A stretch of DNA of 64,000 nucleotides. Origin: an uncultured Selenomonadaceae bacterium (GTDB taxonomy: Bacteria > Bacillota > Negativicutes > Selenomonadales > Selenomonadaceae). The position numbers and the translations under genes were made by a program. Each line of letters starts with the position of its first letter. Positions within the stretch are counted from its first letter, which is position 1. Below, piece after piece: positions 1-64,000 of this stretch. The notes beneath the pieces are model-generated. The model was given only the letters and a program-made list of their open reading frames with translations. It was not told the DNA's origin and did no database searches. The stretch spans positions 1-64,000 of the forward strand of contig CACYXR010000002.1 in the NCBI GenBank assembly GCA_902778455.1. Direction: 5' to 3'.

Positions 1-93
1 CCCACCTGTTCCCATCCCGAACACAGAAGTTAAGCACCCATACGCCGAAAGTACTTGGCTGGAGACGGCCCGGGAGGTTAGGGAGCTGCCGGT
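1..93 (+). rRNA. rrf: 5S ribosomal RNA, 3' part
   Basis: The window opens inside a 5S rRNA. The conserved core CATCCCGAACACAGAAGTTA at 14-33 and the usual GAGACGGCCCGGGAGGTTAGG distal arm are present, ending near GGGAGCTGCCGG at about 81-92. The first 25 or so nucleotides lie before the window. It is probably the last gene of an rRNA operon, since a strong terminator follows directly. The 3' end is set by pattern and is accurate to a few bases. Confidence 0.93.
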
Positions 94-100
94 TTGAAAA

Positions 101-128
101 ACGTCCGTGACAACACGGACGTTTTTTT
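101..128 (+). terminator. Intrinsic terminator after 5S rRNA
   Basis: Perfect 9-bp stem ACGTCCGTG/CACGGACGT (101-109 with 114-122), an ACAA loop and a run of seven T. It ends the rRNA operon. Confidence 0.92.
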
Positions 129-161
129 CATATCATATTTTTATTTCAGGGAGGGGAGTTT

Positions 162-1349
162 ATGGTTTCGGAAAAAATGTATGAACTGGGGACGAAAAAA
201 TCCACGATTCGGACAATTTTTGAGTTTGGGCAGAAGCGTGCAAAGGAAATAGGCAAGGAAAACATATTTGATTTCAGTTTGGGAAATCCTAATGTGCCTG
301 CGCCGGACTTCATAAAACAGGCGATTCTGGACATCTTGGATACTGTTTCCTCCGTCGATGTACATGGTTATACTGTGGCACCCGGAAATCCTGACGCGCG
401 GGAGGCACTGGCGAAGAGTATCAATAAAAGATTCGGGGTGCAAATTTCCGGCAGGAATTTGTTTCTCACTTCCGGCGCGGCGGCGGCGATAACGATTACC
501 TTCAAGGCTTTGAGCGAACCGGGGGATGAATTTATCGCGTTTGCCCCCTTTTTCCCTGAATATCAATGTTTCGTCGAGTCGGTGGGCGGGAAACTTGTAG
601 TTGTTCCTGCTCGGACGGATGATTTTCAGATTGATTTTGATGCGTTTGAATCTCTGGTATCGCCGAACACGAAAGCTGTTATTGTCAACTCGCCGAACAA
701 TCCGAGTGGTGTCGTTTATTCCTTGGATACGATTCAGCGGTTGGCGGATTTGCTGCGCAGGAAAGAAAAAGAATACGGTCACCCGATATTTTTGATTTCC
801 GACGAGCCGTATCGTGAGATCGCGTATGACGGTATTGATGTTCCTTATCTTACAAGATATTTCGAGAATACGATTGTTTGCTATTCTTACAGTAAATCCT
901 TTTCACTGCCTGGAGAACGTATCGGTTATATTCTTGTTCCGGACGAAGTATCGGACTTTGAAAAAGTGTATGGAGCGATTGCCGGGGCTGCGCGCGTGTT
1001 GACTCATGTGAACGCGCCTTCTCTGTTTCAACGTGTTATTGCAATGTGTGCGGATATGAAGCCTGATCTTTCCGTTTATGAAAAAAATGGGAAATTGCTG
1101 TATCAAGGGCTGCTGGATGCGGGCTTTTCCTGTGTGCGGCCGCAGGGGGCTTTTTATTTATTTCCGAAAGCATTGGAGGAAGATGATTATGCATTTTGCG
1201 ATCGTGCGAAAAAGTATAATCTGTTGCTTGTTCCGGGGACTGATTTCGGATGTCCCGGCTATTTTCGCGCTGCATATTGCGTAGAGACGCAAATGATTGA
1301 GCGTTCATTGCCATTTTTCAAGAAGCTGGCGGAGGAGTATCAATCATAA
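162..1349 (+). CDS. Pyridoxal-phosphate aminotransferase, class I/II
   Basis: A 395-residue fold-type I aminotransferase, the usual length for the AspC/AAT-I superfamily. Visible landmarks are the NNPSG loop (about 179-183), the SDEPY segment with cofactor-binding Asp214, and YSKSFSLPGERIGY, in which Lys245 should form the Schiff base with PLP and Arg253 should contact the phosphate. It starts at ATG 162 behind a strong GGGAGGGG ribosome site. It is the only gene between the rRNA terminator and the T-box, so it may be monocistronic. The substrate cannot be read from sequence. Proximity to aroF-tyrA is compatible with aromatic amino acid transamination, but the T-box lies downstream and does not control this gene. 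Confidence 0.88.
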   Translation: MVSEKMYELGTKKSTIRTIFEFGQKRAKEIGKENIFDFSLGNPNVPAPDFIKQAILDILDTVSSVDVHGYTVAPGNPDAREALAKSINKRFGVQISGRNLFLTSGAAAAITITFKALSEPGDEFIAFAPFFPEYQCFVESVGGKLVVVPARTDDFQIDFDAFESLVSPNTKAVIVNSPNNPSGVVYSLDTIQRLADLLRRKEKEYGHPIFLISDEPYREIAYDGIDVPYLTRYFENTIVCYSYSKSFSLPGERIGYILVPDEVSDFEKVYGAIAGAARVLTHVNAPSLFQRVIAMCADMKPDLSVYEKNGKLLYQGLLDAGFSCVRPQGAFYLFPKALEEDDYAFCDRAKKYNLLLVPGTDFGCPGYFRAAYCVETQMIERSLPFFKKLAEEYQS

Positions 1350-1355
1350 GCGGGC

Positions 1356-1384
1356 TTGACATTTTTTTTCACGGGTGCTATATT
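1356..1384 (+). promoter_or_regulatory. Sigma-A promoter of the aroF-tyrA T-box operon
   Basis: TTGACA (1356-1361), a 17-bp spacer and TATATT (1379-1384), placed just ahead of the T-box leader. The -35 is a perfect consensus and the -10 differs at one base. Confidence 0.82.
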
Positions 1385-1387
1385 CTT

Positions 1388-1660
1388 TTCCATAAAGTGA
1401 AATGCGATGCGCGGGAGAAGTAACGGACGGAATCCCACAGAGAGCCGCGGGATGGTGCGACGCGGAGGAAGAAATTCGTGAAATACACCCGCAAGCAGCA
1501 GGCTGAATTTTTTAGTAGGCCGCGCCGGAGTGCTTCCGTTATCATGGGCTAGGGCATAGATTCTTTTGTGCCTGAAAAGAGAGGCTTGTCTTTTGGCAAG
1601 CAGGGTGGTACCACGGGTTAGCAGCTCGTCCCTGTAGAGGGACGGGCTTTTCTTATTTTT
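1388..1660 (+). promoter_or_regulatory. T-box leader, tyrosine-specific, controlling aroF-tyrA
   Basis: The leader has the stem I elements (AGAGAGCCG.GGGATGGTGCGA at about 1439-1460) and a 3' strand reading GTGAAATACACC, where TAC (1484-1486) sits in the specifier position followed by the conserved purine, so the expected effector is tRNA-Tyr. The T-box bulge AGGGTGGTACCACG lies at about 1602-1615. It is followed by an 11-bp terminator stem (1623-1633 with 1638-1648) and a T-rich tail to 1660. Uncharged tRNA-Tyr would favour the antiterminator. A tyrosine specifier fits the downstream DAHP synthase and prephenate dehydrogenase. Confidence 0.93.
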
Positions 1661-1693
1661 CAAAAAGATCTATTATGTGAGGAGGAGTTTCAA

Positions 1694-2710
1694 ATGATTA
1701 TCGTAATGAAACCGGGGGCTACTGAGGAAAATTTGTCGCGCGTCAAGGAGAAAATCGAGCGTGCAGGATTGTCGTATCATCTTTCCGTCGGTGAAAATCG
1801 TACGATTGTCGGAGTAATCGGCGATAAGAAGATTATCGGCAGCATTGAGGAAAACATGAGTGTCTTGGACGGCGTTGAAAAGGCTGTCCGCATTACGGAA
1901 AAATATAAACTTGTCAGCCGTGAGTTCCATCCGGAGCCAACGGTCATTGATGTGCGCGGCTTCAAGATCGGCAGCGAGGAACTGGCGATCATGGCAGGTC
2001 CCTGCGCGGTGGAGAGCATGGAGCAACTCCGCGAGGCTGCTGCCGAGGTAAAAAAAGGCGGCGCACAGTTCCTGCGCGGCGGCGCGTTCAAGCCGCGCAC
2101 ATCGCCCTACGATTTTCAGGGACTGGCCGAGGAAGGGCTGAAAATGCTCCGTTCGGTGGGCGACGAATTTGATTTGCGTGTTGTGACTGAGATTGTTGAT
2201 TTGAACGATGTGGAGCTTGTCTCGAAATACGCGGATGTTCTCCAAATCGGCGCGCGCAATATGCAGAATTTCCGTCTTTTACAGGCCGTCGGTCATGGAA
2301 CGAAACCAGTGCTTTTGAAGCGCGGACTCTCGGCGACCATTTCGGAGTGGCTGAACGCTGCAGAATATGTTATGAGCTCGGGCAACGAAAATGTAATGCT
2401 TTGCGAACGCGGCATCCGCACTTATGAGACGTTTACGAGGAATACCCTCGATCTTTCGGCGGTGGCGGCGGTCAAGGAACTTTCGCATTTGCCAATCATC
2501 GTCGATCCGAGTCACGGTACGGGACGCTGGCAGATGGTGCAGCCGATGGCGCGCGCGGCGGTGGCTGCAGGTGCGGATGGCCTGATTATTGAAGTGCATC
2601 CGCATCCGGAGGTGGCACTTTCGGACGGTGATCAGTCGTTGACACCGAAGAATTTCCGCGCGACAATGGATGAGGTCAGGAAGATTGCCGCCATCATGGG
2701 GAGAAAATAA
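1694..2710 (+). CDS. aroF: 3-deoxy-7-phosphoheptulonate (DAHP) synthase, type I-beta
   Basis: A 338-residue enzyme that condenses phosphoenolpyruvate and erythrose 4-phosphate, the first step of the shikimate pathway. Residues 1-70 resemble the ferredoxin-like regulatory domain seen in the Thermotoga-type subclass. The barrel follows, with GPCAVES (102-108), KPRTSPYDFQG (133-143) and a late IVDPSHGTGR metal/PEP segment. It starts at ATG 1694 after GAGGAGG. It is the first gene after the Tyr T-box and abuts tyrA. Regulation by tyrosine availability is inferred from the leader. Whether the N-terminal domain also gives feedback inhibition is unknown. Confidence 0.95.
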   Translation: MIIVMKPGATEENLSRVKEKIERAGLSYHLSVGENRTIVGVIGDKKIIGSIEENMSVLDGVEKAVRITEKYKLVSREFHPEPTVIDVRGFKIGSEELAIMAGPCAVESMEQLREAAAEVKKGGAQFLRGGAFKPRTSPYDFQGLAEEGLKMLRSVGDEFDLRVVTEIVDLNDVELVSKYADVLQIGARNMQNFRLLQAVGHGTKPVLLKRGLSATISEWLNAAEYVMSSGNENVMLCERGIRTYETFTRNTLDLSAVAAVKELSHLPIIVDPSHGTGRWQMVQPMARAAVAAGADGLIIEVHPHPEVALSDGDQSLTPKNFRATMDEVRKIAAIMGRK

Positions 2711-3598
2711 ATGGCAAATCTGAATATCGCCATTATAGGTGTCGGTCTCATTGGCGGCTCTTTCGGCCTCGCGCTGAAAAGCCGCCTGGGGGACGGCGTG
2801 CATATCACGGGTCTTTGCCGTACGCAGGCGTCGATGGATGCAGCGGTGGCGCGAGGGGCAGTGGACGAGGCTTCGTCGAATCTTGCTGAGGTTGTAAAGG
2901 ACGCCGATGTGATATACCTCAGCACCCCGGTTCTCCAAATCGTGCCGATGGTCGAAAAACTTCTGCCCTTCGTCAAGGACGGCGCGGTGCTGACCGACGC
3001 GGGCAGTACGAAATCGTATCTTTGGGATACGATTCGGCCGCTTTTGCCGCCCCACGTCTATTATGTTTCCGGACATCCGATGACGGGAAAGGAAAAAAGC
3101 GGCGTCGAGGCGGCAGACAAAGACCTCTTTCTGCACAAATGCTATGTGATTTTGGAAGAAACAACAGCGCCAAAAGAAGTCTATGAGAAGGTAGTCGACC
3201 TGATCCGCCTGACTGGGGCGAACTTGACGACGCTTTCCACGGCAAAGCATGACCGCTGCGCGTCATTGATCAGTCATGTGCCGCATATCGCCGCTGCCGC
3301 GCTGGTGACGCTTTTGGCGGAAAATCCTGAGGACGACGAGGACAGCCTGAAGCTGGCCGGCGGCGGATTTAAGGACACTACACGTATCGCTTCCTCCAAT
3401 GCGGATATGTGGGCGGACATCTGCATGACGAACGGCGCGGCTATTGAGGCGCACCTCGCACAAATGAAGGATATTCTGGGCAAAGTCGCCGACGCGGTTC
3501 ATCGGAAAGACCGAGCAGCCGTACATGATTATTTCGCTGCTGCGAAAAAGCGTCGTGATGCCATCCTGCATGAGACAGAGAAAATGTTCGAGATTTAA
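2711..3598 (+). CDS. tyrA: Prephenate dehydrogenase
   Basis: A 295-residue protein that oxidatively decarboxylates prephenate to 4-hydroxyphenylpyruvate for tyrosine synthesis. The N-terminal Rossmann motif GVGLIGGS (residues 10-17) binds NAD(P). The conserved SGHPMTGKE and CASLISHVPH segments, with the catalytic-type histidines, follow. The ATG directly abuts the aroF TAA, so the two genes are almost certainly translated from one mRNA. The length is typical of the stand-alone enzyme, with no ACT or chorismate mutase domain. Confidence 0.95.
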   Translation: MANLNIAIIGVGLIGGSFGLALKSRLGDGVHITGLCRTQASMDAAVARGAVDEASSNLAEVVKDADVIYLSTPVLQIVPMVEKLLPFVKDGAVLTDAGSTKSYLWDTIRPLLPPHVYYVSGHPMTGKEKSGVEAADKDLFLHKCYVILEETTAPKEVYEKVVDLIRLTGANLTTLSTAKHDRCASLISHVPHIAAAALVTLLAENPEDDEDSLKLAGGGFKDTTRIASSNADMWADICMTNGAAIEAHLAQMKDILGKVADAVHRKDRAAVHDYFAAAKKRRDAILHETEKMFEI

Positions 3599-3619
3599 GA
3601 AGGAAACGAAGCGCAGACA

Positions 3620-3648
3620 TTGACAAGCGGGGCGCAGACTTGTATAAT
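3620..3648 (+). promoter_or_regulatory. Consensus sigma-A promoter for tRNA-Asp
   Basis: TTGACA (3620-3625), 17 bp, TATAAT (3643-3648), with a TG just before the -10. Both hexamers are perfect consensus, as expected for a stable-RNA gene. Confidence 0.88.
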
Positions 3649-3658
3649 ATTATTTGCG

Positions 3659-3683
3659 CTGTAAACGACATAGTCGTTTACAG
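3659..3683 (+). repeat. Perfect 11-bp inverted repeat in the tRNA-Asp leader
   Basis: CTGTAAACGAC, an ATA loop and GTCGTTTACAG form a perfect hairpin between the predicted transcription start and the mature tRNA-Asp 5' end at 3691. There is no T-run, so it is not an intrinsic terminator. It could be a processing element or a palindromic operator. Confidence 0.8.
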
Positions 3684-3690
3684 TGGTTGC

Positions 3691-3767
3691 GGCCCGGTAG
3701 TTCAGTTGGTTAGAATGCCGCCCTGTCACGGCGGAGATCATGGGTTCAAGTCCCATTCGGGTCGCCA
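3691..3767 (+). tRNA. tRNA-Asp (GTC)
   Basis: A 77-nt cloverleaf with GTC in the anticodon loop, acceptor GGCCCGG pairing with TCGGGTC, T-arm ATGGGTTCAAGTCCCAT, discriminator G and encoded CCA. Confidence 0.96.
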
Positions 3768-3794
3768 TTTTTCATTTTTTGTCAATCATAATAA

Positions 3795-3868
<74 letters not shown>

Positions 3869-3952
3869 AACTGTATATTTTGGAAGGCTTCGCGTTTTCC
3901 GCAAGCGTTTCTTTTTTGGTAATCGCCGACTGGTTTCGGCGCGTTCTTTTTC

Positions 3953-4026
<74 letters not shown>

Positions 4027-4034
4027 GAAAAATA

Positions 4035-4066
4035 AACCCCGGAGCAGGTCTCTGGGGTTTTTGTTT
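4035..4066 (+). terminator. Intrinsic terminator after the tRNA cluster
   Basis: Stem AACCCCGGAG/CTCTGGGGTT with one G-T pair and a CAGGT loop, followed by TTTGTTTT. Confidence 0.88.
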
Positions 4067-4123
4067 TGTGTAAAATTTGATTGGTTTATAAAGTGCTGAA
4101 ATGCAATTTCAGAAAATTATAAA

Positions 4124-4152
4124 TTGACAACCACAGGAAAATACGGTATGCT
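4124..4152 (+). promoter_or_regulatory. Promoter of the malic enzyme gene
   Basis: TTGACA (4124-4129), 17-bp spacer, TATGCT (4147-4152), 70 bp before the chosen start codon. Confidence 0.7.
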
Positions 4153-4221
4153 GATTCCCAGGAGAAGGATTTTTTCCGTGTCCTGTTAATTAGTATATTG
4201 AAAAAGGAAAGGGGTAGAAAA

Positions 4222-5478
4222 ATGAACTTGAACGAAGAAGCTCTCCAAGTCCATAAGGAACACAACGGAAAACTCGCGACAGTACCTAAAGCAAAGTTGG
4301 AGGACGCGCACGATTTGAGCGTGCTTTACACACCGGGCGTCGCGGAGCCGTGCCGGAAAATCCGTGAGGATAAGGACCTTTCCTTTGATTATACCTGCCG
4401 CGGAAATATGGTTGCGGTGGTGTCGGACGGCACTCGTGTCCTCGGTCTCGGCAATATCGGTCCTGAGGCGGGTATGCCGGTCATGGAAGGAAAGGCTGTG
4501 CTGTACAAGACTTTTGCGGATATTGACTCGGTGCCGATCTGCCTTGACACGACGGACAAGGACAAATTCGTCGAAGCGGTTCGCTTTTTACAGCCGAGCT
4601 TTGCGGGCATCAATCTGGAGGACATCGAGTCGCCGAAATGCTATGACGTTGAGGATGAGCTGATTGAGTTGATGGACATCCCGGTGTTCCATGACGATCA
4701 GCACGGCACGGCGATCGCTTGTGCGGCGGCGGTGACGAATGCGCTCCGCTTCGTGAAGAAGGATTTCCGCACGGCGCGTATCGTCATCAATGGTGTAGGA
4801 GCGGCGGGTTCGGCAATTGTTCGCTTGCTTCTTTCCCTCGGCGCGGAAAATATAGTCATGGTGGACGCGATGGGAATCATGTACGACGGCATGGAGGCCG
4901 CCGCGTTGAATCGTATTCAGCTCGACCTGATCAAGCGCACGAATAAAGATAAAATTCGCGGTAATCTGTTTGATGCCGCACGAGAGGCGGATGTGTTGCT
5001 GGGGGTGTCGCGTCCTGGACTTTTCATTCCAGAAATTATCCAGAGCATGAACAGCGATTCCATTGTCTTCGCGATGGCGAATCCGATTCCCGAGACAAGC
5101 TATGATGCCGCGAAGGCGGCGGGGGCGAAGGTTGTCGGCACGGGCCGCTCCGATTCGCCGAACCAAGTCAACAACGTGCTTGTATTCCCTGGCCTGTTCC
5201 GCGGCGCGATTGACGTTCGCGCGCGCAAGATTAACGAGGCGATGAAGCGCGCAGCTGTTCACGCGATTGCGGATCTGATTTCTGAGGATGAGTTGCGCGA
5301 GGATTATATCATTCCTGGCGTGTTCGACCCGAAAGTTGCCCCCGCGGTGGCCGCTGCTGTCGCGAAGGCTGCGATGGATACGGGCGTTGCACGTATCAGC
5401 GTCGATCCCGAGGAAATTCGCCGGCGCACGACGGAGCGCACGGCGAAGCTGCGTGAGTTTATCAAGACGCTTCCGTGA
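4222..5478 (+). CDS. NAD-dependent malic enzyme (oxaloacetate-decarboxylating)
   Basis: A 418-residue protein converting malate to pyruvate and CO2 (or the reverse), linking the C4 acid branch to pyruvate. The catalytic signature YTPGVAEPC lies near residue 36. The Rossmann segment INGVGAAGSAI is in the middle, followed by a long C-terminal NAD-binding half. ATG 4222 is preferred because AAAGGGG lies 8 bp upstream; an in-frame TTG at 4198 has no such site. It has its own promoter and is followed by a hairpin. Cofactor choice (NAD over NADP) is by family resemblance only. Confidence 0.93.
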   Translation: MNLNEEALQVHKEHNGKLATVPKAKLEDAHDLSVLYTPGVAEPCRKIREDKDLSFDYTCRGNMVAVVSDGTRVLGLGNIGPEAGMPVMEGKAVLYKTFADIDSVPICLDTTDKDKFVEAVRFLQPSFAGINLEDIESPKCYDVEDELIELMDIPVFHDDQHGTAIACAAAVTNALRFVKKDFRTARIVINGVGAAGSAIVRLLLSLGAENIVMVDAMGIMYDGMEAAALNRIQLDLIKRTNKDKIRGNLFDAAREADVLLGVSRPGLFIPEIIQSMNSDSIVFAMANPIPETSYDAAKAAGAKVVGTGRSDSPNQVNNVLVFPGLFRGAIDVRARKINEAMKRAAVHAIADLISEDELREDYIIPGVFDPKVAPAVAAAVAKAAMDTGVARISVDPEEIRRRTTERTAKLREFIKTLP

Positions 5479-5494
5479 TATAAAGTAATTAAAG

Positions 5495-5525
5495 TCGCCG
5501 CCACCCGTAAAATGAGTGGCGGCGA
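5495..5525. terminator. Hairpin between convergent genes
   Basis: A 10-bp stem TCGCCGCCAC/GTGGCGGCGA with an 11-nt loop between the malic enzyme and the oppositely oriented HPt gene. The following T-tract is interrupted (TTGTCGTTTT), so it is a plausible but weak terminator. Confidence 0.55.
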
Positions 5526-5548
5526 TTGTCGTTTTGAAAATATCCATA

Positions 5549-5893
5549 TTAGTCTTTCGTCATGGCTAAAAGCTGGTCTCGGATTTCTTTGATGGGACGG
5601 TACATGGAGCTGTAGTCCACCAGTTTCCGTGCGCGCAGGAGCTCGGTCATTTCGGCGAGGGGGTCGTAAATGGGTTTCAGGGCAAGGTTGCCGATGACGC
5701 CTTTCAGCGCGTGGGCGGCCTCGAAAGCCGTATCCAAATCCCCTTCGTCCAGTGCATGTCCGAGTGTCTCGAAGTATTCATTGGAAATTGCCATTGAAAT
5801 CATTTTGAAAAAGAAGATTTCGTTGTTCATACAGCGAGTAAGTCCCTCTTTGGGGTCAATCCCGAGTTCCCGCATTTTTTCAAGAGTCAGCAT
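5549..5893 (-). CDS. Stand-alone histidine phosphotransfer (HPt) protein
   Basis: A 114-residue helical protein with the HPt signature AAHALKGVIGNLAL. His61 is the predicted phospho-acceptor, with the Lys and Gly that normally follow in place. It carries no other domain, so it should shuttle phosphate between receiver domains of a multistep phosphorelay. It is divergent from the REC-GGDEF gene and close to a double-REC protein, both possible partners. No histidine kinase is encoded nearby. Confidence 0.85.
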   Translation of the reverse strand: MLTLEKMRELGIDPKEGLTRCMNNEIFFFKMISMAISNEYFETLGHALDEGDLDTAFEAAHALKGVIGNLALKPIYDPLAEMTELLRARKLVDYSSMYRPIKEIRDQLLAMTKD

Positions 5894-5994
5894 AACAATA
5901 TCCTCCTGTTTTCAAAATTTTATGTTTGCCAGTTTTTAATTCCGTGTTACAATGATGCTAGGAGCGTATGACATTTCGTGAGGGTGTTGTGGAA

Positions 5995-7278
5995 ATGAAG
6001 AAAATATTGATTGTCGATGATATGATTGTCACTTTGATGATGACCGAGAATATGCTCTGCGGTCATTATATCACTTTTTGTGCTTCTTCGGGACAGGAAG
6101 CGATAGAAATTTATCGTCGCGAATCTCCCGATATGGTGCTTTCAGACCTTCGGATGCCTGGTATGAGCGGGTTGGAGCTTCAGCAGACGCTCCAGAAAGA
6201 AATGCAGAAAACGATACCTTTTATGTTCATGACGGCGGATCATGACGAGGACACCGAGAGCATGGGATTTGAAAATGGCGCGATGGATTTCATTCGTAAG
6301 CCGTTCCGTCCAGATGTGCTGCTTCGTCGAGTCGCCAATATTTTGCAGACGGTGGACCAGATCGAGGGGTTGAAGAAGCACGCAAGTACGGACGCTTTGA
6401 CCGGACTTCTGAATAAGTCATCCGTGGAAGATGAACTGCGACAGGTATGCTCCCAAGCGAACGGGGCGCTGTTGATGATAGATCTTGACAGCTTCAAGCC
6501 GGTCAATGATATTTATGGTCATTCGATGGGCGATAAATTGTTGATGAGCTTTTCGGATATCCTGCGCGCGTCGGTGCGGCCGGATGACGTGCTCGGAAGA
6601 GTCGGCGGGGATGAGTTTATCGCGTTTTGCCATGGGATGCTCGATGAGCCTGGTATTGCGAACAAGGCGGCTTCCATCAATGTGAATGTTGTGAAGGCGG
6701 CACGGGAGTTGATGGGGGCGGATATGTCGATTCCCATTGGTGCGTCTGTCGGCTGCGTTTTCGTTCCGCAAGGCGGAACGGATTTTTCGGTTCTTGTCAA
6801 AAAAGCGGATAAGGCGTTGTACGAGGTCAAACAGAACGGAAAGCACGGCTTCCATGTGTATAATGAGGAACAGGAAGAAAGCGCAGACCCAAAGTCTGCA
6901 TCCCTCATAGATTTGGAAACGGTGCTTGAAGAGAGAAGCCCCGGCAAGGGAGCGATGAAAATTCCGTTCGAGGAATTCCGCGTGGTATACCGTTTCCTGA
7001 AACGTACGCTGGGAGTTTTTAACAAGTCAGTATCGCTGCTGCGTTTCTCGTTGCCGAAGGGAACTACCTCGGCGAAGGAGGAAGCCTTTTTGTCGATGCT
7101 TTGCTCTACATTCCGCGGTGGGGATGTGGTCACGAAAAACGGCGGGCAAATTCTTGCGTTATTGGTCAACACGAGTTTCCCGAATCTTTCCCACGCTGTC
7201 AATCGGCTCCGGCAAAACTGGAAGGAACAGTATGCGGATTTGGATTTTGAATATGAGTGGATGGTTCTGGAGCCATAA
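5995..7278 (+). CDS. Response regulator diguanylate cyclase (REC-GGDEF) with a degenerate C-terminal GGDEF-like region
   Basis: A 427-residue protein. Receiver domain at 1-120: acidic pair Asp8/Asp9, phospho-acceptor Asp51, MTAD, and Lys102 in RKPF. GGDEF domain at about 130-295 with an intact GGDEF (204-208) and an RPDD inhibitory I-site (195-198) exactly five residues before it, so cyclic di-GMP synthesis with product inhibition is expected. The last 110 residues read like a truncated GGDEF domain (GDVVTKNGGQILALLVNTSF) without catalytic residues. ATG 5995 begins the canonical MKKILIVDD; ATG 5968 lies too near its ribosome site. A TTGCCA/TACAAT promoter is at 5926-5953. Confidence 0.9.
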   Translation: MKKILIVDDMIVTLMMTENMLCGHYITFCASSGQEAIEIYRRESPDMVLSDLRMPGMSGLELQQTLQKEMQKTIPFMFMTADHDEDTESMGFENGAMDFIRKPFRPDVLLRRVANILQTVDQIEGLKKHASTDALTGLLNKSSVEDELRQVCSQANGALLMIDLDSFKPVNDIYGHSMGDKLLMSFSDILRASVRPDDVLGRVGGDEFIAFCHGMLDEPGIANKAASINVNVVKAARELMGADMSIPIGASVGCVFVPQGGTDFSVLVKKADKALYEVKQNGKHGFHVYNEEQEESADPKSASLIDLETVLEERSPGKGAMKIPFEEFRVVYRFLKRTLGVFNKSVSLLRFSLPKGTTSAKEEAFLSMLCSTFRGGDVVTKNGGQILALLVNTSFPNLSHAVNRLRQNWKEQYADLDFEYEWMVLEP

Positions 7279-7298
7279 CAATCATCAACGGCAGTGCA

Positions 7299-7335
7299 AA
7301 ATCGCCGCACGGAATCTTTACGTGCGGCGATTTCT
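7299..7335. terminator. Bidirectional terminator
   Basis: A 13-bp perfect stem AAATCGCCGCACG/CGTGCGGCGATTT between two convergent genes, with T-rich sequence on the plus side and T from the paired A-run on the minus side. Confidence 0.82.
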
Positions 7336-7353
7336 TGTGGGGTGCGGCTCTAA

Positions 7354-8184
7354 TCAATGCTTGCCAATAAGCTCCGCCAATGTTCGGTAGATTTGTTCCG
7401 GCTCCACGGGCTTTTCCAGATGCGCGTTCATGCCCGCTTCCAGGGAACGCTGCACGTCCTCGTCGAAATAATTGGTTGTCAATGCAATGATAGGAATAGA
7501 TTTTGCGTTTGGATGGTTTGACGAGCGGATGGTCTTTGTGGCGACGAGTCCGTCCATAACCGGCATTCGGACATCCATTAAGACTGCATCGTAGTAACCG
7601 GCGGGGCTTTTCGTGAACAGGTCGACAGCTTCTTTTCCGTTTTTCGCGTGGTCGACTTCCATGCAATTTATGGAAAGGAGCTGCTTGACGATTTCGGCGT
7701 TAACGGTCATGTCCTCGGCCACAAGGATGCGCTTTCCGTCCAGTTCTGAAACGGATGGTGATTCCGATTTAAGGGATTTTCTATGGTTTTTTGCTTGATG
7801 AAATACTTGCAGGATGTTTTCTGCCGTGAAGGGCTTTGCCATGAATGCGTCCGCCCCCGCTCTGTTCGCGTCGGTTTCGCCGTTGATATCATCGTTGGCG
7901 GTCATAATGATGACCGTGGTGTCTTCACCTAAAAGCGCGCGGGTCTCACGGATCAGTTCCATGCCATCTTTTTCCGTCAACGTGCGATCTACCAAAATAA
8001 GATCGTAATTCTGCCGCCGAGCATGGTGCAGGCGAATCATATCCATCGCTTTCGCAAAGCCGCCGTAGCTGTCGGATCCTACACCGAATCGCGCAAGCAT
8101 GGCCTGCGTTTCTTCGCGTGCATCGATGTTGCCGTCAACAATCAGTACGGAGATAGAATGCAGTTCGTTGTTGATCATGGTCAT
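7354..8184 (-). CDS. Double receiver-domain response regulator
   Basis: A 276-residue protein made of two receiver domains and no output domain. REC1 (about 11-130) has acceptor Asp66, Thr95 and Lys117, but the acidic pair is Asp17-Gly18, so metal binding may be weakened. REC2 (about 151-270) is complete, with Glu157/Asp158, acceptor Asp204 and Lys258. Such proteins act as phosphate sinks or relay nodes. The nearby HPt protein is a natural partner. It starts at ATG 8184 after GGAGGG and has its own promoter. Confidence 0.88.
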   Translation of the reverse strand: MTMINNELHSISVLIVDGNIDAREETQAMLARFGVGSDSYGGFAKAMDMIRLHHARRQNYDLILVDRTLTEKDGMELIRETRALLGEDTTVIIMTANDDINGETDANRAGADAFMAKPFTAENILQVFHQAKNHRKSLKSESPSVSELDGKRILVAEDMTVNAEIVKQLLSINCMEVDHAKNGKEAVDLFTKSPAGYYDAVLMDVRMPVMDGLVATKTIRSSNHPNAKSIPIIALTTNYFDEDVQRSLEAGMNAHLEKPVEPEQIYRTLAELIGKH

Positions 8185-8227
8185 GAGGAATTCCCTCCGT
8201 TCGTTTTGCTTGTTATGTTTTTTGTCT

Positions 8228-8257
8228 ATATTAATGCGACGATTGCTATATTGTCAA
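8228..8257 (-). promoter_or_regulatory. Promoter of the double-REC gene
   Basis: On the minus strand TTGACA (8257-8252), 18-bp spacer, TAATAT (8233-8228), 44 bp before the ATG. The rest of the 8185-8388 gap holds only A/T-rich sequence likely to include the rapZ promoter, which I could not fix. Confidence 0.72.
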
Positions 8258-8388
8258 CTTTCAAACAGTTGAATTTCATAATGAAGAAAATACGGGGTGA
8301 AAAAGTCGCCGAAAAATGATATGATAAAAGATATGAACTAAGACAGGGAAGGAGTTTCTTTGTCTCTGTATTTTTCGGAGGTGTCAGC

Positions 8389-9288
8389 GTGGATCAGGGG
8401 AATTATCGCTTTGTGATTGTCACTGGGATGTCGGGCGGAGGAAAAACGCAAGCATGCCGATATTTGGAAGATTTGGGTTTTTTTTGCGTGGACAATCTGC
8501 CGCCGGTGTTCATTCCGAAGTTCGCAGAGCTTTGTGCGCAGTCGGGCGGACATATTGCGAAGGTTGTGCTCGTGGTCGATACGCGGAGCCGCGAGTTTTT
8601 TGACACATTTCTTCATGTGCTGGAGGAAATGGAACGCGACGGTGTGCGCTATGAACTGCTTTTCATGGACGCATCGGATGACGCAATTATTCGCCGTTAC
8701 AAGGAAACACGCCGCCGCCATCCGATGGCGCCGAGCTCCCGCCTTTCAGAGGGAATTGCGAAGGAACGTGTGCAGCTTTCCCGCATCCGCGAGAAGGCGA
8801 CGTATATTATAGACACGTCGGAGCTTAAAAAGACGGCACTAAAGTCGAAGATTATTCGTTTGTTCGGTGCGGCTGAAGGCGAAAAAATCAATATCAACGT
8901 GCTTTCTTTCGGTTTTAAGTTCGGGCTTCCGATGGATGCCGATCTTGTGTTGGATGTGCGTTTCCTGCCGAACCCGTTTTACGAGGAGGAACTCAAGCAC
9001 AAGAGCGGCATGATGCCTGAGGTCGGTGCGTATATCGAAAAGTCGCGGGTGACAAAGTCGTTTGAAAAGAAGCTCGACGATTTGCTGACATTCCTGATAC
9101 CTGAATATATCAAGGAAGGCAAGAGCCAGCTTGTGATTGCCGTCGGCTGCACAGGTGGGATGCATCGCTCGGTTTTCATCGCGAAGCACATTTTTGAATT
9201 GTTGACGAAGCTTGGGCATCAGGCGACGCTGGAGCATCGTGACTTGATGAAGAACGATGTGCGGGAGCATATGCCGCAGGAGGTTTGA
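8389..9288 (+). CDS. rapZ: RNase adapter / nucleotide-binding protein RapZ (YvcJ)
   Basis: A 299-residue P-loop protein. The Walker A motif GMSGGGKT is at residues 13-20, VDNLPP follows, and the conserved C-terminal block with AVGCTGGMHRSVFIA is present. In enterobacteria RapZ guides RNase E cleavage of glmZ; in Firmicutes YvcJ is a nucleotide-binding protein whose target is less clear. Translation starts at GTG 8389 after CGGAGG. It is the first gene of the conserved rapZ-yvcK-whiA cluster, with 6 bp to yvcK. Confidence 0.94.
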   Translation: MDQGNYRFVIVTGMSGGGKTQACRYLEDLGFFCVDNLPPVFIPKFAELCAQSGGHIAKVVLVVDTRSREFFDTFLHVLEEMERDGVRYELLFMDASDDAIIRRYKETRRRHPMAPSSRLSEGIAKERVQLSRIREKATYIIDTSELKKTALKSKIIRLFGAAEGEKININVLSFGFKFGLPMDADLVLDVRFLPNPFYEEELKHKSGMMPEVGAYIEKSRVTKSFEKKLDDLLTFLIPEYIKEGKSQLVIAVGCTGGMHRSVFIAKHIFELLTKLGHQATLEHRDLMKNDVREHMPQEV

Positions 9289-9294
9289 GTCGAA

Positions 9295-10590
9295 GTGCAT
9301 TGGCATTTGCTGAAGTGGCTGTATCCCGGCATGAAGTTCAAGCGCTGGCTGCTGCTTTTTGCGGCAGGCGTTTTCCTTGTAAGTCTGGGGCTTGCCCTTG
9401 TTTTTAACTATAAATATTTGGACCAGATTGAGGAAGCGATTTTCCGCTTTGTTTATATGTGGCGCGGATCGTATGACTATACGGCGACGGCTCTTGTCGG
9501 AGCGGCCGTCGTGCTTATTGGGCTAGCGATCATGCTGGTGGCGACGCGGTTCGTCATCCGTTCGGTTATTCTCGTTTTGCTGCCGGAAAACTCCGGTAAT
9601 CTCGTGGATCTGATTTACGAGAAACGCAAGCTCGGGCGGGGGCCGTCCATTGTGGTCATCGGCGGCGGTCATGGCTTGTCGGTGCTGCTTCGCGGTATCA
9701 AGGAAGCGACGAGCAATGTGACAGCCATTGTTACGGTGGCAGATGACGGAGGCTCATCTGGACGCCTTCGGGAAGAATTGGGCATCATTCCGCCCGGAGA
9801 TCTTCGGAATTGTCTTGTGGCGCTGGCGGATACCGAGCCTTTGATGGAAAAGCTGTTCCAGTATCGTTTCGGCGGTGAAAGCGCGCTGGCGGGACACAGC
9901 TTCGGAAATCTATTCATAGCGGCAATGAATGAAGTTACCGGCGACATGGAAACGGCGCTCGTCGAGGCATCGAAGGTTCTCGCGGTCAAAGGCCGTGTGC
10001 TGCCGTCGAGCAAAGAGCATGTAAGGTTGGACGCGGTGATGGAAGACGGAACGGTGGTCGAGGGAGAATCCCATATTCCCGAGGCGAAGAAACGTATCCG
10101 ACGCGTCCGGCTTTTTCCCGAGCACGCAGAAGCGGTAGGGGCGGCGCTGGAAGCGATCCGGACGGCGGATGCGGTAATCCTGGGGCCTGGCAGTCTTTAT
10201 ACGAGCATTCTGCCGAACCTTCTCGTGAACGGTATGGCAGAGACGCTGCGCCGCAGCCGCGCAGTAAAAATCTATATCTGTAATGTGATGACGCAGCCGG
10301 GTGAAACTGACGGTTATACGGCCTCGATGCACGTCAAGGCGATTCTGGAGCATGCGGGAAAAGGCGTTATCGATTATGTACTGGTGCATTCCGGGGCGAT
10401 TTCGGATGCCATGCGGGAAAACTACGCGGCGAAGGACTCATACCCGGTGAAGGTGGACCGCGAAGCGTTGAACCGTCTCGGCGTCGGCTTTGTGCAGGCG
10501 GATATTATGAGCAGTTCAGACGCAGGACATCACGATCCGGCAAAGCTGCGGGAATCAGTCATGAAGATGGTGTACGGGCTGACGTCGTAA
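9295..10590 (+). CDS. yvcK: Gluconeogenesis factor YvcK/CofD-like, membrane-anchored form
   Basis: A 431-residue protein. Two N-terminal hydrophobic segments (about 18-38 and 62-84) precede the CofD-like Rossmann domain, which begins at VVIGGGHGLSVLLRGIK and contains VADDGGSSGRLREELG. YvcK is needed for cell-wall homeostasis on gluconeogenic carbon and binds UDP-sugars in Bacillus. The anchored form differs from the soluble Bacillus protein. GTG 9295 is used, behind the AGGAGG that overlaps the rapZ end. Confidence 0.93.
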   Translation: MHWHLLKWLYPGMKFKRWLLLFAAGVFLVSLGLALVFNYKYLDQIEEAIFRFVYMWRGSYDYTATALVGAAVVLIGLAIMLVATRFVIRSVILVLLPENSGNLVDLIYEKRKLGRGPSIVVIGGGHGLSVLLRGIKEATSNVTAIVTVADDGGSSGRLREELGIIPPGDLRNCLVALADTEPLMEKLFQYRFGGESALAGHSFGNLFIAAMNEVTGDMETALVEASKVLAVKGRVLPSSKEHVRLDAVMEDGTVVEGESHIPEAKKRIRRVRLFPEHAEAVGAALEAIRTADAVILGPGSLYTSILPNLLVNGMAETLRRSRAVKIYICNVMTQPGETDGYTASMHVKAILEHAGKGVIDYVLVHSGAISDAMRENYAAKDSYPVKVDREALNRLGVGFVQADIMSSSDAGHHDPAKLRESVMKMVYGLTS

Positions 10591-10628
10591 TCTTTTCAAT
10601 CATATTGGACTGGAAACGGGGGAGAACA

Positions 10629-11570
10629 ATGCCTTCTTTTTCCGGGGACGTGAAAAATGAATTGGCGCGTCTGCCGCTCTCCAAGGCTTGTTGCGAGCGG
10701 GCGGAGTTGGCGGGGCTTCTGCGTATGGGAGCTTCATTGACGTTGGGGGCGAATCATGCGCTGGGGATTTCGTTTGTGACAGAGCATGCGGCAGTGGCGC
10801 GGCGGGCGTTGGTGCTTTTGAAGCAGGCAGGCGAGGTCCGAACGGAAGTCATGGTGCGGCGTTCGCGCCGATTGAGCAAGACGAATACTTATGCAATCCG
10901 CGTTTTGCCGGGGGAAACCGTTAGCGCTCTGCTCTCGGAGATGGGGCTTTTGCTCGGCGCGATTTCATCCGGTGGGAAGAACAAGCTTTTCCACCGGAAA
11001 TGCTGTCGAGTTTCGTATCTTCGTGGTGCGTTCCTTGCGGGGGGCAGTGTCAATCGCCCCGAGGCTTCCTGCCATTTGGAATATGTGACAACGAATTATC
11101 AGTTTGCGGAGCTGCTGCAGACGCTTTTGCGGCGGCTTGGATTTGCGGCGGGCGTCGTGGGACGTAAGGAGGATTATGTCGTTTATCTGAAGGAGGGCGA
11201 CGCGATCCTCGATTTTCTCGCGATGACGGGAGCCGAAGAGTCGGCGACGGCTTTTGAGGCGGCGCGCAACGTCAAGGAAGTCAGGAATCAAGTCAACCGC
11301 CTTGTGAATTGCGAGACGGCGAATCTTAATAAAACGGCGAGAGCGGCGGCGCGGCAAGTGGCGGCTATTCGTTCTTTCGCGGCATCGGGGGGGCTTGCAG
11401 GGCTTTCGCCAGGACTTCGTGCGACAGCGGAAGCGCGTCTTGCGCACCCGGAGGCGTCGCTCACGGAGCTTGGCGCAGAGCTTGGCGTCGGCCGATCCGG
11501 CGTTAATCATCGCCTGCGGCGCTTGATGGAATTGGCCGATGAAAACGAGGCAAAACAAGTGAGCGGGTGA
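10629..11570 (+). CDS. whiA: DNA-binding protein WhiA
   Basis: A 313-residue protein with an N-terminal region related to LAGLIDADG homing endonucleases and a C-terminal helix-turn-helix (SLTELGAELGVGRSGVNHRLRRL). WhiA controls cell division or chromosome segregation in Gram-positive bacteria. The ATG at 10629 gives the canonical start MPSFSGDVKNELARL behind GGGGGAG; an in-frame TTG at 10605 is less likely. It is the last gene of the rapZ-yvcK-whiA trio. Confidence 0.94.
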   Translation: MPSFSGDVKNELARLPLSKACCERAELAGLLRMGASLTLGANHALGISFVTEHAAVARRALVLLKQAGEVRTEVMVRRSRRLSKTNTYAIRVLPGETVSALLSEMGLLLGAISSGGKNKLFHRKCCRVSYLRGAFLAGGSVNRPEASCHLEYVTTNYQFAELLQTLLRRLGFAAGVVGRKEDYVVYLKEGDAILDFLAMTGAEESATAFEAARNVKEVRNQVNRLVNCETANLNKTARAAARQVAAIRSFAASGGLAGLSPGLRATAEARLAHPEASLTELGAELGVGRSGVNHRLRRLMELADENEAKQVSG

Positions 11571-11634
11571 GCAGGTCGTTTATAACCTTTTCGTGAAGCC
11601 TGTTTTGATTTGAATGAAGGGAGGCCTTTGGGCT

Positions 11635-12498
11635 TTGAGCAAGATTTATGTGGCAGGATATGGGAAACCGGAACTTCATGAAAGCGGTGGCGGAGGAGGA
11701 TGTTTTTTTCGTTTGCTTCTGACTTTCCTGTTTCTTGTCGTAATGCTGGGCGGCGCACTGGTGGCAATGGTGGAATTATATCCGCCTCAGGGCATGCTGA
11801 TTTTGGAATATCATAAGATCAATAACCGCACAAAAGATGATTATACCGTGCCGCCGACAGAATTTGCGGCGCAGATGGATGCACTGAAAGCGGACGGCTA
11901 CACGACTATTTCCGTGTTGGATTTCCTGCGGGCCAAAAAGGGCAAGCAGGCACTTCCCGAAAAGCCGGTGGTCGTGACCTTTGACGATGGGTACAGCGAT
12001 AACTATACAGAGGCGCTTCCGATTCTCGAACAGCGCGGCATGAAGGCGACGGTGTTCATGGTGACGAATGACATCGGACTGCCTGGGTATCTGACTTGGG
12101 ATCAGCTTCACGATATGGAAAAGCGCGGTATCGAGCTGGGGAGCCATACGGCAAACCATTTGCCGTTGACAGAAATGACGCTGGACGAGGCTCGGGACGA
12201 AGCGAAAAAATCGAAGCTGCAAATGGAATGGAAAGGGTTTAAGACGATTTTTGTCCTTTCGTATCCGAACGGGAAGTATGATAAATTCATGCCCAAGATT
12301 CTGAAGGAAGAGGAATATCTGGCGGCAGTCACAGGCGATGCTGGGCTGAATACGTTCAATACAGATCCGTATCGGTTGCTTCGGGTAAATATTCCGCCGT
12401 CGCATTTCGGAATCAGGGAATTCCGTCTGCGGCTGTGGAAAGCGAAAGCGATGGCTTTTCTCGGGCTTTGTCAGAATGTCGGCGAGATGAAGGAATGA
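11635..12498 (+). CDS. Membrane-anchored polysaccharide deacetylase (NodB domain)
   Basis: About 287 residues: a short Gly-rich N-terminus, one transmembrane anchor (about 22-45) and a NodB deacetylase domain. The metal/catalytic motifs VTFDDGYSDN and SHTANH are intact. It should remove acetyl groups from peptidoglycan or an exopolysaccharide outside the inner membrane. TTG 11635 is preferred since AAGGGAGG (11617-11624) lies 10 bp upstream; the alternative ATG at 11614 has no ribosome site. It is followed 21 bp later by a secreted coiled-coil protein. Confidence 0.85.
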   Translation: MSKIYVAGYGKPELHESGGGGGCFFRLLLTFLFLVVMLGGALVAMVELYPPQGMLILEYHKINNRTKDDYTVPPTEFAAQMDALKADGYTTISVLDFLRAKKGKQALPEKPVVVTFDDGYSDNYTEALPILEQRGMKATVFMVTNDIGLPGYLTWDQLHDMEKRGIELGSHTANHLPLTEMTLDEARDEAKKSKLQMEWKGFKTIFVLSYPNGKYDKFMPKILKEEEYLAAVTGDAGLNTFNTDPYRLLRVNIPPSHFGIREFRLRLWKAKAMAFLGLCQNVGEMKE

Positions 12499-12519
12499 TA
12501 GCGGCGGGAGGACTACCGG

Positions 12520-14205
12520 ATGAAGGGAAAGGCAATCGCGGCGGCGCTGGCGGTGTTCACGGTTTTCAGCGCGGCTCCCGTTGCGTCGGCGCGTCATCAG
12601 GCGGAGGCGTATGCTGAGCGTGTGCAGAGGGAACGGCGTGAAAGACTGAGGGAAGCAGAAAACGAAGCCGAGCTCCGCGCACAGGCGGCTGCGCGAAGGA
12701 GAGCCGCTGAGGAGCGAAGAATTGCTGAAGAGAAGCAGCGTCAAGTCGAAACAGAAATTGGGGATGACGAAGACGAAAGCAATGAAGATGACGAGCTGAT
12801 TCGCTGGGAAAAGGTAAGAAGCGAAGAACAAGCGAAAGCGGACGCTGCCGAGGAAAAAACGCGGGTGGAAGAAGAAACACAGTGCGCCGCCGAGGAGTCT
12901 GCGCGGGAACCCAAAGAAGCCTTGCAGGTTCAAGAGCGACAGACGGCGGAAGCCACGGAGCGGGACAAGGAACAAGCCGAGGCGGACAGTGGGGAGATGG
13001 CGGATGCCATGGCAAAAAAGGTTGCGGAGGAGGAAGCAGATACGGGCGAGGGACTTCTGGCAAAATATATGAGGATTGCGCGGGAACGCCTGCAGGGGGG
13101 GAAGCCGCTGCCGACGCAGACAGTGGCGCAGACAGCGCCGGGGCCGCATATTACGGAGCCGCAGCCGATGAAGCGGCTAGCGGTGGAAACTACAGACGCA
13201 GAAGGAACGCTGCTCTTTTCGGATAGTCCGGAGTATGTCAAAGAACCGGGCATCCTTTATTCCGATATCATTAAGGACGACGCGCGCATATTTTATTACC
13301 ATTTGAACGACACAAAAAAGCCATACAAAGTTGCCGTTGTCTTGGAGGGCGAAAGCGAGCGAAGTGCTGTCGTGAGCCTCACGCGCCGGGCGATTGCTGA
13401 ACCGAGCACGGATTACTGCAAAGTCGGTAAATCGTTACAGCAGGCATATTTCTCCGATGCAGGCGGGGCGGAAAAAATTTTCGTCGCACCGCATGAACGG
13501 CGACTATTACTGGAAGCGGCGGACAAAATCAAGCTCATGCCGGGAGAGCTCGTTTCGGGCATGGCGGATTTTTCCGCTGATGCGCCCGTGCGTGTAAGCG
13601 TCCTCTTTTACCCGCCGGACAGGAATCCGCTCCAATATATTTCCGAGGTGGAGCAGTTGCCTGCCGACGAGCATCATCTGCGCGGAACATTCATAGGCAT
13701 GAACCGCATATTGCGTCTGAAGTCCCCTTATCATCCGAAGAAGGATGGCATCGGTTGCGTTGTGCTTGCGGACGGTGAGATTGATCCCTATCGTGAGGGC
13801 GTGGATGCGACGGACGGCAGTATCGTTACGAATGTCGGGAATTACGGTGTGGTCTATCGTTTAGAAATGCCTGTAAAGGGCAAGACTCGCTTTTTGATGA
13901 GCCCGATGGGGGGCGGTTATGCGGGTGTTGTCCGTGCCGAGTTGGGCAAGGACGGCGCGCGGTTGATTTCCGTGCCTGATGGGATGCTCATGTTCGGTGA
14001 AACCAGCTATCATCCGCCATTCAACAGGGATGATACGACGACACTGTTGCCGTCGGCTGAACTTGCCGATTTCGGTATTTACAAGAAAAAACCGTCGCCA
14101 TTTTTCGAGTTTTCACCGCCGGGCGCTTCGAATCTTCCGATTCTGCTGATTCTTGCGCCGGAAAAGACAATGCTGGCGGGCGAAGGGGAAAAGAAGTCTT
14201 CGTGA
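12520..14205 (+). CDS. Secreted Glu/Arg/Ala-rich coiled-coil protein, unknown function
   Basis: 561 residues. A signal peptide (about 1-24, likely cut after VASA) is followed by a highly charged, Glu/Arg/Ala-rich region (25-190) that should form a long coiled coil, then a linker and a globular C-terminal part (about 215-560) with no motif I recognise. It is likely periplasmic or cell-wall associated in a diderm host. It lies between a polysaccharide deacetylase and the SCIFF gene. Function unknown; an envelope role is only suggested by context. Confidence 0.75.
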   Translation: MKGKAIAAALAVFTVFSAAPVASARHQAEAYAERVQRERRERLREAENEAELRAQAAARRRAAEERRIAEEKQRQVETEIGDDEDESNEDDELIRWEKVRSEEQAKADAAEEKTRVEEETQCAAEESAREPKEALQVQERQTAEATERDKEQAEADSGEMADAMAKKVAEEEADTGEGLLAKYMRIARERLQGGKPLPTQTVAQTAPGPHITEPQPMKRLAVETTDAEGTLLFSDSPEYVKEPGILYSDIIKDDARIFYYHLNDTKKPYKVAVVLEGESERSAVVSLTRRAIAEPSTDYCKVGKSLQQAYFSDAGGAEKIFVAPHERRLLLEAADKIKLMPGELVSGMADFSADAPVRVSVLFYPPDRNPLQYISEVEQLPADEHHLRGTFIGMNRILRLKSPYHPKKDGIGCVVLADGEIDPYREGVDATDGSIVTNVGNYGVVYRLEMPVKGKTRFLMSPMGGGYAGVVRAELGKDGARLISVPDGMLMFGETSYHPPFNRDDTTTLLPSAELADFGIYKKKPSPFFEFSPPGASNLPILLILAPEKTMLAGEGEKKSS

Positions 14206-14210
14206 CGCGC

Positions 14211-14239
14211 TTGCATACGGGTGGAAAAAAGGGTAAAAT
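14211..14239 (+). promoter_or_regulatory. Promoter of the SCIFF peptide gene
   Basis: TTGCAT (14211-14216), 17-bp spacer, TAAAAT (14234-14239), 32 bp before the peptide ATG. Confidence 0.65.
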
Positions 14240-14270
14240 AAGTATATATCGAAACGGAGGAGGAGATACG

Positions 14271-14408
14271 ATGAAGCATATCAAGACGGTCAACAAGCCG
14301 ACGCTCCAGAGCACCATCAAGAAAGGCGGCTGCGGTGAGTGCCAGGCTTCCTGCCAGTCTGCCTGCAAGACGAGCTGCACGGTGGGCAACCAAACCTGCG
14401 AGAAGTAA
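14271..14408 (+). CDS. scfA: SCIFF (six-cysteines-in-forty-five) ribosomal peptide precursor
   Basis: Exactly 45 residues with six cysteines at 21, 24, 28, 32, 36 and 43, all in the C-terminal half, and a Lys-rich leader beginning MKHIKT. The core segment SACKTSCTVGNQ matches the family, in which characterised members receive a thioether between a core Cys and the Thr of SCT (here Cys32 and Thr37 are in place). It starts at ATG 14271 after GGAGGAGGAG, a very strong ribosome site. The maturase lies directly downstream. The biological role of SCIFF products is still debated. Confidence 0.95.
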   Translation: MKHIKTVNKPTLQSTIKKGGCGECQASCQSACKTSCTVGNQTCEK

Positions 14409-14432
14409 AGCTGAAACAGAGGTGAGAAACGG

Positions 14433-14461
14433 GGATGCCCGAACGGCATCCTCTTTTCTTT
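14433..14461 (+). terminator. Hairpin terminator/attenuator between SCIFF peptide and maturase
   Basis: GGATGCC/GGCATCC stem (14433-14439 with 14445-14451), a 5-nt loop and TCTTTTCTTT. A leaky terminator here would give much more peptide mRNA than maturase mRNA. Confidence 0.75.
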
Positions 14462-14493
14462 ATATATTATCTTTTGGGAGAGAAATTTTTTAT

Positions 14494-15852
14494 ATGAAAG
14501 AAAGAATCCATAAATTCGAGCAGGGCGGAGACTATATCCTGTTGGACGTAAACAGCGCCGCGGTGCATCTGATCGACGAAATGACCTATGATTTATTGGA
14601 CGTATTCGACGGGACGAACGATGACGAATCTGTGCGGGCTTTTTCCGACAAATACCCGGAGACGGAACTTCGCGAAATTCTTTCGGAGCTGCATGAGCTG
14701 ATTGACGAGCATCAGCTTTTCGCGCCGGATATCGACGTGCCGCCGACCTTCGCAGCGGAGGGTATCGTGAAGTCAATGTGCCTGATGGTTGCCCACGACT
14801 GCAACCTGCGTTGTGGATACTGCTTCGCCGGAACGGGCGAGTATGGTGGAAAACGCGAACTGATGAGCAACGAGGTCGGCGAGGCGGCGGTGGAGTATAT
14901 CATCGCGCACAGCAAAGGGCGGAAGCACTGCGAGATCGACTTTTTCGGCGGTGAGCCTTTAGTAAACTTGCCTGTGGTCAAGCATGTGACAGAATATGTG
15001 CGCCGACGCGAAAAGGAAACAGGAAAAATCTTCAAGCTGACGTTGACGACGAACGGCTTGTTGTTGGGCGAGGACGTGCGGAACTGGCTGAACGAAAACC
15101 ATGTGAGCCTCGTGCTGTCCCTCGACGGGCGCAAGGAAGTCCATGACCGCATGCGTCCGGACGCAGGGGGCAATGGCACCTATGACCGGGTGCTGGAAAA
15201 TTTCCGTGCGATGGTGGATTCACGCGACGGCAAGGACTATTATCTGCGCGGCACATACACGAAGTATAATCTCGATTTCACGGAGGACGTGCTTTCCATG
15301 GCAGACAAAGGATTCGACGTGTTATCGGTGGAGCCGGTGGTGGCAAAGGACGCGCCATACGCAATTGAGGAGGCAGATTTGCCGCGCGTCTTTGAGGAGT
15401 ATGACCGGCTCACGGAGGCATATCTCGAACGTCACCGCGAGGGCAACGGATTTTTCTTTTTTCATTTCAATATGGATTTGTCAGGCGGTCCCTGCGTCGC
15501 GAAGCGGCTCTCCGGCTGCGGCGCGGGGCATGAATATTACGCGGTGGCGGCGAACGGCGACCTTTATCCGTGCCATCAGTTCGTCGGGCGCAAGGGTTAC
15601 CGTCTCGGCTCGGTATTCGAAGGCGTGACGAATAAAGAACTGCCGCGCTATTTCCGTGAGAGCCATGTGCTGAACAAGCCGAAATGCAAAGACTGTTGGG
15701 CGCGTTTCTTCTGCAGCGGCGGCTGTCACGCGAACGCCGAACTTTTCCACGGCAACATCCGCGAGCCTTACGAGGTCGGCTGCGCAATCCAGAAGAAAAG
15801 ATTGGAGTGTGCGATCAGGGTGCAGGCGGAATTAGCTTTAGGGAATCACTGA
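14494..15852 (+). CDS. scfB: SCIFF peptide maturase, radical SAM/SPASM thioether-forming enzyme
   Basis: 452 residues. The N-terminal 90 residues should bind the peptide leader (RRE-like). The radical SAM cluster motif C103-x3-C107-x2-C110 (CNLRCGYC) follows. The C-terminal SPASM region is Cys-rich (YPCHQF, CKDCWARFFCSGGC, CAIQKK) and should hold two auxiliary 4Fe-4S clusters. It forms thioether bonds in the SCIFF peptide encoded just upstream. ATG 14494 is used. The last two codons and the stop lie inside the terminal inverted repeat of the adjacent palindromic element, so the natural C-terminus may have been altered. Confidence 0.94.
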   Translation: MKERIHKFEQGGDYILLDVNSAAVHLIDEMTYDLLDVFDGTNDDESVRAFSDKYPETELREILSELHELIDEHQLFAPDIDVPPTFAAEGIVKSMCLMVAHDCNLRCGYCFAGTGEYGGKRELMSNEVGEAAVEYIIAHSKGRKHCEIDFFGGEPLVNLPVVKHVTEYVRRREKETGKIFKLTLTTNGLLLGEDVRNWLNENHVSLVLSLDGRKEVHDRMRPDAGGNGTYDRVLENFRAMVDSRDGKDYYLRGTYTKYNLDFTEDVLSMADKGFDVLSVEPVVAKDAPYAIEEADLPRVFEEYDRLTEAYLERHREGNGFFFFHFNMDLSGGPCVAKRLSGCGAGHEYYAVAANGDLYPCHQFVGRKGYRLGSVFEGVTNKELPRYFRESHVLNKPKCKDCWARFFCSGGCHANAELFHGNIREPYEVGCAIQKKRLECAIRVQAELALGNH

Positions 15853-15997
15853 TTAAGTCAATTCGTGCATCTGGCGAGAGATTTTTTCGACTGTCTGGGA
15901 AAAGACCTCGAAGGCGTAGCATCGCTACGTCGAGAGGGATTTGACGACGGCAGTCGGAAAAAGATCCGGCAGAGGCGCGGAGGGACTTATTCAGTGA
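15846..15997. repeat. 152-bp MITE-like palindromic element
   Basis: Imperfect 14-bp terminal inverted repeats TCACTGATTAAGTC (15846-15859) and GACTTATTCAGTGA (15984-15997) bound a long imperfect palindrome. The flanks CTGGCGAGAGATTTTTTCGA and the reverse complement of CGGAAAAAGATCCGGCAG match, and the centre GGCGTAGC-ATC-GCTACG forms the apex. It has no coding capacity. It fits a miniature inverted-repeat element or a large REP-type hairpin. No second copy was noticed in this window. Confidence 0.72.
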
Positions 15998-16028
15998 AAA
16001 AGCGGACATTTGACCGCATTGTTTTCCG

Positions 16029-16057
16029 TTGCTTTCCCGTTTCGTTTGCGGTATAAT
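16029..16057 (+). promoter_or_regulatory. Promoter of gap
   Basis: TTGCTT (16029-16034), 17-bp spacer, TATAAT (16052-16057), 75 bp upstream of the gap ATG. Confidence 0.7.
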
Positions 16058-16131
16058 AAAAAGCAGGAGTTTTCGGACAAATGCAAATTTCCCTATGGGA
16101 AACAAAATTAATTTTTAGGAGGCTGTGTCTA

Positions 16132-17145
16132 ATGGCAGTAAAAGTAGCAATCAACGGGTTTGGACGTATCGGTCGTCTGGCGTTTCGTCAGATGTTCGCC
16201 GCGGAAGGGTATGAGATTGTCGCGATCAACGACCTCACGAGCCCGAAAATGCTCGCGCATCTTTTGAAGTACGACTCCACACAGGGCCGCTATAACCATG
16301 ATGTGAAGGCTGAGGAAGACGGCATTACAGTGGACGGCAAGACGATCAAGATTTTCAAGGAAGCGGACGCTGCGAATCTGCCTTGGGGCGACCTGAAGGT
16401 GGACGTGGTGCTGGAGTGCACGGGCTTCTATACCTCGAAAGACAAGGCTTCCGCTCATATCAAAGCGGGCGCGAAAAAAGTCGTCATTTCTGCGCCGGCC
16501 GGCAACGACCTGCCGACGATTGTTTACAACGTCAACCATGAGACGCTGAAGCCGGGCGACGACGTTATTTCGGCTGCGTCCTGCACGACGAACTGCCTCG
16601 CTCCGATGACGGCGGCGCTCCACAAGCTGGCTCCGATCCAGAGCGGCATCATGCAGACGATTCACGCCTATACCGGCGACCAGATGACGCTGGACGGTCC
16701 GCAGCGCAAGGGCGATCTTCGTCGTTCCCGCGCTGCCGCCATCAATATCGTGCCAAACTCCACGGGTGCGGCGAAGGCCATCGGCCTCGTCATTCCCGAA
16801 TTGAAGGGCAAGCTGATCGGCGCTGCGCAGCGTGTCCCGACCCCGACAGGATCCACGACGATCCTGATTGCTGTCGTCAAGGGCAAGGTTACGGTGGACG
16901 AGGTCAACGCGGCGATGAAGGCGGCGTCCAACGAGTCCTTCGGCTATAACACGGACGAAATCGTTTCCAGTGATATCGTTGGCATGACCTACGGTTCGCT
17001 GTTCGATGCGACGCAGACCATGGTCAACCCAATCAACGACGAGCTGACGCAGGTACAGGTCGTTTCGTGGTACGACAACGAGAACAGCTACACAAGCCAG
17101 ATGGTCCGCACGATCAAGTATCTGGAAACGCTGGTACAGAAATAA
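16132..17145 (+). CDS. gap: Glyceraldehyde-3-phosphate dehydrogenase
   Basis: 337 residues. The NAD-binding start INGFGRIGR, Asp34 in AINDLTS (NAD preference) and catalytic Cys151 in SAASCTTNC are all present. It catalyses oxidation and phosphorylation of glyceraldehyde 3-phosphate. The ATG at 16132 after AGGAGG gives the standard N-terminus; the open frame extends upstream to 16081 but without support. It is the first gene of a gap-pgk-tpiA-gpmI glycolytic block and is followed by a strong terminator. Confidence 0.97.
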
Positions 17146-17173
17146 GCATAGTGGTTTTCGGGTAAAACATCGG

Positions 17174-17206
17174 AGGCCCGGCCTTTTACGGGCCGGGCCT
17201 CTTTTT
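17174..17206 (+). terminator. Terminator between gap and pgk
   Basis: 10-bp GC-rich stem AGGCCCGGCC/GGCCGGGCCT (17174-17183 with 17191-17200) and CTTTTT. It lies inside the glycolytic block, so it probably lowers but need not abolish readthrough. Confidence 0.85.
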
Positions 17207-17230
17207 GAGAGAAAAGGAGGGAATTTTTAC

Positions 17231-18424
17231 ATGGCGAAGAAAACACTTGAAGACATTGATGTAAAGGGAAAAAAGGTATTCGTGCGGGCGGATTTCAACG
17301 TGCCTTTGGACGAGAACCAGAATATCACCAATGACAAGCGAATCCGCGCGACGCTGCCGACCATTGAATATTTGCTGAAGCAGGGAGCGGCGGTGATTCT
17401 CGCGAGCCATCTCGGACGCCCGAAAGGGAAGGTTGTGCCGGAGATGTCCACGAAGCCGGTGGCGGCGCGCCTTTCGGAGCTGCTCGGCAAGCCGGTGGCT
17501 TTCGCGGAGGATTGCGTTGGCGCGCCTGCGACGGAGGCTGCAGCGAAGCTTCAGCCGGGCGAGGTCCTTTTGTTGGAAAATCTGCGTTTTCATCCGGAGG
17601 AGGAGAAGAACGATCCTGGCTTTGCGAAACAGCTGGCCGATCTGGCCGACGTGGTGGTGGACGACGCATTCGGCTGTGCTCATCGCGGCCATGCCTCGAA
17701 TGAGGGCATCACGAAGTACAAGGAAACCGTCGCAGGCTATCTGATTGGCAAGGAACTCGATTTCATCGGCAAGGCGCTGGAAGCGCCGGAGCGTCCGTTC
17801 GTGGCTATCCTCGGAGGCGCAAAGGTGTCCGACAAGATCGCTGTTATTGACAATATGATCGAGAAGGTCAACACAATCATTATCGGCGGCGGCATGGCAA
17901 ACACTTTCCTGGCGGCGCAGGGATTAAACGTCGGCAAGTCGCTGACGGAGCCGGACAAATATGAGCTTGCGCGCAAGCTTGCGGCGAAAGCCCATGCGAA
18001 TAACGTGAAGCTGGTGCTCCCGGTGGATGTGGAAGTTGCCGACGATTTCAAAGCGGAGGCGAATCACAAGACGGTGAAAGTGGAGCGTATCGAGGACGGA
18101 TGGCAGGCACTCGACAGCGGCCCCGAGACGGCGAAGCTCTATGCAGAGGCTTTGAAGGGCGCGAAGACTATCGTATGGAACGGCCCGATGGGCGTTTTCG
18201 AGTTCGATGCATTCGCGAAGGGCACCGAAGCGGTGGCGCACGCGGTGGCCGAGGCGACGGAGGCCGGTGCGGTCAGCATCGTCGGCGGCGGCGATTCGAT
18301 TGCGGCGTTGAAAAAGACCGGGCTTTCGGATAAGATATCCCATATTTCGACAGGCGGCGGAGCAACGCTGGAATATCTCGAAGGGAAGACGCTGCCGGGT
18401 CTCGCGGCAATCGCTGACAAGTGA
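17231..18424 (+). CDS. pgk: Phosphoglycerate kinase
   Basis: 397 residues, normal length. It transfers the acyl phosphate of 1,3-bisphosphoglycerate to ADP. Visible signatures are VRADFNVPLD near the start with SHLGRPKG in the N-domain, and GGGDSIAAL with the Gly-rich C-terminal nucleotide region. It starts at ATG 17231 after AAAAGGAGGG and lies 14 bp upstream of tpiA. Confidence 0.97.
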   Translation: MAKKTLEDIDVKGKKVFVRADFNVPLDENQNITNDKRIRATLPTIEYLLKQGAAVILASHLGRPKGKVVPEMSTKPVAARLSELLGKPVAFAEDCVGAPATEAAAKLQPGEVLLLENLRFHPEEEKNDPGFAKQLADLADVVVDDAFGCAHRGHASNEGITKYKETVAGYLIGKELDFIGKALEAPERPFVAILGGAKVSDKIAVIDNMIEKVNTIIIGGGMANTFLAAQGLNVGKSLTEPDKYELARKLAAKAHANNVKLVLPVDVEVADDFKAEANHKTVKVERIEDGWQALDSGPETAKLYAEALKGAKTIVWNGPMGVFEFDAFAKGTEAVAHAVAEATEAGAVSIVGGGDSIAALKKTGLSDKISHISTGGGATLEYLEGKTLPGLAAIADK

Positions 18425-18438
18425 GGAGGTAAGTTGCA

Positions 18439-19314
18439 ATGATTGAAGAAACGATCAAGAAATTCTTTTCCGACGGTGAGACGGAGCAGCCGTCCCCTTG
18501 GAAACGTCAGCCCATCATCGCGGGCAATTGGAAGATGAACAAGACCAACACCGAGGCGGAGGCGCTCTTGAAGGAGCTTCTGCCTCTGGTGGAGGAAGTG
18601 AAGGATCGGGCTGTCGTTCTCTGCCCGCCGGCAACGGCGCTGGCTTTGGCGGTCAAGAAAGTCGGGCAGTCTCCGAATATCGGCGTGGGCGCCCAGAATG
18701 TGCATTGGGAGGAAAGCGGCGCTTATACGGGCGAGCTTTCCGCTGCTATGTTGAAGGATGTCGGCGTCAAATACGTCATTGTCGGCCATTCCGAGCGGCG
18801 CGAGTATTTCGGCGATACGGACGAGACGGTCAACAAGCGCGCAAAAGCGGCAATTGCAGCCGGGCTTATTCCAATTATCTGCGTTGGAGAATCACTGGAG
18901 ACGCGCGAAGCGAACGCTTACAAGGATTTTGTGGCGACGCAGGTTAAGAAGGCCTTTGAGGGTATGGGCGCGCTTTCCGCTGCGAAATGCGTGGTCGCCT
19001 ATGAGCCGATTTGGGCTATCGGCACCGGCAAGACGGCGACCTTCGAACAGGCACAGGAGGTCTGTGAGATGATCCGCGCGACGCTGGCAGGGCTTTACGA
19101 TGCCGAGGTGGCAGATGCAATCCGTATCCTTTACGGCGGCAGCGTCAAGCCGGATACCATTGACGGGTTGATGGAAAAGCCGGACGTGGACGGCGCGCTA
19201 GTCGGCGGCGCATCGCTGAAGGCGCAGGATTTCAGCCGGATCGTCAAGTTCGGGCAGAAGCAGGAGAAACCGAAGGTAAAGGTTGAAGAAAAGGAAATCA
19301 GCAGGACGGATTGA
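18439..19314 (+). CDS. tpiA: Triosephosphate isomerase with N- and C-terminal extensions
   Basis: 291 residues against about 250 in the family. The core has the catalytic set: Lys32 (NWKMNK), His in VGHSERR and Glu in AYEPIWAIGTGK. About 24 residues precede the usual start (RQPIIAGNWKMNK), including an acidic/proline stretch, and about 17 Lys/Glu-rich residues follow the normal end. ATG 18439 has a proper GTGAGGAGG site and no good internal start exists before the core, so the extension is probably real. Confidence 0.95.
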   Translation: MIEETIKKFFSDGETEQPSPWKRQPIIAGNWKMNKTNTEAEALLKELLPLVEEVKDRAVVLCPPATALALAVKKVGQSPNIGVGAQNVHWEESGAYTGELSAAMLKDVGVKYVIVGHSERREYFGDTDETVNKRAKAAIAAGLIPIICVGESLETREANAYKDFVATQVKKAFEGMGALSAAKCVVAYEPIWAIGTGKTATFEQAQEVCEMIRATLAGLYDAEVADAIRILYGGSVKPDTIDGLMEKPDVDGALVGGASLKAQDFSRIVKFGQKQEKPKVKVEEKEISRTD

Positions 19315-19334
19315 ATATAGGGAAACAAAAACAG

Positions 19335-19370
19335 GGGCGGAAAAACGGGGATTCATTCCGCCCTTTTATT
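19335..19370 (+). terminator. Terminator between tpiA and gpmI
   Basis: Stem GGGCGGAA/TTCCGCCC (19335-19342 with 19356-19363) followed by TTTTATTA. Confidence 0.75.
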
Positions 19371-19386
19371 ATCGGAGGAAAAATTT

Positions 19387-20916
19387 ATGGCAAAACTGAA
19401 AAACGCGCCTGTGATGCTGGTTATCATGGACGGGTGGGGGAACGGCGATTTGACCGCAAAGGACAACGCGGTGGTCGTCGGCAAGACGCCGGTGATTGAC
19501 GGGCTGATGAAGTCCTGCCCGGTAACGGAACTGCTCTGCTCCGGCGAGGCGGTGGGGCTCCCCGAGGGCCAGATGGGGAATTCCGAGGTCGGTCATACGA
19601 ATATTGGCGCGGGTCGCGTCGTCTATCAGGAATTGACGCGTATTACCCGTGCGATTCGCGACGGCTCTTTCTTCAAGAACGAAGCGCTTTCAGGCGTGAT
19701 GAAGACAGTGAAGACTCAAGGCGGCGCCCTGCACCTATTCGGGCTTGTTTCTCCCGGCGGCGTCCACAGCCATACCGATCATCTTTACGCGCTGATTGAG
19801 ATGGCGAAGAGGGAAGGGGTGACCAAGGTTTGGGTTCACGCGTTTCTCGACGGGCGCGATGTGGCGCCGAAGAGCGCGGACGGTTATCTTGCGGATTTGG
19901 AAAAGAAGCTCACGGAGATCGGCGTCGGAAAAATTGCGACGATTTCGGGGCGTTTCTACGCTATGGATCGCGACAAGCGTTGGGAGCGTGTGACGAAAGC
20001 TTACGAGGCTATTGCGCATGCTGACGGCGTCAAACAAAAGGACGCGGCTTCGGCGATTTCCGCTTCCTATGCGGCGGAAGTGACCGACGAATTTATGGTT
20101 CCGGCTGTGTTGGAAGGCTACGACGGCATGAAAAAAGAGGACGGCGTGATTTTCTTCAATTTCCGTCCCGACAGGGCACGGGAATTGACCCATGCATTTA
20201 CTGACGAGACGTTTGACAGCTTCAAGCGCGATGAAGCGCTGCGTCCGCTTTACGTCACGATGACGCAGTACGAAGCGGGGCTGAATGTCAAGATTGCCTA
20301 TCCGCCGGAATCTCTGACGAAGACGCTGGGCGAAGTTATCGAGGCGGCGGGCATGACGCAGCTTCGTATTGCCGAGACGGAAAAATACGCGCATGTTACA
20401 TTCTTTTTTAACGGCGGTCTGGAAAAACCTTACGAAAACGAAGATCGTATCCTCGTTCCATCGCCGAAGGTAGCAACATATGACCTGCAGCCAGAGATGA
20501 GCGCAATCGAAGTCACGGACAAAGTGACCGAGGCTATCGGCTCGGGCAAGTATGACTTTATTATCCTGAACTTTGCCAACGGAGATATGGTCGGCCATAC
20601 GGGCGTGATGGACGCGGCGGTCAAAGCCGTCGAGACGGTGGACGCTTGCGTCGGGCGCGTCGTTGAGGCTATTAGGAAAGCGGGCGGCGTGCTTTGCATC
20701 ACTGCCGACCACGGCAATTGCGAACAGATGCTGGACAAAGAGACGGGCGCGCCGTTCACCCAGCACACGACGAATCCGGTGCCGTTCATTCTTGTGAACG
20801 CGCGTCATCCGCACAAGCTTCGCAAGGGAAAGCTCTGCGATATTTCGCCGACGCTTTTGCAGCTTGCGGGAATCGAAAAGCCAAAGGAAATGACCGGTGA
20901 ATCATTGATTGTTTGA
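19387..20916 (+). CDS. gpmI: 2,3-bisphosphoglycerate-independent phosphoglycerate mutase
   Basis: 509 residues. An alkaline-phosphatase-fold, Mn-dependent mutase interconverting 3- and 2-phosphoglycerate. Asp15 (IMDGWG) and the nucleophile Ser66 in PEGQMGNSEVGH are clear, and the late metal motif ITADHGNCEQM is intact. It closes the glycolytic block. No enolase gene follows in this window. Confidence 0.97.
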   Translation: MAKLKNAPVMLVIMDGWGNGDLTAKDNAVVVGKTPVIDGLMKSCPVTELLCSGEAVGLPEGQMGNSEVGHTNIGAGRVVYQELTRITRAIRDGSFFKNEALSGVMKTVKTQGGALHLFGLVSPGGVHSHTDHLYALIEMAKREGVTKVWVHAFLDGRDVAPKSADGYLADLEKKLTEIGVGKIATISGRFYAMDRDKRWERVTKAYEAIAHADGVKQKDAASAISASYAAEVTDEFMVPAVLEGYDGMKKEDGVIFFNFRPDRARELTHAFTDETFDSFKRDEALRPLYVTMTQYEAGLNVKIAYPPESLTKTLGEVIEAAGMTQLRIAETEKYAHVTFFFNGGLEKPYENEDRILVPSPKVATYDLQPEMSAIEVTDKVTEAIGSGKYDFIILNFANGDMVGHTGVMDAAVKAVETVDACVGRVVEAIRKAGGVLCITADHGNCEQMLDKETGAPFTQHTTNPVPFILVNARHPHKLRKGKLCDISPTLLQLAGIEKPKEMTGESLIV

Positions 20917-20955
20917 GAACAAAAAGGGAAATGCTTTAATGAAAAAAGGCATAAA

Positions 20956-21156
20956 ATGCTAACGGTTCCGCGGATGTCGGGTGCGGCATTGTTGGGGTCG
21001 CAGCTGCAATAAGTGGAAGCGAGTTCGTTTGCGCCGATCGAATATCAAGCGAACCTGATCCCTTGCACAGCTCGGTACCGGATATCGGCCGGTGATGAAG
21101 GAAATGCAATATCGGTGAGTAAAAAGATTTCAAATAAAAACTCCCGCATCTACGAA
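20956..21156 (+). pseudogene. Possible decayed small ORF (low confidence)
   Basis: In the 277-bp gap after gpmI one plus-strand frame has ATG 20956, an in-frame TAA at 21010 and then 48 further sense codons to about 21156. The predicted peptide has an even composition but I recognise no family. It may be a remnant of a gene or plain non-coding sequence. Nothing else is evident in the gap apart from the hairpin at 21141-21175. Confidence 0.2.
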
Positions 21157-21175
21157 TGAATCGTTAATGCGGGAG
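21134..21175 (-). terminator. Terminator after the FliD-like gene
   Basis: Stem CTCCCGCAT/ATGCGGGAG (21141-21149 with 21167-21175). On the minus strand it is followed by TTTTTATTTG. On the plus strand it is followed by CATTATTTTT, so it may work both ways. Confidence 0.8.
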
Positions 21176-21193
21176 CATTATTTTTGGTATGGA

Positions 21194-21982
21194 TTAGGAA
21201 TACAGGTTCAGCATCGAGCCGCGGTCCTTGAAATCATTTTGGGCGGCAACCGCTTTTGGGGAGTACATGGATTTTGCCGGATTGTCTTCGCGTCCCATCG
21301 CAGAAGAAACGGACGGAAAAAGACGATCCTGGTTGAAGTCCGCCAGTTTGATGCTCTTTTTTGCACGGCTCGCCAAGCCGCCTTTGCCGAGTACATATTC
21401 CACGCTTTCCGGGCGGTCTTTTAATGAGGCCGCCAAACGCGACGCGTTCACATGGAGTTTTCCGTTTGCGTCGGAAGTTATGCCGATGGAAGAGAACGCT
21501 CCGACGGAGCGGGAAGCGTCCTTCAGCGCCGATGAAATGGACGAGGCACGCTCGGAAACGTCTTTGTTTTCCTTCAAAAATTCTGTGAGGTTATTGTAGC
21601 GGTCGGCAAATGCTTCCACTGTGTTGACGGAATCCTTGTCCGTTGGCGGCTCCAAAGCAGATCCGGCTGCTTCAGCGGCGTGTTCCTGCCGTTCCGCTTT
21701 GGCATATTCCATCGTTTCCATCGACGCAGCAGCTTTACGCGCTTCCTGGAGAGTCGTCCTCAACTCTTCCTCGAAGCGGTTTTTCGAGTCGATGTATTCG
21801 GCAAGGAAATCGCTGAGTCCGGAGACCGGCTTCAGCAGCGGCGTCAGCGAGCCATTTTCACCATTCGCGCCGGTTAGTCCTCCGATGGCATGGGAAGTCT
21901 GGCTGGGAGCTTTCACGCCGTGAACGACGGCAAGCGACATCATTCTGTTGTCGGTATCTGTCATCATACTGACCGATGACAT
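21194..21982 (-). CDS. FliD-like (flagellar cap C-terminal domain-like) protein
   Basis: 262 residues. The C-terminal half (about 125-210) follows the pattern of the FliD C-terminal domain: FADRYNNLTEFLKEN, then SIGITSDANGKLHVNASRLAASLKDRPESVEYVL. The N-terminal half is low in motifs and has a helical, probably coiled-coil stretch at 60-110. At 262 residues it is much shorter than a true cap protein and no flagellar genes flank it, so it may be an accessory or truncated paralogue. It starts at ATG 21982 after AAAGGAGG. Confidence 0.65.
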   Translation of the reverse strand: MSSVSMMTDTDNRMMSLAVVHGVKAPSQTSHAIGGLTGANGENGSLTPLLKPVSGLSDFLAEYIDSKNRFEEELRTTLQEARKAAASMETMEYAKAERQEHAAEAAGSALEPPTDKDSVNTVEAFADRYNNLTEFLKENKDVSERASSISSALKDASRSVGAFSSIGITSDANGKLHVNASRLAASLKDRPESVEYVLGKGGLASRAKKSIKLADFNQDRLFPSVSSAMGREDNPAKSMYSPKAVAAQNDFKDRGSMLNLYS

Positions 21983-22136
21983 AATAAGCGCCTCCTTTCA
22001 ACGGAACTGACTGCAGAGTTCCAAGGCAACACTTCTTCTAATTAGCATTATATCAAATTTTCGGAAAATGAAAAGACCTTTCATGAAAAAATTCAAAAGA
22101 AAAATAAAATAAAACAGCAAAAAGTCAAAAAAAGAC

Positions 22137-22165
22137 TTGATTTTTTTTTCGCGAACGATTATTAT
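22137..22165 (+). promoter_or_regulatory. Sigma-A promoter of groESL
   Basis: TTGATT (22137-22142), 17-bp spacer, TATTAT (22160-22165), immediately upstream of the CIRCE operator. Confidence 0.78.
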
Positions 22166-22176
22166 ATGACTTGTGG

Positions 22177-22203
22177 TTAGCACTCGTTGAAGATGAGTGC
22201 TAA
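22177..22203 (+). promoter_or_regulatory. CIRCE operator (HrcA binding site)
   Basis: Perfect TTAGCACTC-N9-GAGTGCTAA (22177-22185 and 22195-22203). It lies at the predicted transcription start of groESL, so HrcA repression relieved by heat shock is expected. Confidence 0.98.
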
Positions 22204-22238
22204 CAAAAAGTCAGGATAGAAACAGGAGGCAGGTAAAC

Positions 22239-22520
22239 ATGATTAAGCCATTGGGCGAGCGTATTGTGGTCAAGGTTAAAGAAAAGGATATGACGACGGC
22301 GAGCGGCATCGTTCTGCCGGACACGGCGAAAGAGAAGCCGCAGGAAGGCGAGGTCGTGGCGGTCGGCACGGGCAAGATGCTCGAGTGCGGCAAAGTTGCG
22401 CCGATGGAGGTCAAGAAGGGCGATCGTGTGCTCTTCGCGAAGTATTCGGGCAACGAGGTCAAGGTGGATGACGAGGAGTATCTGATTATCCGTCAGTCGG
22501 ACATCCTTGCGGTTCTTTAA
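22239..22520 (+). CDS. groES: Co-chaperonin GroES
   Basis: 93 residues, the normal size. It forms the heptameric lid of the GroEL chamber. The start MIKPLGERIVVK, the mobile-loop segment TTASGIVLPD and the C-terminal EYLIIRQSDILAVL are typical. ATG 22239 lies behind AGGAGGCAGG; the frame reaches into the CIRCE element but that part is untranslated. It is co-transcribed with groEL, 51 bp downstream. Confidence 0.98.
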   Translation: MIKPLGERIVVKVKEKDMTTASGIVLPDTAKEKPQEGEVVAVGTGKMLECGKVAPMEVKKGDRVLFAKYSGNEVKVDDEEYLIIRQSDILAVL

Positions 22521-22565
22521 TTTGTTCACAGGCGCTTTATAATTTAGGAAATAATGGAGGCATAA

Positions 22566-24197
<1,632 letters not shown>

Positions 24198-24229
24198 GCC
24201 GATTTGCAATATAAGAGTATGAAAAAATC

Positions 24230-24264
24230 CCTTCCGTTGTTATTTTACAGCGGAAGGTTTTTTT
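24230..24264 (+). terminator. Terminator after groEL
   Basis: 10-bp stem CCTTCCGTTG/CAGCGGAAGG (24230-24239 with 24248-24257) with one G-T pair, followed by seven T. Confidence 0.9.
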
Positions 24265-24412
24265 CATGGAAGACTCCGTTCCCAACTTTGACGCTGAAAA
24301 TTTCATCACAGGCAGGAAGATTGGACAGTTATAGAGAATTATACAATATTAAAAGAAATTCTATTAGCAGTCATGAGAGATTATCTTGGTCACCAATGAA
24401 AGGGAGAGGAAA

Positions 24413-25414
24413 ATGCGTTTTATCAATTTCAGCGTTCTGTGCCGCTTGTTCATCGCGTTGCTTTTTTGCGCGGCGACAGGCTGGAGGGCGGAGGCGGCGG
24501 ATTACAGCCGTTCGGAAAACTGGGCGTATTGCGAATCAATCGACAGCGAGAAGCCGGTGGATGTGTTTTTCGTCTGTCCGTCGGTGCCTTTTGGCAATAG
24601 TGAGAATCTTAATATGGATTTTACCGATATGCAGGCGCGGGCGAATTTTGTCGGAGCGACGAATATGGAGCGCGGCATTTACGATGAAAACGCGCGTTTC
24701 TTCGCGCCCTATTACCGCATGGCGGCGCTTTCGATTTATGAGATGCCGGAGTCGGAGCGTGAGCCGTATTTGAAGCTCGCCTATGCCGACGTTCGCGCGG
24801 CGTTCCTGTATTATCTCGCAAAGTACAATGATGGTCAGCCAATTATCTTGGCGGGCTTCTCCCAAGGAGGCAACCATGTGTTGCGGCTGATGAAAGAGTT
24901 TTATAAAGACGAAGAGCTGCAGGAGCGTCTCGTGGCTGCGTATCCGCTCGGTTGGCGCGTGACGGTGGAAGATCTTCGTGCCGCACCGTATCTGCGTTTT
25001 GCCGAAGGAGAGATGGACACGGGCGTCATTGTCACGTTCAACTCCGAGGAGCCGTCGGTGGAGTGGTCACCGATTATCCCTGAAGGAGTGCGGTCGCTGG
25101 CTATCAATCCGCTGAACTGGCGTACTGACTGGAAAGAGGCGGATAAGAGCCTGAATAAGGGGGCGTGCTTCGTCGATTACAGCGGTAACATCACCAAGGA
25201 AATACCACAGATGACGGGCGCGTATATCGACATGAGGCGCGGCGCGCTGAAAGTGACGGACGTTTCACCGGAGGAATATCCGTCAGGACTTTCGATTATC
25301 CCGCAGGGCGTTTTCCACATTTACGATTATCAATTTTTCTATCGGAATTTACAGGAAAACGTGGCGGCACGTATCGAGGCGTATTTCTCCGAGAAGGAAG
25401 AAGAAGCGGCGTGA
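24413..25414 (+). CDS. Secreted DUF3089-type alpha/beta hydrolase
   Basis: 333 residues. A signal peptide (about 1-28, AEA then AD) leads into a DUF3089-like alpha/beta-hydrolase domain. The typical ADVRAAFLYYLAKYNDGQPIILAGFSQGG block carries the nucleophile Ser150 (GFSQG). A C-terminal PQGVFHIYDYQFFY segment probably holds the catalytic His. The natural substrate of the family is unknown. ATG 24413 follows AGGGAGAGG; an upstream ATG at 24386 lacks a site. It is monocistronic between two terminators. Confidence 0.78.
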   Translation: MRFINFSVLCRLFIALLFCAATGWRAEAADYSRSENWAYCESIDSEKPVDVFFVCPSVPFGNSENLNMDFTDMQARANFVGATNMERGIYDENARFFAPYYRMAALSIYEMPESEREPYLKLAYADVRAAFLYYLAKYNDGQPIILAGFSQGGNHVLRLMKEFYKDEELQERLVAAYPLGWRVTVEDLRAAPYLRFAEGEMDTGVIVTFNSEEPSVEWSPIIPEGVRSLAINPLNWRTDWKEADKSLNKGACFVDYSGNITKEIPQMTGAYIDMRRGALKVTDVSPEEYPSGLSIIPQGVFHIYDYQFFYRNLQENVAARIEAYFSEKEEEAA

Positions 25415-25517
25415 TGACGGAAGAGAAAAAGGAGTAGGAGTCTGTGGCAAAGCAAAGCTTCTTTTACGATGCAAAGTTGGCAAAAGAATGATGCGTTTTG
25501 ATTTCTGTAGTGACGAA

Positions 25518-25560
25518 AACAGCGCACCGTTCCCGTTTTTGGGGCGGTGCGCTGTTTTTT
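25518..25560. terminator. Bidirectional terminator between DUF3089 and pcrA genes
   Basis: 12-bp stem AACAGCGCACCG/CGGTGCGCTGTT (25518-25529 with 25545-25556) with T-runs on the plus side. It lies between convergent genes. Confidence 0.85.
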
Positions 25561-25616
25561 GCGCTTTTTCCACTGAAAATGGTGCAAGCCTTATAACGAC
25601 ATTTTCAGTCTGCTAT

Positions 25617-27776
25617 TCAATTTTCTATTTTTTCCAATTTTCCTGCAGATAATGCGCGGGGCGTGTTTATTGAGTCAAATTGTACTTTTACAGCGTCGTT
25701 TTCGATGGCAAGGACGACTCCATCGCCGAAAGCGGCGTGATGGACGCGTTGTCCCACGGAAAGCGCCTGCTGTGCGTAAATTGAGTTGACAAATCGCGCG
25801 TCTTTCGCGGCGATTTCGTCGCGGGCTTCCGCAATCAACGCGTTGCTGGGCGCGGGATCAAAGTCGAGCAGGGAGTTGTCTATGTCTAACAAAAAGCGCG
25901 ACGGGAAGCGCACGGAACCGTCGTTGAAAATCCCCTCCGCTTCTGACAGATAGAGTTTGTTCTGCGCTCGCGTCATCGCCACGAAAGCGAGTCGACGTTC
26001 TTCCTCCATCGCCTGCCGTGTCTTCGTCTTGCGGGAGGGCAGGACGCCTTCGTTCAGAGCCATCAGGAACACAACAGGAAATTCCAGTCCCTTTGCCGCG
26101 TGAATCGTCATGAGCCGCACACGGTCGCGAAACGCATCCGATTCGGCGTCGCTCGCCGTGAACAGGGCGACATGGTTCAGAAAGTGGGCGGCGTCCGCTT
26201 CCTCGCCGCAGGTCTCTTCATATTCGCGGACGGCAGCCTTGAGCTCGGCCAGATTGTCCAGCCGCTCCTGGCTGCCCTCGGTGCGAAGCAGCCGCTCGTA
26301 GCCGCCGACGTCAAGAATCGCGGCCAAAAGCTCCGATGCGGGCTCATCCGTCCGTTGGGCGAACGTTTCCACCAAGCCTACGAAGTCTTTTGCTTTCGTG
26401 CGCTTAAAAATCTCGTCGTCGAGATTTCGCTGAAGCGATTGATATAGCGTACAGTTTTCTTTTTCGGCAAATTCTTCGAGGAATGCCATGCGCCTTTGGC
26501 CGAGATTTCGCTTTGGCAGATTCGCGACGCGGCGGAAGGACAGGTCATCCTTGTAAACGACCATACGGAGGTAGGACAGTGCGTCCTTGATTTCGCGACG
26601 CGCAAAAAAAGGTGTGCCGCTGTAAATCACATAAGGGATTTTCGCGTCAATCAGCGCTTCTTCCAGTGCGCGTGTCACGTAATGGGCGCGGTACAACACT
26701 GCCATTTCGGCGTATTTCGAACCCGTTGCCTTCAGCTTCGCAATTTGATCGGCAATCCAGCGGGCCTCATCCTTGGCGTTCGATCCGTGATGGCAGACGG
26801 GCAATGGCCCGGTTTCGCGAACCGGCAGCAAATCCTTCTTGATACGGTGTTGATTTTTCCCAATCAGGGAATTGACGGCGGACAGGATTTCCGGCGTCGA
26901 GCGGTAATTTTTCATCATCAGCACGGTTTTCGCATGCGGGAAGTGCAGGTCGAAGTCCAGCAAAAAGCGGCCGTTGGCGCCGCGCCAGGTGTAGATGGTT
27001 TGGTCGGGGTCACCCACAACGAAAAGATTCCCGTGATGGGAGACAAGCGCTTTCAACAGCCGATACTGCAAATCGTCGATGTCCTGAAATTCGTCGACCA
27101 TTACGTATTCGAGCCGCTCCTGCCATTTTTGGCGGATCGCTTCGTTTTTCTCGAAGATGTACAGCGTGAAGATGATTAAGTCGTTGTAGTCAAGGGCGAA
27201 GCATTTTTTCTCCTGCCAGAGATAGCCGAGGAAAATGATTTCGTCAACGTCCCGGGCGGCCATGTACTTCTCCCGCAGGGCCTCCAGCGGCATCGCAATC
27301 AAATCTTTGTAGTAGTCGGGCTGCTTGAAGGTCTTTTGGATTTCGATCATATCCCGCGCGTCGGAAAAAGTCCGGTGACGCAGCGTCAGACCGCGTTCCT
27401 CGTAAACGCGTGCCAGCATGGCGTCGATGTCGGCATTGTCCACCACGAGAAAATTTTTCGGATAGCCCACCGCGTGGCTGTCCTCTTTCAGCACCGACAC
27501 GCAAAAGCCGTGAAACGTGGAGATATAGCCCGTGTCGTCGTCGCCGATCAGGCGGCGGATACGGGCACGCATTACGCCGGCGGCTTTGTTCGTGAACGTG
27601 GCGCAGAGAATGTGCCGTGGCAGTACGCCGAGCTCCCGTACAAGATAGGCGAACCGTCGGCTGATAACGCGCGTCTTGCCGGAGCCCGCGCCCGCGACGA
27701 CGCGTACGGCGCCCTCGGTGGCAAGCACAGCCTGCCGCTGCTCTTCGTTTAGTCCCGAAAGGATATCGTCGCTCAT
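25617..27776 (-). CDS. pcrA: UvrD/PcrA-type superfamily 1 DNA helicase
   Basis: 719 residues. ATP-dependent 3'-5' helicase for repair and replication restart. Walker A AGAGSGKT (28-35), Walker B-type DEFQD, motif III GDPDQTIYTWRGA and motif VI VAMTRAQNKLYL are visible. The C-terminal 50 residues (VGQRVHHAAFGDGVVLAIEND) match the PcrA tudor-like tail that contacts RNA polymerase. ATG 27776 with GGAGGGA is chosen; the frame extends 23 codons upstream without a site. It lies 72 bp after abgA on the same strand. Confidence 0.94.
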   Translation of the reverse strand: MSDDILSGLNEEQRQAVLATEGAVRVVAGAGSGKTRVISRRFAYLVRELGVLPRHILCATFTNKAAGVMRARIRRLIGDDDTGYISTFHGFCVSVLKEDSHAVGYPKNFLVVDNADIDAMLARVYEERGLTLRHRTFSDARDMIEIQKTFKQPDYYKDLIAMPLEALREKYMAARDVDEIIFLGYLWQEKKCFALDYNDLIIFTLYIFEKNEAIRQKWQERLEYVMVDEFQDIDDLQYRLLKALVSHHGNLFVVGDPDQTIYTWRGANGRFLLDFDLHFPHAKTVLMMKNYRSTPEILSAVNSLIGKNQHRIKKDLLPVRETGPLPVCHHGSNAKDEARWIADQIAKLKATGSKYAEMAVLYRAHYVTRALEEALIDAKIPYVIYSGTPFFARREIKDALSYLRMVVYKDDLSFRRVANLPKRNLGQRRMAFLEEFAEKENCTLYQSLQRNLDDEIFKRTKAKDFVGLVETFAQRTDEPASELLAAILDVGGYERLLRTEGSQERLDNLAELKAAVREYEETCGEEADAAHFLNHVALFTASDAESDAFRDRVRLMTIHAAKGLEFPVVFLMALNEGVLPSRKTKTRQAMEEERRLAFVAMTRAQNKLYLSEAEGIFNDGSVRFPSRFLLDIDNSLLDFDPAPSNALIAEARDEIAAKDARFVNSIYAQQALSVGQRVHHAAFGDGVVLAIENDAVKVQFDSINTPRALSAGKLEKIEN

Positions 27777-27848
27777 GTCGTCCCTCCTGCGATGGTTTTT
27801 GTGTTTATTATATGTCAGGCGTGAGGGGACGGCAAGAAGAAGCATAAT

Positions 27849-29168
27849 TTACAGCGTATCGCCCAAAAGCAGGCCGGCAGCGACACAGGTGAGGATTTTT
27901 GCGGCGTTTGGGAGCGCATTTTCGTCGAAATTGAAATGGGAATCGTGATGGCCGGCGGCAAGGTCTGCGCCGATCATCAGGTAAGCGGCCTGACCGCCGC
28001 GGGATTGTACGCGTTCCATGAAGTAAGCGAAATCTTCGCTGGCGCCGAAGTCGCAGTCGGTTACGATTTTCTGGAAGACGCCAAGCTCTTCGGCGCGCTT
28101 CGCGACGTAGGCAGCTAGTTTCGGCGTATTGTTGCCGCCCGCGGCACCGCCGACTTTTTCTATGGAGACCTCGACGCCGTACATGGAGGCGGCGGCTTTG
28201 ATGACGCGTTTCGCCTCGGCTTCCATGAATTCGTTGATGGCACTGGAGGCTCCGCGTGTTTCCAATTTCAGCACCGCTTTGTCAGCTGTGACGTTGCGTC
28301 CAGTGCCTGCTTCGAGCACGCCGACGTTGATACGGGACGCGCCGCCGGAATGGCGTGGAATGGCGTGGAGATTCAGCGCGGCGCAGGCGGCGGCCAGAAG
28401 CGCATTGCGTCCCGCTTCGGGGGCAGCTCCGGCGTGGGAAGCGCGTCCGGTGAAGTGTGCATCGTATTTTCCGGTGGCGAGGAAGCCGGTGACATTGCAG
28501 GCGATACTGCCGGTCTCTTTCATCTTGAAGCCAAAATGCGCGCCCAGCATAAAATCAACGTCGTCAACGACGCCGCGGTCAGTCATGGCCTTTGCGCCGC
28601 GTACTCCCTCTTCGGCGGGCTGGAAGACCAGCTTCAAGGTTCCGGAGAGCTTGTCTTTTTGCTCGGCGAGAAGTTTTGCGACGGCAAGACCGACGGCGGT
28701 ATGACCGTCATGGCCGCAGGCGTGCATGGCGCCGTCGTGAAGACTGGCAAAACCCTCGCGGTTCGGTAAATGGTCGGGGGCGTCGGTTTCGTCAACGTCG
28801 TTGGAGTCCATGTCGAAGCGGAGCGCGACGACGGGGCCTGGATTCGCGAAACGCAGCGTGCCGACAACGCCGGTTAGTCCGCCCGTCATGCGCTCCAGCC
28901 AGCACGGATCGGCGCCTTCGGTTGCTGCGCGCTCCTTTGCTGCGCGCAGCGTCTCCGGAGAGGGCAGGCCCATCATCGAACCGCGCGCCACAGCCTCATC
29001 ACCGGTTTTTACTTCATAACCGAGGGCCTCCAGCGTTGACGCGACAAGGGATGCCGTGCGAAATTCCGTCCAGCCCGGTTCCGGATGACAGTGCAAATCG
29101 CGCCGTCGGGCAATCATCGCGTCTTTCATAGCGTCCGCGTTTTGCATGAGTTCTTGATCGAGTTTCAT
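27849..29168 (-). CDS. abgA: Aminobenzoyl-glutamate hydrolase subunit A-like M20 peptidase
   Basis: 439 residues, the same length and layout as AbgA, including the characteristic insertion (SRMGLP-like SMMGLPSPETL followed by GGLTGVVGTL). Metal-site motifs HACGHDGHTA and FQPAEEGVRGA are intact. AbgA with AbgB cleaves p-aminobenzoyl-glutamate from folate breakdown. No abgB is present here, so a homodimeric or different amidohydrolase activity is possible. It starts behind AAGGAGTG. It lies between dcuC and pcrA, all on the minus strand. Confidence 0.85.
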   Translation of the reverse strand: MKLDQELMQNADAMKDAMIARRRDLHCHPEPGWTEFRTASLVASTLEALGYEVKTGDEAVARGSMMGLPSPETLRAAKERAATEGADPCWLERMTGGLTGVVGTLRFANPGPVVALRFDMDSNDVDETDAPDHLPNREGFASLHDGAMHACGHDGHTAVGLAVAKLLAEQKDKLSGTLKLVFQPAEEGVRGAKAMTDRGVVDDVDFMLGAHFGFKMKETGSIACNVTGFLATGKYDAHFTGRASHAGAAPEAGRNALLAAACAALNLHAIPRHSGGASRINVGVLEAGTGRNVTADKAVLKLETRGASSAINEFMEAEAKRVIKAAASMYGVEVSIEKVGGAAGGNNTPKLAAYVAKRAEELGVFQKIVTDCDFGASEDFAYFMERVQSRGGQAAYLMIGADLAAGHHDSHFNFDENALPNAAKILTCVAAGLLLGDTL

Positions 29169-29273
29169 GGAATCACTCCTTACAGATAAAACATATTCGA
29201 AAAATAATAATTAGCCTTCCTCTCTGGAGACGATGGCGCATGTAGCGCGGTGGGGGAGGGGAAGTTTAGGTTT

Positions 29274-29306
29274 AAGAAAGGGACGCCATTGATACAGCGT
29301 CCCTTT
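29274..29306 (-). terminator. Terminator after dcuC
   Basis: 10-bp stem AAAGGGACGC/GCGTCCCTTT (29277-29286 with 29297-29306). Read on the minus strand the stem ends in TTTC-TTAAA. Confidence 0.75.
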
Positions 29307-29319
29307 TTCTTTATTTCAT

Positions 29320-30585
29320 TCAGCCCTGTGCGAGAAAGAAGGTTCCGACAATCAGCGCCAACACGATAGGAATTCCGTTGCGCTTCGTGATTTCCACCGG
29401 ATTGACGCCAGCAAAGCCAGCGCAGATAATCGTCGCGCCGGCAATTGGGGAGATAGTTCGGCCAAGTGTGCCGCCCAGCGTCGCCATGCTGCCCATCTGC
29501 ACGATGGACATGCCGAATTCTTCTGCGTGTGGCGTGACCGCCTCATTGAACGCGAAGGTGGCGGCGTCGCCCGAGCCGGTCAGGAAGCCCAAAAGGAATG
29601 GACCGACCGCCGCGCAGATTTTTACGATGGCCGGATTGTTCAGCATAGCGGCGATGAAAGCTTTGACAAGGCCGGTGGCCGTCAGACCCGAAACGAAAAC
29701 GCCGGCGGCGATGATGATACCGATGATGGAGCCGTATGCCGAGCCCATGCCGTCAAAGAACGCTTTACCGATATCGGCGGGCTTCGTGCGGGTAACGGCC
29801 AGCGCAATCAGCGTGCCGATAATCATTGCATGGGGGACTTCCATTTTAAACATCGGTACCAGCTTCGTCGCGCCAAGCAGCAAAATGACGATAGGAAGCG
29901 CGGGCATCAGTGCATACAGATAGTTGATCTTGAAGTCTTTTTCGATTTCCAGACCTTCCGCCACATAGTCCTTTTCTTCATGCATGAAATAGCCGATGAC
30001 GGTAATTGCAATCATTGCCGTAAACAGCGAGGCGAAATTTGCGACGTAGTGGAAGCCGATGACCTCCATGACGTCTACGCCCGCGATTTTCGCTACGAAA
30101 GGATTGTGAGCGAGGCCGGGGTTCAGCATGCTGCCGTAAGTGCCGCATTTGACCGCCGCAGCTGCAATGGCCGGGTGAACACCCGCGCCCATCAATAGCG
30201 GAATGAAGATGGCGCCTGCCGCCGCCGCCGTGCCTGCCGCGCTCGGCAGCGCGATGTTCACAAGGAACGTTCCGAGCACTACGCCGGGAATCAAGAGCGG
30301 GCGAACCTTGGAAATAACGTTAGCCATCGCGTTGATCAGGTGCTTGTCGCAGCCAGTGAAGCGCATGACCATTGCAAAACCCATGCATGAGCAGACGGCT
30401 TTGATAAGGCCTGCATTCGTCATGCTTTTTGCGAATGCGTCCAGCGACTGCATGGGGGCGCCGCCGATACAGGCCATTAGGATACCGGCGCCAATCAGCA
30501 CGACGCGGGCTTCGTGCCCCTTGACCAGAAGATAGATGACGACGGCTACAATCACTGCGCCGGTGAACATCATAAGTTCCAACAT
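29320..30585 (-). CDS. dcuC: Anaerobic C4-dicarboxylate carrier, DcuC family
   Basis: 421 residues with about twelve hydrophobic segments, typical of the DcuC family, including LPSAAGTAAAAGAIFIPLL and GFLTGSGDAATFAFNEAV. DcuC carriers export succinate or exchange it for fumarate in anaerobes, which fits the sdhCAB and fumAB genes nearby, though family members with other substrates exist. ATG 30585 lies 10 bp after GGAGG; an earlier ATG at 30594 is only 1 bp from it. It is divergent from an M20 amidohydrolase. Confidence 0.82.
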   Translation of the reverse strand: MLELMMFTGAVIVAVVIYLLVKGHEARVVLIGAGILMACIGGAPMQSLDAFAKSMTNAGLIKAVCSCMGFAMVMRFTGCDKHLINAMANVISKVRPLLIPGVVLGTFLVNIALPSAAGTAAAAGAIFIPLLMGAGVHPAIAAAAVKCGTYGSMLNPGLAHNPFVAKIAGVDVMEVIGFHYVANFASLFTAMIAITVIGYFMHEEKDYVAEGLEIEKDFKINYLYALMPALPIVILLLGATKLVPMFKMEVPHAMIIGTLIALAVTRTKPADIGKAFFDGMGSAYGSIIGIIIAAGVFVSGLTATGLVKAFIAAMLNNPAIVKICAAVGPFLLGFLTGSGDAATFAFNEAVTPHAEEFGMSIVQMGSMATLGGTLGRTISPIAGATIICAGFAGVNPVEITKRNGIPIVLALIVGTFFLAQG

Positions 30586-30651
30586 AATATACATTCCTCC
30601 TTGCTTGCTTTGCGCGCGTGAAGGCTTCACACCTTTCAGCACGTCTGTATT

Positions 30652-30680
30652 AATATATTTCCTGTGCGTCAGTCTGTCAA
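30652..30680 (-). promoter_or_regulatory. Promoter of dcuC
   Basis: Minus strand TTGACA (30680-30675), 17-bp spacer, TATATT (30657-30652), 66 bp before the ATG. Confidence 0.82.
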
Positions 30681-30782
30681 TCGCAGGAGGAATGTATACA
30701 CGTATTCTTTTCGCTATCGCTTGCCCCGCGTCGGATATGGAAATACAATGAGACGCAGATTGTTGATTTTGGGAGGTAGAAG

Positions 30783-32033
30783 ATGATTGTAAAAGAGCGG
30801 ATGATGGATATGTTCGCGCGCATGCGGAAATTATCGGGGCAAGGGGAAGGTCACGGCGTACACAGGCTTGCGTTCACCGACGCTGATTGGCAGGCACGCG
30901 GATATTTGATGGAACTGATGCGTGAGATGGGACTTTCGTTGCGGGAGGACGCCTTCGGAAACGTTGTGGGACGCTGGGAAGGCGCTGAGCCGTCCCTTCC
31001 CGCAGTGATGTTCGGTTCTCATGCCGACAGCGTGCCGAACGGCGGAAATTATGACGGTGTGCTGGGGATTCTTGCCGCCATTGAGACAGTGCGAAGCCTG
31101 AAAGAGGACGGCTTTTCCACGGAACATCCGCTGGAGATCGCGCTATTCATGTGCGAGGAATCGAGTCGGTTCGGTGCGGCGACGCTGGGCAGCCGCGCGA
31201 TGCTGGGCGAGCTATCTGTAGACGATACGAGGCGGCTGAAGGATAAAGCGGGCATTGCGCTTTACGACGTATTGAAAGAACGAGGACTGGCGCCGGATAT
31301 GCTTGGAAAGCCGCTCTATGACGGAGAGGTCAAGGCTTTTTTCGAAGTGCATATCGAGCAGGGCAGGGTATTGGAGCATGAAAAAAAGAGTGTCGGAATC
31401 GTGACGGGAATCGCCGCGCCTACGCGGTTCTGGGTAAAATTGGAGGGCAATGCCGATCATAGTGGTGCGACGCCGATGGCGCTTCGTCATGACGCGGCAT
31501 GCGCCGCCGCCGAAATAGTGCTGTTCGCTGAGAGATTGGCCGCAGCGGAGAAAAAGCATCCGGCGGTGGCAACGGTGGGCGTCCTGCAAATCGCTCCCGG
31601 CGTCATGAACGTCATTCCGGGGAGCGCGGAACTTGGGGTTGATATTCGGAGCATCGACGCGGCGACGAAAAAACGCGTAGCGGAAAATTTGAAAGACGCC
31701 ATTTCGGAAATTTGCAAACGGAGGGACGTTGCATTCGAGCTCGTGCCGATTTCCGACGAGCGCCCTGTGGCGATTCGTCCGTCGGTACTGGATTTTCTCG
31801 ATGGAATCTGCCGCGAGGACGGTTGCTCCTATATGCGTCTTCCCAGCGGCGCGGGTCATGATGCCATGCACTGGGCGGAGCGCGTACCTACGGGGATGCT
31901 GTTCATCCCCTGTCGGGACGGCATCAGCCACAATCCGGAGGAGTACGCAGCGCCTGAGGACATCGTGAACGCGGTTCGGCTTTTGGAAAAGGTCGTCCGC
32001 GCGGCGTCGAGAAAAAATGTAACTTTTGCATGA
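30783..32033 (+). CDS. M20 amidohydrolase of the N-carbamoyl-amino-acid hydrolase / allantoate amidohydrolase group
   Basis: 416 residues. Zn-dependent hydrolase with metal-binding motifs GSHADSVPNGGNYDG, FMCEESSRFG and the HIEQG signature of the HyuC/AllC subgroup, and a dimerisation domain in the middle (VKLEGNADHSGATPMALRHDA). It should release ammonia/CO2 from a carbamoyl or ureido amino acid; the exact substrate (ureidoglycolate, allantoate, N-carbamoyl amino acid) cannot be told. It starts at ATG 30783 after GGGAGG. It is divergent from dcuC. Confidence 0.86.
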   Translation: MIVKERMMDMFARMRKLSGQGEGHGVHRLAFTDADWQARGYLMELMREMGLSLREDAFGNVVGRWEGAEPSLPAVMFGSHADSVPNGGNYDGVLGILAAIETVRSLKEDGFSTEHPLEIALFMCEESSRFGAATLGSRAMLGELSVDDTRRLKDKAGIALYDVLKERGLAPDMLGKPLYDGEVKAFFEVHIEQGRVLEHEKKSVGIVTGIAAPTRFWVKLEGNADHSGATPMALRHDAACAAAEIVLFAERLAAAEKKHPAVATVGVLQIAPGVMNVIPGSAELGVDIRSIDAATKKRVAENLKDAISEICKRRDVAFELVPISDERPVAIRPSVLDFLDGICREDGCSYMRLPSGAGHDAMHWAERVPTGMLFIPCRDGISHNPEEYAAPEDIVNAVRLLEKVVRAASRKNVTFA

Positions 32034-32034
32034 A

Positions 32035-32080
32035 AAAATCCCTTCCGCTTTGGAATTTCCAAGACGGGAGGGATTTTCTA
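32035..32080. terminator. Bidirectional terminator
   Basis: 13-bp stem AAAATCCCTTCCG / CGGGAGGGATTTT (32035-32047 with 32065-32077) with one G-T pair and T-runs on both sides, between convergent genes. It overlaps the first bases of the minus-strand gene's 3' end. Confidence 0.85.
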
Positions 32081-32887
32081 TGCACCGGTTTCTATTCTTT
32101 CCATTTCCGGCGGCGCGTCCTTTGTGAATTCGGTCATATATTTCCAATAGCGCTTCGGGAGCAGTGTCATGCGGCATTTTTCGTTGTGACGCGGGCAGAT
32201 TTCCACAGCGTTGTAAAAGGTGCGCCACAGAGAACGGAATTTTCGTTCTTCCTCGTCGGGCGGCGCGGCGCGAAAATCGTCCATCGGAATCACGGCGGAC
32301 TCGTAGGGGCGGTAGACGAGAGCGGCATGATGCTTCTCATCGTAAATCAGGATGTGCTCCTCGGGAAAGCGCTTAGCGAAGTGAGGTGCGAGAAACGGCA
32401 GCACGAAATTCTTCGGCCCGATGGTCGTGACGAGGACGCCCTTTTGATCGGAGAAGCGAATGAAGCCTTTCAAAAGGTGTGCCTCATGGAGTAAATGTTT
32501 CACCGCTTCAGTGAGCCGCCAGACCTCTTCGTTTCCAGCGAAAGAAAGAAAGCGTGCGCCGTAGCGGTATCCCTGCCGCAAAAAACGCAGCATGACAAGC
32601 TCCTTTTCGGGGAGGCATGTCAAAAATGCGTGACGGATGAGTTCATCGGCGGCACGGGAAATGCGCGTGGGAATGGAGCGGGCAACGCGGGCGGCGCGTT
32701 CTTCGTCCGTCGGGATTTCCTTGATGCCGAAAAGGGAAAGCTCCGGTGCGTCCGGCCCGACGATGGCGGCGGGAAGCTCGTGGGCGGCGTAGCTCTCGAA
32801 GACACAGCAGAGAAAGCCCTCGAAGCTGCCGTCATATCGGTAGGTGAGGGCAGAATCCATATGGTTTATATCGGGGCGGCGAGACAT
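32078..32887 (-). CDS. TIGR03915-type probable DNA metabolism protein (DUF4130)
   Basis: 269 residues matching the family that accompanies the TIGR03916 radical SAM protein: the start TYRYDGSFEGFLCCVFESY and the C-terminal RFLPKRYWKYMTEF-like block (here MTLLPKRYWKYMTEF) are diagnostic. In other genomes this domain is fused to a uracil-DNA-glycosylase-like domain (TIGR03914); here it is alone. The gene overlaps its upstream partner by 22 bp. An internal ATG at 32860 is an alternative start nearer the domain. Function in DNA repair or base modification is inferred from the family, not shown. Confidence 0.85.
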   Translation of the reverse strand: MSRRPDINHMDSALTYRYDGSFEGFLCCVFESYAAHELPAAIVGPDAPELSLFGIKEIPTDEERAARVARSIPTRISRAADELIRHAFLTCLPEKELVMLRFLRQGYRYGARFLSFAGNEEVWRLTEAVKHLLHEAHLLKGFIRFSDQKGVLVTTIGPKNFVLPFLAPHFAKRFPEEHILIYDEKHHAALVYRPYESAVIPMDDFRAAPPDEEERKFRSLWRTFYNAVEICPRHNEKCRMTLLPKRYWKYMTEFTKDAPPEMERIETGA

Positions 32888-34191
32888 GAAAGCTCCTTCC
32901 TTTCTGCGGGAGAGAGCGCCGGCGTTTCCTCTCCGAACAGGGAAAGCTGGCGCACGGAGGCGGTTTCCGTGCGAAACAGCGCGCGTTCCCGCGGCGACAT
33001 CAGGTCGAGCAGCAGTTCCTCCTTGGCGGCGGGCGCGTCATAATAGCGTTTCCCGTTCGCGACGAGGAAATGACGGGCGCGTTTCGTAACGATGCCGATT
33101 TTTGCGAGAGCGTCCCATGTCAGTGCGGCGGCGCGGCGGGCGCGGGTGATGCGCCACGCGCTCTTGACGCCGACGCCGGGCACGCGGAGTAAAAGCTCAT
33201 AAGGCGCGCGGTTCACTTCCAGCGGGAACATATCCTTGTGGCGAAGCGCCCAATGGCATTTCGGGTCGAGATACGGGTGCAGCCGTCCTTCCGTCCCGTC
33301 GAAAAGCTCTTCGGAGGAAAAGCCGTAGAACCGCAACAGCCAGTCGGCCTGATAAAGACGGTGTTCACGCCAGAGCGGCGGCGGCGTTTCAACGGGCGGG
33401 AGGGCCGCCGCCTCGTTCACGGGGACGTAGGCGGAGTAAAAGACGCGTTTCAGCCGATAGCGCGTATAAAGAGCGGAAGTAAGCATCAGGATATGGCGGT
33501 CGCTTTCGCCGGAAGCGCCGACGATCATTTGCGTGCTCTGCCCGGCGGGGGCGAAGCGCGGCGCATGACGGAAAAGCACGAGGTCGCGGCGGTTCTCATC
33601 GATGCCGCCTTGGATCAGTCCCATCGGGCCAAGGATTGCGGCCTTCGTTTTGTCCGGTGCGAGGCGCTGAAGACTTTGTCCCGACGGCAGTTCGATATTC
33701 ACGCTCAGGCGATCGGCCAGGAGGCCGAGACGGCGAACGAGAGCGGCGTCCGCGCCGGGAATCGCTTTCGCGTGGATATATCCGGAAAAGTGGTACTCCT
33801 CCCGCAGAATGCGGAGCGTCTCGATCATCGTCTCCGTAGCGGCGTCCGGCGTGCCAACCACGCCCGAGCTCAAAAACAGCCCCTCGATATAGTTCCGTCG
33901 ATAAAAGGCGATGACGAGTTCTGCAAGCTCGCGCGGGGCAAAGGAAGCACGGCGCGTATCATTCGATCGGCGGTTCACGCAGTAGGCGCAGTCGTAGACG
34001 CAGGCGTTCGACTGCAAGACTTTCAGCAGCGAAATGCACCGTCCGTCGCCAGCGAAAGAATGGCAAATGCCGCAGGCCTCCGCGCTTCCGATGCCGCCGC
34101 GCTTCGCGGTTTTTTGCGCGCCGCTGGACGTGCAGGCCGCGTCGTATTTCGCCGCATCGCTCAAGATGCGAAGTTTTTCCATCGTGTCCAT
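32866..34191 (-). CDS. TIGR03916-type putative DNA modification/repair radical SAM protein
   Basis: 441 residues. The radical SAM motif CVYDCAYC is preceded by conserved EACGICHSFAGDGRCISLLKVL. A helix-hairpin-helix (RVPGVGVKSAWRITRARR) near residue 340 suggests DNA binding. The start MEKLRILSDAAKYDAACTSSG is characteristic. It is the first gene of a two-gene operon with the TIGR03915 partner, behind a promoter carrying a LexA-type box. The enzymatic reaction is unknown; repair by radical chemistry is a reasonable inference. Confidence 0.88.
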   Translation of the reverse strand: MDTMEKLRILSDAAKYDAACTSSGAQKTAKRGGIGSAEACGICHSFAGDGRCISLLKVLQSNACVYDCAYCVNRRSNDTRRASFAPRELAELVIAFYRRNYIEGLFLSSGVVGTPDAATETMIETLRILREEYHFSGYIHAKAIPGADAALVRRLGLLADRLSVNIELPSGQSLQRLAPDKTKAAILGPMGLIQGGIDENRRDLVLFRHAPRFAPAGQSTQMIVGASGESDRHILMLTSALYTRYRLKRVFYSAYVPVNEAAALPPVETPPPLWREHRLYQADWLLRFYGFSSEELFDGTEGRLHPYLDPKCHWALRHKDMFPLEVNRAPYELLLRVPGVGVKSAWRITRARRAAALTWDALAKIGIVTKRARHFLVANGKRYYDAPAAKEELLLDLMSPRERALFRTETASVRQLSLFGEETPALSPAERKELSCLAAPI

Positions 34192-34227
34192 TTGATTTCC
34201 GTCCTTCCGAAAAAACGTTCCTTTACT

Positions 34228-34256
34228 ATTATATAAAGAACGAGTGTTCTTGTAAA
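34228..34256 (-). promoter_or_regulatory. Promoter with LexA-type SOS box in its spacer
   Basis: Minus strand TTTACA (34256-34251), 17-bp spacer, TATAAT (34233-34228). The spacer contains AAGAAC-N4-GTTCTT (34236-34251), whose core GAACGAGTGTTC (34238-34249) matches the Gram-positive LexA/DinR consensus GAAC-N4-GTTC. A repressor bound there would cover both promoter elements. The plus-strand zinc-ribbon gene has its own TTGTGA/TAAAAT promoter at 34267-34295. Confidence 0.78.
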
Positions 34257-34346
34257 GGGCTTTTGGTTGTGAGAACGGGTGCTTTCGTGTAAAATGATGG
34301 GCAAGAGAAAGTGCGCTTTCGTCTCATCAAGTCAGGAGGGAAAGGT

Positions 34347-35126
34347 ATGGGATTATTTGACAGCCTGTTTGGAAAAAAGAAAGAAGACGCCGTGAGCAAG
34401 AAAAAATGCCCCGTATGCGGCATGGAGTTTTCCGACAAAGGCATGGACGTATCCGACGGAACGATCTGCCTTTCCTGCTGGGAAATCGTGATGGACGACT
34501 TCGAGAGCGGGTTATTGGATGAACAGGATGATTTTTTTATCGCTCCGATCAAGGCGGCGGTGAAAACCAAAAAAGCGGAGCGGGAGGCCATCAACCGCGC
34601 GAAAGCGCAAAAGCCGGAAAGTTGTCCTCTCTGCGGCGGCAAGATGCCGAAAATCATGACCATGGAAGTCAAAGACGGATATATCTGCGACGTCTGCTTC
34701 GAAAAATTCAGCGGTCTGGAAGACCGGAAAGAAACGGAAAAAGCGCTTGAGGATATGACGATAAAGGAACTGGCGGCGCTGTTCGCTCTGGCAGAGAAAA
34801 AGCAGGAGGCCAAGGCGCTTCGGATGGAGCAGGACCGCTGCCCTGTCTGCGGGGGCGACGTGTCCGAAAAATCGACCGGCTCCCTCTGGGGCGACATAAA
34901 AAAATCGGTCAAGGATGGATTCCCTGCCTTCATTGTACTGAAGGATAATTGGAAAATCTGCGGCGAATGCGCCGATAAAGTGCGCGCCGTGTATCCTGTT
35001 GCGCATTTGAGGAAACCGGACGGCGACGGCGGATACGAAGACGTTTATGTGGACCCGCTCAACGATGTTACCCTGGAAGCGTTTAAAAAAGCATTTGCGG
35101 ATGTGGCAGCAAAAAGTCTGGAATAG
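34347..35126 (+). CDS. Triple zinc-ribbon protein (DUF4428-like), unknown function
   Basis: 259 residues with three CxxC pairs: CPVC/CLSC (near 20 and 45), CPLC/CDVC (near 95 and 115) and CPVC/CGEC (near 168 and 205). Each resembles the DUF4428 zinc ribbon seen in small secreted or cytoplasmic Firmicute proteins. The Cys set would hold three zinc ions. No catalytic motif is seen. ATG 34347 behind AGGAGGG is better than the upstream frame start. It is transcribed away from the SOS-box operon. Confidence 0.75.
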   Translation: MGLFDSLFGKKKEDAVSKKKCPVCGMEFSDKGMDVSDGTICLSCWEIVMDDFESGLLDEQDDFFIAPIKAAVKTKKAEREAINRAKAQKPESCPLCGGKMPKIMTMEVKDGYICDVCFEKFSGLEDRKETEKALEDMTIKELAALFALAEKKQEAKALRMEQDRCPVCGGDVSEKSTGSLWGDIKKSVKDGFPAFIVLKDNWKICGECADKVRAVYPVAHLRKPDGDGGYEDVYVDPLNDVTLEAFKKAFADVAAKSLE

Positions 35127-35222
35127 CGAATTCGGATAAAGCTCTTGTGTGGACGCTTTTGCAAACCAATCGCGAAAATCGCTGAAGAAATGCAATGGAG
35201 ACAATTATAATCTGATATAACG

Positions 35223-35269
35223 AAAAAGTGTCCTTCCGTAAAATGGTGAATTCACGGAGGACACTTTTT
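35223..35269. terminator. Bidirectional terminator
   Basis: A 16-bp near-perfect stem (35223-35239 with 35254-35269, centre TTCCGT/ACGGAGG) and T-run on the plus side, A-run on the other, between convergent genes. Confidence 0.85.
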
Positions 35270-35287
35270 CATATGTTGCTATTGATA

Positions 35288-35983
35288 TTATGTGGTCAAC
35301 ACCTGTTTTCGCAACCCTATTATAGGAGCCGCGTTAAGGACAGACAGCGAATTTTTTCCCACTTTGCAGGGGAAATGTAGTATTTTTACGCCTGCCTTTT
35401 TGGCTTCGTCCAACGCTTCGCCAAATTCCGGGTGCGTCTCTATATTGGGACGCACTTCTTTGATTCCGTTCATTTGAATGACGAAGGCTACTCCGCACCA
35501 ATAGCCTTCGTTCCGCGCATTGATAAGTTCGCGGAGGTGTTTGACGCCTCGTTCGGTAGGGGCGTCGGGAAAGTAGCCCATGCCGTCAATTTCCAGCGTA
35601 CAGCCTTTGACTTCCAGCAGATATTTTCGTTTCCCCTTTTTCATGAAAAAGTCGATGCGGGAGCCGCCATAGACATGTTCCGGTTGGATATGGTCAAAAT
35701 TTTGCCGGTTCAGCCATTCAAATATTATTTTGTTTGGGGCTTGGCTGTCGATGTTCACCCAGCCGAGTTTCTTTTTCTTGACAGCTATCAAGTCATATTT
35801 TGTTTTGCGATTTGTATTATCAGCTTTTGCCAAAACCACAGGGACACCCGGAAGTAACAGTTCCTTACATCGCCCTGTGTTCTTGACATGTACAGTGTCT
35901 ATCATATTGCCGACGGCCACATGGGCGATAAAGCGATTCGGCCTGTCAATGAATCGGGCTTCTGTTGTATTGGGATAAATCAT
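35288..35983 (-). CDS. sfsA: Sugar fermentation stimulation protein homologue (SfsA nuclease)
   Basis: 231 residues, standard for SfsA. Signatures: RFIAHV, HVKNTGRCKELL near the start, then GGSRIDFFMK and YLLEVKGCTLE with the predicted nuclease-fold Asp/Glu/Lys residues, and FPDAPTERGVKHL. Known family members cleave DNA/RNA or act as regulators of sugar genes. It lies 56 bp downstream of a nitroreductase on the same strand and probably shares its promoter. Confidence 0.93.
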   Translation of the reverse strand: MIYPNTTEARFIDRPNRFIAHVAVGNMIDTVHVKNTGRCKELLLPGVPVVLAKADNTNRKTKYDLIAVKKKKLGWVNIDSQAPNKIIFEWLNRQNFDHIQPEHVYGGSRIDFFMKKGKRKYLLEVKGCTLEIDGMGYFPDAPTERGVKHLRELINARNEGYWCGVAFVIQMNGIKEVRPNIETHPEFGEALDEAKKAGVKILHFPCKVGKNSLSVLNAAPIIGLRKQVLTT

Positions 35984-36039
35984 TGGAAATCAACCGCCTT
36001 TGTCCCTGTTGGATGTTCACATTATTTATTTCGCGCCAA

Positions 36040-36630
36040 TTATATGAAAGTGACTTCGTTTCCTTTCCGCTCTAAGGGCTTCCTGTTGGGCAGGCCGCTT
36101 TCGGTCGCGGCGTATCCGATCGTCATGGAGGCATAGACGCGTTCCTCCTCTTTGAGGCCAAGTTCGCGCAAGGTTGTCAGCAGGGGGGGATCCTCGTTCA
36201 GCCAATACAGCTGATTGATATAGCAGCTTCCGAGATCGAGGGCGTTGGCGGCAATCATCATGTTTTCAATGGCGGCGACGGAGTCGGCCATATTGTTGCC
36301 GTAGTCTTTCCGGTTCGCCACGATGATCAGTACGGGCGCGCGGTAGTTGAACACATAACCGCCCTTTTGGGAGGCGAGGATGGAATTTTTCAGGCTGGGG
36401 TAGGTGTTTTCGTTCACCGTCATTTTTGCGAAAGCGGCTTCCGCCAGAGATGTGAGTTTGGCCAGTATTTCGGCGTTTTGCACCACGAGGAAATGATTGG
36501 TTTGGTTATTTCCGCCGCTGGGAGCGCAGCGTCCGGCCTCGATAATTTTTTGCAGCTTATCCAGCTCGATTGCGTCCGGTCTGTATTTCCTTGTGCTTCG
36601 TCTGGTGATGATTGCTTCGTATGCGTTCAT
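36040..36630 (-). CDS. Nitroreductase family FMN protein
   Basis: 196 residues, typical nitroreductase fold: ITRRSTRKYRPDAI for FMN phosphate binding, GGNNQTNHFLVV, and AATESGLPNRKPLERKGNEVTFI. It reduces flavin-accessible substrates with NAD(P)H; the physiological substrate is unknown. A minus-strand promoter TTGTTT-16 bp-TACAAT at 36656-36683 lies ahead. It is the upstream partner of sfsA. Confidence 0.88.
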   Translation of the reverse strand: MNAYEAIITRRSTRKYRPDAIELDKLQKIIEAGRCAPSGGNNQTNHFLVVQNAEILAKLTSLAEAAFAKMTVNENTYPSLKNSILASQKGGYVFNYRAPVLIIVANRKDYGNNMADSVAAIENMMIAANALDLGSCYINQLYWLNEDPPLLTTLRELGLKEEERVYASMTIGYAATESGLPNRKPLERKGNEVTFI

Positions 36631-36698
36631 GTCGCGTACCTCCTTTTATTATGTCATTGTAAAGGATTTGTGTAAAAAAACAAGATTATGCCAGGAAA

Positions 36699-36732
36699 AA
36701 ATGTCCCTCCGTCGGATAGGCGGAGGGACATT
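36699..36732 (-). terminator. Terminator after sdhB
   Basis: Stem ATGTCCCTCCG/CGGAGGGACAT (36701-36711 with 36721-36731) followed on the minus strand by a T-rich tail. Confidence 0.85.
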
Positions 36733-36745
36733 AGTTATACTTTGA

Positions 36746-37498
36746 TTAGTTGTTGAAGATATTCTTGATTGCCTGGATATTCACATCGCGATTAAGCTGG
36801 GCGAGGTAGGTCGTCAGCTTGATGTTCTTCGGGCAGGCGCGGACGCAGTTTTGGCTGTTGCCGCAGCTGGTAATGCCACCCTTTTGCATCAGCGCTTCCA
36901 AGCGTTTCGGCTTGTCGTACTCGCCGAGAGGGTTGATGTTGAAGAGATACGCCTGAACGACGGGAGCCGGGCCGATGAAGTCGGATTGCGGACCGACGTT
37001 CGGGCAGGCCTCCATGCAGCAGCCGCAGGTCATGCAATGGGAAATCTCATAGGCCGTGGCTGCGGTGTTAGGGTTTTGGCGCGGAGCCTCGTGCACCTTC
37101 CACGAGCCGTCCACGTTGATCCAGCCCTGAATCTTTTTCAGGCTCTCAAACATCGAGGTGCGGTCGATCAACAGGTCGCGAATGACGGGAAAGGTGCGCG
37201 CCGGAGCGAGGTGAATCGGCTGTTCCAGTTCCTCAACGAGGGCGCAGCACGCTTGTTTCGCCTGTCCGTTGATGACCATCATGCACGCGCCGCAAACTTT
37301 TTCCAGGCAGTTGCATTCCCAAACGACCGGGGCGACACGTTTTCCGTCGCGGGTGACGGGATTCTTCTGGATTTCCATCAGCGCCGCAACTACGTTCAGT
37401 GCCGGGCGGTAGGGTACGTCGAATTCCTGCGTGTACGGTTTTTCATTGGGACCGTCCTGCCGCTCGATGATAAAGGTGACTGTTTTTTGTTCTGCCAT
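36746..37498 (-). CDS. sdhB: Succinate dehydrogenase/fumarate reductase iron-sulfur subunit
   Basis: 250 residues. N-terminal 2Fe-2S domain (CNCLEKVCGACMMVINGQAKQAC) and C-terminal 4Fe-4S (CMTCGCCMEACPNV) and 3Fe-4S (CGNSQNCVRACP) motifs. It passes electrons between the flavoprotein and haem subunits. Last gene of the sdhCAB operon; 13 bp separates it from sdhA. The direction of the reaction in vivo is not shown by sequence; fermentative fumarate reduction is likely. Confidence 0.95.
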   Translation of the reverse strand: MAEQKTVTFIIERQDGPNEKPYTQEFDVPYRPALNVVAALMEIQKNPVTRDGKRVAPVVWECNCLEKVCGACMMVINGQAKQACCALVEELEQPIHLAPARTFPVIRDLLIDRTSMFESLKKIQGWINVDGSWKVHEAPRQNPNTAATAYEISHCMTCGCCMEACPNVGPQSDFIGPAPVVQAYLFNINPLGEYDKPKRLEALMQKGGITSCGNSQNCVRACPKNIKLTTYLAQLNRDVNIQAIKNIFNN

Positions 37499-37511
37499 TT
37501 TCGTCCCTCCT

Positions 37512-39371
37512 TTACTTCGAACCGTAGGTACGCGCCCGCGGCTTGATCAGCGAATGATCGAAGTCTTCGTAAGTGATAATCGGCTCTTCGGTCTTCGGGT
37601 CGAAGTCCGCGATGGTAATTTTCATGAAGTGCTCGTCGTCGCGGTTCGGGAACTCGCGCTTGAAGTGTGCGCCGCGGCTTTCATCGCGCATCCGCGCCGC
37701 CTTCGTGATGACGAGGGCGTAAAGAATCATGTTGCGGAGCTGACGGACGAAAAGCGCTTCCTGGTTTGCCCAATGACCGTGGTCGGTGAGTCCGATGTCG
37801 TTCCAACGGGCGAGAATTTTCTTGACTTCGCCGAAGCAGAAGTCGAGGTCCTTGTTCACGCGCTCGATGGTCACATACTTGTTCATCAGCCGTCCCAACT
37901 CCTGATGGAGTTCGTGGGCGTTTTCCTTGCCGTTCATGGAGAGGATGTGCTCGAATTCGTCGGCGCATTCTTTACGCGCCGCTTCCAGCTCGCCGTCAGT
38001 TAGGTCGGCGCCAAGCTCCTGTCGGAGCGCATCGATGCCTTCGAGGGCTTTTTCCTGCGCGGGCATCAGCGATTCGCCATGCTCTTTCTTCGCTTTCCAT
38101 TCTTCCAGTTCTTTGAGCTTCGCGCATTTGCCCGCCCAGGCCATCGAGACGGGGCCGACGACCGTGCCTGAATACGCTGCCGAGAGGAGCGAATTCGCGC
38201 CGAGACGGTTCGCTCCGTGGTACTGGTAATCGCACTCGCCGGAAGCCATCAGACCGGGGATGTTCGTATTGTGTTCGCGGTCGACCCAAATGCCGCCCAT
38301 GGAGTAGTGAACCGACGGATAAATCAGCATCGGCACTTTGCGCGGATCCTGTCCCATGAATTCGGAGTACATTTCGAGAATGCCGCCGAGCTTCTTTTCG
38401 AGGTAATCTGCCGGAATGTGCGAAAGGTCAAGATAGACCTTGTTTTCGCCATCGACGCCGAGTCCCTGATTGACGCAGACATCGTAAATCTCGCGGGACG
38501 CGATATCTCGTGGGACAAGGTTGCCGTAGTCCGGGTATTTTTCCTCAAGGAAGTACCAAGGCTTGCCGTCTTTGTATACCCAGATGCGTCCGCCTTCGCC
38601 GCGGCATGCTTCGGACATCAGACGGTTCTTGTCGGTGCCGGGGATAGCCGTCGGGTGAATCTGGATGAATTCGGGATTTCCGATTCGTGCGCCTTGCTGA
38701 TAGACGGCGCCGACAGCAGAGCCGTTGCAGATCGTGGACGCCGTGCAGAGGCCGAAAATCTGGCCGGGTCCGCCGGTGGCAAGGATCACGCAGTCCTCAC
38801 GGAAAGCCTTGATTTCCATCGAGTTCATGTTTTGTGCGACCATGCCGCGGCAGACGCCGTTCGCATTTTTAATGATTTTGATAAATTCCCAAAAAATATA
38901 AGTGTGAACTTGTCCCTTGGTTTCCCATTTCCGCACTTGCTCGTCCAGCGCGTAAAGAAGCTGTTGGCCCGTAGTGGAACCGGCAAAAACCGTGCGCTTT
39001 TTTTTCTGTCCGCCGAAATTGCGGAGATCAAGCACGCCTTCAGCCGTGCGGGTGAACGGCACACCCATGCGGTCAAACATCTCGACGATGCCCGGGGCTG
39101 CTTCGCACATTCCTTTGACCGCCACCTGGTCGGCGAGGAAGTCTCCGCCATAGACGGTGTCGTCAAAGTGCGTATAGGTTGTGTCGCCCTCGCCCTTCGT
39201 GTCCATGCAGGCATTCATGCCGCCCTGTGCGCAAAGGGAGTGCGATCGTTTCGGCGGGCAATAGGAAAAGAGATCGACTTCGCCGCCGGCCTCGCAGATT
39301 TTAAGCGTTGCCATCAGGCCGGAGATGCCGCCGCCGATGACAGCGATTCTGACTTTCGGTGCTTTTGCCAC
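37512..39371 (-). CDS. sdhA: Succinate dehydrogenase/fumarate reductase flavoprotein subunit
   Basis: 619 residues. FAD-binding IAVIGGGISGLMATLK at the N-terminus, SLCAQGGMNAC (covalent-FAD His region), HPTAIPGTDKNRLMSEACRGEGG, and SVHYSMGGIWVD active-site segments are intact. It interconverts succinate and fumarate at the membrane. Middle gene of sdhCAB, with a 15-bp gap to sdhC upstream. Confidence 0.96.
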   Translation of the reverse strand: MAKAPKVRIAVIGGGISGLMATLKICEAGGEVDLFSYCPPKRSHSLCAQGGMNACMDTKGEGDTTYTHFDDTVYGGDFLADQVAVKGMCEAAPGIVEMFDRMGVPFTRTAEGVLDLRNFGGQKKKRTVFAGSTTGQQLLYALDEQVRKWETKGQVHTYIFWEFIKIIKNANGVCRGMVAQNMNSMEIKAFREDCVILATGGPGQIFGLCTASTICNGSAVGAVYQQGARIGNPEFIQIHPTAIPGTDKNRLMSEACRGEGGRIWVYKDGKPWYFLEEKYPDYGNLVPRDIASREIYDVCVNQGLGVDGENKVYLDLSHIPADYLEKKLGGILEMYSEFMGQDPRKVPMLIYPSVHYSMGGIWVDREHNTNIPGLMASGECDYQYHGANRLGANSLLSAAYSGTVVGPVSMAWAGKCAKLKELEEWKAKKEHGESLMPAQEKALEGIDALRQELGADLTDGELEAARKECADEFEHILSMNGKENAHELHQELGRLMNKYVTIERVNKDLDFCFGEVKKILARWNDIGLTDHGHWANQEALFVRQLRNMILYALVITKAARMRDESRGAHFKREFPNRDDEHFMKITIADFDPKTEEPIITYEDFDHSLIKPRARTYGSK

Positions 39372-39386
39372 TTGTTTTCCTCCCCC

Positions 39387-40004
39387 TTACATAAGATAGA
39401 CGGCCATGAAGGCCAACGACACAAGGCACAGGAATGCGCAAAGCCCCATGGCACCTGCGTTGATGACTTTCTGAATGCGCGGCCCTTTCGCGATGCCCCA
39501 TGTCATGCAGAAGGTCGTGATACCATTGCAGAAATGGAAAATCGCGGCCCACATTCCGAGGAGATACAGCACCCAATATACGGGGTTCTCGAAATAGCTC
39601 TGCAAAAGCTGGAAAGAAATGTGCGTACCGCCGCCCTTGACGAGGATACGGAGGTAGAACACATGCCACGCGAGGAACACGACGAGGAACCAGGCCGTCA
39701 GGCGCTGGAGGAAAAATTGGATATTGTTGATATACTGATAATGCTGCGGGTTGTTCTTTGCCTGCCACGCGATGTAGATTCCATAAATGGTGTGGAACAG
39801 GAACGGCGTCGCGACAAGTCCGATTTCCAGCGGCAGCATGATGTACCACGGAATAGACGCCAACAGGTCGACTGCCGAATTAAACGACGCAGGACTGATA
39901 AGTACGCGAGCGTTGGTCACAATATGCTCGAGCAGGAATCCGCCGAGACAGACAAGACCGGCAATCGAATGAAGCCGCCGCAGATAAAACGTCACATTAT
40001 ACAT
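39387..40004 (-). CDS. sdhC: Succinate dehydrogenase cytochrome b558 subunit
   Basis: 205 residues, five transmembrane helices, of the single-subunit diheme type found with B. subtilis-type SDH. Histidines that can ligate haem lie in LLEHI, FHTIYGIYI, HVFYLRIL and FHFCNGI. It anchors SdhAB and reacts with menaquinone. It is the first gene of the minus-strand operon. A repeat-rich hairpin separates it from fumB upstream. Confidence 0.93.
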   Translation of the reverse strand: MYNVTFYLRRLHSIAGLVCLGGFLLEHIVTNARVLISPASFNSAVDLLASIPWYIMLPLEIGLVATPFLFHTIYGIYIAWQAKNNPQHYQYINNIQFFLQRLTAWFLVVFLAWHVFYLRILVKGGGTHISFQLLQSYFENPVYWVLYLLGMWAAIFHFCNGITTFCMTWGIAKGPRIQKVINAGAMGLCAFLCLVSLAFMAVYLM

Positions 40005-40025
40005 GCTAAGCCTCCCTTAGTAGGA

Positions 40026-40110
40026 GAGTTGAGAATGAAGAGTGAAGAGTGAAGATATATTGATTGATTGTTGGTTTTAATCTCCACGCTCCACGCTCCA
40101 CTTTTCACTC
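40026..40110. repeat. Heptamer-repeat hairpin between sdhC and fumB
   Basis: Left arm GAATGAAGAGTGAAGAGTGAAG carries tandem 7-mers (GAGTGAA). Right arm CTCCACGCTCCACGCTCCAC carries CTCCACG 7-mers followed by TTTTCACTC. The arms are near complements, so the whole may fold as an imperfect hairpin. It looks like a dispersed intergenic repeat rather than a coding region. Confidence 0.6.
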
Positions 40111-40115
40111 TTGGT

Positions 40116-40673
40116 TTAGATTTCGCGATACGGTTTCTGACCGATCTCATAGAAGTTGTTGCCTTCGGTGTCGATAACAACAATGGCGGGAAAGTCCTCA
40201 ACAGTAAGCGCAGCCAACGCTTCAGGACCAAGCTCGGGGTACGCGATGACTTCGTATTTCTTGATGGATTTCGCAATCAAGGCAGCTGCACCGCCGACAG
40301 CCGCGAAATACGTCGTTCCGTTTTTCTTCATGGATTCGACGACTTCCGGCTTGCGGGAGCCCTTGCCAATCATGCCCTTGATGCCCTGGTCGAGCATCGT
40401 CGGTGTGTAGGCGTCCATGCGTCCGGAGGTCGTGGGACCTGCAGAACCAATCGGGTCGCCCGGTTTCGCCGGTGAAGGTCCGAGATAGTAGACAATCTGG
40501 TCATGCCAGTCGATCGGCAGTTTCTCACCGCGGGCGAGAGCCTCAGTCATGGCCTTGTGCGCGGCGTCGCGTGCGCTGTAAATCGTGCCCGTAATCAGGA
40601 CGCTGTCTCCCGCTTTGAGTTTCCGTGACTGTTCCTCGGTCAGCGGTGTTTGGATGCGAATTTTCTCAGCCAT
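40116..40673 (-). CDS. fumB: Fumarate hydratase, C-terminal (beta) subunit
   Basis: 185 residues. Corresponds to the C-terminal domain of class I iron-sulfur fumarase: GTIYSARDAAHKAM, GPSPAKPGDPIGSAGPTTSGRMD and KGMIGKGSRK. Together with the alpha subunit just upstream it hydrates fumarate to malate. ATG 40673 after GGGGGAG is chosen; the frame extends 34 codons upstream into fumA without a site. The symbol is positional; tartrate dehydratase paralogues are similar but less likely here. Confidence 0.93.
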   Translation of the reverse strand: MAEKIRIQTPLTEEQSRKLKAGDSVLITGTIYSARDAAHKAMTEALARGEKLPIDWHDQIVYYLGPSPAKPGDPIGSAGPTTSGRMDAYTPTMLDQGIKGMIGKGSRKPEVVESMKKNGTTYFAAVGGAAALIAKSIKKYEVIAYPELGPEALAALTVEDFPAIVVIDTEGNNFYEIGQKPYREI

Positions 40674-40690
40674 AATTTTCTCTCCCCCTA

Positions 40691-41533
40691 TCACAGTACG
40701 CATTCCGCGTGACGCGCTGCATGGCAGCAAATCGTGACGGCAACCGGCAGGCCGGCGATGTGCGTCGGATACCACTCGACATGGACGGCCAGCGTCGTGG
40801 TCGTGCCGCCGAGCTGCGGACCGATGCCAGTCTTGTTGATCATTTCAAACAAATCTTTTTCGAGCTTTGCGTAGTTCGGGTCCGGATTGTGCTCGTCGCA
40901 GCGATGGAGCAACGCTTTCTTGGACAGAACTGCCGCCTTGTCCATGGTGCCGCCAACGCCGACGCCAATAACTGTAGGCGGACAAGGATTGCAGTCCGCG
41001 TGCTTGACGATGTCCAGCACTGCCTTCTTGACGCCCTCGACGCCGTCCGCAGGGACCAGCATCGCTAGGCCGGATTTGTTCTCGGAACCGAAGCCTTTCG
41101 GTTCGACCGTGATTTTTAGCTTGTCGCCTGCTACGAGCTGCGTGTAGATGACGCCAGGCGTGTTGTTTCCGGTGTTCTTGCGGTTGAAAAGCGGCTCCGC
41201 AACGACCGATTTGCGAAGATAGCCTTCTGTGTAGCCCTTGCCTATGCCCTCATTGATTGCGTCCTCGAGCAGTCCACCTTCGATGTGGACATCCTGGCCG
41301 ATTTCGACGAACACGATGGTCAGTCCTGTGTCCTGGCAGTACGGGCGATCCTCTGCCTTCGCAATCTCGGCGTTTTTGATGATCTGTTCGAGTACGTCCT
41401 TGCCTACCGGGGATTTTTCCGTCTCGCGGCCCTTTTTCAGCGCCTCGTAGACGTCCTCCGGCAGATAGTAGGCCGCCTGCTTGCAAAGCTTGGCAACGGC
41501 CTCGGTGATTTCGGCTGTCTTGATAGTACGCAC
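40691..41533 (-). CDS. fumA: Fumarate hydratase, N-terminal (alpha) subunit
   Basis: 280 residues. Holds the 4Fe-4S cluster through Cys in PYCQDTG, the CNPCPP segment and CCHAARH near the C-terminus. LGGTTTTLAVHVEWYPTHIAGLPVAV is diagnostic. It is the first gene of a two-gene operon followed by fumB 17 bp on. A candidate minus-strand promoter TTGATA-17-TATGGT is at 41690-41718 in the 217-bp gap 41534-41750, which otherwise shows only A/T-rich sequence. Confidence 0.95.
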   Translation of the reverse strand: MRTIKTAEITEAVAKLCKQAAYYLPEDVYEALKKGRETEKSPVGKDVLEQIIKNAEIAKAEDRPYCQDTGLTIVFVEIGQDVHIEGGLLEDAINEGIGKGYTEGYLRKSVVAEPLFNRKNTGNNTPGVIYTQLVAGDKLKITVEPKGFGSENKSGLAMLVPADGVEGVKKAVLDIVKHADCNPCPPTVIGVGVGGTMDKAAVLSKKALLHRCDEHNPDPNYAKLEKDLFEMINKTGIGPQLGGTTTTLAVHVEWYPTHIAGLPVAVTICCHAARHAECVL

Positions 41534-41750
41534 AATAAACCCCCCTTAAAATTTTGGAGCATGGAAACATGAGTCGAAGCACCCTGCGTTCCGCTGCGGC
41601 GTCATGTCGATACCCTCATTAAAGGCGAATCGGATTCGGAAAATTATTTATAAATCTTGCCGGTCACGATTACACCTATTTATATATTAACCATAACACG
41701 AAAAAATCCTGCTATCAAGTAAAATTTTATTCATTTTTTGTGAAGCGGAT

Positions 41751-42344
41751 TCAATTTTTATGATTTTGCAGCTTTTTTGCCATTTCTCTCAGGGCAATTC
41801 CCCGATGGCTGATTGCGTCTTTTTCGGACAATGTCAGCTCAGCCATCGTTTTGTTTTTTTCTATGTAGAAATATGGGTCGTAGCCGAAGCCCCCGTCGCC
41901 TCGCGCTGTGGGACGAATGACACCATCGCAGCGTCCTTCTGAGGTTAGCACCGTTCCGTCTGTATCGGCGTAAGCCAGCACACATCGGTAGGCGGCGGGG
42001 GAAGAAGCAATCCCTTTTTTTGATATTTCGGCAAGCATTTTTTTGTTGTTCGCTTCGTCCGTGGCATGCTCTCCGGCAAAGCGCGCGGAGTGAACGCCGG
42101 GAGCATTGCCGAGAGCTTCGATTTCAAGGCCGGAGTCGTCGGCGAGGCATGCAACACCCGTTTCCTCCATATAAAATAGGGCTTTGATTTTTGCGTTTTC
42201 CTCAAAGGTGTTTCCGTCTTCCTCGGCGTCCGGTAAATTACCGAACTCGGAGAGCGGGACGAGCGCAATGGGAAGATGGGCGAAAGCATCCTGCATTTCA
42301 CGGATTTTTCCTTTATTTTTAGTCGCAATCACGATTTTTTTCAT
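41751..42344 (-). CDS. rdgB: XTP/dITP pyrophosphatase (HAM1/RdgB)
   Basis: 197 residues. Hydrolyses non-canonical purine triphosphates to keep them out of DNA. Signatures: IVIATKNKGKIREM, CLADDSGLEIEALGNAPGVHSARFAGE and GDGGFGYDPYFYIE. ATG 42344 gives the standard N-terminus and follows AAAGGAG. It is the usual partner of rph, downstream of it on the minus strand. Confidence 0.95.
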   Translation of the reverse strand: MKKIVIATKNKGKIREMQDAFAHLPIALVPLSEFGNLPDAEEDGNTFEENAKIKALFYMEETGVACLADDSGLEIEALGNAPGVHSARFAGEHATDEANNKKMLAEISKKGIASSPAAYRCVLAYADTDGTVLTSEGRCDGVIRPTARGDGGFGYDPYFYIEKNKTMAELTLSEKDAISHRGIALREMAKKLQNHKN

Positions 42345-42458
42345 TGTGCGTTGTTCTCCTTTTCTTTCCATGACAGTTTCATAGGCGGATTTTATGTCGG
42401 CTGAGTATTGTGCTGCGTTTGACGGCGACGTCAAACGTTGTTGTAAGATGCTTTCCGT

Positions 42459-43220
42459 TCATCCGCTTCGCCCCACACGCCAATCCAGAAAATTTCCCAA
42501 CACGTCTTTTTGATAAGAAATCAGTTTATCAATCCCCGATTCTGCCAACGACAGCATGGCATCATGCTCCGCGCGTGTGAAAGGGCGTCCCTCGCCGGTG
42601 CCCTGCACCTCGACGAAATGCCCCGTGCCCGTCATTACGATATTCATATCGACGGCAGCATGAGAATCCTCTTCATAGCAAAGATCGAGAATCGGCTCGC
42701 CGTCATGCGAAAGGCCGACGGACACCGCCGCAAGGAAATCCTTTACGGGGAACGGGCGCCCGGCTTTGTAAAAAGATTCGCAGGCAAGTACCAGCGCAAT
42801 AAAACTGCCCGTGACAGATGCCGTCCTTGTGCCGCCGTCTGCTTGGATTACGTCGCAGTCGAGGATAACGGTTCGCTCGCCGAGAGCGGCAGCGTCTGTC
42901 ACTGAACGAAGGGAGCGTCCAATCAGCCGCTGAATTTCCTGCGTGCGTCCGCTTTGCTTGCCTCGTGCCGCTTCTCTCGGTGTGCGCGTCAAGGTCGCAC
43001 TGGGGAGCAGAGCGTATTCGGCGTGTAACCAGCCTTTGCCGGTTCCGCGTAAAAAAGGCGGCACATGCTCCTCTACAGTCGCTGCGCATAGCACCTTTGT
43101 TTTTCCCATTTCAATCAGTACAGAGCCCTGCGGTCCTTGCTGGAAATATTTGATTATACGTACTGGACGAAGCTCCGTTGTCCTTCGCCCATCCGGTCTT
43201 TGCACAATGAAAGCCTCCAT
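42459..43220 (-). CDS. rph: Ribonuclease PH
   Basis: 253 residues. Phosphorolytic 3'-5' exonuclease that trims tRNA 3' ends. The PH core is clear: [53 protein letters not shown] and [19 protein letters not shown]. It precedes rdgB by 114 bp, the conserved Firmicute order. Confidence 0.96.
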
Positions 43221-43306
43221 TCGACAAATAATACGGCTGTGTTTTGATTCATTTTATCGTAAACGCAGGGAAAAGACAACATGGCAAGCGGGGCACGAAA
43301 TAATAA

Positions 43307-43355
43307 AATAAGGCTGCTTCATAAATCTCGTAAGACTTTTTGAAGCAGCCTTATT
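43307..43355 (-). terminator. Terminator after the corA operon
   Basis: A 14-bp perfect stem AATAAGGCTGCTTC/GAAGCAGCCTTATT (43307-43320 with 43342-43355) with a 21-nt loop. It lies between the small gene at 43365 and rph, so it closes the corA transcript on the minus strand, where a T-rich tail follows. Confidence 0.82.
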
Positions 43356-43364
43356 ATTGTCAAG

Positions 43365-43595
43365 TTAACAGGAGCTTTCTCCGAGGCGCGGGTGTTTCGT
43401 CGGGCGAAGGCTTCGGACGCGGATCAGGCGGAGCGCTTCGTCGAGCGTCACGTCATCGCGGCGGTTTTTGGTTTCATAGATGCAGATAGGATTCTCGACG
43501 CCAAACTCGCTGGCGGGCATGTAGACATATTCCTCTGTTGCGCTGTCGCCGAAGACGAGTCCGGATTTCAACTGCGAGGTTTGCATGACGCTCAT
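43365..43595 (-). CDS. Conserved-looking small protein, unknown function
   Basis: 76 residues, no signal peptide, membrane segment or motif that I recognise. It contains FGVENPICIYETKNRRDDVTLDEALRLIRVR, suggesting an alpha/beta soluble fold. ATG 43595 follows AAGGAG. It begins 18 bp after corA ends and ends close to the terminator, so it is co-transcribed with corA. Confidence 0.6.
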   Translation of the reverse strand: MSVMQTSQLKSGLVFGDSATEEYVYMPASEFGVENPICIYETKNRRDDVTLDEALRLIRVRSLRPTKHPRLGESSC

Positions 43596-43612
43596 GAAAA
43601 CTCTCCTTGATA

Positions 43613-44566
43613 TCAAAGCATATTTTTACGCCAAAGGAAATAAGCGGAAGCCGCGGCTATACCGCCGGACAGTACCGCGAGAAACGCAAAAGCCGTTCCC
43701 TGTTCTGCGAGAGGCACAGGGACGTTCATGCCGAAAAAGCTTGATATCAGTGTCGGAATCGCGAGGATAATCGTCATAGCCGCGAGGAATTTCATTACGC
43801 GGTTCTGATCGTTAGAGATAATGGAAGAAAATGTGTCCGCAAGGCGGGAAAGAATCTGACTGTACATTTCGACCATTTCTCGCGCTTGTTTGTTCTCGAT
43901 AATGACATCCTCCAAAAGATCCTCGTCTTCTTCGTACATCCGGAACATCGGGTCGAGGGAATGATTGGAGCGCAGGCGGAGCAGCTTGTCAAGCACCGCG
44001 CCGTCCGAGCGAAGCGCTGCGTTGAAATAGGTCAAGCCCTTTTGCAGCTCCAGGAGCCGCAAAATATCTTCGTTCCGCATGGCGTCACGCAGCGTCAGCT
44101 CGATTTCGTCTGAGAGCTTGCTGATCTGGCGCAGATACCGCAGATAGAAGGTCGCGGATTTGTAAAGAATCTGAAACAGGAAACGCGTTTTTTTGAACGT
44201 ACGGAACAATTTCGCCGTGTTTTCGTTGAACTCGGCAAGCACAGGCGTTTCTTCGAGGCTGACCGTGATGATGTATTCCGGCGTCAATATAATTGAAAGC
44301 GGTAGGGTATCGTAGCTGCCCTGTCCGCGCATGACCGGCACGTTCGTCAAAATCAGGATTGCGTTATCCTCGACGTCGGTGTGCGAGCGTTCTTCGTCGT
44401 CAAGTGCCGAGCGAAGAAAGTCCGGTTCAACTTGGGTGCGTTCGCCGACGACTTTCAGTTCATAAGGCGTCGGGTCAATGATATTTATCCACGCACCTTT
44501 TTCAAGGGTTTTCAGCGAAAGCTCGGTCAGCGGCCCTGACTCATGGGACTTGTAAATTTTGAGCAT
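43613..44566 (-). CDS. corA: CorA-type magnesium/divalent cation channel
   Basis: 317 residues. A large soluble, mostly helical N-terminal domain, then two C-terminal transmembrane helices with the signature GMN (in SFFGMNVPVPL) in the loop between them, marking the pore. It moves Mg2+ (or Co2+/Ni2+) into the cell as a pentamer. It has a long leader with a mini-ORF upstream (44615-44695) and a small gene downstream. Confidence 0.94.
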   Translation of the reverse strand: MLKIYKSHESGPLTELSLKTLEKGAWINIIDPTPYELKVVGERTQVEPDFLRSALDDEERSHTDVEDNAILILTNVPVMRGQGSYDTLPLSIILTPEYIITVSLEETPVLAEFNENTAKLFRTFKKTRFLFQILYKSATFYLRYLRQISKLSDEIELTLRDAMRNEDILRLLELQKGLTYFNAALRSDGAVLDKLLRLRSNHSLDPMFRMYEEDEDLLEDVIIENKQAREMVEMYSQILSRLADTFSSIISNDQNRVMKFLAAMTIILAIPTLISSFFGMNVPVPLAEQGTAFAFLAVLSGGIAAASAYFLWRKNML

Positions 44567-44614
44567 AGGCAGATGTTCCTTTCGCGCAGGAATAGAGCGC
44601 CCATGCTTTCACAA

Positions 44615-44695
44615 TCAGATGAGAAGAATGGGCGGGCGTGTTCCCGCATGATTATGAATGGATAATCGACATGGCACAGGATGATCGCCGTCCAT
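44615..44695 (-). CDS. Possible 26-residue leader peptide of corA (candidate)
   Basis: In the 5' leader of corA one frame encodes 26 residues ending TRPPILLI and stopping at TGA, with GAGGAAA just before the ATG at 44695. The 3' end of the frame (CGCCCAT) can pair with ATGGGCG about 24 nt downstream, before the corA start. Proline-containing leaders control some Mg2+ transporters, so attenuation is conceivable. The evidence is positional only. Confidence 0.35.
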   Translation of the reverse strand: MDGDHPVPCRLSIHNHAGTRPPILLI

Positions 44696-44740
44696 TTTCC
44701 TCACCGTCCTTTCATAATTGATTGTTATATTCCCATTCGT

Positions 44741-44770
44741 ATATTACTCCTAATGAACTGGCTTCGTCAA
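44741..44770 (-). promoter_or_regulatory. Promoter of corA
   Basis: Minus strand TTGACG (44770-44765), 18-bp spacer, TAATAT (44746-44741). It predicts a leader of about 165 nt before corA. Part of the 44567-44859 gap; the rest holds the leader ORF, and A/T-rich TATAAT boxes at 44803 and 44818 that may serve the plus-strand wecG-like gene. Confidence 0.72.
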
Positions 44771-44859
44771 TCCTTAATCGCCGGATTTTCGCGGTTTTCT
44801 TCTATAATGAGGTATGCTATAATAAAAAATGAAAAGAAGGACAGAGAGGAGATTGACCT

Positions 44860-45591
44860 GTGTCTTTTCCGATTGTGGAGATCCTTGGTGTGCCGGTGGC
44901 TTCCCTTACCATGCAGGAAGCGGTGGAACAGGCGGAGCGATGGATGGATGAGCGTCACTGCGCACTGATTGCGACGGCGAATGCGGAAATGATTATGAAC
45001 GCGACGCGTGACGCGGAGCTGCTTGAAATTTTGCGTGTCGCCGACCTTGTGGTGCCGGATGGAGCGGGAACGGTATGGGCTGCGCATCACCTTGGTCACG
45101 CGATGCCGGAGCGCGTGGCGGGGTATGATCTGACGCAGGCTCTTTTGAAGCGTGCACCGGAAAAGAATCGCCGTGTTTTCTTTTTCGGCTCCGCCCCCGG
45201 GGTAGCGAAAAAGGCAAAGCAGAAAGCGGAAGCCCTGTATCCGGGGATTCAGGTCGTCGGCGTCCGAAACGGATATTTCAGCGAGGCGGAGGAGCCGACG
45301 ATTATCCGCGAGATACGCGAAGCGCAGCCTGATCTTTTGCTGGCGGCGCTGGGAGTGCCAAAGCAGGAAAAATGGCTGAAAAAATATAAGGAAGAATTGG
45401 GGGTACCCGTGTCCATCGGCGTCGGCGGCACACTGGATGTGATGGCAGGAACGGCGAAGCGCGCACCGGTTTGGATGCAGAAGGCGAAGTTGGAATGGCT
45501 GTTCCGCGGCATTTTGCAGCCGAAACGGGCAGGACGTTTGCTCGCATTGCCGAAATTTGTTTTCCGTGTCCATGCCTCAAAGAAGCGCTGA
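44860..45591 (+). CDS. WecG/TagA/CpsF family glycosyltransferase
   Basis: 243 residues. GT26 family enzymes transfer N-acetylmannosamine(uronate) to a lipid-linked sugar for teichoic acid or ECA-type glycan. The conserved LVVPDGAGTVWAAHHLG, FFFGSAPGVAKKA, GVRNGYF and GVGGTLDVMAGTAKRAP blocks are present, with the C-terminal WLFR patch. GTG 44860 follows AGAGAGGAG. Acceptor and sugar cannot be determined. Confidence 0.9.
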   Translation: MSFPIVEILGVPVASLTMQEAVEQAERWMDERHCALIATANAEMIMNATRDAELLEILRVADLVVPDGAGTVWAAHHLGHAMPERVAGYDLTQALLKRAPEKNRRVFFFGSAPGVAKKAKQKAEALYPGIQVVGVRNGYFSEAEEPTIIREIREAQPDLLLAALGVPKQEKWLKKYKEELGVPVSIGVGGTLDVMAGTAKRAPVWMQKAKLEWLFRGILQPKRAGRLLALPKFVFRVHASKKR

Positions 45592-45693
45592 AAAAGTAGT
45601 GGACAAAGGACGCGGCGCAGGATATAATAAATTGTTAATAAGCGCGTTTGCGCTATTTTGCTGTGCAATCGAAATGAAAGCGAGGTGGCGACG

Positions 45694-46329
45694 ATGATTT
45701 TGCGGGACGGATATACATACATTTTTGCTGCGTTGGCGGCTGCCGTTTTGTCCGGGATGGTCGTTCATCCATATGCGGCTGTCCCGTTTATCGTTTTGGC
45801 ATTATATTTTGCGTATTTTTTCCGCAATCCTGAACGTGCCATTCCGGAGGACAGTTCGCTTCTTGTATCTCCTGCGGACGGCAAGGTCATGGAGGTCGTT
45901 TCGCTGGATGACGACGATTTCGTCAAGGAGCCTTGCAACAAGGTCGTGATTTTCCTTTCAATTTTTGATGTGCATATCAACCGCAGTCCGATGCAGGGCG
46001 AGATTAAGTGCCAACAATATATTTGCGGGCGATTCAAGCCGGCCTATAAGGATTCGGTGGGTTTCGAGAACGAGCGTCACATGATTGGCATTGAAAACGA
46101 CAGGCTCAGGATTACAGTTACGCAGATTGCCGGTATCTTGGCGCGAAGGATTGTGTCTTGGGTGACGTTGGACGATGTGTTGGAAAAAGGCGAGCGGTAC
46201 GGGCTGATTCGTTTCGGCTCATGCACGGAGGTCGTCATGCCGAAATCTGTGGAAGTCCTTGTGAAAAAAGGGGACAAGGTAAAAGGCGGCGAAACCATTA
46301 TCGGGAGGGTAAAGTCGAATGACGTATAG
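45694..46329 (+). CDS. psd: Phosphatidylserine decarboxylase (PSD-A type)
   Basis: 211 residues. A short membrane anchor (about 10-42) and a PSD-A domain with FRNPERAIPED and the self-cleavage site RFGSC, where Ser176 should become the pyruvoyl group. It converts phosphatidylserine to phosphatidylethanolamine. ATG 45694 is used. It overlaps pssA by 11 bp, so the two form one phospholipid-synthesis unit. A TGGACA/TATAAT promoter (17-bp spacer) is at 45600-45628. Confidence 0.93.
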   Translation: MILRDGYTYIFAALAAAVLSGMVVHPYAAVPFIVLALYFAYFFRNPERAIPEDSSLLVSPADGKVMEVVSLDDDDFVKEPCNKVVIFLSIFDVHINRSPMQGEIKCQQYICGRFKPAYKDSVGFENERHMIGIENDRLRITVTQIAGILARRIVSWVTLDDVLEKGERYGLIRFGSCTEVVMPKSVEVLVKKGDKVKGGETIIGRVKSNDV

Positions 46330-47023
46330 GTCTTTGATACCGAATATGCTCACTTCGTCGAATCTCGTGTTCGGGATGTGCTCGATTTTTTCGACGATGC
46401 GTGGCGATTTCTTTTTTGGGTCGCTGTTTATCTTGATAGCGCTGGTCGCGGACGGCTTGGACGGACGCGCTGCACGGTTTTTCAACGCAAGCAGTGAGAT
46501 CGGGAAGGAAATGGATTCGCTTTGCGACCTTGTCTCTTTTGGTGTGGCTCCGGGGATTTTGGCTTATGTTTTCTGCATGAACAGCTTTTCGTGGTTCGGG
46601 CTGGCGGTGTCGATTTGCTTTGCACTTTGCGGGGCGTGGCGGCTTGCGCGTTTCAATGTAAACGTCAATATCGTGCACGGGTATTTCATGGGGTTGGCGA
46701 TTCCGGCAGGCGGCTGCTTTGTCGCAACGTCGACGCTCCTAATGCAGGCAATCGGTTTCGATCCTCATTCTCTCGGCTGGTTGTACCCTATTGTGATGAT
46801 TATTGTTGCGTTCCTGATGGTGAGCACAGTGCATTACCCTGATTTCAAGGGGAAAGGCGAAAAAATTTATCTGGCTTCCAAGATTGCTTTCGTTTTAATT
46901 TTTGCAGCTATCCTTTATGCCGGACGCGAGGCAGTCCTTTTTGCCGTGTTGTTTGCAATTTTTGCCACGTACGCGGCTTTTGGCATTATCAATACGCTCA
47001 TTTCCAAGACGGTGGAAAAATAG
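46319..47023 (+). CDS. pssA: CDP-diacylglycerol-serine O-phosphatidyltransferase
   Basis: 234 residues, multi-pass membrane enzyme of the CDP-alcohol phosphotransferase family. The motif DGLDGRAARFFNASSEIGKEMDSLCDL carries the catalytic Asp residues. It makes phosphatidylserine for psd, whose gene overlaps it. About seven hydrophobic segments follow. Confidence 0.94.
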   Translation: MTYRSLIPNMLTSSNLVFGMCSIFSTMRGDFFFGSLFILIALVADGLDGRAARFFNASSEIGKEMDSLCDLVSFGVAPGILAYVFCMNSFSWFGLAVSICFALCGAWRLARFNVNVNIVHGYFMGLAIPAGGCFVATSTLLMQAIGFDPHSLGWLYPIVMIIVAFLMVSTVHYPDFKGKGEKIYLASKIAFVLIFAAILYAGREAVLFAVLFAIFATYAAFGIINTLISKTVEK

Positions 47024-47044
47024 AGCGCTTGCGAGGTTTATTTC

Positions 47045-48292
47045 ATGGAACATTGGTTTGACCTCATCATGATTCCGATGCAGGTCTTTATCTTTTTGTT
47101 TACTATCTATTATTTTATTATAGGGTTTTGCGGCATGTGGCGGCGCAAGGAGGACAAGATTCTCGTCCCCGAAAAGAGTTTTGCTGTTATAGTCGCGGCC
47201 CATAATGAAAGTGCTGTAATCGGGCAGCTTCTCGACAATCTTCACGCGTTGGAATATCCGAAGGAGCTCTACGATATTTTTGTCATCGCGGACAACTGCT
47301 CTGACAATACGGCAGAGATTGCGCGTCAATCGGGCGCCATCGTCTGCGAGCGTTTCAGTGAGACAGGCAAGGGCAAAGGTTTCGCGCTGGAGTGGATGTT
47401 TGAAAAGCTCTTTAAGATGGATCGCCAATATGATGCGATTGTAGTCTTTGACGCGGATAATCTCGTCCATCCGCGTTTCCTGCTGGAAATGAACAACCGC
47501 CTGTTGAAGGGTGACAAGGTCATACAGGGCTATCTTGACGCGAAAAATCCTTATGACACATGGGTGTCAGGGACGTTTGCGATTGCATTTTGGGTAATTG
47601 ACCATGTGTGGCATTTGGCGAAGACGAATATTGGACTTTCGTCGGTACTCGGCGGCACGGGCATGTGCATTACAACCGACGTGTTGAAGCGTCATGGATG
47701 GGGTGCGACGTGCCTGACCGAGGACATGGAGTTCACGATGAAGTCGCTGGTCGAAGGAATCAAAACGACGTGGGCGCACGATGCCATCGTGTACGATGAG
47801 AAGCCATTGACCTTCATGCAGTCATGGAACCAGAGAAAGCGTTGGGCACAGGGGCAGTTCGATGTGGCGCACCGCTTCATCCCGAAAATGCTGAAGGCAG
47901 GAATCGAACAGCGGGATATCCGCATTCTCGACGGCTGCCTGCATTTGATCCAGCCGCATTTTTTGCTGATTTCGACTTTTTTTGTCATTTTGAGCTATGT
48001 GCAGGCAGTGTTCCAATTTCCGCCGTTCTACACCAGTATTTACCGTTTCATGCCTTCGGAGCTGATGACGTTCATCATGTTCGGGCAGTATGTTTTGCCG
48101 GTCATCATTTTGATGAAGATTCATGTGAAATGGAAGGCTTGGCTCTATCTTCTGCTGTATCCGGTGTTTATCTACTCATGGATTCCCATTGTGTTTATCG
48201 GCTTCCTTCATCGAAACGAGCATGAATGGAGTCATACAAAGCATACGCGTGCTTTGAGTTATGACGAGTTGATGGCGAAGGAAAAAAGCTGA
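47045..48292 (+). CDS. Membrane family 2 glycosyltransferase (processive type)
   Basis: 415 residues. One N-terminal TM segment, a GT2 domain with VIVAAHNESAVIG, FDADN, TEDMEF and the QRKRW motif of cellulose/PNAG-type synthases, and two or three C-terminal TM helices. It probably extends an exopolysaccharide or a lipid-linked sugar. It lies 21 bp after pssA. Substrate unknown; it may act in the same envelope pathway as the WecG-type enzyme. Confidence 0.88.
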   Translation: MEHWFDLIMIPMQVFIFLFTIYYFIIGFCGMWRRKEDKILVPEKSFAVIVAAHNESAVIGQLLDNLHALEYPKELYDIFVIADNCSDNTAEIARQSGAIVCERFSETGKGKGFALEWMFEKLFKMDRQYDAIVVFDADNLVHPRFLLEMNNRLLKGDKVIQGYLDAKNPYDTWVSGTFAIAFWVIDHVWHLAKTNIGLSSVLGGTGMCITTDVLKRHGWGATCLTEDMEFTMKSLVEGIKTTWAHDAIVYDEKPLTFMQSWNQRKRWAQGQFDVAHRFIPKMLKAGIEQRDIRILDGCLHLIQPHFLLISTFFVILSYVQAVFQFPPFYTSIYRFMPSELMTFIMFGQYVLPVIILMKIHVKWKAWLYLLLYPVFIYSWIPIVFIGFLHRNEHEWSHTKHTRALSYDELMAKEKS

Positions 48293-48299
48293 ATAAAGA

Positions 48300-48335
48300 A
48301 ACGATGCGACTTTTCCGAAAGGATGCCGCATCGTT
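48300..48335. terminator. Bidirectional terminator
   Basis: Stem AACGATGCG/CGCATCGTT (48300-48308 with 48327-48335) and T-runs on both sides, between the convergent glycosyltransferase and tmcAL genes. Confidence 0.82.
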
Positions 48336-49568
48336 TTATTTTGGCAGGTATATAGGGGAGATTAGAAAGTCTGCATTTGCAGGGGGATAGCCGACGGGGG
48401 TTGAGGTCAGGGAAGCAAGGGCAGTAGCGCGCAAGTCGAAAGCGAGCATTTCCTGCGCAGTAGATAGATGCCCTGAGTCCAATGCACGGGCGGGAAGAAA
48501 ACGGGAAAGTTTCGTAATGACAGGGATTGTCGCGAGGTTTCTGACTGCTCGGAGCATTTGCCGTCCCGTGTCATCGAAGGTGAGAACGCGTGCGTAAAGC
48601 GGTCCTGCAACGTCGAAATTGTTGGCGGTTTCCTTTTGCAATCCAAGAAGGATATGCAGCAAAAGGCGGCAGACACGGGTACGGGGAAACCTCTTGGAAT
48701 GGACAGCTTCGATGATTTCTTCCCACGAATGTGCGGAAAGCGCCGCGCGGCGAATTCGATACTCGATTCCTTCATTAACGCCAAGTATCGTACGCAAATT
48801 TTTCGCCGAAACGGTCAGCAGCTTGGCTAGAAGCGGGCGAAATAAATTCTTTGTGTTGGTATAACCGTGTTCGAGTGCTGCAGAAAGTACGGCTGCGACG
48901 TCTTCGGGAACTGTGTGCAGCGCGTTGTATTCATTTCCGTTGGCGAGGGCTGAACGGATGGCTGAAGCGCTGGCGACGGAATAAACTTTTTCGGAAGGAA
49001 TCTCTGTATCATGATGTCCGGCTGAAAAACGCAGCAGAGGCAGTGGTGAAAAGTTGGCGTGAAATCGTCGGATGGCACGCAGATACTCGACGGCGAGAAT
49101 TACATTCGGTTGCCGGATGACGGCGTTGGGGTCGGCGGCGTTTGTAATGGCGGCGGCATAAGAGCCGCCTTTTTGCAATCCGGTTTTTAGGGTGTCGGAT
49201 TGTTGATTCGTATCGATTTCATTGGCAAAATGCGAAAGTATTTCGAGATCTACGCATTCCGAGCCAAAGGCTAGGAAATCCACGATGCCGAGGCGGTCCA
49301 GAAGACGTACGCCGCCTTCGGCAAAATATTGCGCGCTTCGTGTGGAAAAGACTGCGGGAAGTTCCAGTACGAGCGATGCGCCATGTCGTACGGCGGCTTC
49401 TGCGCGCTGCCATTTGTCAAGAATGGAGACATCTCCACGTTGTGTGAAGCCGCCGCTCATGGCGACGACAATCCCGGCGTCGGGAAAACGCCGCCGAATT
49501 TCTTGTATTTGCAGGTGATGACCGTTATGAAAAGGATTGTATTCTGCTATGATTCCGACGATTTTCAT
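48336..49568 (-). CDS. tmcAL: tRNA(Met) cytidine acetate ligase (TmcAL)
   Basis: 410 residues. Nucleotidyltransferase-fold enzyme that activates acetate with ATP to acetylate C34 of elongator tRNA-Met. The N-terminus MKIVGIIAEYNPFHNGHHLQ carries the HxGH-type site, and AMSGGFTQRGDVSILDKWQRAEAAV and FGSECVDLEIL are diagnostic. Formerly annotated UPF0348. Monocistronic, minus strand, ending in the bidirectional terminator. Confidence 0.93.
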   Translation of the reverse strand: MKIVGIIAEYNPFHNGHHLQIQEIRRRFPDAGIVVAMSGGFTQRGDVSILDKWQRAEAAVRHGASLVLELPAVFSTRSAQYFAEGGVRLLDRLGIVDFLAFGSECVDLEILSHFANEIDTNQQSDTLKTGLQKGGSYAAAITNAADPNAVIRQPNVILAVEYLRAIRRFHANFSPLPLLRFSAGHHDTEIPSEKVYSVASASAIRSALANGNEYNALHTVPEDVAAVLSAALEHGYTNTKNLFRPLLAKLLTVSAKNLRTILGVNEGIEYRIRRAALSAHSWEEIIEAVHSKRFPRTRVCRLLLHILLGLQKETANNFDVAGPLYARVLTFDDTGRQMLRAVRNLATIPVITKLSRFLPARALDSGHLSTAQEMLAFDLRATALASLTSTPVGYPPANADFLISPIYLPK

Positions 49569-49750
49569 AGAGTTCTCCTTGCTGCTTTTGACTTTTCGCT
49601 TGTAGATTATGAAAAATAGTGTAACAAAAAACTGGTCGAAAGAGAAGTATCGTTGTATAATAAAAAGAACGTAATATGTGAATAGTCTTTCTGTGTCGAT
49701 AATATACAGAAAGTGAATTTTGAAACGAATTCCTGTTGGGGGTGCGGAGT

Positions 49751-50512
49751 ATGGCGGTTCCGGAAGGAATACCGTTGATGCTTGTTTTTACGGGGATTTT
49801 TGTTTTTCTCGTATTGTTTGTAGCCTGTATCGTTCTCAGCATCATCGTGAAAGATACGCTGATCCGTGTGGGATTGATTGCGGCGGCGATTCTGTTGGTG
49901 GGAGTTATGGGCGGCGGCGCTTATATTACGATGACAGGCGGCGAGGAGGAAGAAAAATCGGAAAACGTCATCGAAGAGCCGATTGTTCCGCCAGAGAACC
50001 CAGGTTCGCCTGAGTCGGAGCCGAAGCCCGGCGATGTTGTGCTGGTGGTTGATCATTCAACGATTACCGAGGATTTTGACCCTTTGAAGACGGATCGTCT
50101 GTCTGTAGAGGATCAGAAAAAAGGGAAAGGCGGCGACGCGAAAGCGAAACAGGAGCGGGCAAAGGTCGGACGAGAGATTTCGGTCATCGAGGCTGAACTG
50201 AATAACCGCTTATTGGCGTTGGAGTCGCAGGTGCAGGAGGTGCTGCGGCGGTTCAACGCACAGGAAATGGAAAATTACGATATGATTTTCTGGCAGGCGA
50301 AGCTGAAAAAACAGCAGTATGGCTATATTGTCCGTGCAATGGACGACAAGCAGAAGCTGCTGGAAAAAGCGACGATGATTTCTTCGGAGGAGAAGGCAGC
50401 GGATATCGCGCGCATTGAAAAACGGCGTAAAGTGGCGCTGCAAAAGTGGAAGGAATATCAAGGCGTATTGCAGGAACTGATGGCGAACGAGGATGCGTTC
50501 CGCACGCTTTAA
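49751..50512 (+). CDS. Membrane-anchored coiled-coil protein, unknown function
   Basis: About 253 residues from ATG 49751. Two hydrophobic segments (about 8-30 and 36-58), a Pro/Glu-rich linker (65-95) and a C-terminal coiled-coil helix region (120-250). No family is recognised. ATG 49751 follows a GGGGG site 8 bp upstream; TTG 49736 is an alternative. It is followed 22 bp later by a second anchored protein, so the pair may be one functional unit. Confidence 0.65.
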   Translation: MAVPEGIPLMLVFTGIFVFLVLFVACIVLSIIVKDTLIRVGLIAAAILLVGVMGGGAYITMTGGEEEEKSENVIEEPIVPPENPGSPESEPKPGDVVLVVDHSTITEDFDPLKTDRLSVEDQKKGKGGDAKAKQERAKVGREISVIEAELNNRLLALESQVQEVLRRFNAQEMENYDMIFWQAKLKKQQYGYIVRAMDDKQKLLEKATMISSEEKAADIARIEKRRKVALQKWKEYQGVLQELMANEDAFRTL

Positions 50513-50534
50513 AATAGGAAGAAGGGTGGAGCTA

Positions 50535-51557
50535 ATGAGCTTGTCTGGAAAATGGAAAGCGATTTTGGCTGTTCTGTTGGCGGTGATTGCCGTAATAGGT
50601 GGCAGTGCACTATGGTATTACGGGTATTACACGAAGACTCCAGAATACGCTGTCCGCATGATTGAGGAGGCTTCAGCTTCCCACGATGTGGTCAAGTTTG
50701 AGCGTTACGTTGACGTGCGGAAGATTTCGGAAAAAGTTGGAGACGAGTTCCTCGAGGGCGTGATGGATTCAGATCGCGCGATGACAGAGGAAGCGCGCAG
50801 TGCGGTCTCGAACTTCGCGCAGATTTTCAAGGCGTCTGTTTCCAAGAGTTTTGAGGACGCGATACGCGAATATGTGCGGACTGGCGAATGGGGCGGTCTC
50901 AGCCCTGACGCACAGTTGATTCTCGACAAGGCGGGGCTGTATCAAGCGGAGCCGTGCGGTGTCGAAGGCTTGGAAAAGAACGCGGAGGAAGGCAAGGCGA
51001 CACTGGGGCTTCGCCTGTACCAAAAGGAGGCGGCGGACGAGTTCGTTTTGAAGGTTCGCCTTGCGAAAGGTCAGGATGGTATTTGGCGTGCAGAGGAAAT
51101 TGCCAATTTTCGCGATTTCATCGCGTTTGTGATGAAGGCGCGCAAGGAACAGTTCCGTGCATATCTGAAGACAACGGAAGATATTCTTCGAGGGCATGAG
51201 GAAAGAATCAACGCGGCTGACAAGAAGCTGGTGGATATCCTGCATAGCGGCAGCATGGGCGATATGAACGTGCGTCGTCAAATGCGGGTGGTGATGGCGG
51301 AAGAGATTTTGCCGGATTGGCAGCTTCGCCGTTCGGAGTTGGAGAAGATAGACCCGCCAACGGCGGCACAGACTTTACATCGCCTGCGGTTGCGTATTTG
51401 TGATATGCGTATTTCGTATGCGATTCGGTATGCGGAATGGCTGGAGACAAAAAAAGCTGCGGATATCCAGGAAGCAAACGAGATTTTGAAAGAAGCAAGG
51501 ACTTTGGAGCAGGAAGCGGAAACGATGACGCATCGAATGATGCGCGGACTGATGTGA
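50535..51557 (+). CDS. Membrane-anchored DUF2939-like protein, unknown function
   Basis: 340 residues. One N-terminal TM segment (about 8-28), then a DUF2939-type stretch (YYTKTPEYAVRMIEEASASHDVVKFERYVDVRKI), and a long helical C-terminal part. It is probably periplasmic or extracytoplasmic. ATG 50535 follows GGTGGAG. It lies after the coiled-coil anchored protein and 8 bp before gph. Confidence 0.65.
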   Translation: MSLSGKWKAILAVLLAVIAVIGGSALWYYGYYTKTPEYAVRMIEEASASHDVVKFERYVDVRKISEKVGDEFLEGVMDSDRAMTEEARSAVSNFAQIFKASVSKSFEDAIREYVRTGEWGGLSPDAQLILDKAGLYQAEPCGVEGLEKNAEEGKATLGLRLYQKEAADEFVLKVRLAKGQDGIWRAEEIANFRDFIAFVMKARKEQFRAYLKTTEDILRGHEERINAADKKLVDILHSGSMGDMNVRRQMRVVMAEEILPDWQLRRSELEKIDPPTAAQTLHRLRLRICDMRISYAIRYAEWLETKKAADIQEANEILKEARTLEQEAETMTHRMMRGLM

Positions 51558-51565
51558 GAGGGTAG

Positions 51566-52237
51566 ATGATGGCGTATCGTGCGGCTGTGTTCGACCTTGA
51601 CGGGACGTTGCTCAATACGTTGGCCGATTTGGCGGCGAGCGGTAATGAACTTTTGAAATTTTACGGCATGATACCGCATCCGCAGCAAGAGTATCGTTAT
51701 TTTGTTGGAAACGGTTCCCGTAAGTTAATGGAAAGAATCCTGCCGAATGCTTCGCCGGAACAGATTGACGAGGCCTTATCAAGGTACAAGACAATTTATA
51801 ACCGTCGGCTGATGGAGGAAACGACGCCTTATGACGGGATTTTAGAAATGCTTTCCGAACTGCGGGCGCGAGGCGTTCGTCTAGCGGTTTGCACGAACAA
51901 GCATATTTCCGCGGCTGAACAATTAATTCGGAAATATTTTCCAACGGAGATGTTTGATGCTTTTGACGGCGACAGGCCCGGCATTCCGCGTAAGCCAAAT
52001 CCTGCGCATGTGCGTTTGGTGATGGAAACGATGGGCGTTGAGCCGAAAGAAACGGTTTATCTCGGTGATTCCGGCGTCGATATGCAGACGGCGATCAATT
52101 CCGGAACATTTCCAATCGGAGTGCTTTGGGGATTCCGGGAAATAGACGAGCTTTTGGAAAACGGGGCTAAAGTTTTGCTTTCGCACCCGTCGGAGCTTTT
52201 TGAAAAAGTTGATTTTATTATGGAAAAAAGGGAATGA
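51566..52237 (+). CDS. gph: HAD-family phosphatase, phosphoglycolate phosphatase-like
   Basis: 223 residues. Motif I FDLDGTLLNTL, motif II VCTNK, motif III with KPNPAHV and motif IV LGDSGVDMQTA. A cap domain of the phosphoglycolate phosphatase type lies at about 20-80. Substrate may be phosphoglycolate or another small phosphoester. It starts at ATG 51566 (or 51569). Confidence 0.88.
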   Translation: MMAYRAAVFDLDGTLLNTLADLAASGNELLKFYGMIPHPQQEYRYFVGNGSRKLMERILPNASPEQIDEALSRYKTIYNRRLMEETTPYDGILEMLSELRARGVRLAVCTNKHISAAEQLIRKYFPTEMFDAFDGDRPGIPRKPNPAHVRLVMETMGVEPKETVYLGDSGVDMQTAINSGTFPIGVLWGFREIDELLENGAKVLLSHPSELFEKVDFIMEKRE

Positions 52238-52240
52238 ACA

Positions 52241-52272
52241 ATGCGGGGTTGTCCTATGCGACGGCCCCGCAT
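52241..52272 (+). repeat. 13-bp hairpin in the rlmD leader
   Basis: ATGCGGGGTTGTC pairs with GACGGCCCCGCAT around a CTATGC loop, between the gph stop and the next start. Two G-T pairs, no T-run, so it is not a classical terminator. It may stabilise or block the mRNA. Confidence 0.6.
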
Positions 52273-52302
52273 ACGTCTGTAACGAGAAAGCGGAGGGTGA
52301 AA

Positions 52303-53676
52303 ATGTCAAAACAAATCCCCGTCAATCCGGATGAAGTGTGCGAGCTTTTGATTGAACGGTTGGGAAGTCATGCGGAAGGCGTTGCGCATATGGAGGGGTT
52401 TACAGTTTTTGTTCCGGGTACGTTGCCGGGAGAGCGCGTTCGCGCACGGATAAGAATTGTCAAGAAAAACTATGCGGCGGCGGATTTGATGGAAATTCTT
52501 GAAGCCAGCCACGATCGGGTGCAGCCGCATTGCCCTGTTTATAATGTTTGCGGCGGTTGCCAGCTTCAGCACCTTTCTTATGAGGCACAGCTTCGGGAGA
52601 AACAGCGGCAGGTGGAAGACGCTGTTCGCCATATCGGAAAGCTGGATGGAGTCAAGGTTTATCCAACGATTGGCGGCGAGCCGTGGGAATATCGCAACAA
52701 GATGCAATTTCCCATAGGCCAATCGCATGGGGAAATTGCAATCGGCTGTTTTTCATTGGGAAGCCATGCGATTGTCGATACTGACAACTGCTATATCCAG
52801 CATTCAACGAACAATGCCTTGATGAATGATATGCGGGAAGCAGTGCGTCGTTTTGGACTCTCCGTTTATGACGAAGACCGGCATACAGGCGTTTTACGTC
52901 ATATTATGGGGCGCGTCAGTGCAAACGGCGATGCGATGGCTGTGATCGTGACGGCAAAAAAGGAATTGCCCCAGGCGAAAAGAATTGTGAAATTCTTGCG
53001 GGAAAGGGTGCCGCAACTGGTCAGCGTGCATCAGAATATCCAAACCTTCCACAACAATGTAATCCTTGGACGGGAAACGAACCTGCTTTGGGGAAAGCCG
53101 GCTATCCGCGACGCCATCGGGCCACTGTCTTTTCAAATTTCGCCAAGATCGTTTTTCCAGGTCAATACGGCGCAGGCGGAAGTGTTGTATGGAAAAGCGT
53201 TGGAGTTCGCGGGGCTGCAGGGAGGGGAAACAGTTATTGACGCATACTGCGGGACGGGAACTATCACGCTTTTCCTCGCGCGGAAGGCGCGAAAGGCGTA
53301 CGGCATAGAAGTGGTATCGACGGCGATAGCAGACGCAAAGAAAAACGCGCGCGCCAACAATATCAGGAACGCGGAATTTATAGTAGGGGATACGGCGAAG
53401 GTCATGCCGCATCTCTATCGAAACGGCGTGCGGCCGGATGTCATCGTCACCGATCCGCCGCGTGCGGGGTCTACGCCTGTGGTGCTCGAAACCTTTGCCC
53501 GGATGCGCCCGTCGCGTATTGTATATGTCTCCTGCAATCCGGCTACATTGGCTCGTGATTTGGCGTTGTTGGACAATCTCGGATATTGCACGAAAAAAAT
53601 CCAGCCGGTAGATATGTTCCCGATGTCGTTCCATATAGAAACAGTATCGGAAATTGTTAGGAAAGACTTGCTGTAA
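52303..53676 (+). CDS. rlmD: 23S rRNA (uracil-C5)-methyltransferase, RlmCD/RumA type
   Basis: 457 residues. N-terminal TRAM domain, Cys-rich CPVYNVCGGCQLQHL for a 4Fe-4S cluster, a central insert and a C-terminal SAM methyltransferase core with DAYCGTGTITLFLA and VSCNPATLARDL, where Cys is the nucleophile. It methylates one or two uracils of 23S rRNA. ATG 52303 follows GGAGGGTG; the frame is open to 52234 but without support. Confidence 0.92.
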   Translation: MSKQIPVNPDEVCELLIERLGSHAEGVAHMEGFTVFVPGTLPGERVRARIRIVKKNYAAADLMEILEASHDRVQPHCPVYNVCGGCQLQHLSYEAQLREKQRQVEDAVRHIGKLDGVKVYPTIGGEPWEYRNKMQFPIGQSHGEIAIGCFSLGSHAIVDTDNCYIQHSTNNALMNDMREAVRRFGLSVYDEDRHTGVLRHIMGRVSANGDAMAVIVTAKKELPQAKRIVKFLRERVPQLVSVHQNIQTFHNNVILGRETNLLWGKPAIRDAIGPLSFQISPRSFFQVNTAQAEVLYGKALEFAGLQGGETVIDAYCGTGTITLFLARKARKAYGIEVVSTAIADAKKNARANNIRNAEFIVGDTAKVMPHLYRNGVRPDVIVTDPPRAGSTPVVLETFARMRPSRIVYVSCNPATLARDLALLDNLGYCTKKIQPVDMFPMSFHIETVSEIVRKDLL

Positions 53677-53680
53677 AAAA

Positions 53681-53709
53681 TTGTTAGAAAAAAAGGATAT
53701 TTTTATAGT
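53681..53709 (+). promoter_or_regulatory. Promoter of the mrp operon
   Basis: TTGTTA (53681-53686), 17-bp spacer, TATAGT (53704-53709), 58 bp before mrpE. Confidence 0.7.
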
Positions 53710-53766
53710 ATGTCGAATAACTAAATTGTTATTAAGGACAAACAATTAAAAAGGGGAAGTGTCAGC

Positions 53767-54342
53767 GTGGATAATTATGAGGGCATACGTGACAAGAGAA
53801 TTGTCGGTTCACCGGCAGTTCATTTATTGTCGATGGCGGTTTTGCTGTTCGCTTTTTGGATGCTTCTTTCGGGGAATACGCAGCCAAAGTTTTTGACCTA
53901 TGGCGTCTTGACAGCTATCATTGCGACATGGGTCAGCTATCCGCTTCTTTTGGTTCCGAACGGGAACGATACGAAGCGGTATTTTGTGTTTGGTGTCAAT
54001 CCGGCAAAAATGGTGATGTATATCGTATGGTTGTTTTGGCAGCTCGTGCTGGCGAATATAGATGTGATTCGTGCGACGGTTCGGCCGGAAATCGAGATCG
54101 ATCCCTGCGTCGTGCGTTTCCGCTATCAGACTGACAATCCGCTGGCGAGGGTTGTGTTGGCAAATTCGATTACGTTGACGCCAGGCACGGTGACGATGAA
54201 CGTGACTGAAGACGGCATGTACGAGGTTCATGCGCTGACAGTTGGCGCAGCGGACGGACTTAGAAGCGGCGATATGCAGAGGAAGGTTGCCTGGCTTTAC
54301 GGCGAGCCGTACGAATTTACAATATTGGAAGGGAAGGATTGA
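53767..54342 (+). CDS. mrpE: Mrp antiporter subunit MrpE
   Basis: 191 residues, with two or three N-terminal TM helices and a soluble C-terminal part containing VLANSITLTPGTVTM, the MrpE signature. First gene of an 11-gene membrane-complex operon. GTG 53767 follows AAGGGGAAGTG. It needs the other Mrp subunits for assembly. Confidence 0.92.
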   Translation: MDNYEGIRDKRIVGSPAVHLLSMAVLLFAFWMLLSGNTQPKFLTYGVLTAIIATWVSYPLLLVPNGNDTKRYFVFGVNPAKMVMYIVWLFWQLVLANIDVIRATVRPEIEIDPCVVRFRYQTDNPLARVVLANSITLTPGTVTMNVTEDGMYEVHALTVGAADGLRSGDMQRKVAWLYGEPYEFTILEGKD

Positions 54343-54343
54343 C

Positions 54344-54607
54344 GTGCGGATATTATTTCTCGTGCTGATGGGCGTATTACTGGCGACAATCGGTTTGATG
54401 CTCCAGCGGGTATTCCAGGGGCCGACGATTTTTGACCGCATGAACGGGCTTGGTGTGATTACGGCGGATACAATTCTTTTGATTGTATTGTTCGGCTTCC
54501 TCGACAATCAGCCGGGGATGTATGTCGATCTTGCGATGGCCTATGCGATGATGGGGTGCCTCGGTTCGGTGGTTCTCGCGAAATATTTGGGAGGTAAGAA
54601 GCTATGA
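54344..54607 (+). CDS. mrpF: Mrp antiporter subunit MrpF
   Basis: 87 residues, three TM helices. QGPTIFDRMNGLGVITAD is typical of MrpF. GTG 54344 begins 2 bp after the mrpE stop and follows GGGAAGG; the end overlaps mrpG by 4 bp. Confidence 0.92.
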   Translation: MRILFLVLMGVLLATIGLMLQRVFQGPTIFDRMNGLGVITADTILLIVLFGFLDNQPGMYVDLAMAYAMMGCLGSVVLAKYLGGKKL

Positions 54608-54987
54608 TTGCTTGTGTACCCTTACAGGAAATCATTGCGGCTTTGTTGATGGGGCTGGGGCTTATTTTCCTGGTCGGCTCGATGGTGGGAATGCTCCGTT
54701 TACCGGATTTTTACAGCAGGGTTCATGCTTCGGGCAACAGTGAGACGCTGGGGACGCTCTTGGTGTTTCTCGGCCTTGCCGTGTATAACGGCGTGTCGAT
54801 AACCTCGGCGAAGCTGTTGATTATCCTGATGTTTATTTTTGTCGGCAATCCGATTGGCTCGCACATCCTTACGAAAGCGGCGTATAAGACGGGGCATCCA
54901 GTTTGGACGAAAAAAACGTTGCCGGCCGACATGTTGCCGGACTCGAATATAGAGGGAGGCGAAGCGGATGCAAATTTACACCATTGA
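54604..54987 (+). CDS. mrpG: Mrp antiporter subunit MrpG
   Basis: 127 residues, three TM helices with MVGMLRLPDFYSRVHASGNSETLG, the MrpG/MnhG signature. ATGA overlap with mrpF and 20-bp overlap with the next gene show translational coupling. Confidence 0.92.
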   Translation: MIACVPLQEIIAALLMGLGLIFLVGSMVGMLRLPDFYSRVHASGNSETLGTLLVFLGLAVYNGVSITSAKLLIILMFIFVGNPIGSHILTKAAYKTGHPVWTKKTLPADMLPDSNIEGGEADANLHH

Positions 54988-55210
54988 AGCGATTCTTCTG
55001 ATATTCCTGATTTTGATAACTATCTGCATCATTTATGAGCGTGACCTTTTGAGCGCAATCATGACATACAGCGCGTTTAGTTTCTGCGCGGTGCTGATGT
55101 ATTTGATGATGGGCTCTCCGGACGTGGCGTTTACGGAAGTCGTTGTCGGAACGGTCTCGACAATCTTCTATGTGATTGCGTTAAAAAAACTGGATAGGTG
55201 GTGTAAGTAA
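54968..55210 (+). CDS. MbhD/MrpA C-terminal-type membrane subunit (DUF4040)
   Basis: 80 residues, three TM helices. AIMTYSAFSFCAVLMYLMMGSPDVAFTEVVVG corresponds to the DUF4040 segment that is part of MrpA in Bacillus but a separate subunit (MbhD) in archaeal-type Mrp/Mbh complexes. ATG 54968 follows AGAGGGAGG inside mrpG. Confidence 0.85.
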   Translation: MQIYTIEAILLIFLILITICIIYERDLLSAIMTYSAFSFCAVLMYLMMGSPDVAFTEVVVGTVSTIFYVIALKKLDRWCK

Positions 55211-55516
55211 ATGCGCGGTTTTGTCATTACGGTCCTTGCTCTTTTGACTGGTCTGTTTTGCAGCAGTGTAATTTTCCTGCCGGAGATTGGCGACCCAAAG
55301 AGTGCGCCGAACCAGCATATCACGCCGGTCTATATCGCACAGAGCGAGATCGATACTGGATCGCCGAACATCGTAACGGGTACGCTGGCCGACTACAGAG
55401 GTTTTGATACGATGTGGGAGACGACGGTCATGTACTTGTCGGGATTAACGGCGGCGCTGATTTTGTCGAAATCGACAATGGGGCGCAGGCCGGAGAAAGA
55501 AGATGATTACGAATGA
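55211..55516 (+). CDS. MbhE-type membrane subunit
   Basis: 101 residues, two TM helices flanking an extracytoplasmic loop with NIVTGTLADYRGFDTMWE, matching the MbhE segment that in MrpA/MrpB-type subunits is fused. It abuts the DUF4040 gene and overlaps the next gene by 4 bp. Confidence 0.82.
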   Translation: MRGFVITVLALLTGLFCSSVIFLPEIGDPKSAPNQHITPVYIAQSEIDTGSPNIVTGTLADYRGFDTMWETTVMYLSGLTAALILSKSTMGRRPEKEDDYE

Positions 55517-55968
55517 TGAAAGATCCATTCGGCGGCATTTTGCTCAATATCGCGTTTCGGGTACTTGTTCCGTTTACATTGGTCTATGCGGTGTATGTCC
55601 TCGTGTTGGGCGAGACCTCCCCAGGCGGCGGATTTCAGGCCGGCGTAGTGATGGGGTTCGGCATTGTGTTGGCACGGCTGATACTCGGTGAACGGGCGAC
55701 AATCTTTAATATCCAAATGAAAAATTCTTTGGTATTGGCAGGTTGCGGGACGTTCATTTACACGCTGGCAGGTTGGCTGACGCTGTTCGGCGGCGGCAAG
55801 TTTCTCGACTACAGCTTTATGCCGGTACATATGGAACCGGCGCATGAAATGCACGCACTCGGTATCCTGATGATTGAGATTGGCGTTACGATTTGTGTTA
55901 TGATGACAATTTTGAACATCATGGACGCCGTTGTCGAAAGGAGTGACGATGATGGACGCGCTGAATGA
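55513..55968 (+). CDS. mrpB: Mrp antiporter subunit MrpB (MnhB domain)
   Basis: 151 residues, four TM helices. The GETSPGGGFQAGVVMGFG signature of the MnhB domain is clear. The start ATGATG lies within the end of the MbhE-type gene; the end overlaps mrpC by 20 bp. Confidence 0.92.
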   Translation: MMKDPFGGILLNIAFRVLVPFTLVYAVYVLVLGETSPGGGFQAGVVMGFGIVLARLILGERATIFNIQMKNSLVLAGCGTFIYTLAGWLTLFGGGKFLDYSFMPVHMEPAHEMHALGILMIEIGVTICVMMTILNIMDAVVERSDDDGRAE

Positions 55969-56326
55969 GTTTCTCGCGCGGCGAGGCATCTACACTTTGG
56001 TCATGATTCTTTTTTTCTTGGGCGTATACGGCATGGTGCTCGCGAAGCATTACCTGAAAAAGCTTATGGCGATGAATGTCATGCAGGTCGCGGTCATTTT
56101 CTTTTATTTGTGCTTCGCACAAAAAGAGGGCGGCATGATTCCGATTCTCGTGCCGGGGAATGTCGACCCCGCCAGTTATATCAATCCTCTGCCGCACGCG
56201 CTGATGCTGACGGCAATCGTGGTCAGTATGGGCACGACGGGCGTCGCAATAGCTCTTTTGATGCGTATCAAAGAATTCTATGGCTCGTTGGAAGAGCCTG
56301 AGGTGCTGAGGAGGGCGAGCAAATGA
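55949..56326 (+). CDS. mrpC: Mrp antiporter subunit MrpC (NuoK-like)
   Basis: 125 residues, three TM helices, homologous to NuoK of complex I. KKLMAMNVMQVAVIFFYL and PLPHALMLTAIVVSMGTTGVAIAL carry the conserved signature. ATG 55949 (or 55952) follows AAAGGAG. Confidence 0.9.
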   Translation: MMDALNEFLARRGIYTLVMILFFLGVYGMVLAKHYLKKLMAMNVMQVAVIFFYLCFAQKEGGMIPILVPGNVDPASYINPLPHALMLTAIVVSMGTTGVAIALLMRIKEFYGSLEEPEVLRRASK

Positions 56327-57822
56327 ATTTAGGAGCTCACAGCCCTGTATTCATAGTACTGCTTCCGCTGTCGGCGTCACTTTTGTGTTTGGCTCTTTCG
56401 CGTCTGAACAAGCATCTTGGCGCTTGGGTGGTACAGCTTTCCATCTTGGGGGCTTTCGCAAGCTCGGTCGCTTCGCTTCGTGAAGTGCTCGCCGAGGGCG
56501 GAAAATCGATCCATTATTGGATGGGCAATTGGGCACCGCCGATCGGCATCGAGTTCGCGATTGACCCGCTCAATACTTCTGTGCTTTGCATGATTACCTT
56601 CATTTCGCTGGTGGTCAGTTTTTACAGCCGCCCGTTTTTGCAGAACGAGGACTGGCTGCATTACGGCGGCTATTATACGCTGTACGGACTTTTAACTGTC
56701 GGCCTTTGTGGAATGACGGTGACGGGCGACGTATTCAATATGTATGTTTATCTAGAAATAATGTCGCTTTCCGGCTATGGTCTTATCGCCCTGGGCGGTA
56801 AAAAATCGATGGTGGCGGCGTTCCGCTATCTGCTCGTCGGTACTATCGGCGCTTCGCTATATTTGATTGGTATCGGCTATATTTACGCGATGACCGGTTC
56901 GCTGAATATGGCGGATATCGGGCAGCGGATTCAGCCTTTTGTGCATACGCCTCTGTTCGCGTTCGCGGTGGCCTGCTTCCTGATCGCGTTCGGTATCAAG
57001 ATGGCGCTGTTCCCGCTCCACGGCTGGCAGCCGGATTCATATACTTTCTCACATCCGGGTGCGGCGGGCTTCATTTCCGGTTGCATGAGCAAGGTGCCGG
57101 CTTACGCGATGCTTCGGTATTTCTTCTATGTTTTCGGCGTCCATAATTCCGTAATGGAAGCGCTGATGAACGTGCTGGGCATCATGGGGATTTGCGGCAT
57201 CCTGATTGGTTCGGTCATGGCGTTGGCGCAGTATGATTTCCGTCGGATGCTGGCGTATTCGTCGGTAGCGCAGCTCGGTTATATCGCGGTAGGCATGGCG
57301 TTGGGGAACGTCCACGGATTCATCGGTGCGGTACTCCACTTGATCAATCACGCGTTCATGAAATGCTGTCTGTTCCTTGTGGTTGGCGGTATTACATACC
57401 GGTACGGCGAGGTAAATCTGTACCGCCTTGGCGGATTGAACCGAAAAATGCCCGTGTCGAGCATTGCGGTAGTGCTTGCGGTACTCTCGATGGTCGGCAT
57501 TCCGCCGACGTGCGGCTTCTTCAGCAAATGGTACCTGATGCTTGGCGCTTACGAAGGCGGACAAAATATTTATATCGCAGTATTGGTCATCAGTTCGCTT
57601 TTGAACGCCGTGTATTATTTCCGTATCATTGAGCAGATGTTCATCCAGCGCGAGGCGTCGCTGCCGGAGATTCATGAAGCGGAAACCGGGCTGGGGCTTC
57701 CCGTCAGTATGCTCGTTCCCATCGCGGTCACCGGGCTTGCGATTCTCTTCCTCGGCATTTACAGCAGCACGCTGGTGACGAATATCGTCAATATCGGATT
57801 GCCGGAGGTGCTGATCAAATGA
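56323..57822 (+). CDS. mrpD: Mrp antiporter-like subunit D1 (MrpD/NuoM family)
   Basis: 499 residues, about 14 TM helices. Key residues of proton-translocating subunits are present: Glu145 in MYVYLEIMSLSGY (TM5), Lys226 in FGIKMALFPLHGW (TM7), SKVPAYAMLRY (TM8) and GFFSKWY (TM12). It is the first of three antiporter-like subunits in the operon. ATGA overlap with mrpC. Confidence 0.9.
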   Translation: MNLGAHSPVFIVLLPLSASLLCLALSRLNKHLGAWVVQLSILGAFASSVASLREVLAEGGKSIHYWMGNWAPPIGIEFAIDPLNTSVLCMITFISLVVSFYSRPFLQNEDWLHYGGYYTLYGLLTVGLCGMTVTGDVFNMYVYLEIMSLSGYGLIALGGKKSMVAAFRYLLVGTIGASLYLIGIGYIYAMTGSLNMADIGQRIQPFVHTPLFAFAVACFLIAFGIKMALFPLHGWQPDSYTFSHPGAAGFISGCMSKVPAYAMLRYFFYVFGVHNSVMEALMNVLGIMGICGILIGSVMALAQYDFRRMLAYSSVAQLGYIAVGMALGNVHGFIGAVLHLINHAFMKCCLFLVVGGITYRYGEVNLYRLGGLNRKMPVSSIAVVLAVLSMVGIPPTCGFFSKWYLMLGAYEGGQNIYIAVLVISSLLNAVYYFRIIEQMFIQREASLPEIHEAETGLGLPVSMLVPIAVTGLAILFLGIYSSTLVTNIVNIGLPEVLIK

Positions 57823-59327
57823 CAGTTATAGACGCACGTCCTTTCCTTGCAATCGGGATTGCCTTTTTGGCGGCTCTGCTTGTTTCCATGAGCAATAAAT
57901 ATCCGAATATCCGTGAGACATGGAGCGCAATCGGTTCCGTCACGATGTTCGGCGTTATCATCAGCATGGTTGGCGGCGTTCTGGACGGTGTTACTTACGA
58001 GTACACGCTGTTCCAGCTTACGGACAACATAGGGCTGACGATGCGCGTTGACCCTGCAGGTATGATTTTTGCGGCGTTGGCTTCGATGCTGTGGATACCA
58101 ATCAATTTTTACAGTATCGGCTATATGCGGAACAACCATGAGGGGATGCAGACCGGCTATTTTGCTGCTTTCGCACTCTGTATCGGCGCGACGATGGGCA
58201 TCGCGATGGCGTCGAATCTGCTGACGTTCTTCGTATTTTACGAAATCCTGACGATTTCCAGCTATCCGCTGGTTCTCCATGAGCGCGATGAGGAAGCACT
58301 GCTCGCCTCGCGGAAATACTTGGCCTATACGCTTGTTTCGGGTCAGCTTTTCCTTGCGGGAACGGTAGGCGTTTACTGTATCGCGGGAACGATGGACTTC
58401 ACGCCTGGTGGATTTCTCCGTATCGACATGGCTCCTGCGTGGGTGTTGCAGCTTCTTTTTGTGCTGATGATTATGGCAGGCAGTGTAAAAGCTGCGGTCA
58501 TGCCGTTGCATGGATGGCTTCCTGCCGCGATGGTGGCGCCAACGCCGGTCAGCGCGTTGCTGCATGCGGTGGCAGTCGTCAAGACTGGCGCTTTTGCAGT
58601 GCTTCGCGTGCTGGGTTTCGTGTTCGGGCCGAAACTCCTTGCGGAGCTAGGAATCGCGGATTTCCTTGCTTGGGCGGCAGCCATCACGATTCTTGCCAGT
58701 TCATTTATCGCGATTCGGCAGGACAATCTGAAACGGCGGCTCGCGTTTTCGACTATCGGTCAGCTTAGCTATATCGTGCTTGGAGGTGCGCTTTTGACGC
58801 CGTTGGCGTTTAAGGGGGCGTACCTGCACCTCGTGGCTCATGCGGTTATGAAAATTACCCTCTTCATGTGTGCAGGCTGTATCATAGTCAGGACGCATCT
58901 GCACGATATCAGCGAAATGGACGGCATCGGTCATCGAATGCCGATTACGATGGGCTGTTTTGCCATCGCGTCGCTGGGCATTGCCGGTACGCCGTTCATC
59001 GTCGGCTTCATCAGCAAGTGGAATCTTGCGATGGGCGCGATACAGGCCGGAAAGCCTCTCTTCGTTGCAGTGTGGGTGGCTTCAGCCATTCTTGCTATGG
59101 CATATTTGATGCCGGTAGTCCGAATGGCGTTTTTCAAGCCGGAGCCGGTCAAGGATCCTCGAAAATATGGTTCCATCAGCTATTGCATGTTGATCCCGAT
59201 TTGCTTTACTGCGATTCTGGCCTTGATTCTAGGTGTCGATCCCGAACTTTTCCCCCCGGACTTCTATAAGCTTTGTGAAATGGCGTCTGCGGGAATTACA
59301 GCCGGATGGGGAGGTGGCTGGAAGTGA
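57819..59327 (+). CDS. Mrp antiporter-like subunit D2 (NuoL/M/N family)
   Basis: 502 residues. Glu142 in FFVFYEILTISSY, Lys224 in GSVKAAVMPLHGW, VVKTGAFAVLR and GFISKWNLA are in place, so it should be functional for ion movement. Second antiporter-like subunit; overlaps D1 by 4 bp. It is distinct in sequence from both D1 and the third subunit. Confidence 0.9.
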   Translation: MTVIDARPFLAIGIAFLAALLVSMSNKYPNIRETWSAIGSVTMFGVIISMVGGVLDGVTYEYTLFQLTDNIGLTMRVDPAGMIFAALASMLWIPINFYSIGYMRNNHEGMQTGYFAAFALCIGATMGIAMASNLLTFFVFYEILTISSYPLVLHERDEEALLASRKYLAYTLVSGQLFLAGTVGVYCIAGTMDFTPGGFLRIDMAPAWVLQLLFVLMIMAGSVKAAVMPLHGWLPAAMVAPTPVSALLHAVAVVKTGAFAVLRVLGFVFGPKLLAELGIADFLAWAAAITILASSFIAIRQDNLKRRLAFSTIGQLSYIVLGGALLTPLAFKGAYLHLVAHAVMKITLFMCAGCIIVRTHLHDISEMDGIGHRMPITMGCFAIASLGIAGTPFIVGFISKWNLAMGAIQAGKPLFVAVWVASAILAMAYLMPVVRMAFFKPEPVKDPRKYGSISYCMLIPICFTAILALILGVDPELFPPDFYKLCEMASAGITAGWGGGWK

Positions 59328-59587
59328 TTGACCTTGTCGGTGACCGTACGAAGCGGTTCAAAGTGATATCCCTGGCGGCGGCTCTTGCATTGGTGGTTTT
59401 TGCTGTGACGTTCGCATTGGGAGGTTATAGCGAGCCGGAATTTTTGCTCCAAAAACCTGGCGGTATGGTTTTGTTTGCATTTGTTGGTTGCTGGATATTG
59501 ATTATACTTGCAAAGTTGATTTTGACGCCATTGCTGCAGCGGGACGAAGATTATTATGAGAAAGGATGCGATGATTCTGATGTTTGA
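59324..59587 (+). CDS. Small two-helix membrane protein of the Mrp-like operon
   Basis: 87 residues, two TM helices (about 15-35 and 45-65) and a charged C-terminus. GTG 59324 overlaps the D2 stop and lies 7 bp after GGGAGGTGG. Not recognised; its place between large antiporter subunits recalls small linker subunits of complex I-like arms. Confidence 0.7.
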   Translation: MIDLVGDRTKRFKVISLAAALALVVFAVTFALGGYSEPEFLLQKPGGMVLFAFVGCWILIILAKLILTPLLQRDEDYYEKGCDDSDV

Positions 59588-61319
59588 GAATTTCCATCCC
59601 GGTATCATCTTCATTCTTGTCGGCTTCCTTGCCGCGCTTTGCGCGCCGAAGGAACGAAGGATGATTCTTGCCTGCTGTCCGGTGCTTGCGTTGCTCGGGA
59701 TGCTCCGATTCGCGCCGGGGACAGACTTGCAATTCAAATTCCTCGAGGATTTTACGATTCATTATCTTTATGTGGATTCCTTGAGTTGGGTTTTTGCGGT
59801 GATTTTCTGCGTATTCGGACTGATCGGCGGCATTTATAGCTGCCATAATAAAAGTCCGTTGGAAGCGCTTTGCTCGATGGCTTATGTCGGTTCGTCCATC
59901 GGCGTCGTGCTGGCTCACGATTGGATTACATTCCTGTTTTTTTGGGAGCTGGAGGCGGTCACTTCGACGTTCCTGATTTGGAACGACCCGAGACCGACAA
60001 GCCGCGGTGCAGGTATTCGATACCTTTTGGTTCACACCTTAAGCGGCAATCTCGTACTGTTCGGCGTCATCATGAAGCTTGTGCAGGGCGATATTCTCGT
60101 GCACAATCTGATGGCGGGGCCGTATGACGCGGCGTTCTGGTCAATCCTTGCGGGCGTCTGCATAAACGTGGCTGCAGTGCCGATGCATGGCTGGCTGGTT
60201 GATGGTTATTCTGCTGCGACGTTGACGGGCAGCGTCTTCATGTCGAGCTACACGACGAAAGTCGCCGTCTATTCGCTTCTTCGTATCTTCGGCGGCGCGG
60301 AGCTTCTGATTGGCGTCGGCGTTCTGATGGCATTGTATGGCGCCACTTTCGCCGTTATGGAAAACGACATGATCAAGCTGCTTTCCTATCATATTGTCAG
60401 TCAGGTCGGCTATATGGTTGCTGGTGCGGGCATAGGCACTTCGATGAGCATGAACGGCGCGACGGCTCATGCTGTTTGCGATATCCTGTTCAAATCATTG
60501 CTCTTTATGTGTTGTAATGCGATTACATACGCTACCGGGATACGAAAGATCAATCAGCTTGGCGGTATGGCGAAGAGATATCCGCTTGTCTTCATTTGCT
60601 TTGTCGTCGGCGCGTTTTCCATTGCTGGCGTTCCGTTTTTCAACGGGTTCGTCAGCAAGATGGTGACGATTGAAGCGGCGGAGGAAGCGCACATGGGTAT
60701 GGTCGCTTTACTTTTGGAATTGGCTAGCGTTGGTACTTTTCTCTCGATCTGCTTCAAGATGATGTATTTCATTTTCCTGGCGCCGGACAAAGGTATGGCT
60801 CCGGAGCAGCGTGCGATTGAAAGCAATATGAAAATTGCGATGGTCATGGGGGCGGTACTCTGTACGGTTATCGGCTGCTTCCCTGAGTTCAGTCTTTACC
60901 AGTTCCTGCCCTTTGGGCCGGTCGGTTATGTGCCATATACTGTTATGCATTTTTCCAATCAGCTTATCATGGGATTTGTTGCTGTGATTCCGTTCCTGAT
61001 GTTTTTACCGAGAATGGAGCCGCATACGGCGATTTCTCTAGATACCGATTGGTTCTATCGTCGGCCGTTCAAAGCCTGCGTGTTGGGCATTGCATATCTT
61101 TGCTTCGGTCTTTGCCGGAGTCTTGGCCACGCATGGGGCGTAGGCGTACGGCAGATTATGGTCGTCACGGACAATCCGATGCAGTTCCTCGATGCAAGGC
61201 CGTTTCATGAGAAAAAACGGTACAGTCCGGATAACTATCGGACGAGCATCGCCGATACGATTATGATTATCCTGACAGTACTGTTTATTTGCATCTTCTA
61301 TTTTCGTACAAGTCTGTAA
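59571..61319 (+). CDS. Antiporter-like subunit D3 (NuoL/M/N family) lacking the TM7 lysine
   Basis: 582 residues. Glu126 (FLFFWELEAVTS) in TM5, SYTTKVAVYSLLR (TM8) and GFVSKMV (TM12) lysines are kept, but the TM7 motif reads CINVAAVPMHGW, with Asn199 where D1 and D2 have Lys. A C-terminal extension of about 80 residues adds two more TM helices. ATG 59571 is chosen 5 bp after AAAGGA; ATG 59580 or 59556 are alternatives. It ends the operon. Confidence 0.86.
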   Translation: MILMFENFHPGIIFILVGFLAALCAPKERRMILACCPVLALLGMLRFAPGTDLQFKFLEDFTIHYLYVDSLSWVFAVIFCVFGLIGGIYSCHNKSPLEALCSMAYVGSSIGVVLAHDWITFLFFWELEAVTSTFLIWNDPRPTSRGAGIRYLLVHTLSGNLVLFGVIMKLVQGDILVHNLMAGPYDAAFWSILAGVCINVAAVPMHGWLVDGYSAATLTGSVFMSSYTTKVAVYSLLRIFGGAELLIGVGVLMALYGATFAVMENDMIKLLSYHIVSQVGYMVAGAGIGTSMSMNGATAHAVCDILFKSLLFMCCNAITYATGIRKINQLGGMAKRYPLVFICFVVGAFSIAGVPFFNGFVSKMVTIEAAEEAHMGMVALLLELASVGTFLSICFKMMYFIFLAPDKGMAPEQRAIESNMKIAMVMGAVLCTVIGCFPEFSLYQFLPFGPVGYVPYTVMHFSNQLIMGFVAVIPFLMFLPRMEPHTAISLDTDWFYRRPFKACVLGIAYLCFGLCRSLGHAWGVGVRQIMVVTDNPMQFLDARPFHEKKRYSPDNYRTSIADTIMIILTVLFICIFYFRTSL

Positions 61320-61373
61320 TTCAAACGTGGGAACATAGGAGTTGCGCAGAGGTTATTCTTAGGGAGAGAGCAC

Positions 61374-62036
61374 ATGAATCTTCTGCTTCATATGTGCTGC
61401 GGGCCGTGTTCTTGCTATCCATTAAAAAAAATACGTTCGGAAGGGATTGAACCCGTCGGTTATTTTTTTAACCCGAATATCCATCCGTACCAGGAATGGG
61501 ACAGACGGTTGAAAACAGTGAAGGAGTTTGCGGAAAAAACGCAAATGAAATTATTAACGGACGAGCAATTTCTTTTGCGCGATTTTTTGCGGCGTGCATT
61601 GGCGGCCGAGAAAGAAACGGTTGTTCCCTCGGCGGGCACGCAGGAAGAAGCGCTTGTTTTTGTCGAATCCTATAAGACAATCAAGGCGGATCGCTGCCGG
61701 ATGTGCTATACATGGCGACTGGGAGAAGCAGCTCGTTTTGCTTCCGAGAACGGATTCACCGCGTTTACTTCGACTCTTTTTTACAGCATTTATCAACAGC
61801 ATGATCTCATGCGGGAGATTGCGCAGCATTTCGCGGAGAGTTACAACGTCGAATTTTATTACGAGGATTTTCGTTCCGGCTGGCAGGAAGGCATCGATAT
61901 CAGTCTTGAAATGGGCTTGTATCGGCAGGGGTATTGCGGTTGCGTGTTCAGCGAGGAGGAAAGATACAGCCGTGTGATGCAGAAAGCCGCAAGGAAGGCA
62001 AACAAGGCGCGAAAGGCGGCTGCTGTGGGAAAATAA
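61374..62036 (+). CDS. queH: Epoxyqueuosine reductase QueH
   Basis: 220 residues. Reduces epoxyqueuosine to queuosine in tRNA. The DUF208 signature is present: HMCCGPCSCYP (Cys8/9/12/14), CRMCYTWRL and YCGCVFSEEERY, which bind the 4Fe-4S cluster and active metal. It pairs functionally with queA, two genes downstream. ATG 61374 lies behind GGGAGAG. Confidence 0.92.
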   Translation: MNLLLHMCCGPCSCYPLKKIRSEGIEPVGYFFNPNIHPYQEWDRRLKTVKEFAEKTQMKLLTDEQFLLRDFLRRALAAEKETVVPSAGTQEEALVFVESYKTIKADRCRMCYTWRLGEAARFASENGFTAFTSTLFYSIYQQHDLMREIAQHFAESYNVEFYYEDFRSGWQEGIDISLEMGLYRQGYCGCVFSEEERYSRVMQKAARKANKARKAAAVGK

Positions 62037-62053
62037 TATCGGAGGGAATACTT

Positions 62054-63388
62054 TTGTTTCGACATTTTAAACCCGTGTGGTGGCAGATGTTTTGTACAAT
62101 TATGGTGTGGACGCTTTTATCTGGCGCATGTTTTGCGACGGTAAAAGATATTCAACCGACGATGAAGCCGGACAAGACGCCGTCAACTGCAAGGAGCGGT
62201 GCGAAAACGGAAGCTGCCTCGGAAAAACGCGGGCGTGTTCCGAAGGAAGAACCGATGATCCGCGTTGGATTAAGCGAAGGGCAGGCATCGGCCATTCTCA
62301 CTGCGGATGACGCCTATGTTGTTCGCGATGCTTTGACGGGGCAAGGGCTCGACAAGTTTTCGGGTAACACTCTGACGACGATTACAGTCAAAGAAAAAAA
62401 GCTTGCTATCAATGGCAAGGCAATTTCCGCCAAGGCGGTTCGTTTTTTGATTGCGGATTCCAGGACGATGCGCTATCTTTCTGTCGCCGGAAAGAAGTAT
62501 CATGGAAATATTGTATTGACATTAGCGAAAGACGGGACAATTACCGTAATCAACGAAGTTAAGCTTGACGATTATATCGGAGGTGTCATTTCGGAGGAGA
62601 TGAGCCCCAGTTGGCCGATGGAGGCGTTGAAAGCACAAGCGGTAGCCGCCAGGACGTTTGCAGTCTATTCATTGGGACTTCACAACGAGGACGGCTATGA
62701 CGTTTGTGCGACGACGCATTGCCAAGTCTACGGCGGAATTGAATCGGAAAGTCCCGAGGGGCTTCGTGCGGTTTCGTCGACGCGCGGGGAGATAATGACG
62801 TATCAAGGAAAGCCGATTTATGCGGCGTTCCATGCGTCTTCCGGTGGTATGACCGCAGGCAGTGAAGAAGCGGGGGGGATCGCGCTGCCCTATTTGAAAG
62901 CAGTGCGAGATCCACTGGACAATGCTACGCCAAACCGGGAATGGCAGGTATCCATGACAGCAAAGGAACTTGCTTCGGATTTGGCAGCCGCCGGTTTTCG
63001 GGTTGGAACTTTGAAAGCAATTGAATTGACGCCGCTGAAAATCGGGGAAGGTGCGGCGGATCGTTACGCGTCCGGACGCCTGAAACAGATTCGTTTTATC
63101 GGTACGGCGCAAACCGTTGTTGTGCCCGGCCCGAAGCTTCGCTGGATTGTCGGGCTGCCAAGTACGTTGGCTGATATCCGCTATGGAACGGAGAAGAAAA
63201 CGATACCCAACGAAAAAGGCAAGATTGAGATTTCGGGGCCAGATACTGTAATTGTTTTTCAAGGTACCGGGCGCGGGCATGGAATCGGTTTTTCTCAATG
63301 GGGCGCAAAGGCGATGGCGGCAAAAAAGAAATACCGGGATATTTTGAGCCATTACTATAAGGACGTGGAATACTCCTTCTTATTTTAA
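62054..63388 (+). CDS. SpoIID/LytB domain protein, secreted
   Basis: 444 residues. A signal anchor (about 8-28), linker, then a SpoIID-type domain with [62 protein letters not shown] and [17 protein letters not shown]. Related proteins are lytic transglycosylases or amidase activators acting on peptidoglycan. TTG 62054 is used, 8 bp after GGAGG. Between two queuosine genes, but not in that pathway. Confidence 0.88.
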
Positions 63389-63415
63389 AGGGGCATAAAA
63401 GAGGAATGTTGTTAT

Positions 63416-64000
63416 CGGATTTTGACTATGAACTGCCGGAAGAGCTGATTGCCCAGACACCGGTGGAGCCGCGCAATGCTTCGCGGCTGATGGTTCTCGA
63501 TCCTATAAAAAAAACAATCGAGCATCGTCATTTTTTTGAGTTGCAGCAGTTTCTTTCTCCGGGCGACACATTGATTTTCAACGATACGAGAGTGATTCCG
63601 GCACGTCTGATTGGACGCAAGGAGCCGACGGGCGCACGGGTGGAAGTTTTGCTTTTGCGTCGCGTTGAAGGCGATACTTGGGAGACATTGGTAAAGCCCG
63701 GAAAAAAAGCCTTACATGGAACGACGATACGCTTCAGCGATGAGATTTCCTGTGAAATTACGGGGCATACCGATTTCGGTGGTCGTCTGGTGACATTTCA
63801 TTATCAGGGGATTTTCGAGGAAATCCTTGACCGCTTGGGAGAAACGCCGCTTCCGCCCTATATCCATGAAGAACTGAAAGACCGCGAGCGATACCAAACA
63901 GTCTACTGCCGCGAATCCGGCTCGGCAGCCGCGCCTACTGCAGGGCTTCACTTTACGCCTGAGCAGATGGACGAACTAAAAAGATTTGGCGTGAATCTTG
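63416..64000 (+). CDS. queA: tRNA ribosyltransferase-isomerase QueA, 5' part
   Basis: 195 codons to the window edge, so the C-terminal part is missing. [45 protein letters not shown], and [22 protein letters not shown] are QueA signatures. It transfers the ribosyl moiety of SAM to preQ1 in tRNA. ATG 63416 follows AAGAGGA. queH upstream is in the same pathway. Confidence 0.95.

Follow-up and report, generated by a model that had tools for sequence, protein, structure and literature searches.

LexA-type boxes at the promoter of a TIGR03916-TIGR03915 radical SAM operon in Selenomonadaceae

Genes, promoter and operators of the locus

The window, i.e. the whole stretch of 64,000 nucleotides that was analyzed from the genome of an uncultured Selenomonadaceae bacterium, carries a two-gene operon with a putative role in DNA repair on its minus strand. 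It encodes a radical SAM protein and a partner protein, and shares its upstream intergenic region with a divergently orientated gene. The features of the locus were:

32078..32887, minus strand: TIGR03915/DUF4130 partner, 269 aa, with a 22-nt overlap with the radical SAM gene
32866..34191, minus strand: radical SAM protein TIGR03916 (rSAM_link_UDG), 441 aa, with CX3CX2C at C64/C68/C71 and a C-terminal helix-hairpin-helix
34202..34208, minus strand: probable ribosome-binding site GGAAGGA, by its sequence and its position 10 nt before the ATG
34209..34220, minus strand: putative operator O2, GAAC-GTTT-TTTC, with one mismatch (plus-strand listing GAAAAAACGTTC), at the predicted transcription start
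34228..34233, minus strand: -10 element TATAAT, read from the sequence and kept in relatives
34250-34234, minus strand: 17-nt spacer, read from the sequence
34236..34251, minus strand: operator O1, the LexA-type box AAGAAC-ACTC-GTTCTT (core 34238-34249), based on sequence, conservation and enrichment over controls
34251..34256, minus strand: -35 element TTTACA, read from the sequence; TTTACA or TTTACT also stands before the box in further genera of the family and of the class
34347..35126, plus strand: zinc-ribbon protein (DUF4428) of the divergent gene, which O1 probably does not control

The first-pass annotation had assigned the two proteins to TIGR03916 and TIGR03915, which was confirmed with scores of 613.3 bits (cut-off 343.5) and 226.9 bits (cut-off 112.25), respectively. 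In the radical SAM protein C64, C68 and C71 were invariant, as were further cysteines at positions 20, 43 and 52. The helix-hairpin-helix proposed near its C-terminus was recovered as a profile match to a ComEA-related structure (residues 321-358) with the motif LLRVPGVG. A Foldseek search with the TIGR03916 model gave HydE, biotin synthase and lipoyl synthase as best matches, all limited to the radical SAM barrel. The SplB (spore photoproduct lyase) family was considered and rejected, as NCBIfam gives TIGR03916 only and no SplB structure was present among the 50 Foldseek matches listed.

A TIGR03915-like frame was found in 124 of 128 orthologous loci. The structure model of the partner protein was confident (pLDDT 89.6), its fold search gave no PDB match below E 0.001, and a search by sequence found no solved relative. 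A RecJ/DHH-type fold reached TM-scores near 0.3 and was not used. In the Selenomonadales MAG RUG113 the TIGR03915 frame (L137:4047-4853, plus strand) is interrupted by an in-frame stop, which may reflect either an error of assembly or a partner gene that is broken.

Direct reading of the sequence confirmed a minus-strand promoter TTTACA-17-TATAAT at 34256-34228, with the coordinates given in the first-pass annotation, and its spacer encloses GAAC-ACTC-GTTC. The box had been placed within the 17-bp spacer. This holds for the 12-nt core GAACACTCGTTC (34249-34238), which lies there entirely, and requires a trivial correction for the 16-bp palindrome AAGAACACTCGTTCTT (34251-34236), which has one base in common with the -35 element. 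The palindrome AAGAAC-N4-GTTCTT consists of the core GAAC-N4-GTTC and two matching bases on each side. As had been claimed, the core agrees with the published Gram-positive LexA consensus (PMC4234289). An operator of this type overlapping the promoter, a feature of the Gram-positive LexA (SOS) regulon, is present at this TIGR03916 operon.

A second site, O2 (34220-34209), had been overlooked before. It starts at the predicted +1, 29 bp downstream of O1, and the same spacing was found in seven of eight promoters read from the genus. In the eighth, and in the more distant locus L032, a diverged O2 copy was located at 28 bp. An O2-like site arose by chance in 0.9% of shuffles of the 46-nt leader, and pairs of boxes 26-30 bp apart were seen repeatedly throughout the orthologue upstream regions. 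The position of O1 in the spacer together with that of O2 at +1 suggests tight repression.

Conservation of the box and chance expectation

Allowing one mismatch, GAACN4GTTC occurred at 28 sites in the window, compared to 27.9 expected from shuffles. The bare short motif therefore proves nothing and was left out as evidence. The exact 16-mer was present at only two places in the 2.6-Mb genome, both of them promoters, where a simple expectation is about 0.15; the second copy is located upstream of a YneA-like LysM gene. Exact boxes at C2:49995, C8:68688 and C10:52248 were set aside as apparently located inside open reading frames (C2:49995 judged by eye), and so were one-mismatch 16-mers at C4, C7 and C14.

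It is conservation that gives evidence that the O1 box is real. The first-pass annotation had proposed a search for the same box upstream of orthologous operons across Negativicutes and Clostridia, and the outcome was strongly positive. In the family of the window, upstream sequence could be read at 17 TIGR03916 loci; 12 of them carried the exact box and one more a box with one mismatch. Twelve of these 13 boxes were located between TTTACA/TTTACT and a TATAAT-like element, and the thirteenth (L032) is followed by a weaker -10. Of 89 loci from the rest of the class, 75 carried the box with no more than one mismatch (25 of them exact), and of 80 named loci, mostly of Clostridia with some Negativicutes and one Paenibacillus, 65 did so (37 exact); the three sets overlap slightly. 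In total, about three quarters of the orthologues sampled have conserved the operator.

In relatives the arms of the box were fixed while the central four nucleotides varied freely (ACTC, GCTC, GCTT, ATTT, ACGC, GTGC, TTAT, TAGT), as expected of an operator. The precise TTTAC-box-TATAAT layout was present in at least 28 of 186 regions, and many of the remaining regions have the box immediately downstream of the -10. Placement in the spacer is thus common in Negativicutes and not universal.

As a control, the 95 other half-sites with two G/C and two A/T were counted in 177 dereplicated upstream regions of TIGR03916 orthologues (Negativicutes, Clostridia and one Paenibacillus). GAAC-N4-GTTC was found exactly in 65 of these regions and with up to one mismatch in 138, whereas the controls gave means of 0.4 and 6.7 and maxima of 3 and 25, respectively. 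Within 200 nt upstream of the gene, the density of exact boxes (44 in 16 kb) was furthermore approximately 180-fold that of the remainder of the same loci (7 in 462 kb).

LexA and the extent of the regulon

The genome encodes both a canonical LexA and RecA. There is one LexA, at C9:117099-117686, with the domains LexA_DNA_bind and S24 peptidase, and its closest solved relatives are LexA repressors. Just after the -10 of recA we found GAAA-AAAT-GTTC with one mismatch, and at lexA a degenerate AATC-ATAC-GTTC with two; each of these sites is found again in most members of the genus. Upstream of uvrB, considered as an SOS marker, no convincing box was present. The YneA-like gene (C3:65592-65915 of the same genome) with its exact box encodes a 108-aa LysM protein, which is named here by resemblance in size and domain and without a family match. 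Most of its relatives in the genus (L115-L124) have kept the box, and frequently there are several copies in a row, spaced by 15 bp.

The difference between the strong sites of the radical SAM operon and the YneA-like gene and the weak sites of recA and lexA would be consistent with late and early SOS genes, respectively. Because the lexA box is weak and uvrB shows no convincing one, the regulon could be established only in part for genes other than the YneA-like gene and the operon.

GAAC-N4-GTTC boxes were additionally found 3 nt from parS-like TGTTTCACGTGAAACA sites at C9:145486-145516 (L007, L247) and C27:1553-1602 (L009, L249) of the same genome. One is located between two parS-like sites, the other next to parA. 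This arrangement is shared by the same-genus genomes G131 and G137, and all other genomes of the family lack it.

A natural test of LexA dependence is offered by genus g9 of the same family. Its four genomes with the operon (99-100% complete) encode only LexA-like proteins with an HTH_3 DNA-binding domain, and their radical SAM promoters consist of TTTAC and a TATAAT or TATACT element without the box. Across the class the box was present in 62 of 70 genomes with canonical LexA versus none of the four with only the HTH_3-S24 type, although these four represent one genus and one evolutionary event and not independent replication, and the Fisher p-value of the contrast accordingly exaggerates the independence of the data. 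The g9 operon proteins are divergent (53% identity), and the operon may be separate in origin there. The absence of the box in g9 is therefore suggestive as a pointer to LexA dependence. A motif common to the promoter of the HTH_3-S24 regulator and the boxless g9 radical SAM promoters was sought and none was found. In genomes G044-G047 (L239-L242), where a 204-205 aa regulator with HTH_3 and S24 domains has apparently replaced the canonical LexA, the promoter of this regulator contains a conserved stretch TTTTTCCGAACNNATTAAGTATACT which could be its operator.

Five of the eight genomes with canonical LexA and without the box belong to genus g47 of another family (f2 of the class). The TIGR03916 matches of this genus (G233, G236-G239, G245) were mostly longer than those of other genera, with an insertion that reaches about 60 residues at most; several members have no box despite a canonical LexA.

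Probable assignment to the SOS response and relation to known systems

The SOS control by LexA proposed in the first-pass annotation gains support from the conservation among orthologues, the canonical LexA and the boxes at the YneA-like gene and recA. Judged from the sequence data, it is highly likely that TIGR03916-TIGR03915 forms a LexA-repressed SOS operon, which is very probably switched on by DNA damage. Canonical LexA dimers would bind O1 between -35 and -10, probably also O2 at the transcription start, and once bound would exclude RNA polymerase. Upon DNA damage RecA filaments would trigger self-cleavage of LexA and the operators would be vacated. The radical SAM enzyme and its partner would then be made, co-translated from their overlapping genes.

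A regulator other than LexA, be it an S24 repressor, a phage repressor or an unrelated factor, might read GAAC-N4-GTTC at this promoter. Other repressors can read palindromes of this type, further S24-peptidase regulators are present in the class, and the lexA promoter itself has only its degenerate site. We regard this reading as quite improbable in view of the agreement with the published consensus, the boxes at recA and the YneA-like gene, the single LexA match in the genome and the absence of the box where canonical LexA has been replaced. A chance palindrome in an AT-rich promoter, as the shuffle-like frequency of the core motif in the window could suggest, has been refuted by the conserved arms with their variable centre, the fixed promoter position across genera and 65 exact matches in 177 regions against a control maximum of 3; its probability is practically negligible.

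It would also be conceivable that O1 acts mainly on the divergent DUF4428 gene, or on both genes together, as it lies in the shared intergenic region and about 15 nt upstream of a promoter-like TTGTGA-17-TAAAAT (34267-34295) belonging to that gene. However, this promoter is located downstream of O1, O1 itself sits between the -35 and -10 elements of the radical SAM promoter, and the box accompanies the radical SAM gene in genera with widely different upstream sequences, which makes such control very unlikely.

LexA repression of the radical SAM operon, read from the conservation of its operator, would mean that the pair regularly takes part in the SOS response of Negativicutes and Clostridia. 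It supports a role of the pair in DNA damage without specifying the reaction. SOS control would tell an experimenter when the two proteins are needed and how they can be induced. More tentatively, and with some doubt on our side, the pair might belong to the ancestral core of the SOS response in Bacillota. Its double operator would then serve to hold back a DNA-directed radical enzyme that does harm when uncontrolled, and the pair would have left SOS control when canonical LexA was exchanged for a Cro/CI-type regulator.

The LexA link of the operon is already known elsewhere and is extended here to Negativicutes, for which a literature search on LexA control found nothing relevant. The present analysis adds the breadth of this link, the spacer geometry, O2 as a second operator and the lack of a box in genus g9. 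We take COG4277 to correspond to the TIGR03916 family. In Clostridium acetobutylicum LexA control of the CAC3343-CAC3344 operon, presumably the orthologous one, was proposed in 2013 from prediction and expression clustering only (PMC3828012). The operon of the window differs from it in belonging to Negativicutes, in its conserved spacer geometry and in its second operator. For a COG1573-COG4277 operon, PMC8565304 and works cited there report LexA/SOS control in Bacteroidetes, Verrucomicrobia and Alphaproteobacteria. The Bacteroidetes operators are GGA-N5-TCC and CTAA-N5-TTAG, unlike GAAC-N4-GTTC, and the partner is a uracil-DNA glycosylase, whereas the operon of the window has a DUF4130 partner and no uracil-DNA glycosylase. 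DUF4130 was linked in 2013 to SplB-like radical SAM proteins and uracil-DNA glycosylases (PMC3765255). The splB radical SAM genes are likewise under SOS control in several species, but TIGR03916 is a separate family.

The YneA-like gene, finally, named after the YneA-type SOS cell-division inhibitor, shares the exact 16-bp box with the operon of the window and differs from it in its several tandem boxes at 15-bp spacing, compared to two boxes 29 bp apart. Exactly 15-bp spacing of two boxes was also observed at radical SAM promoters themselves, namely in families f25 and f27 of the class (e.g. L209, L230, L256, L307). The arrangement there is GAAC-N4-GTTT, three bases and AAAC-N4-GTTC, unlike the 29 bp found here.
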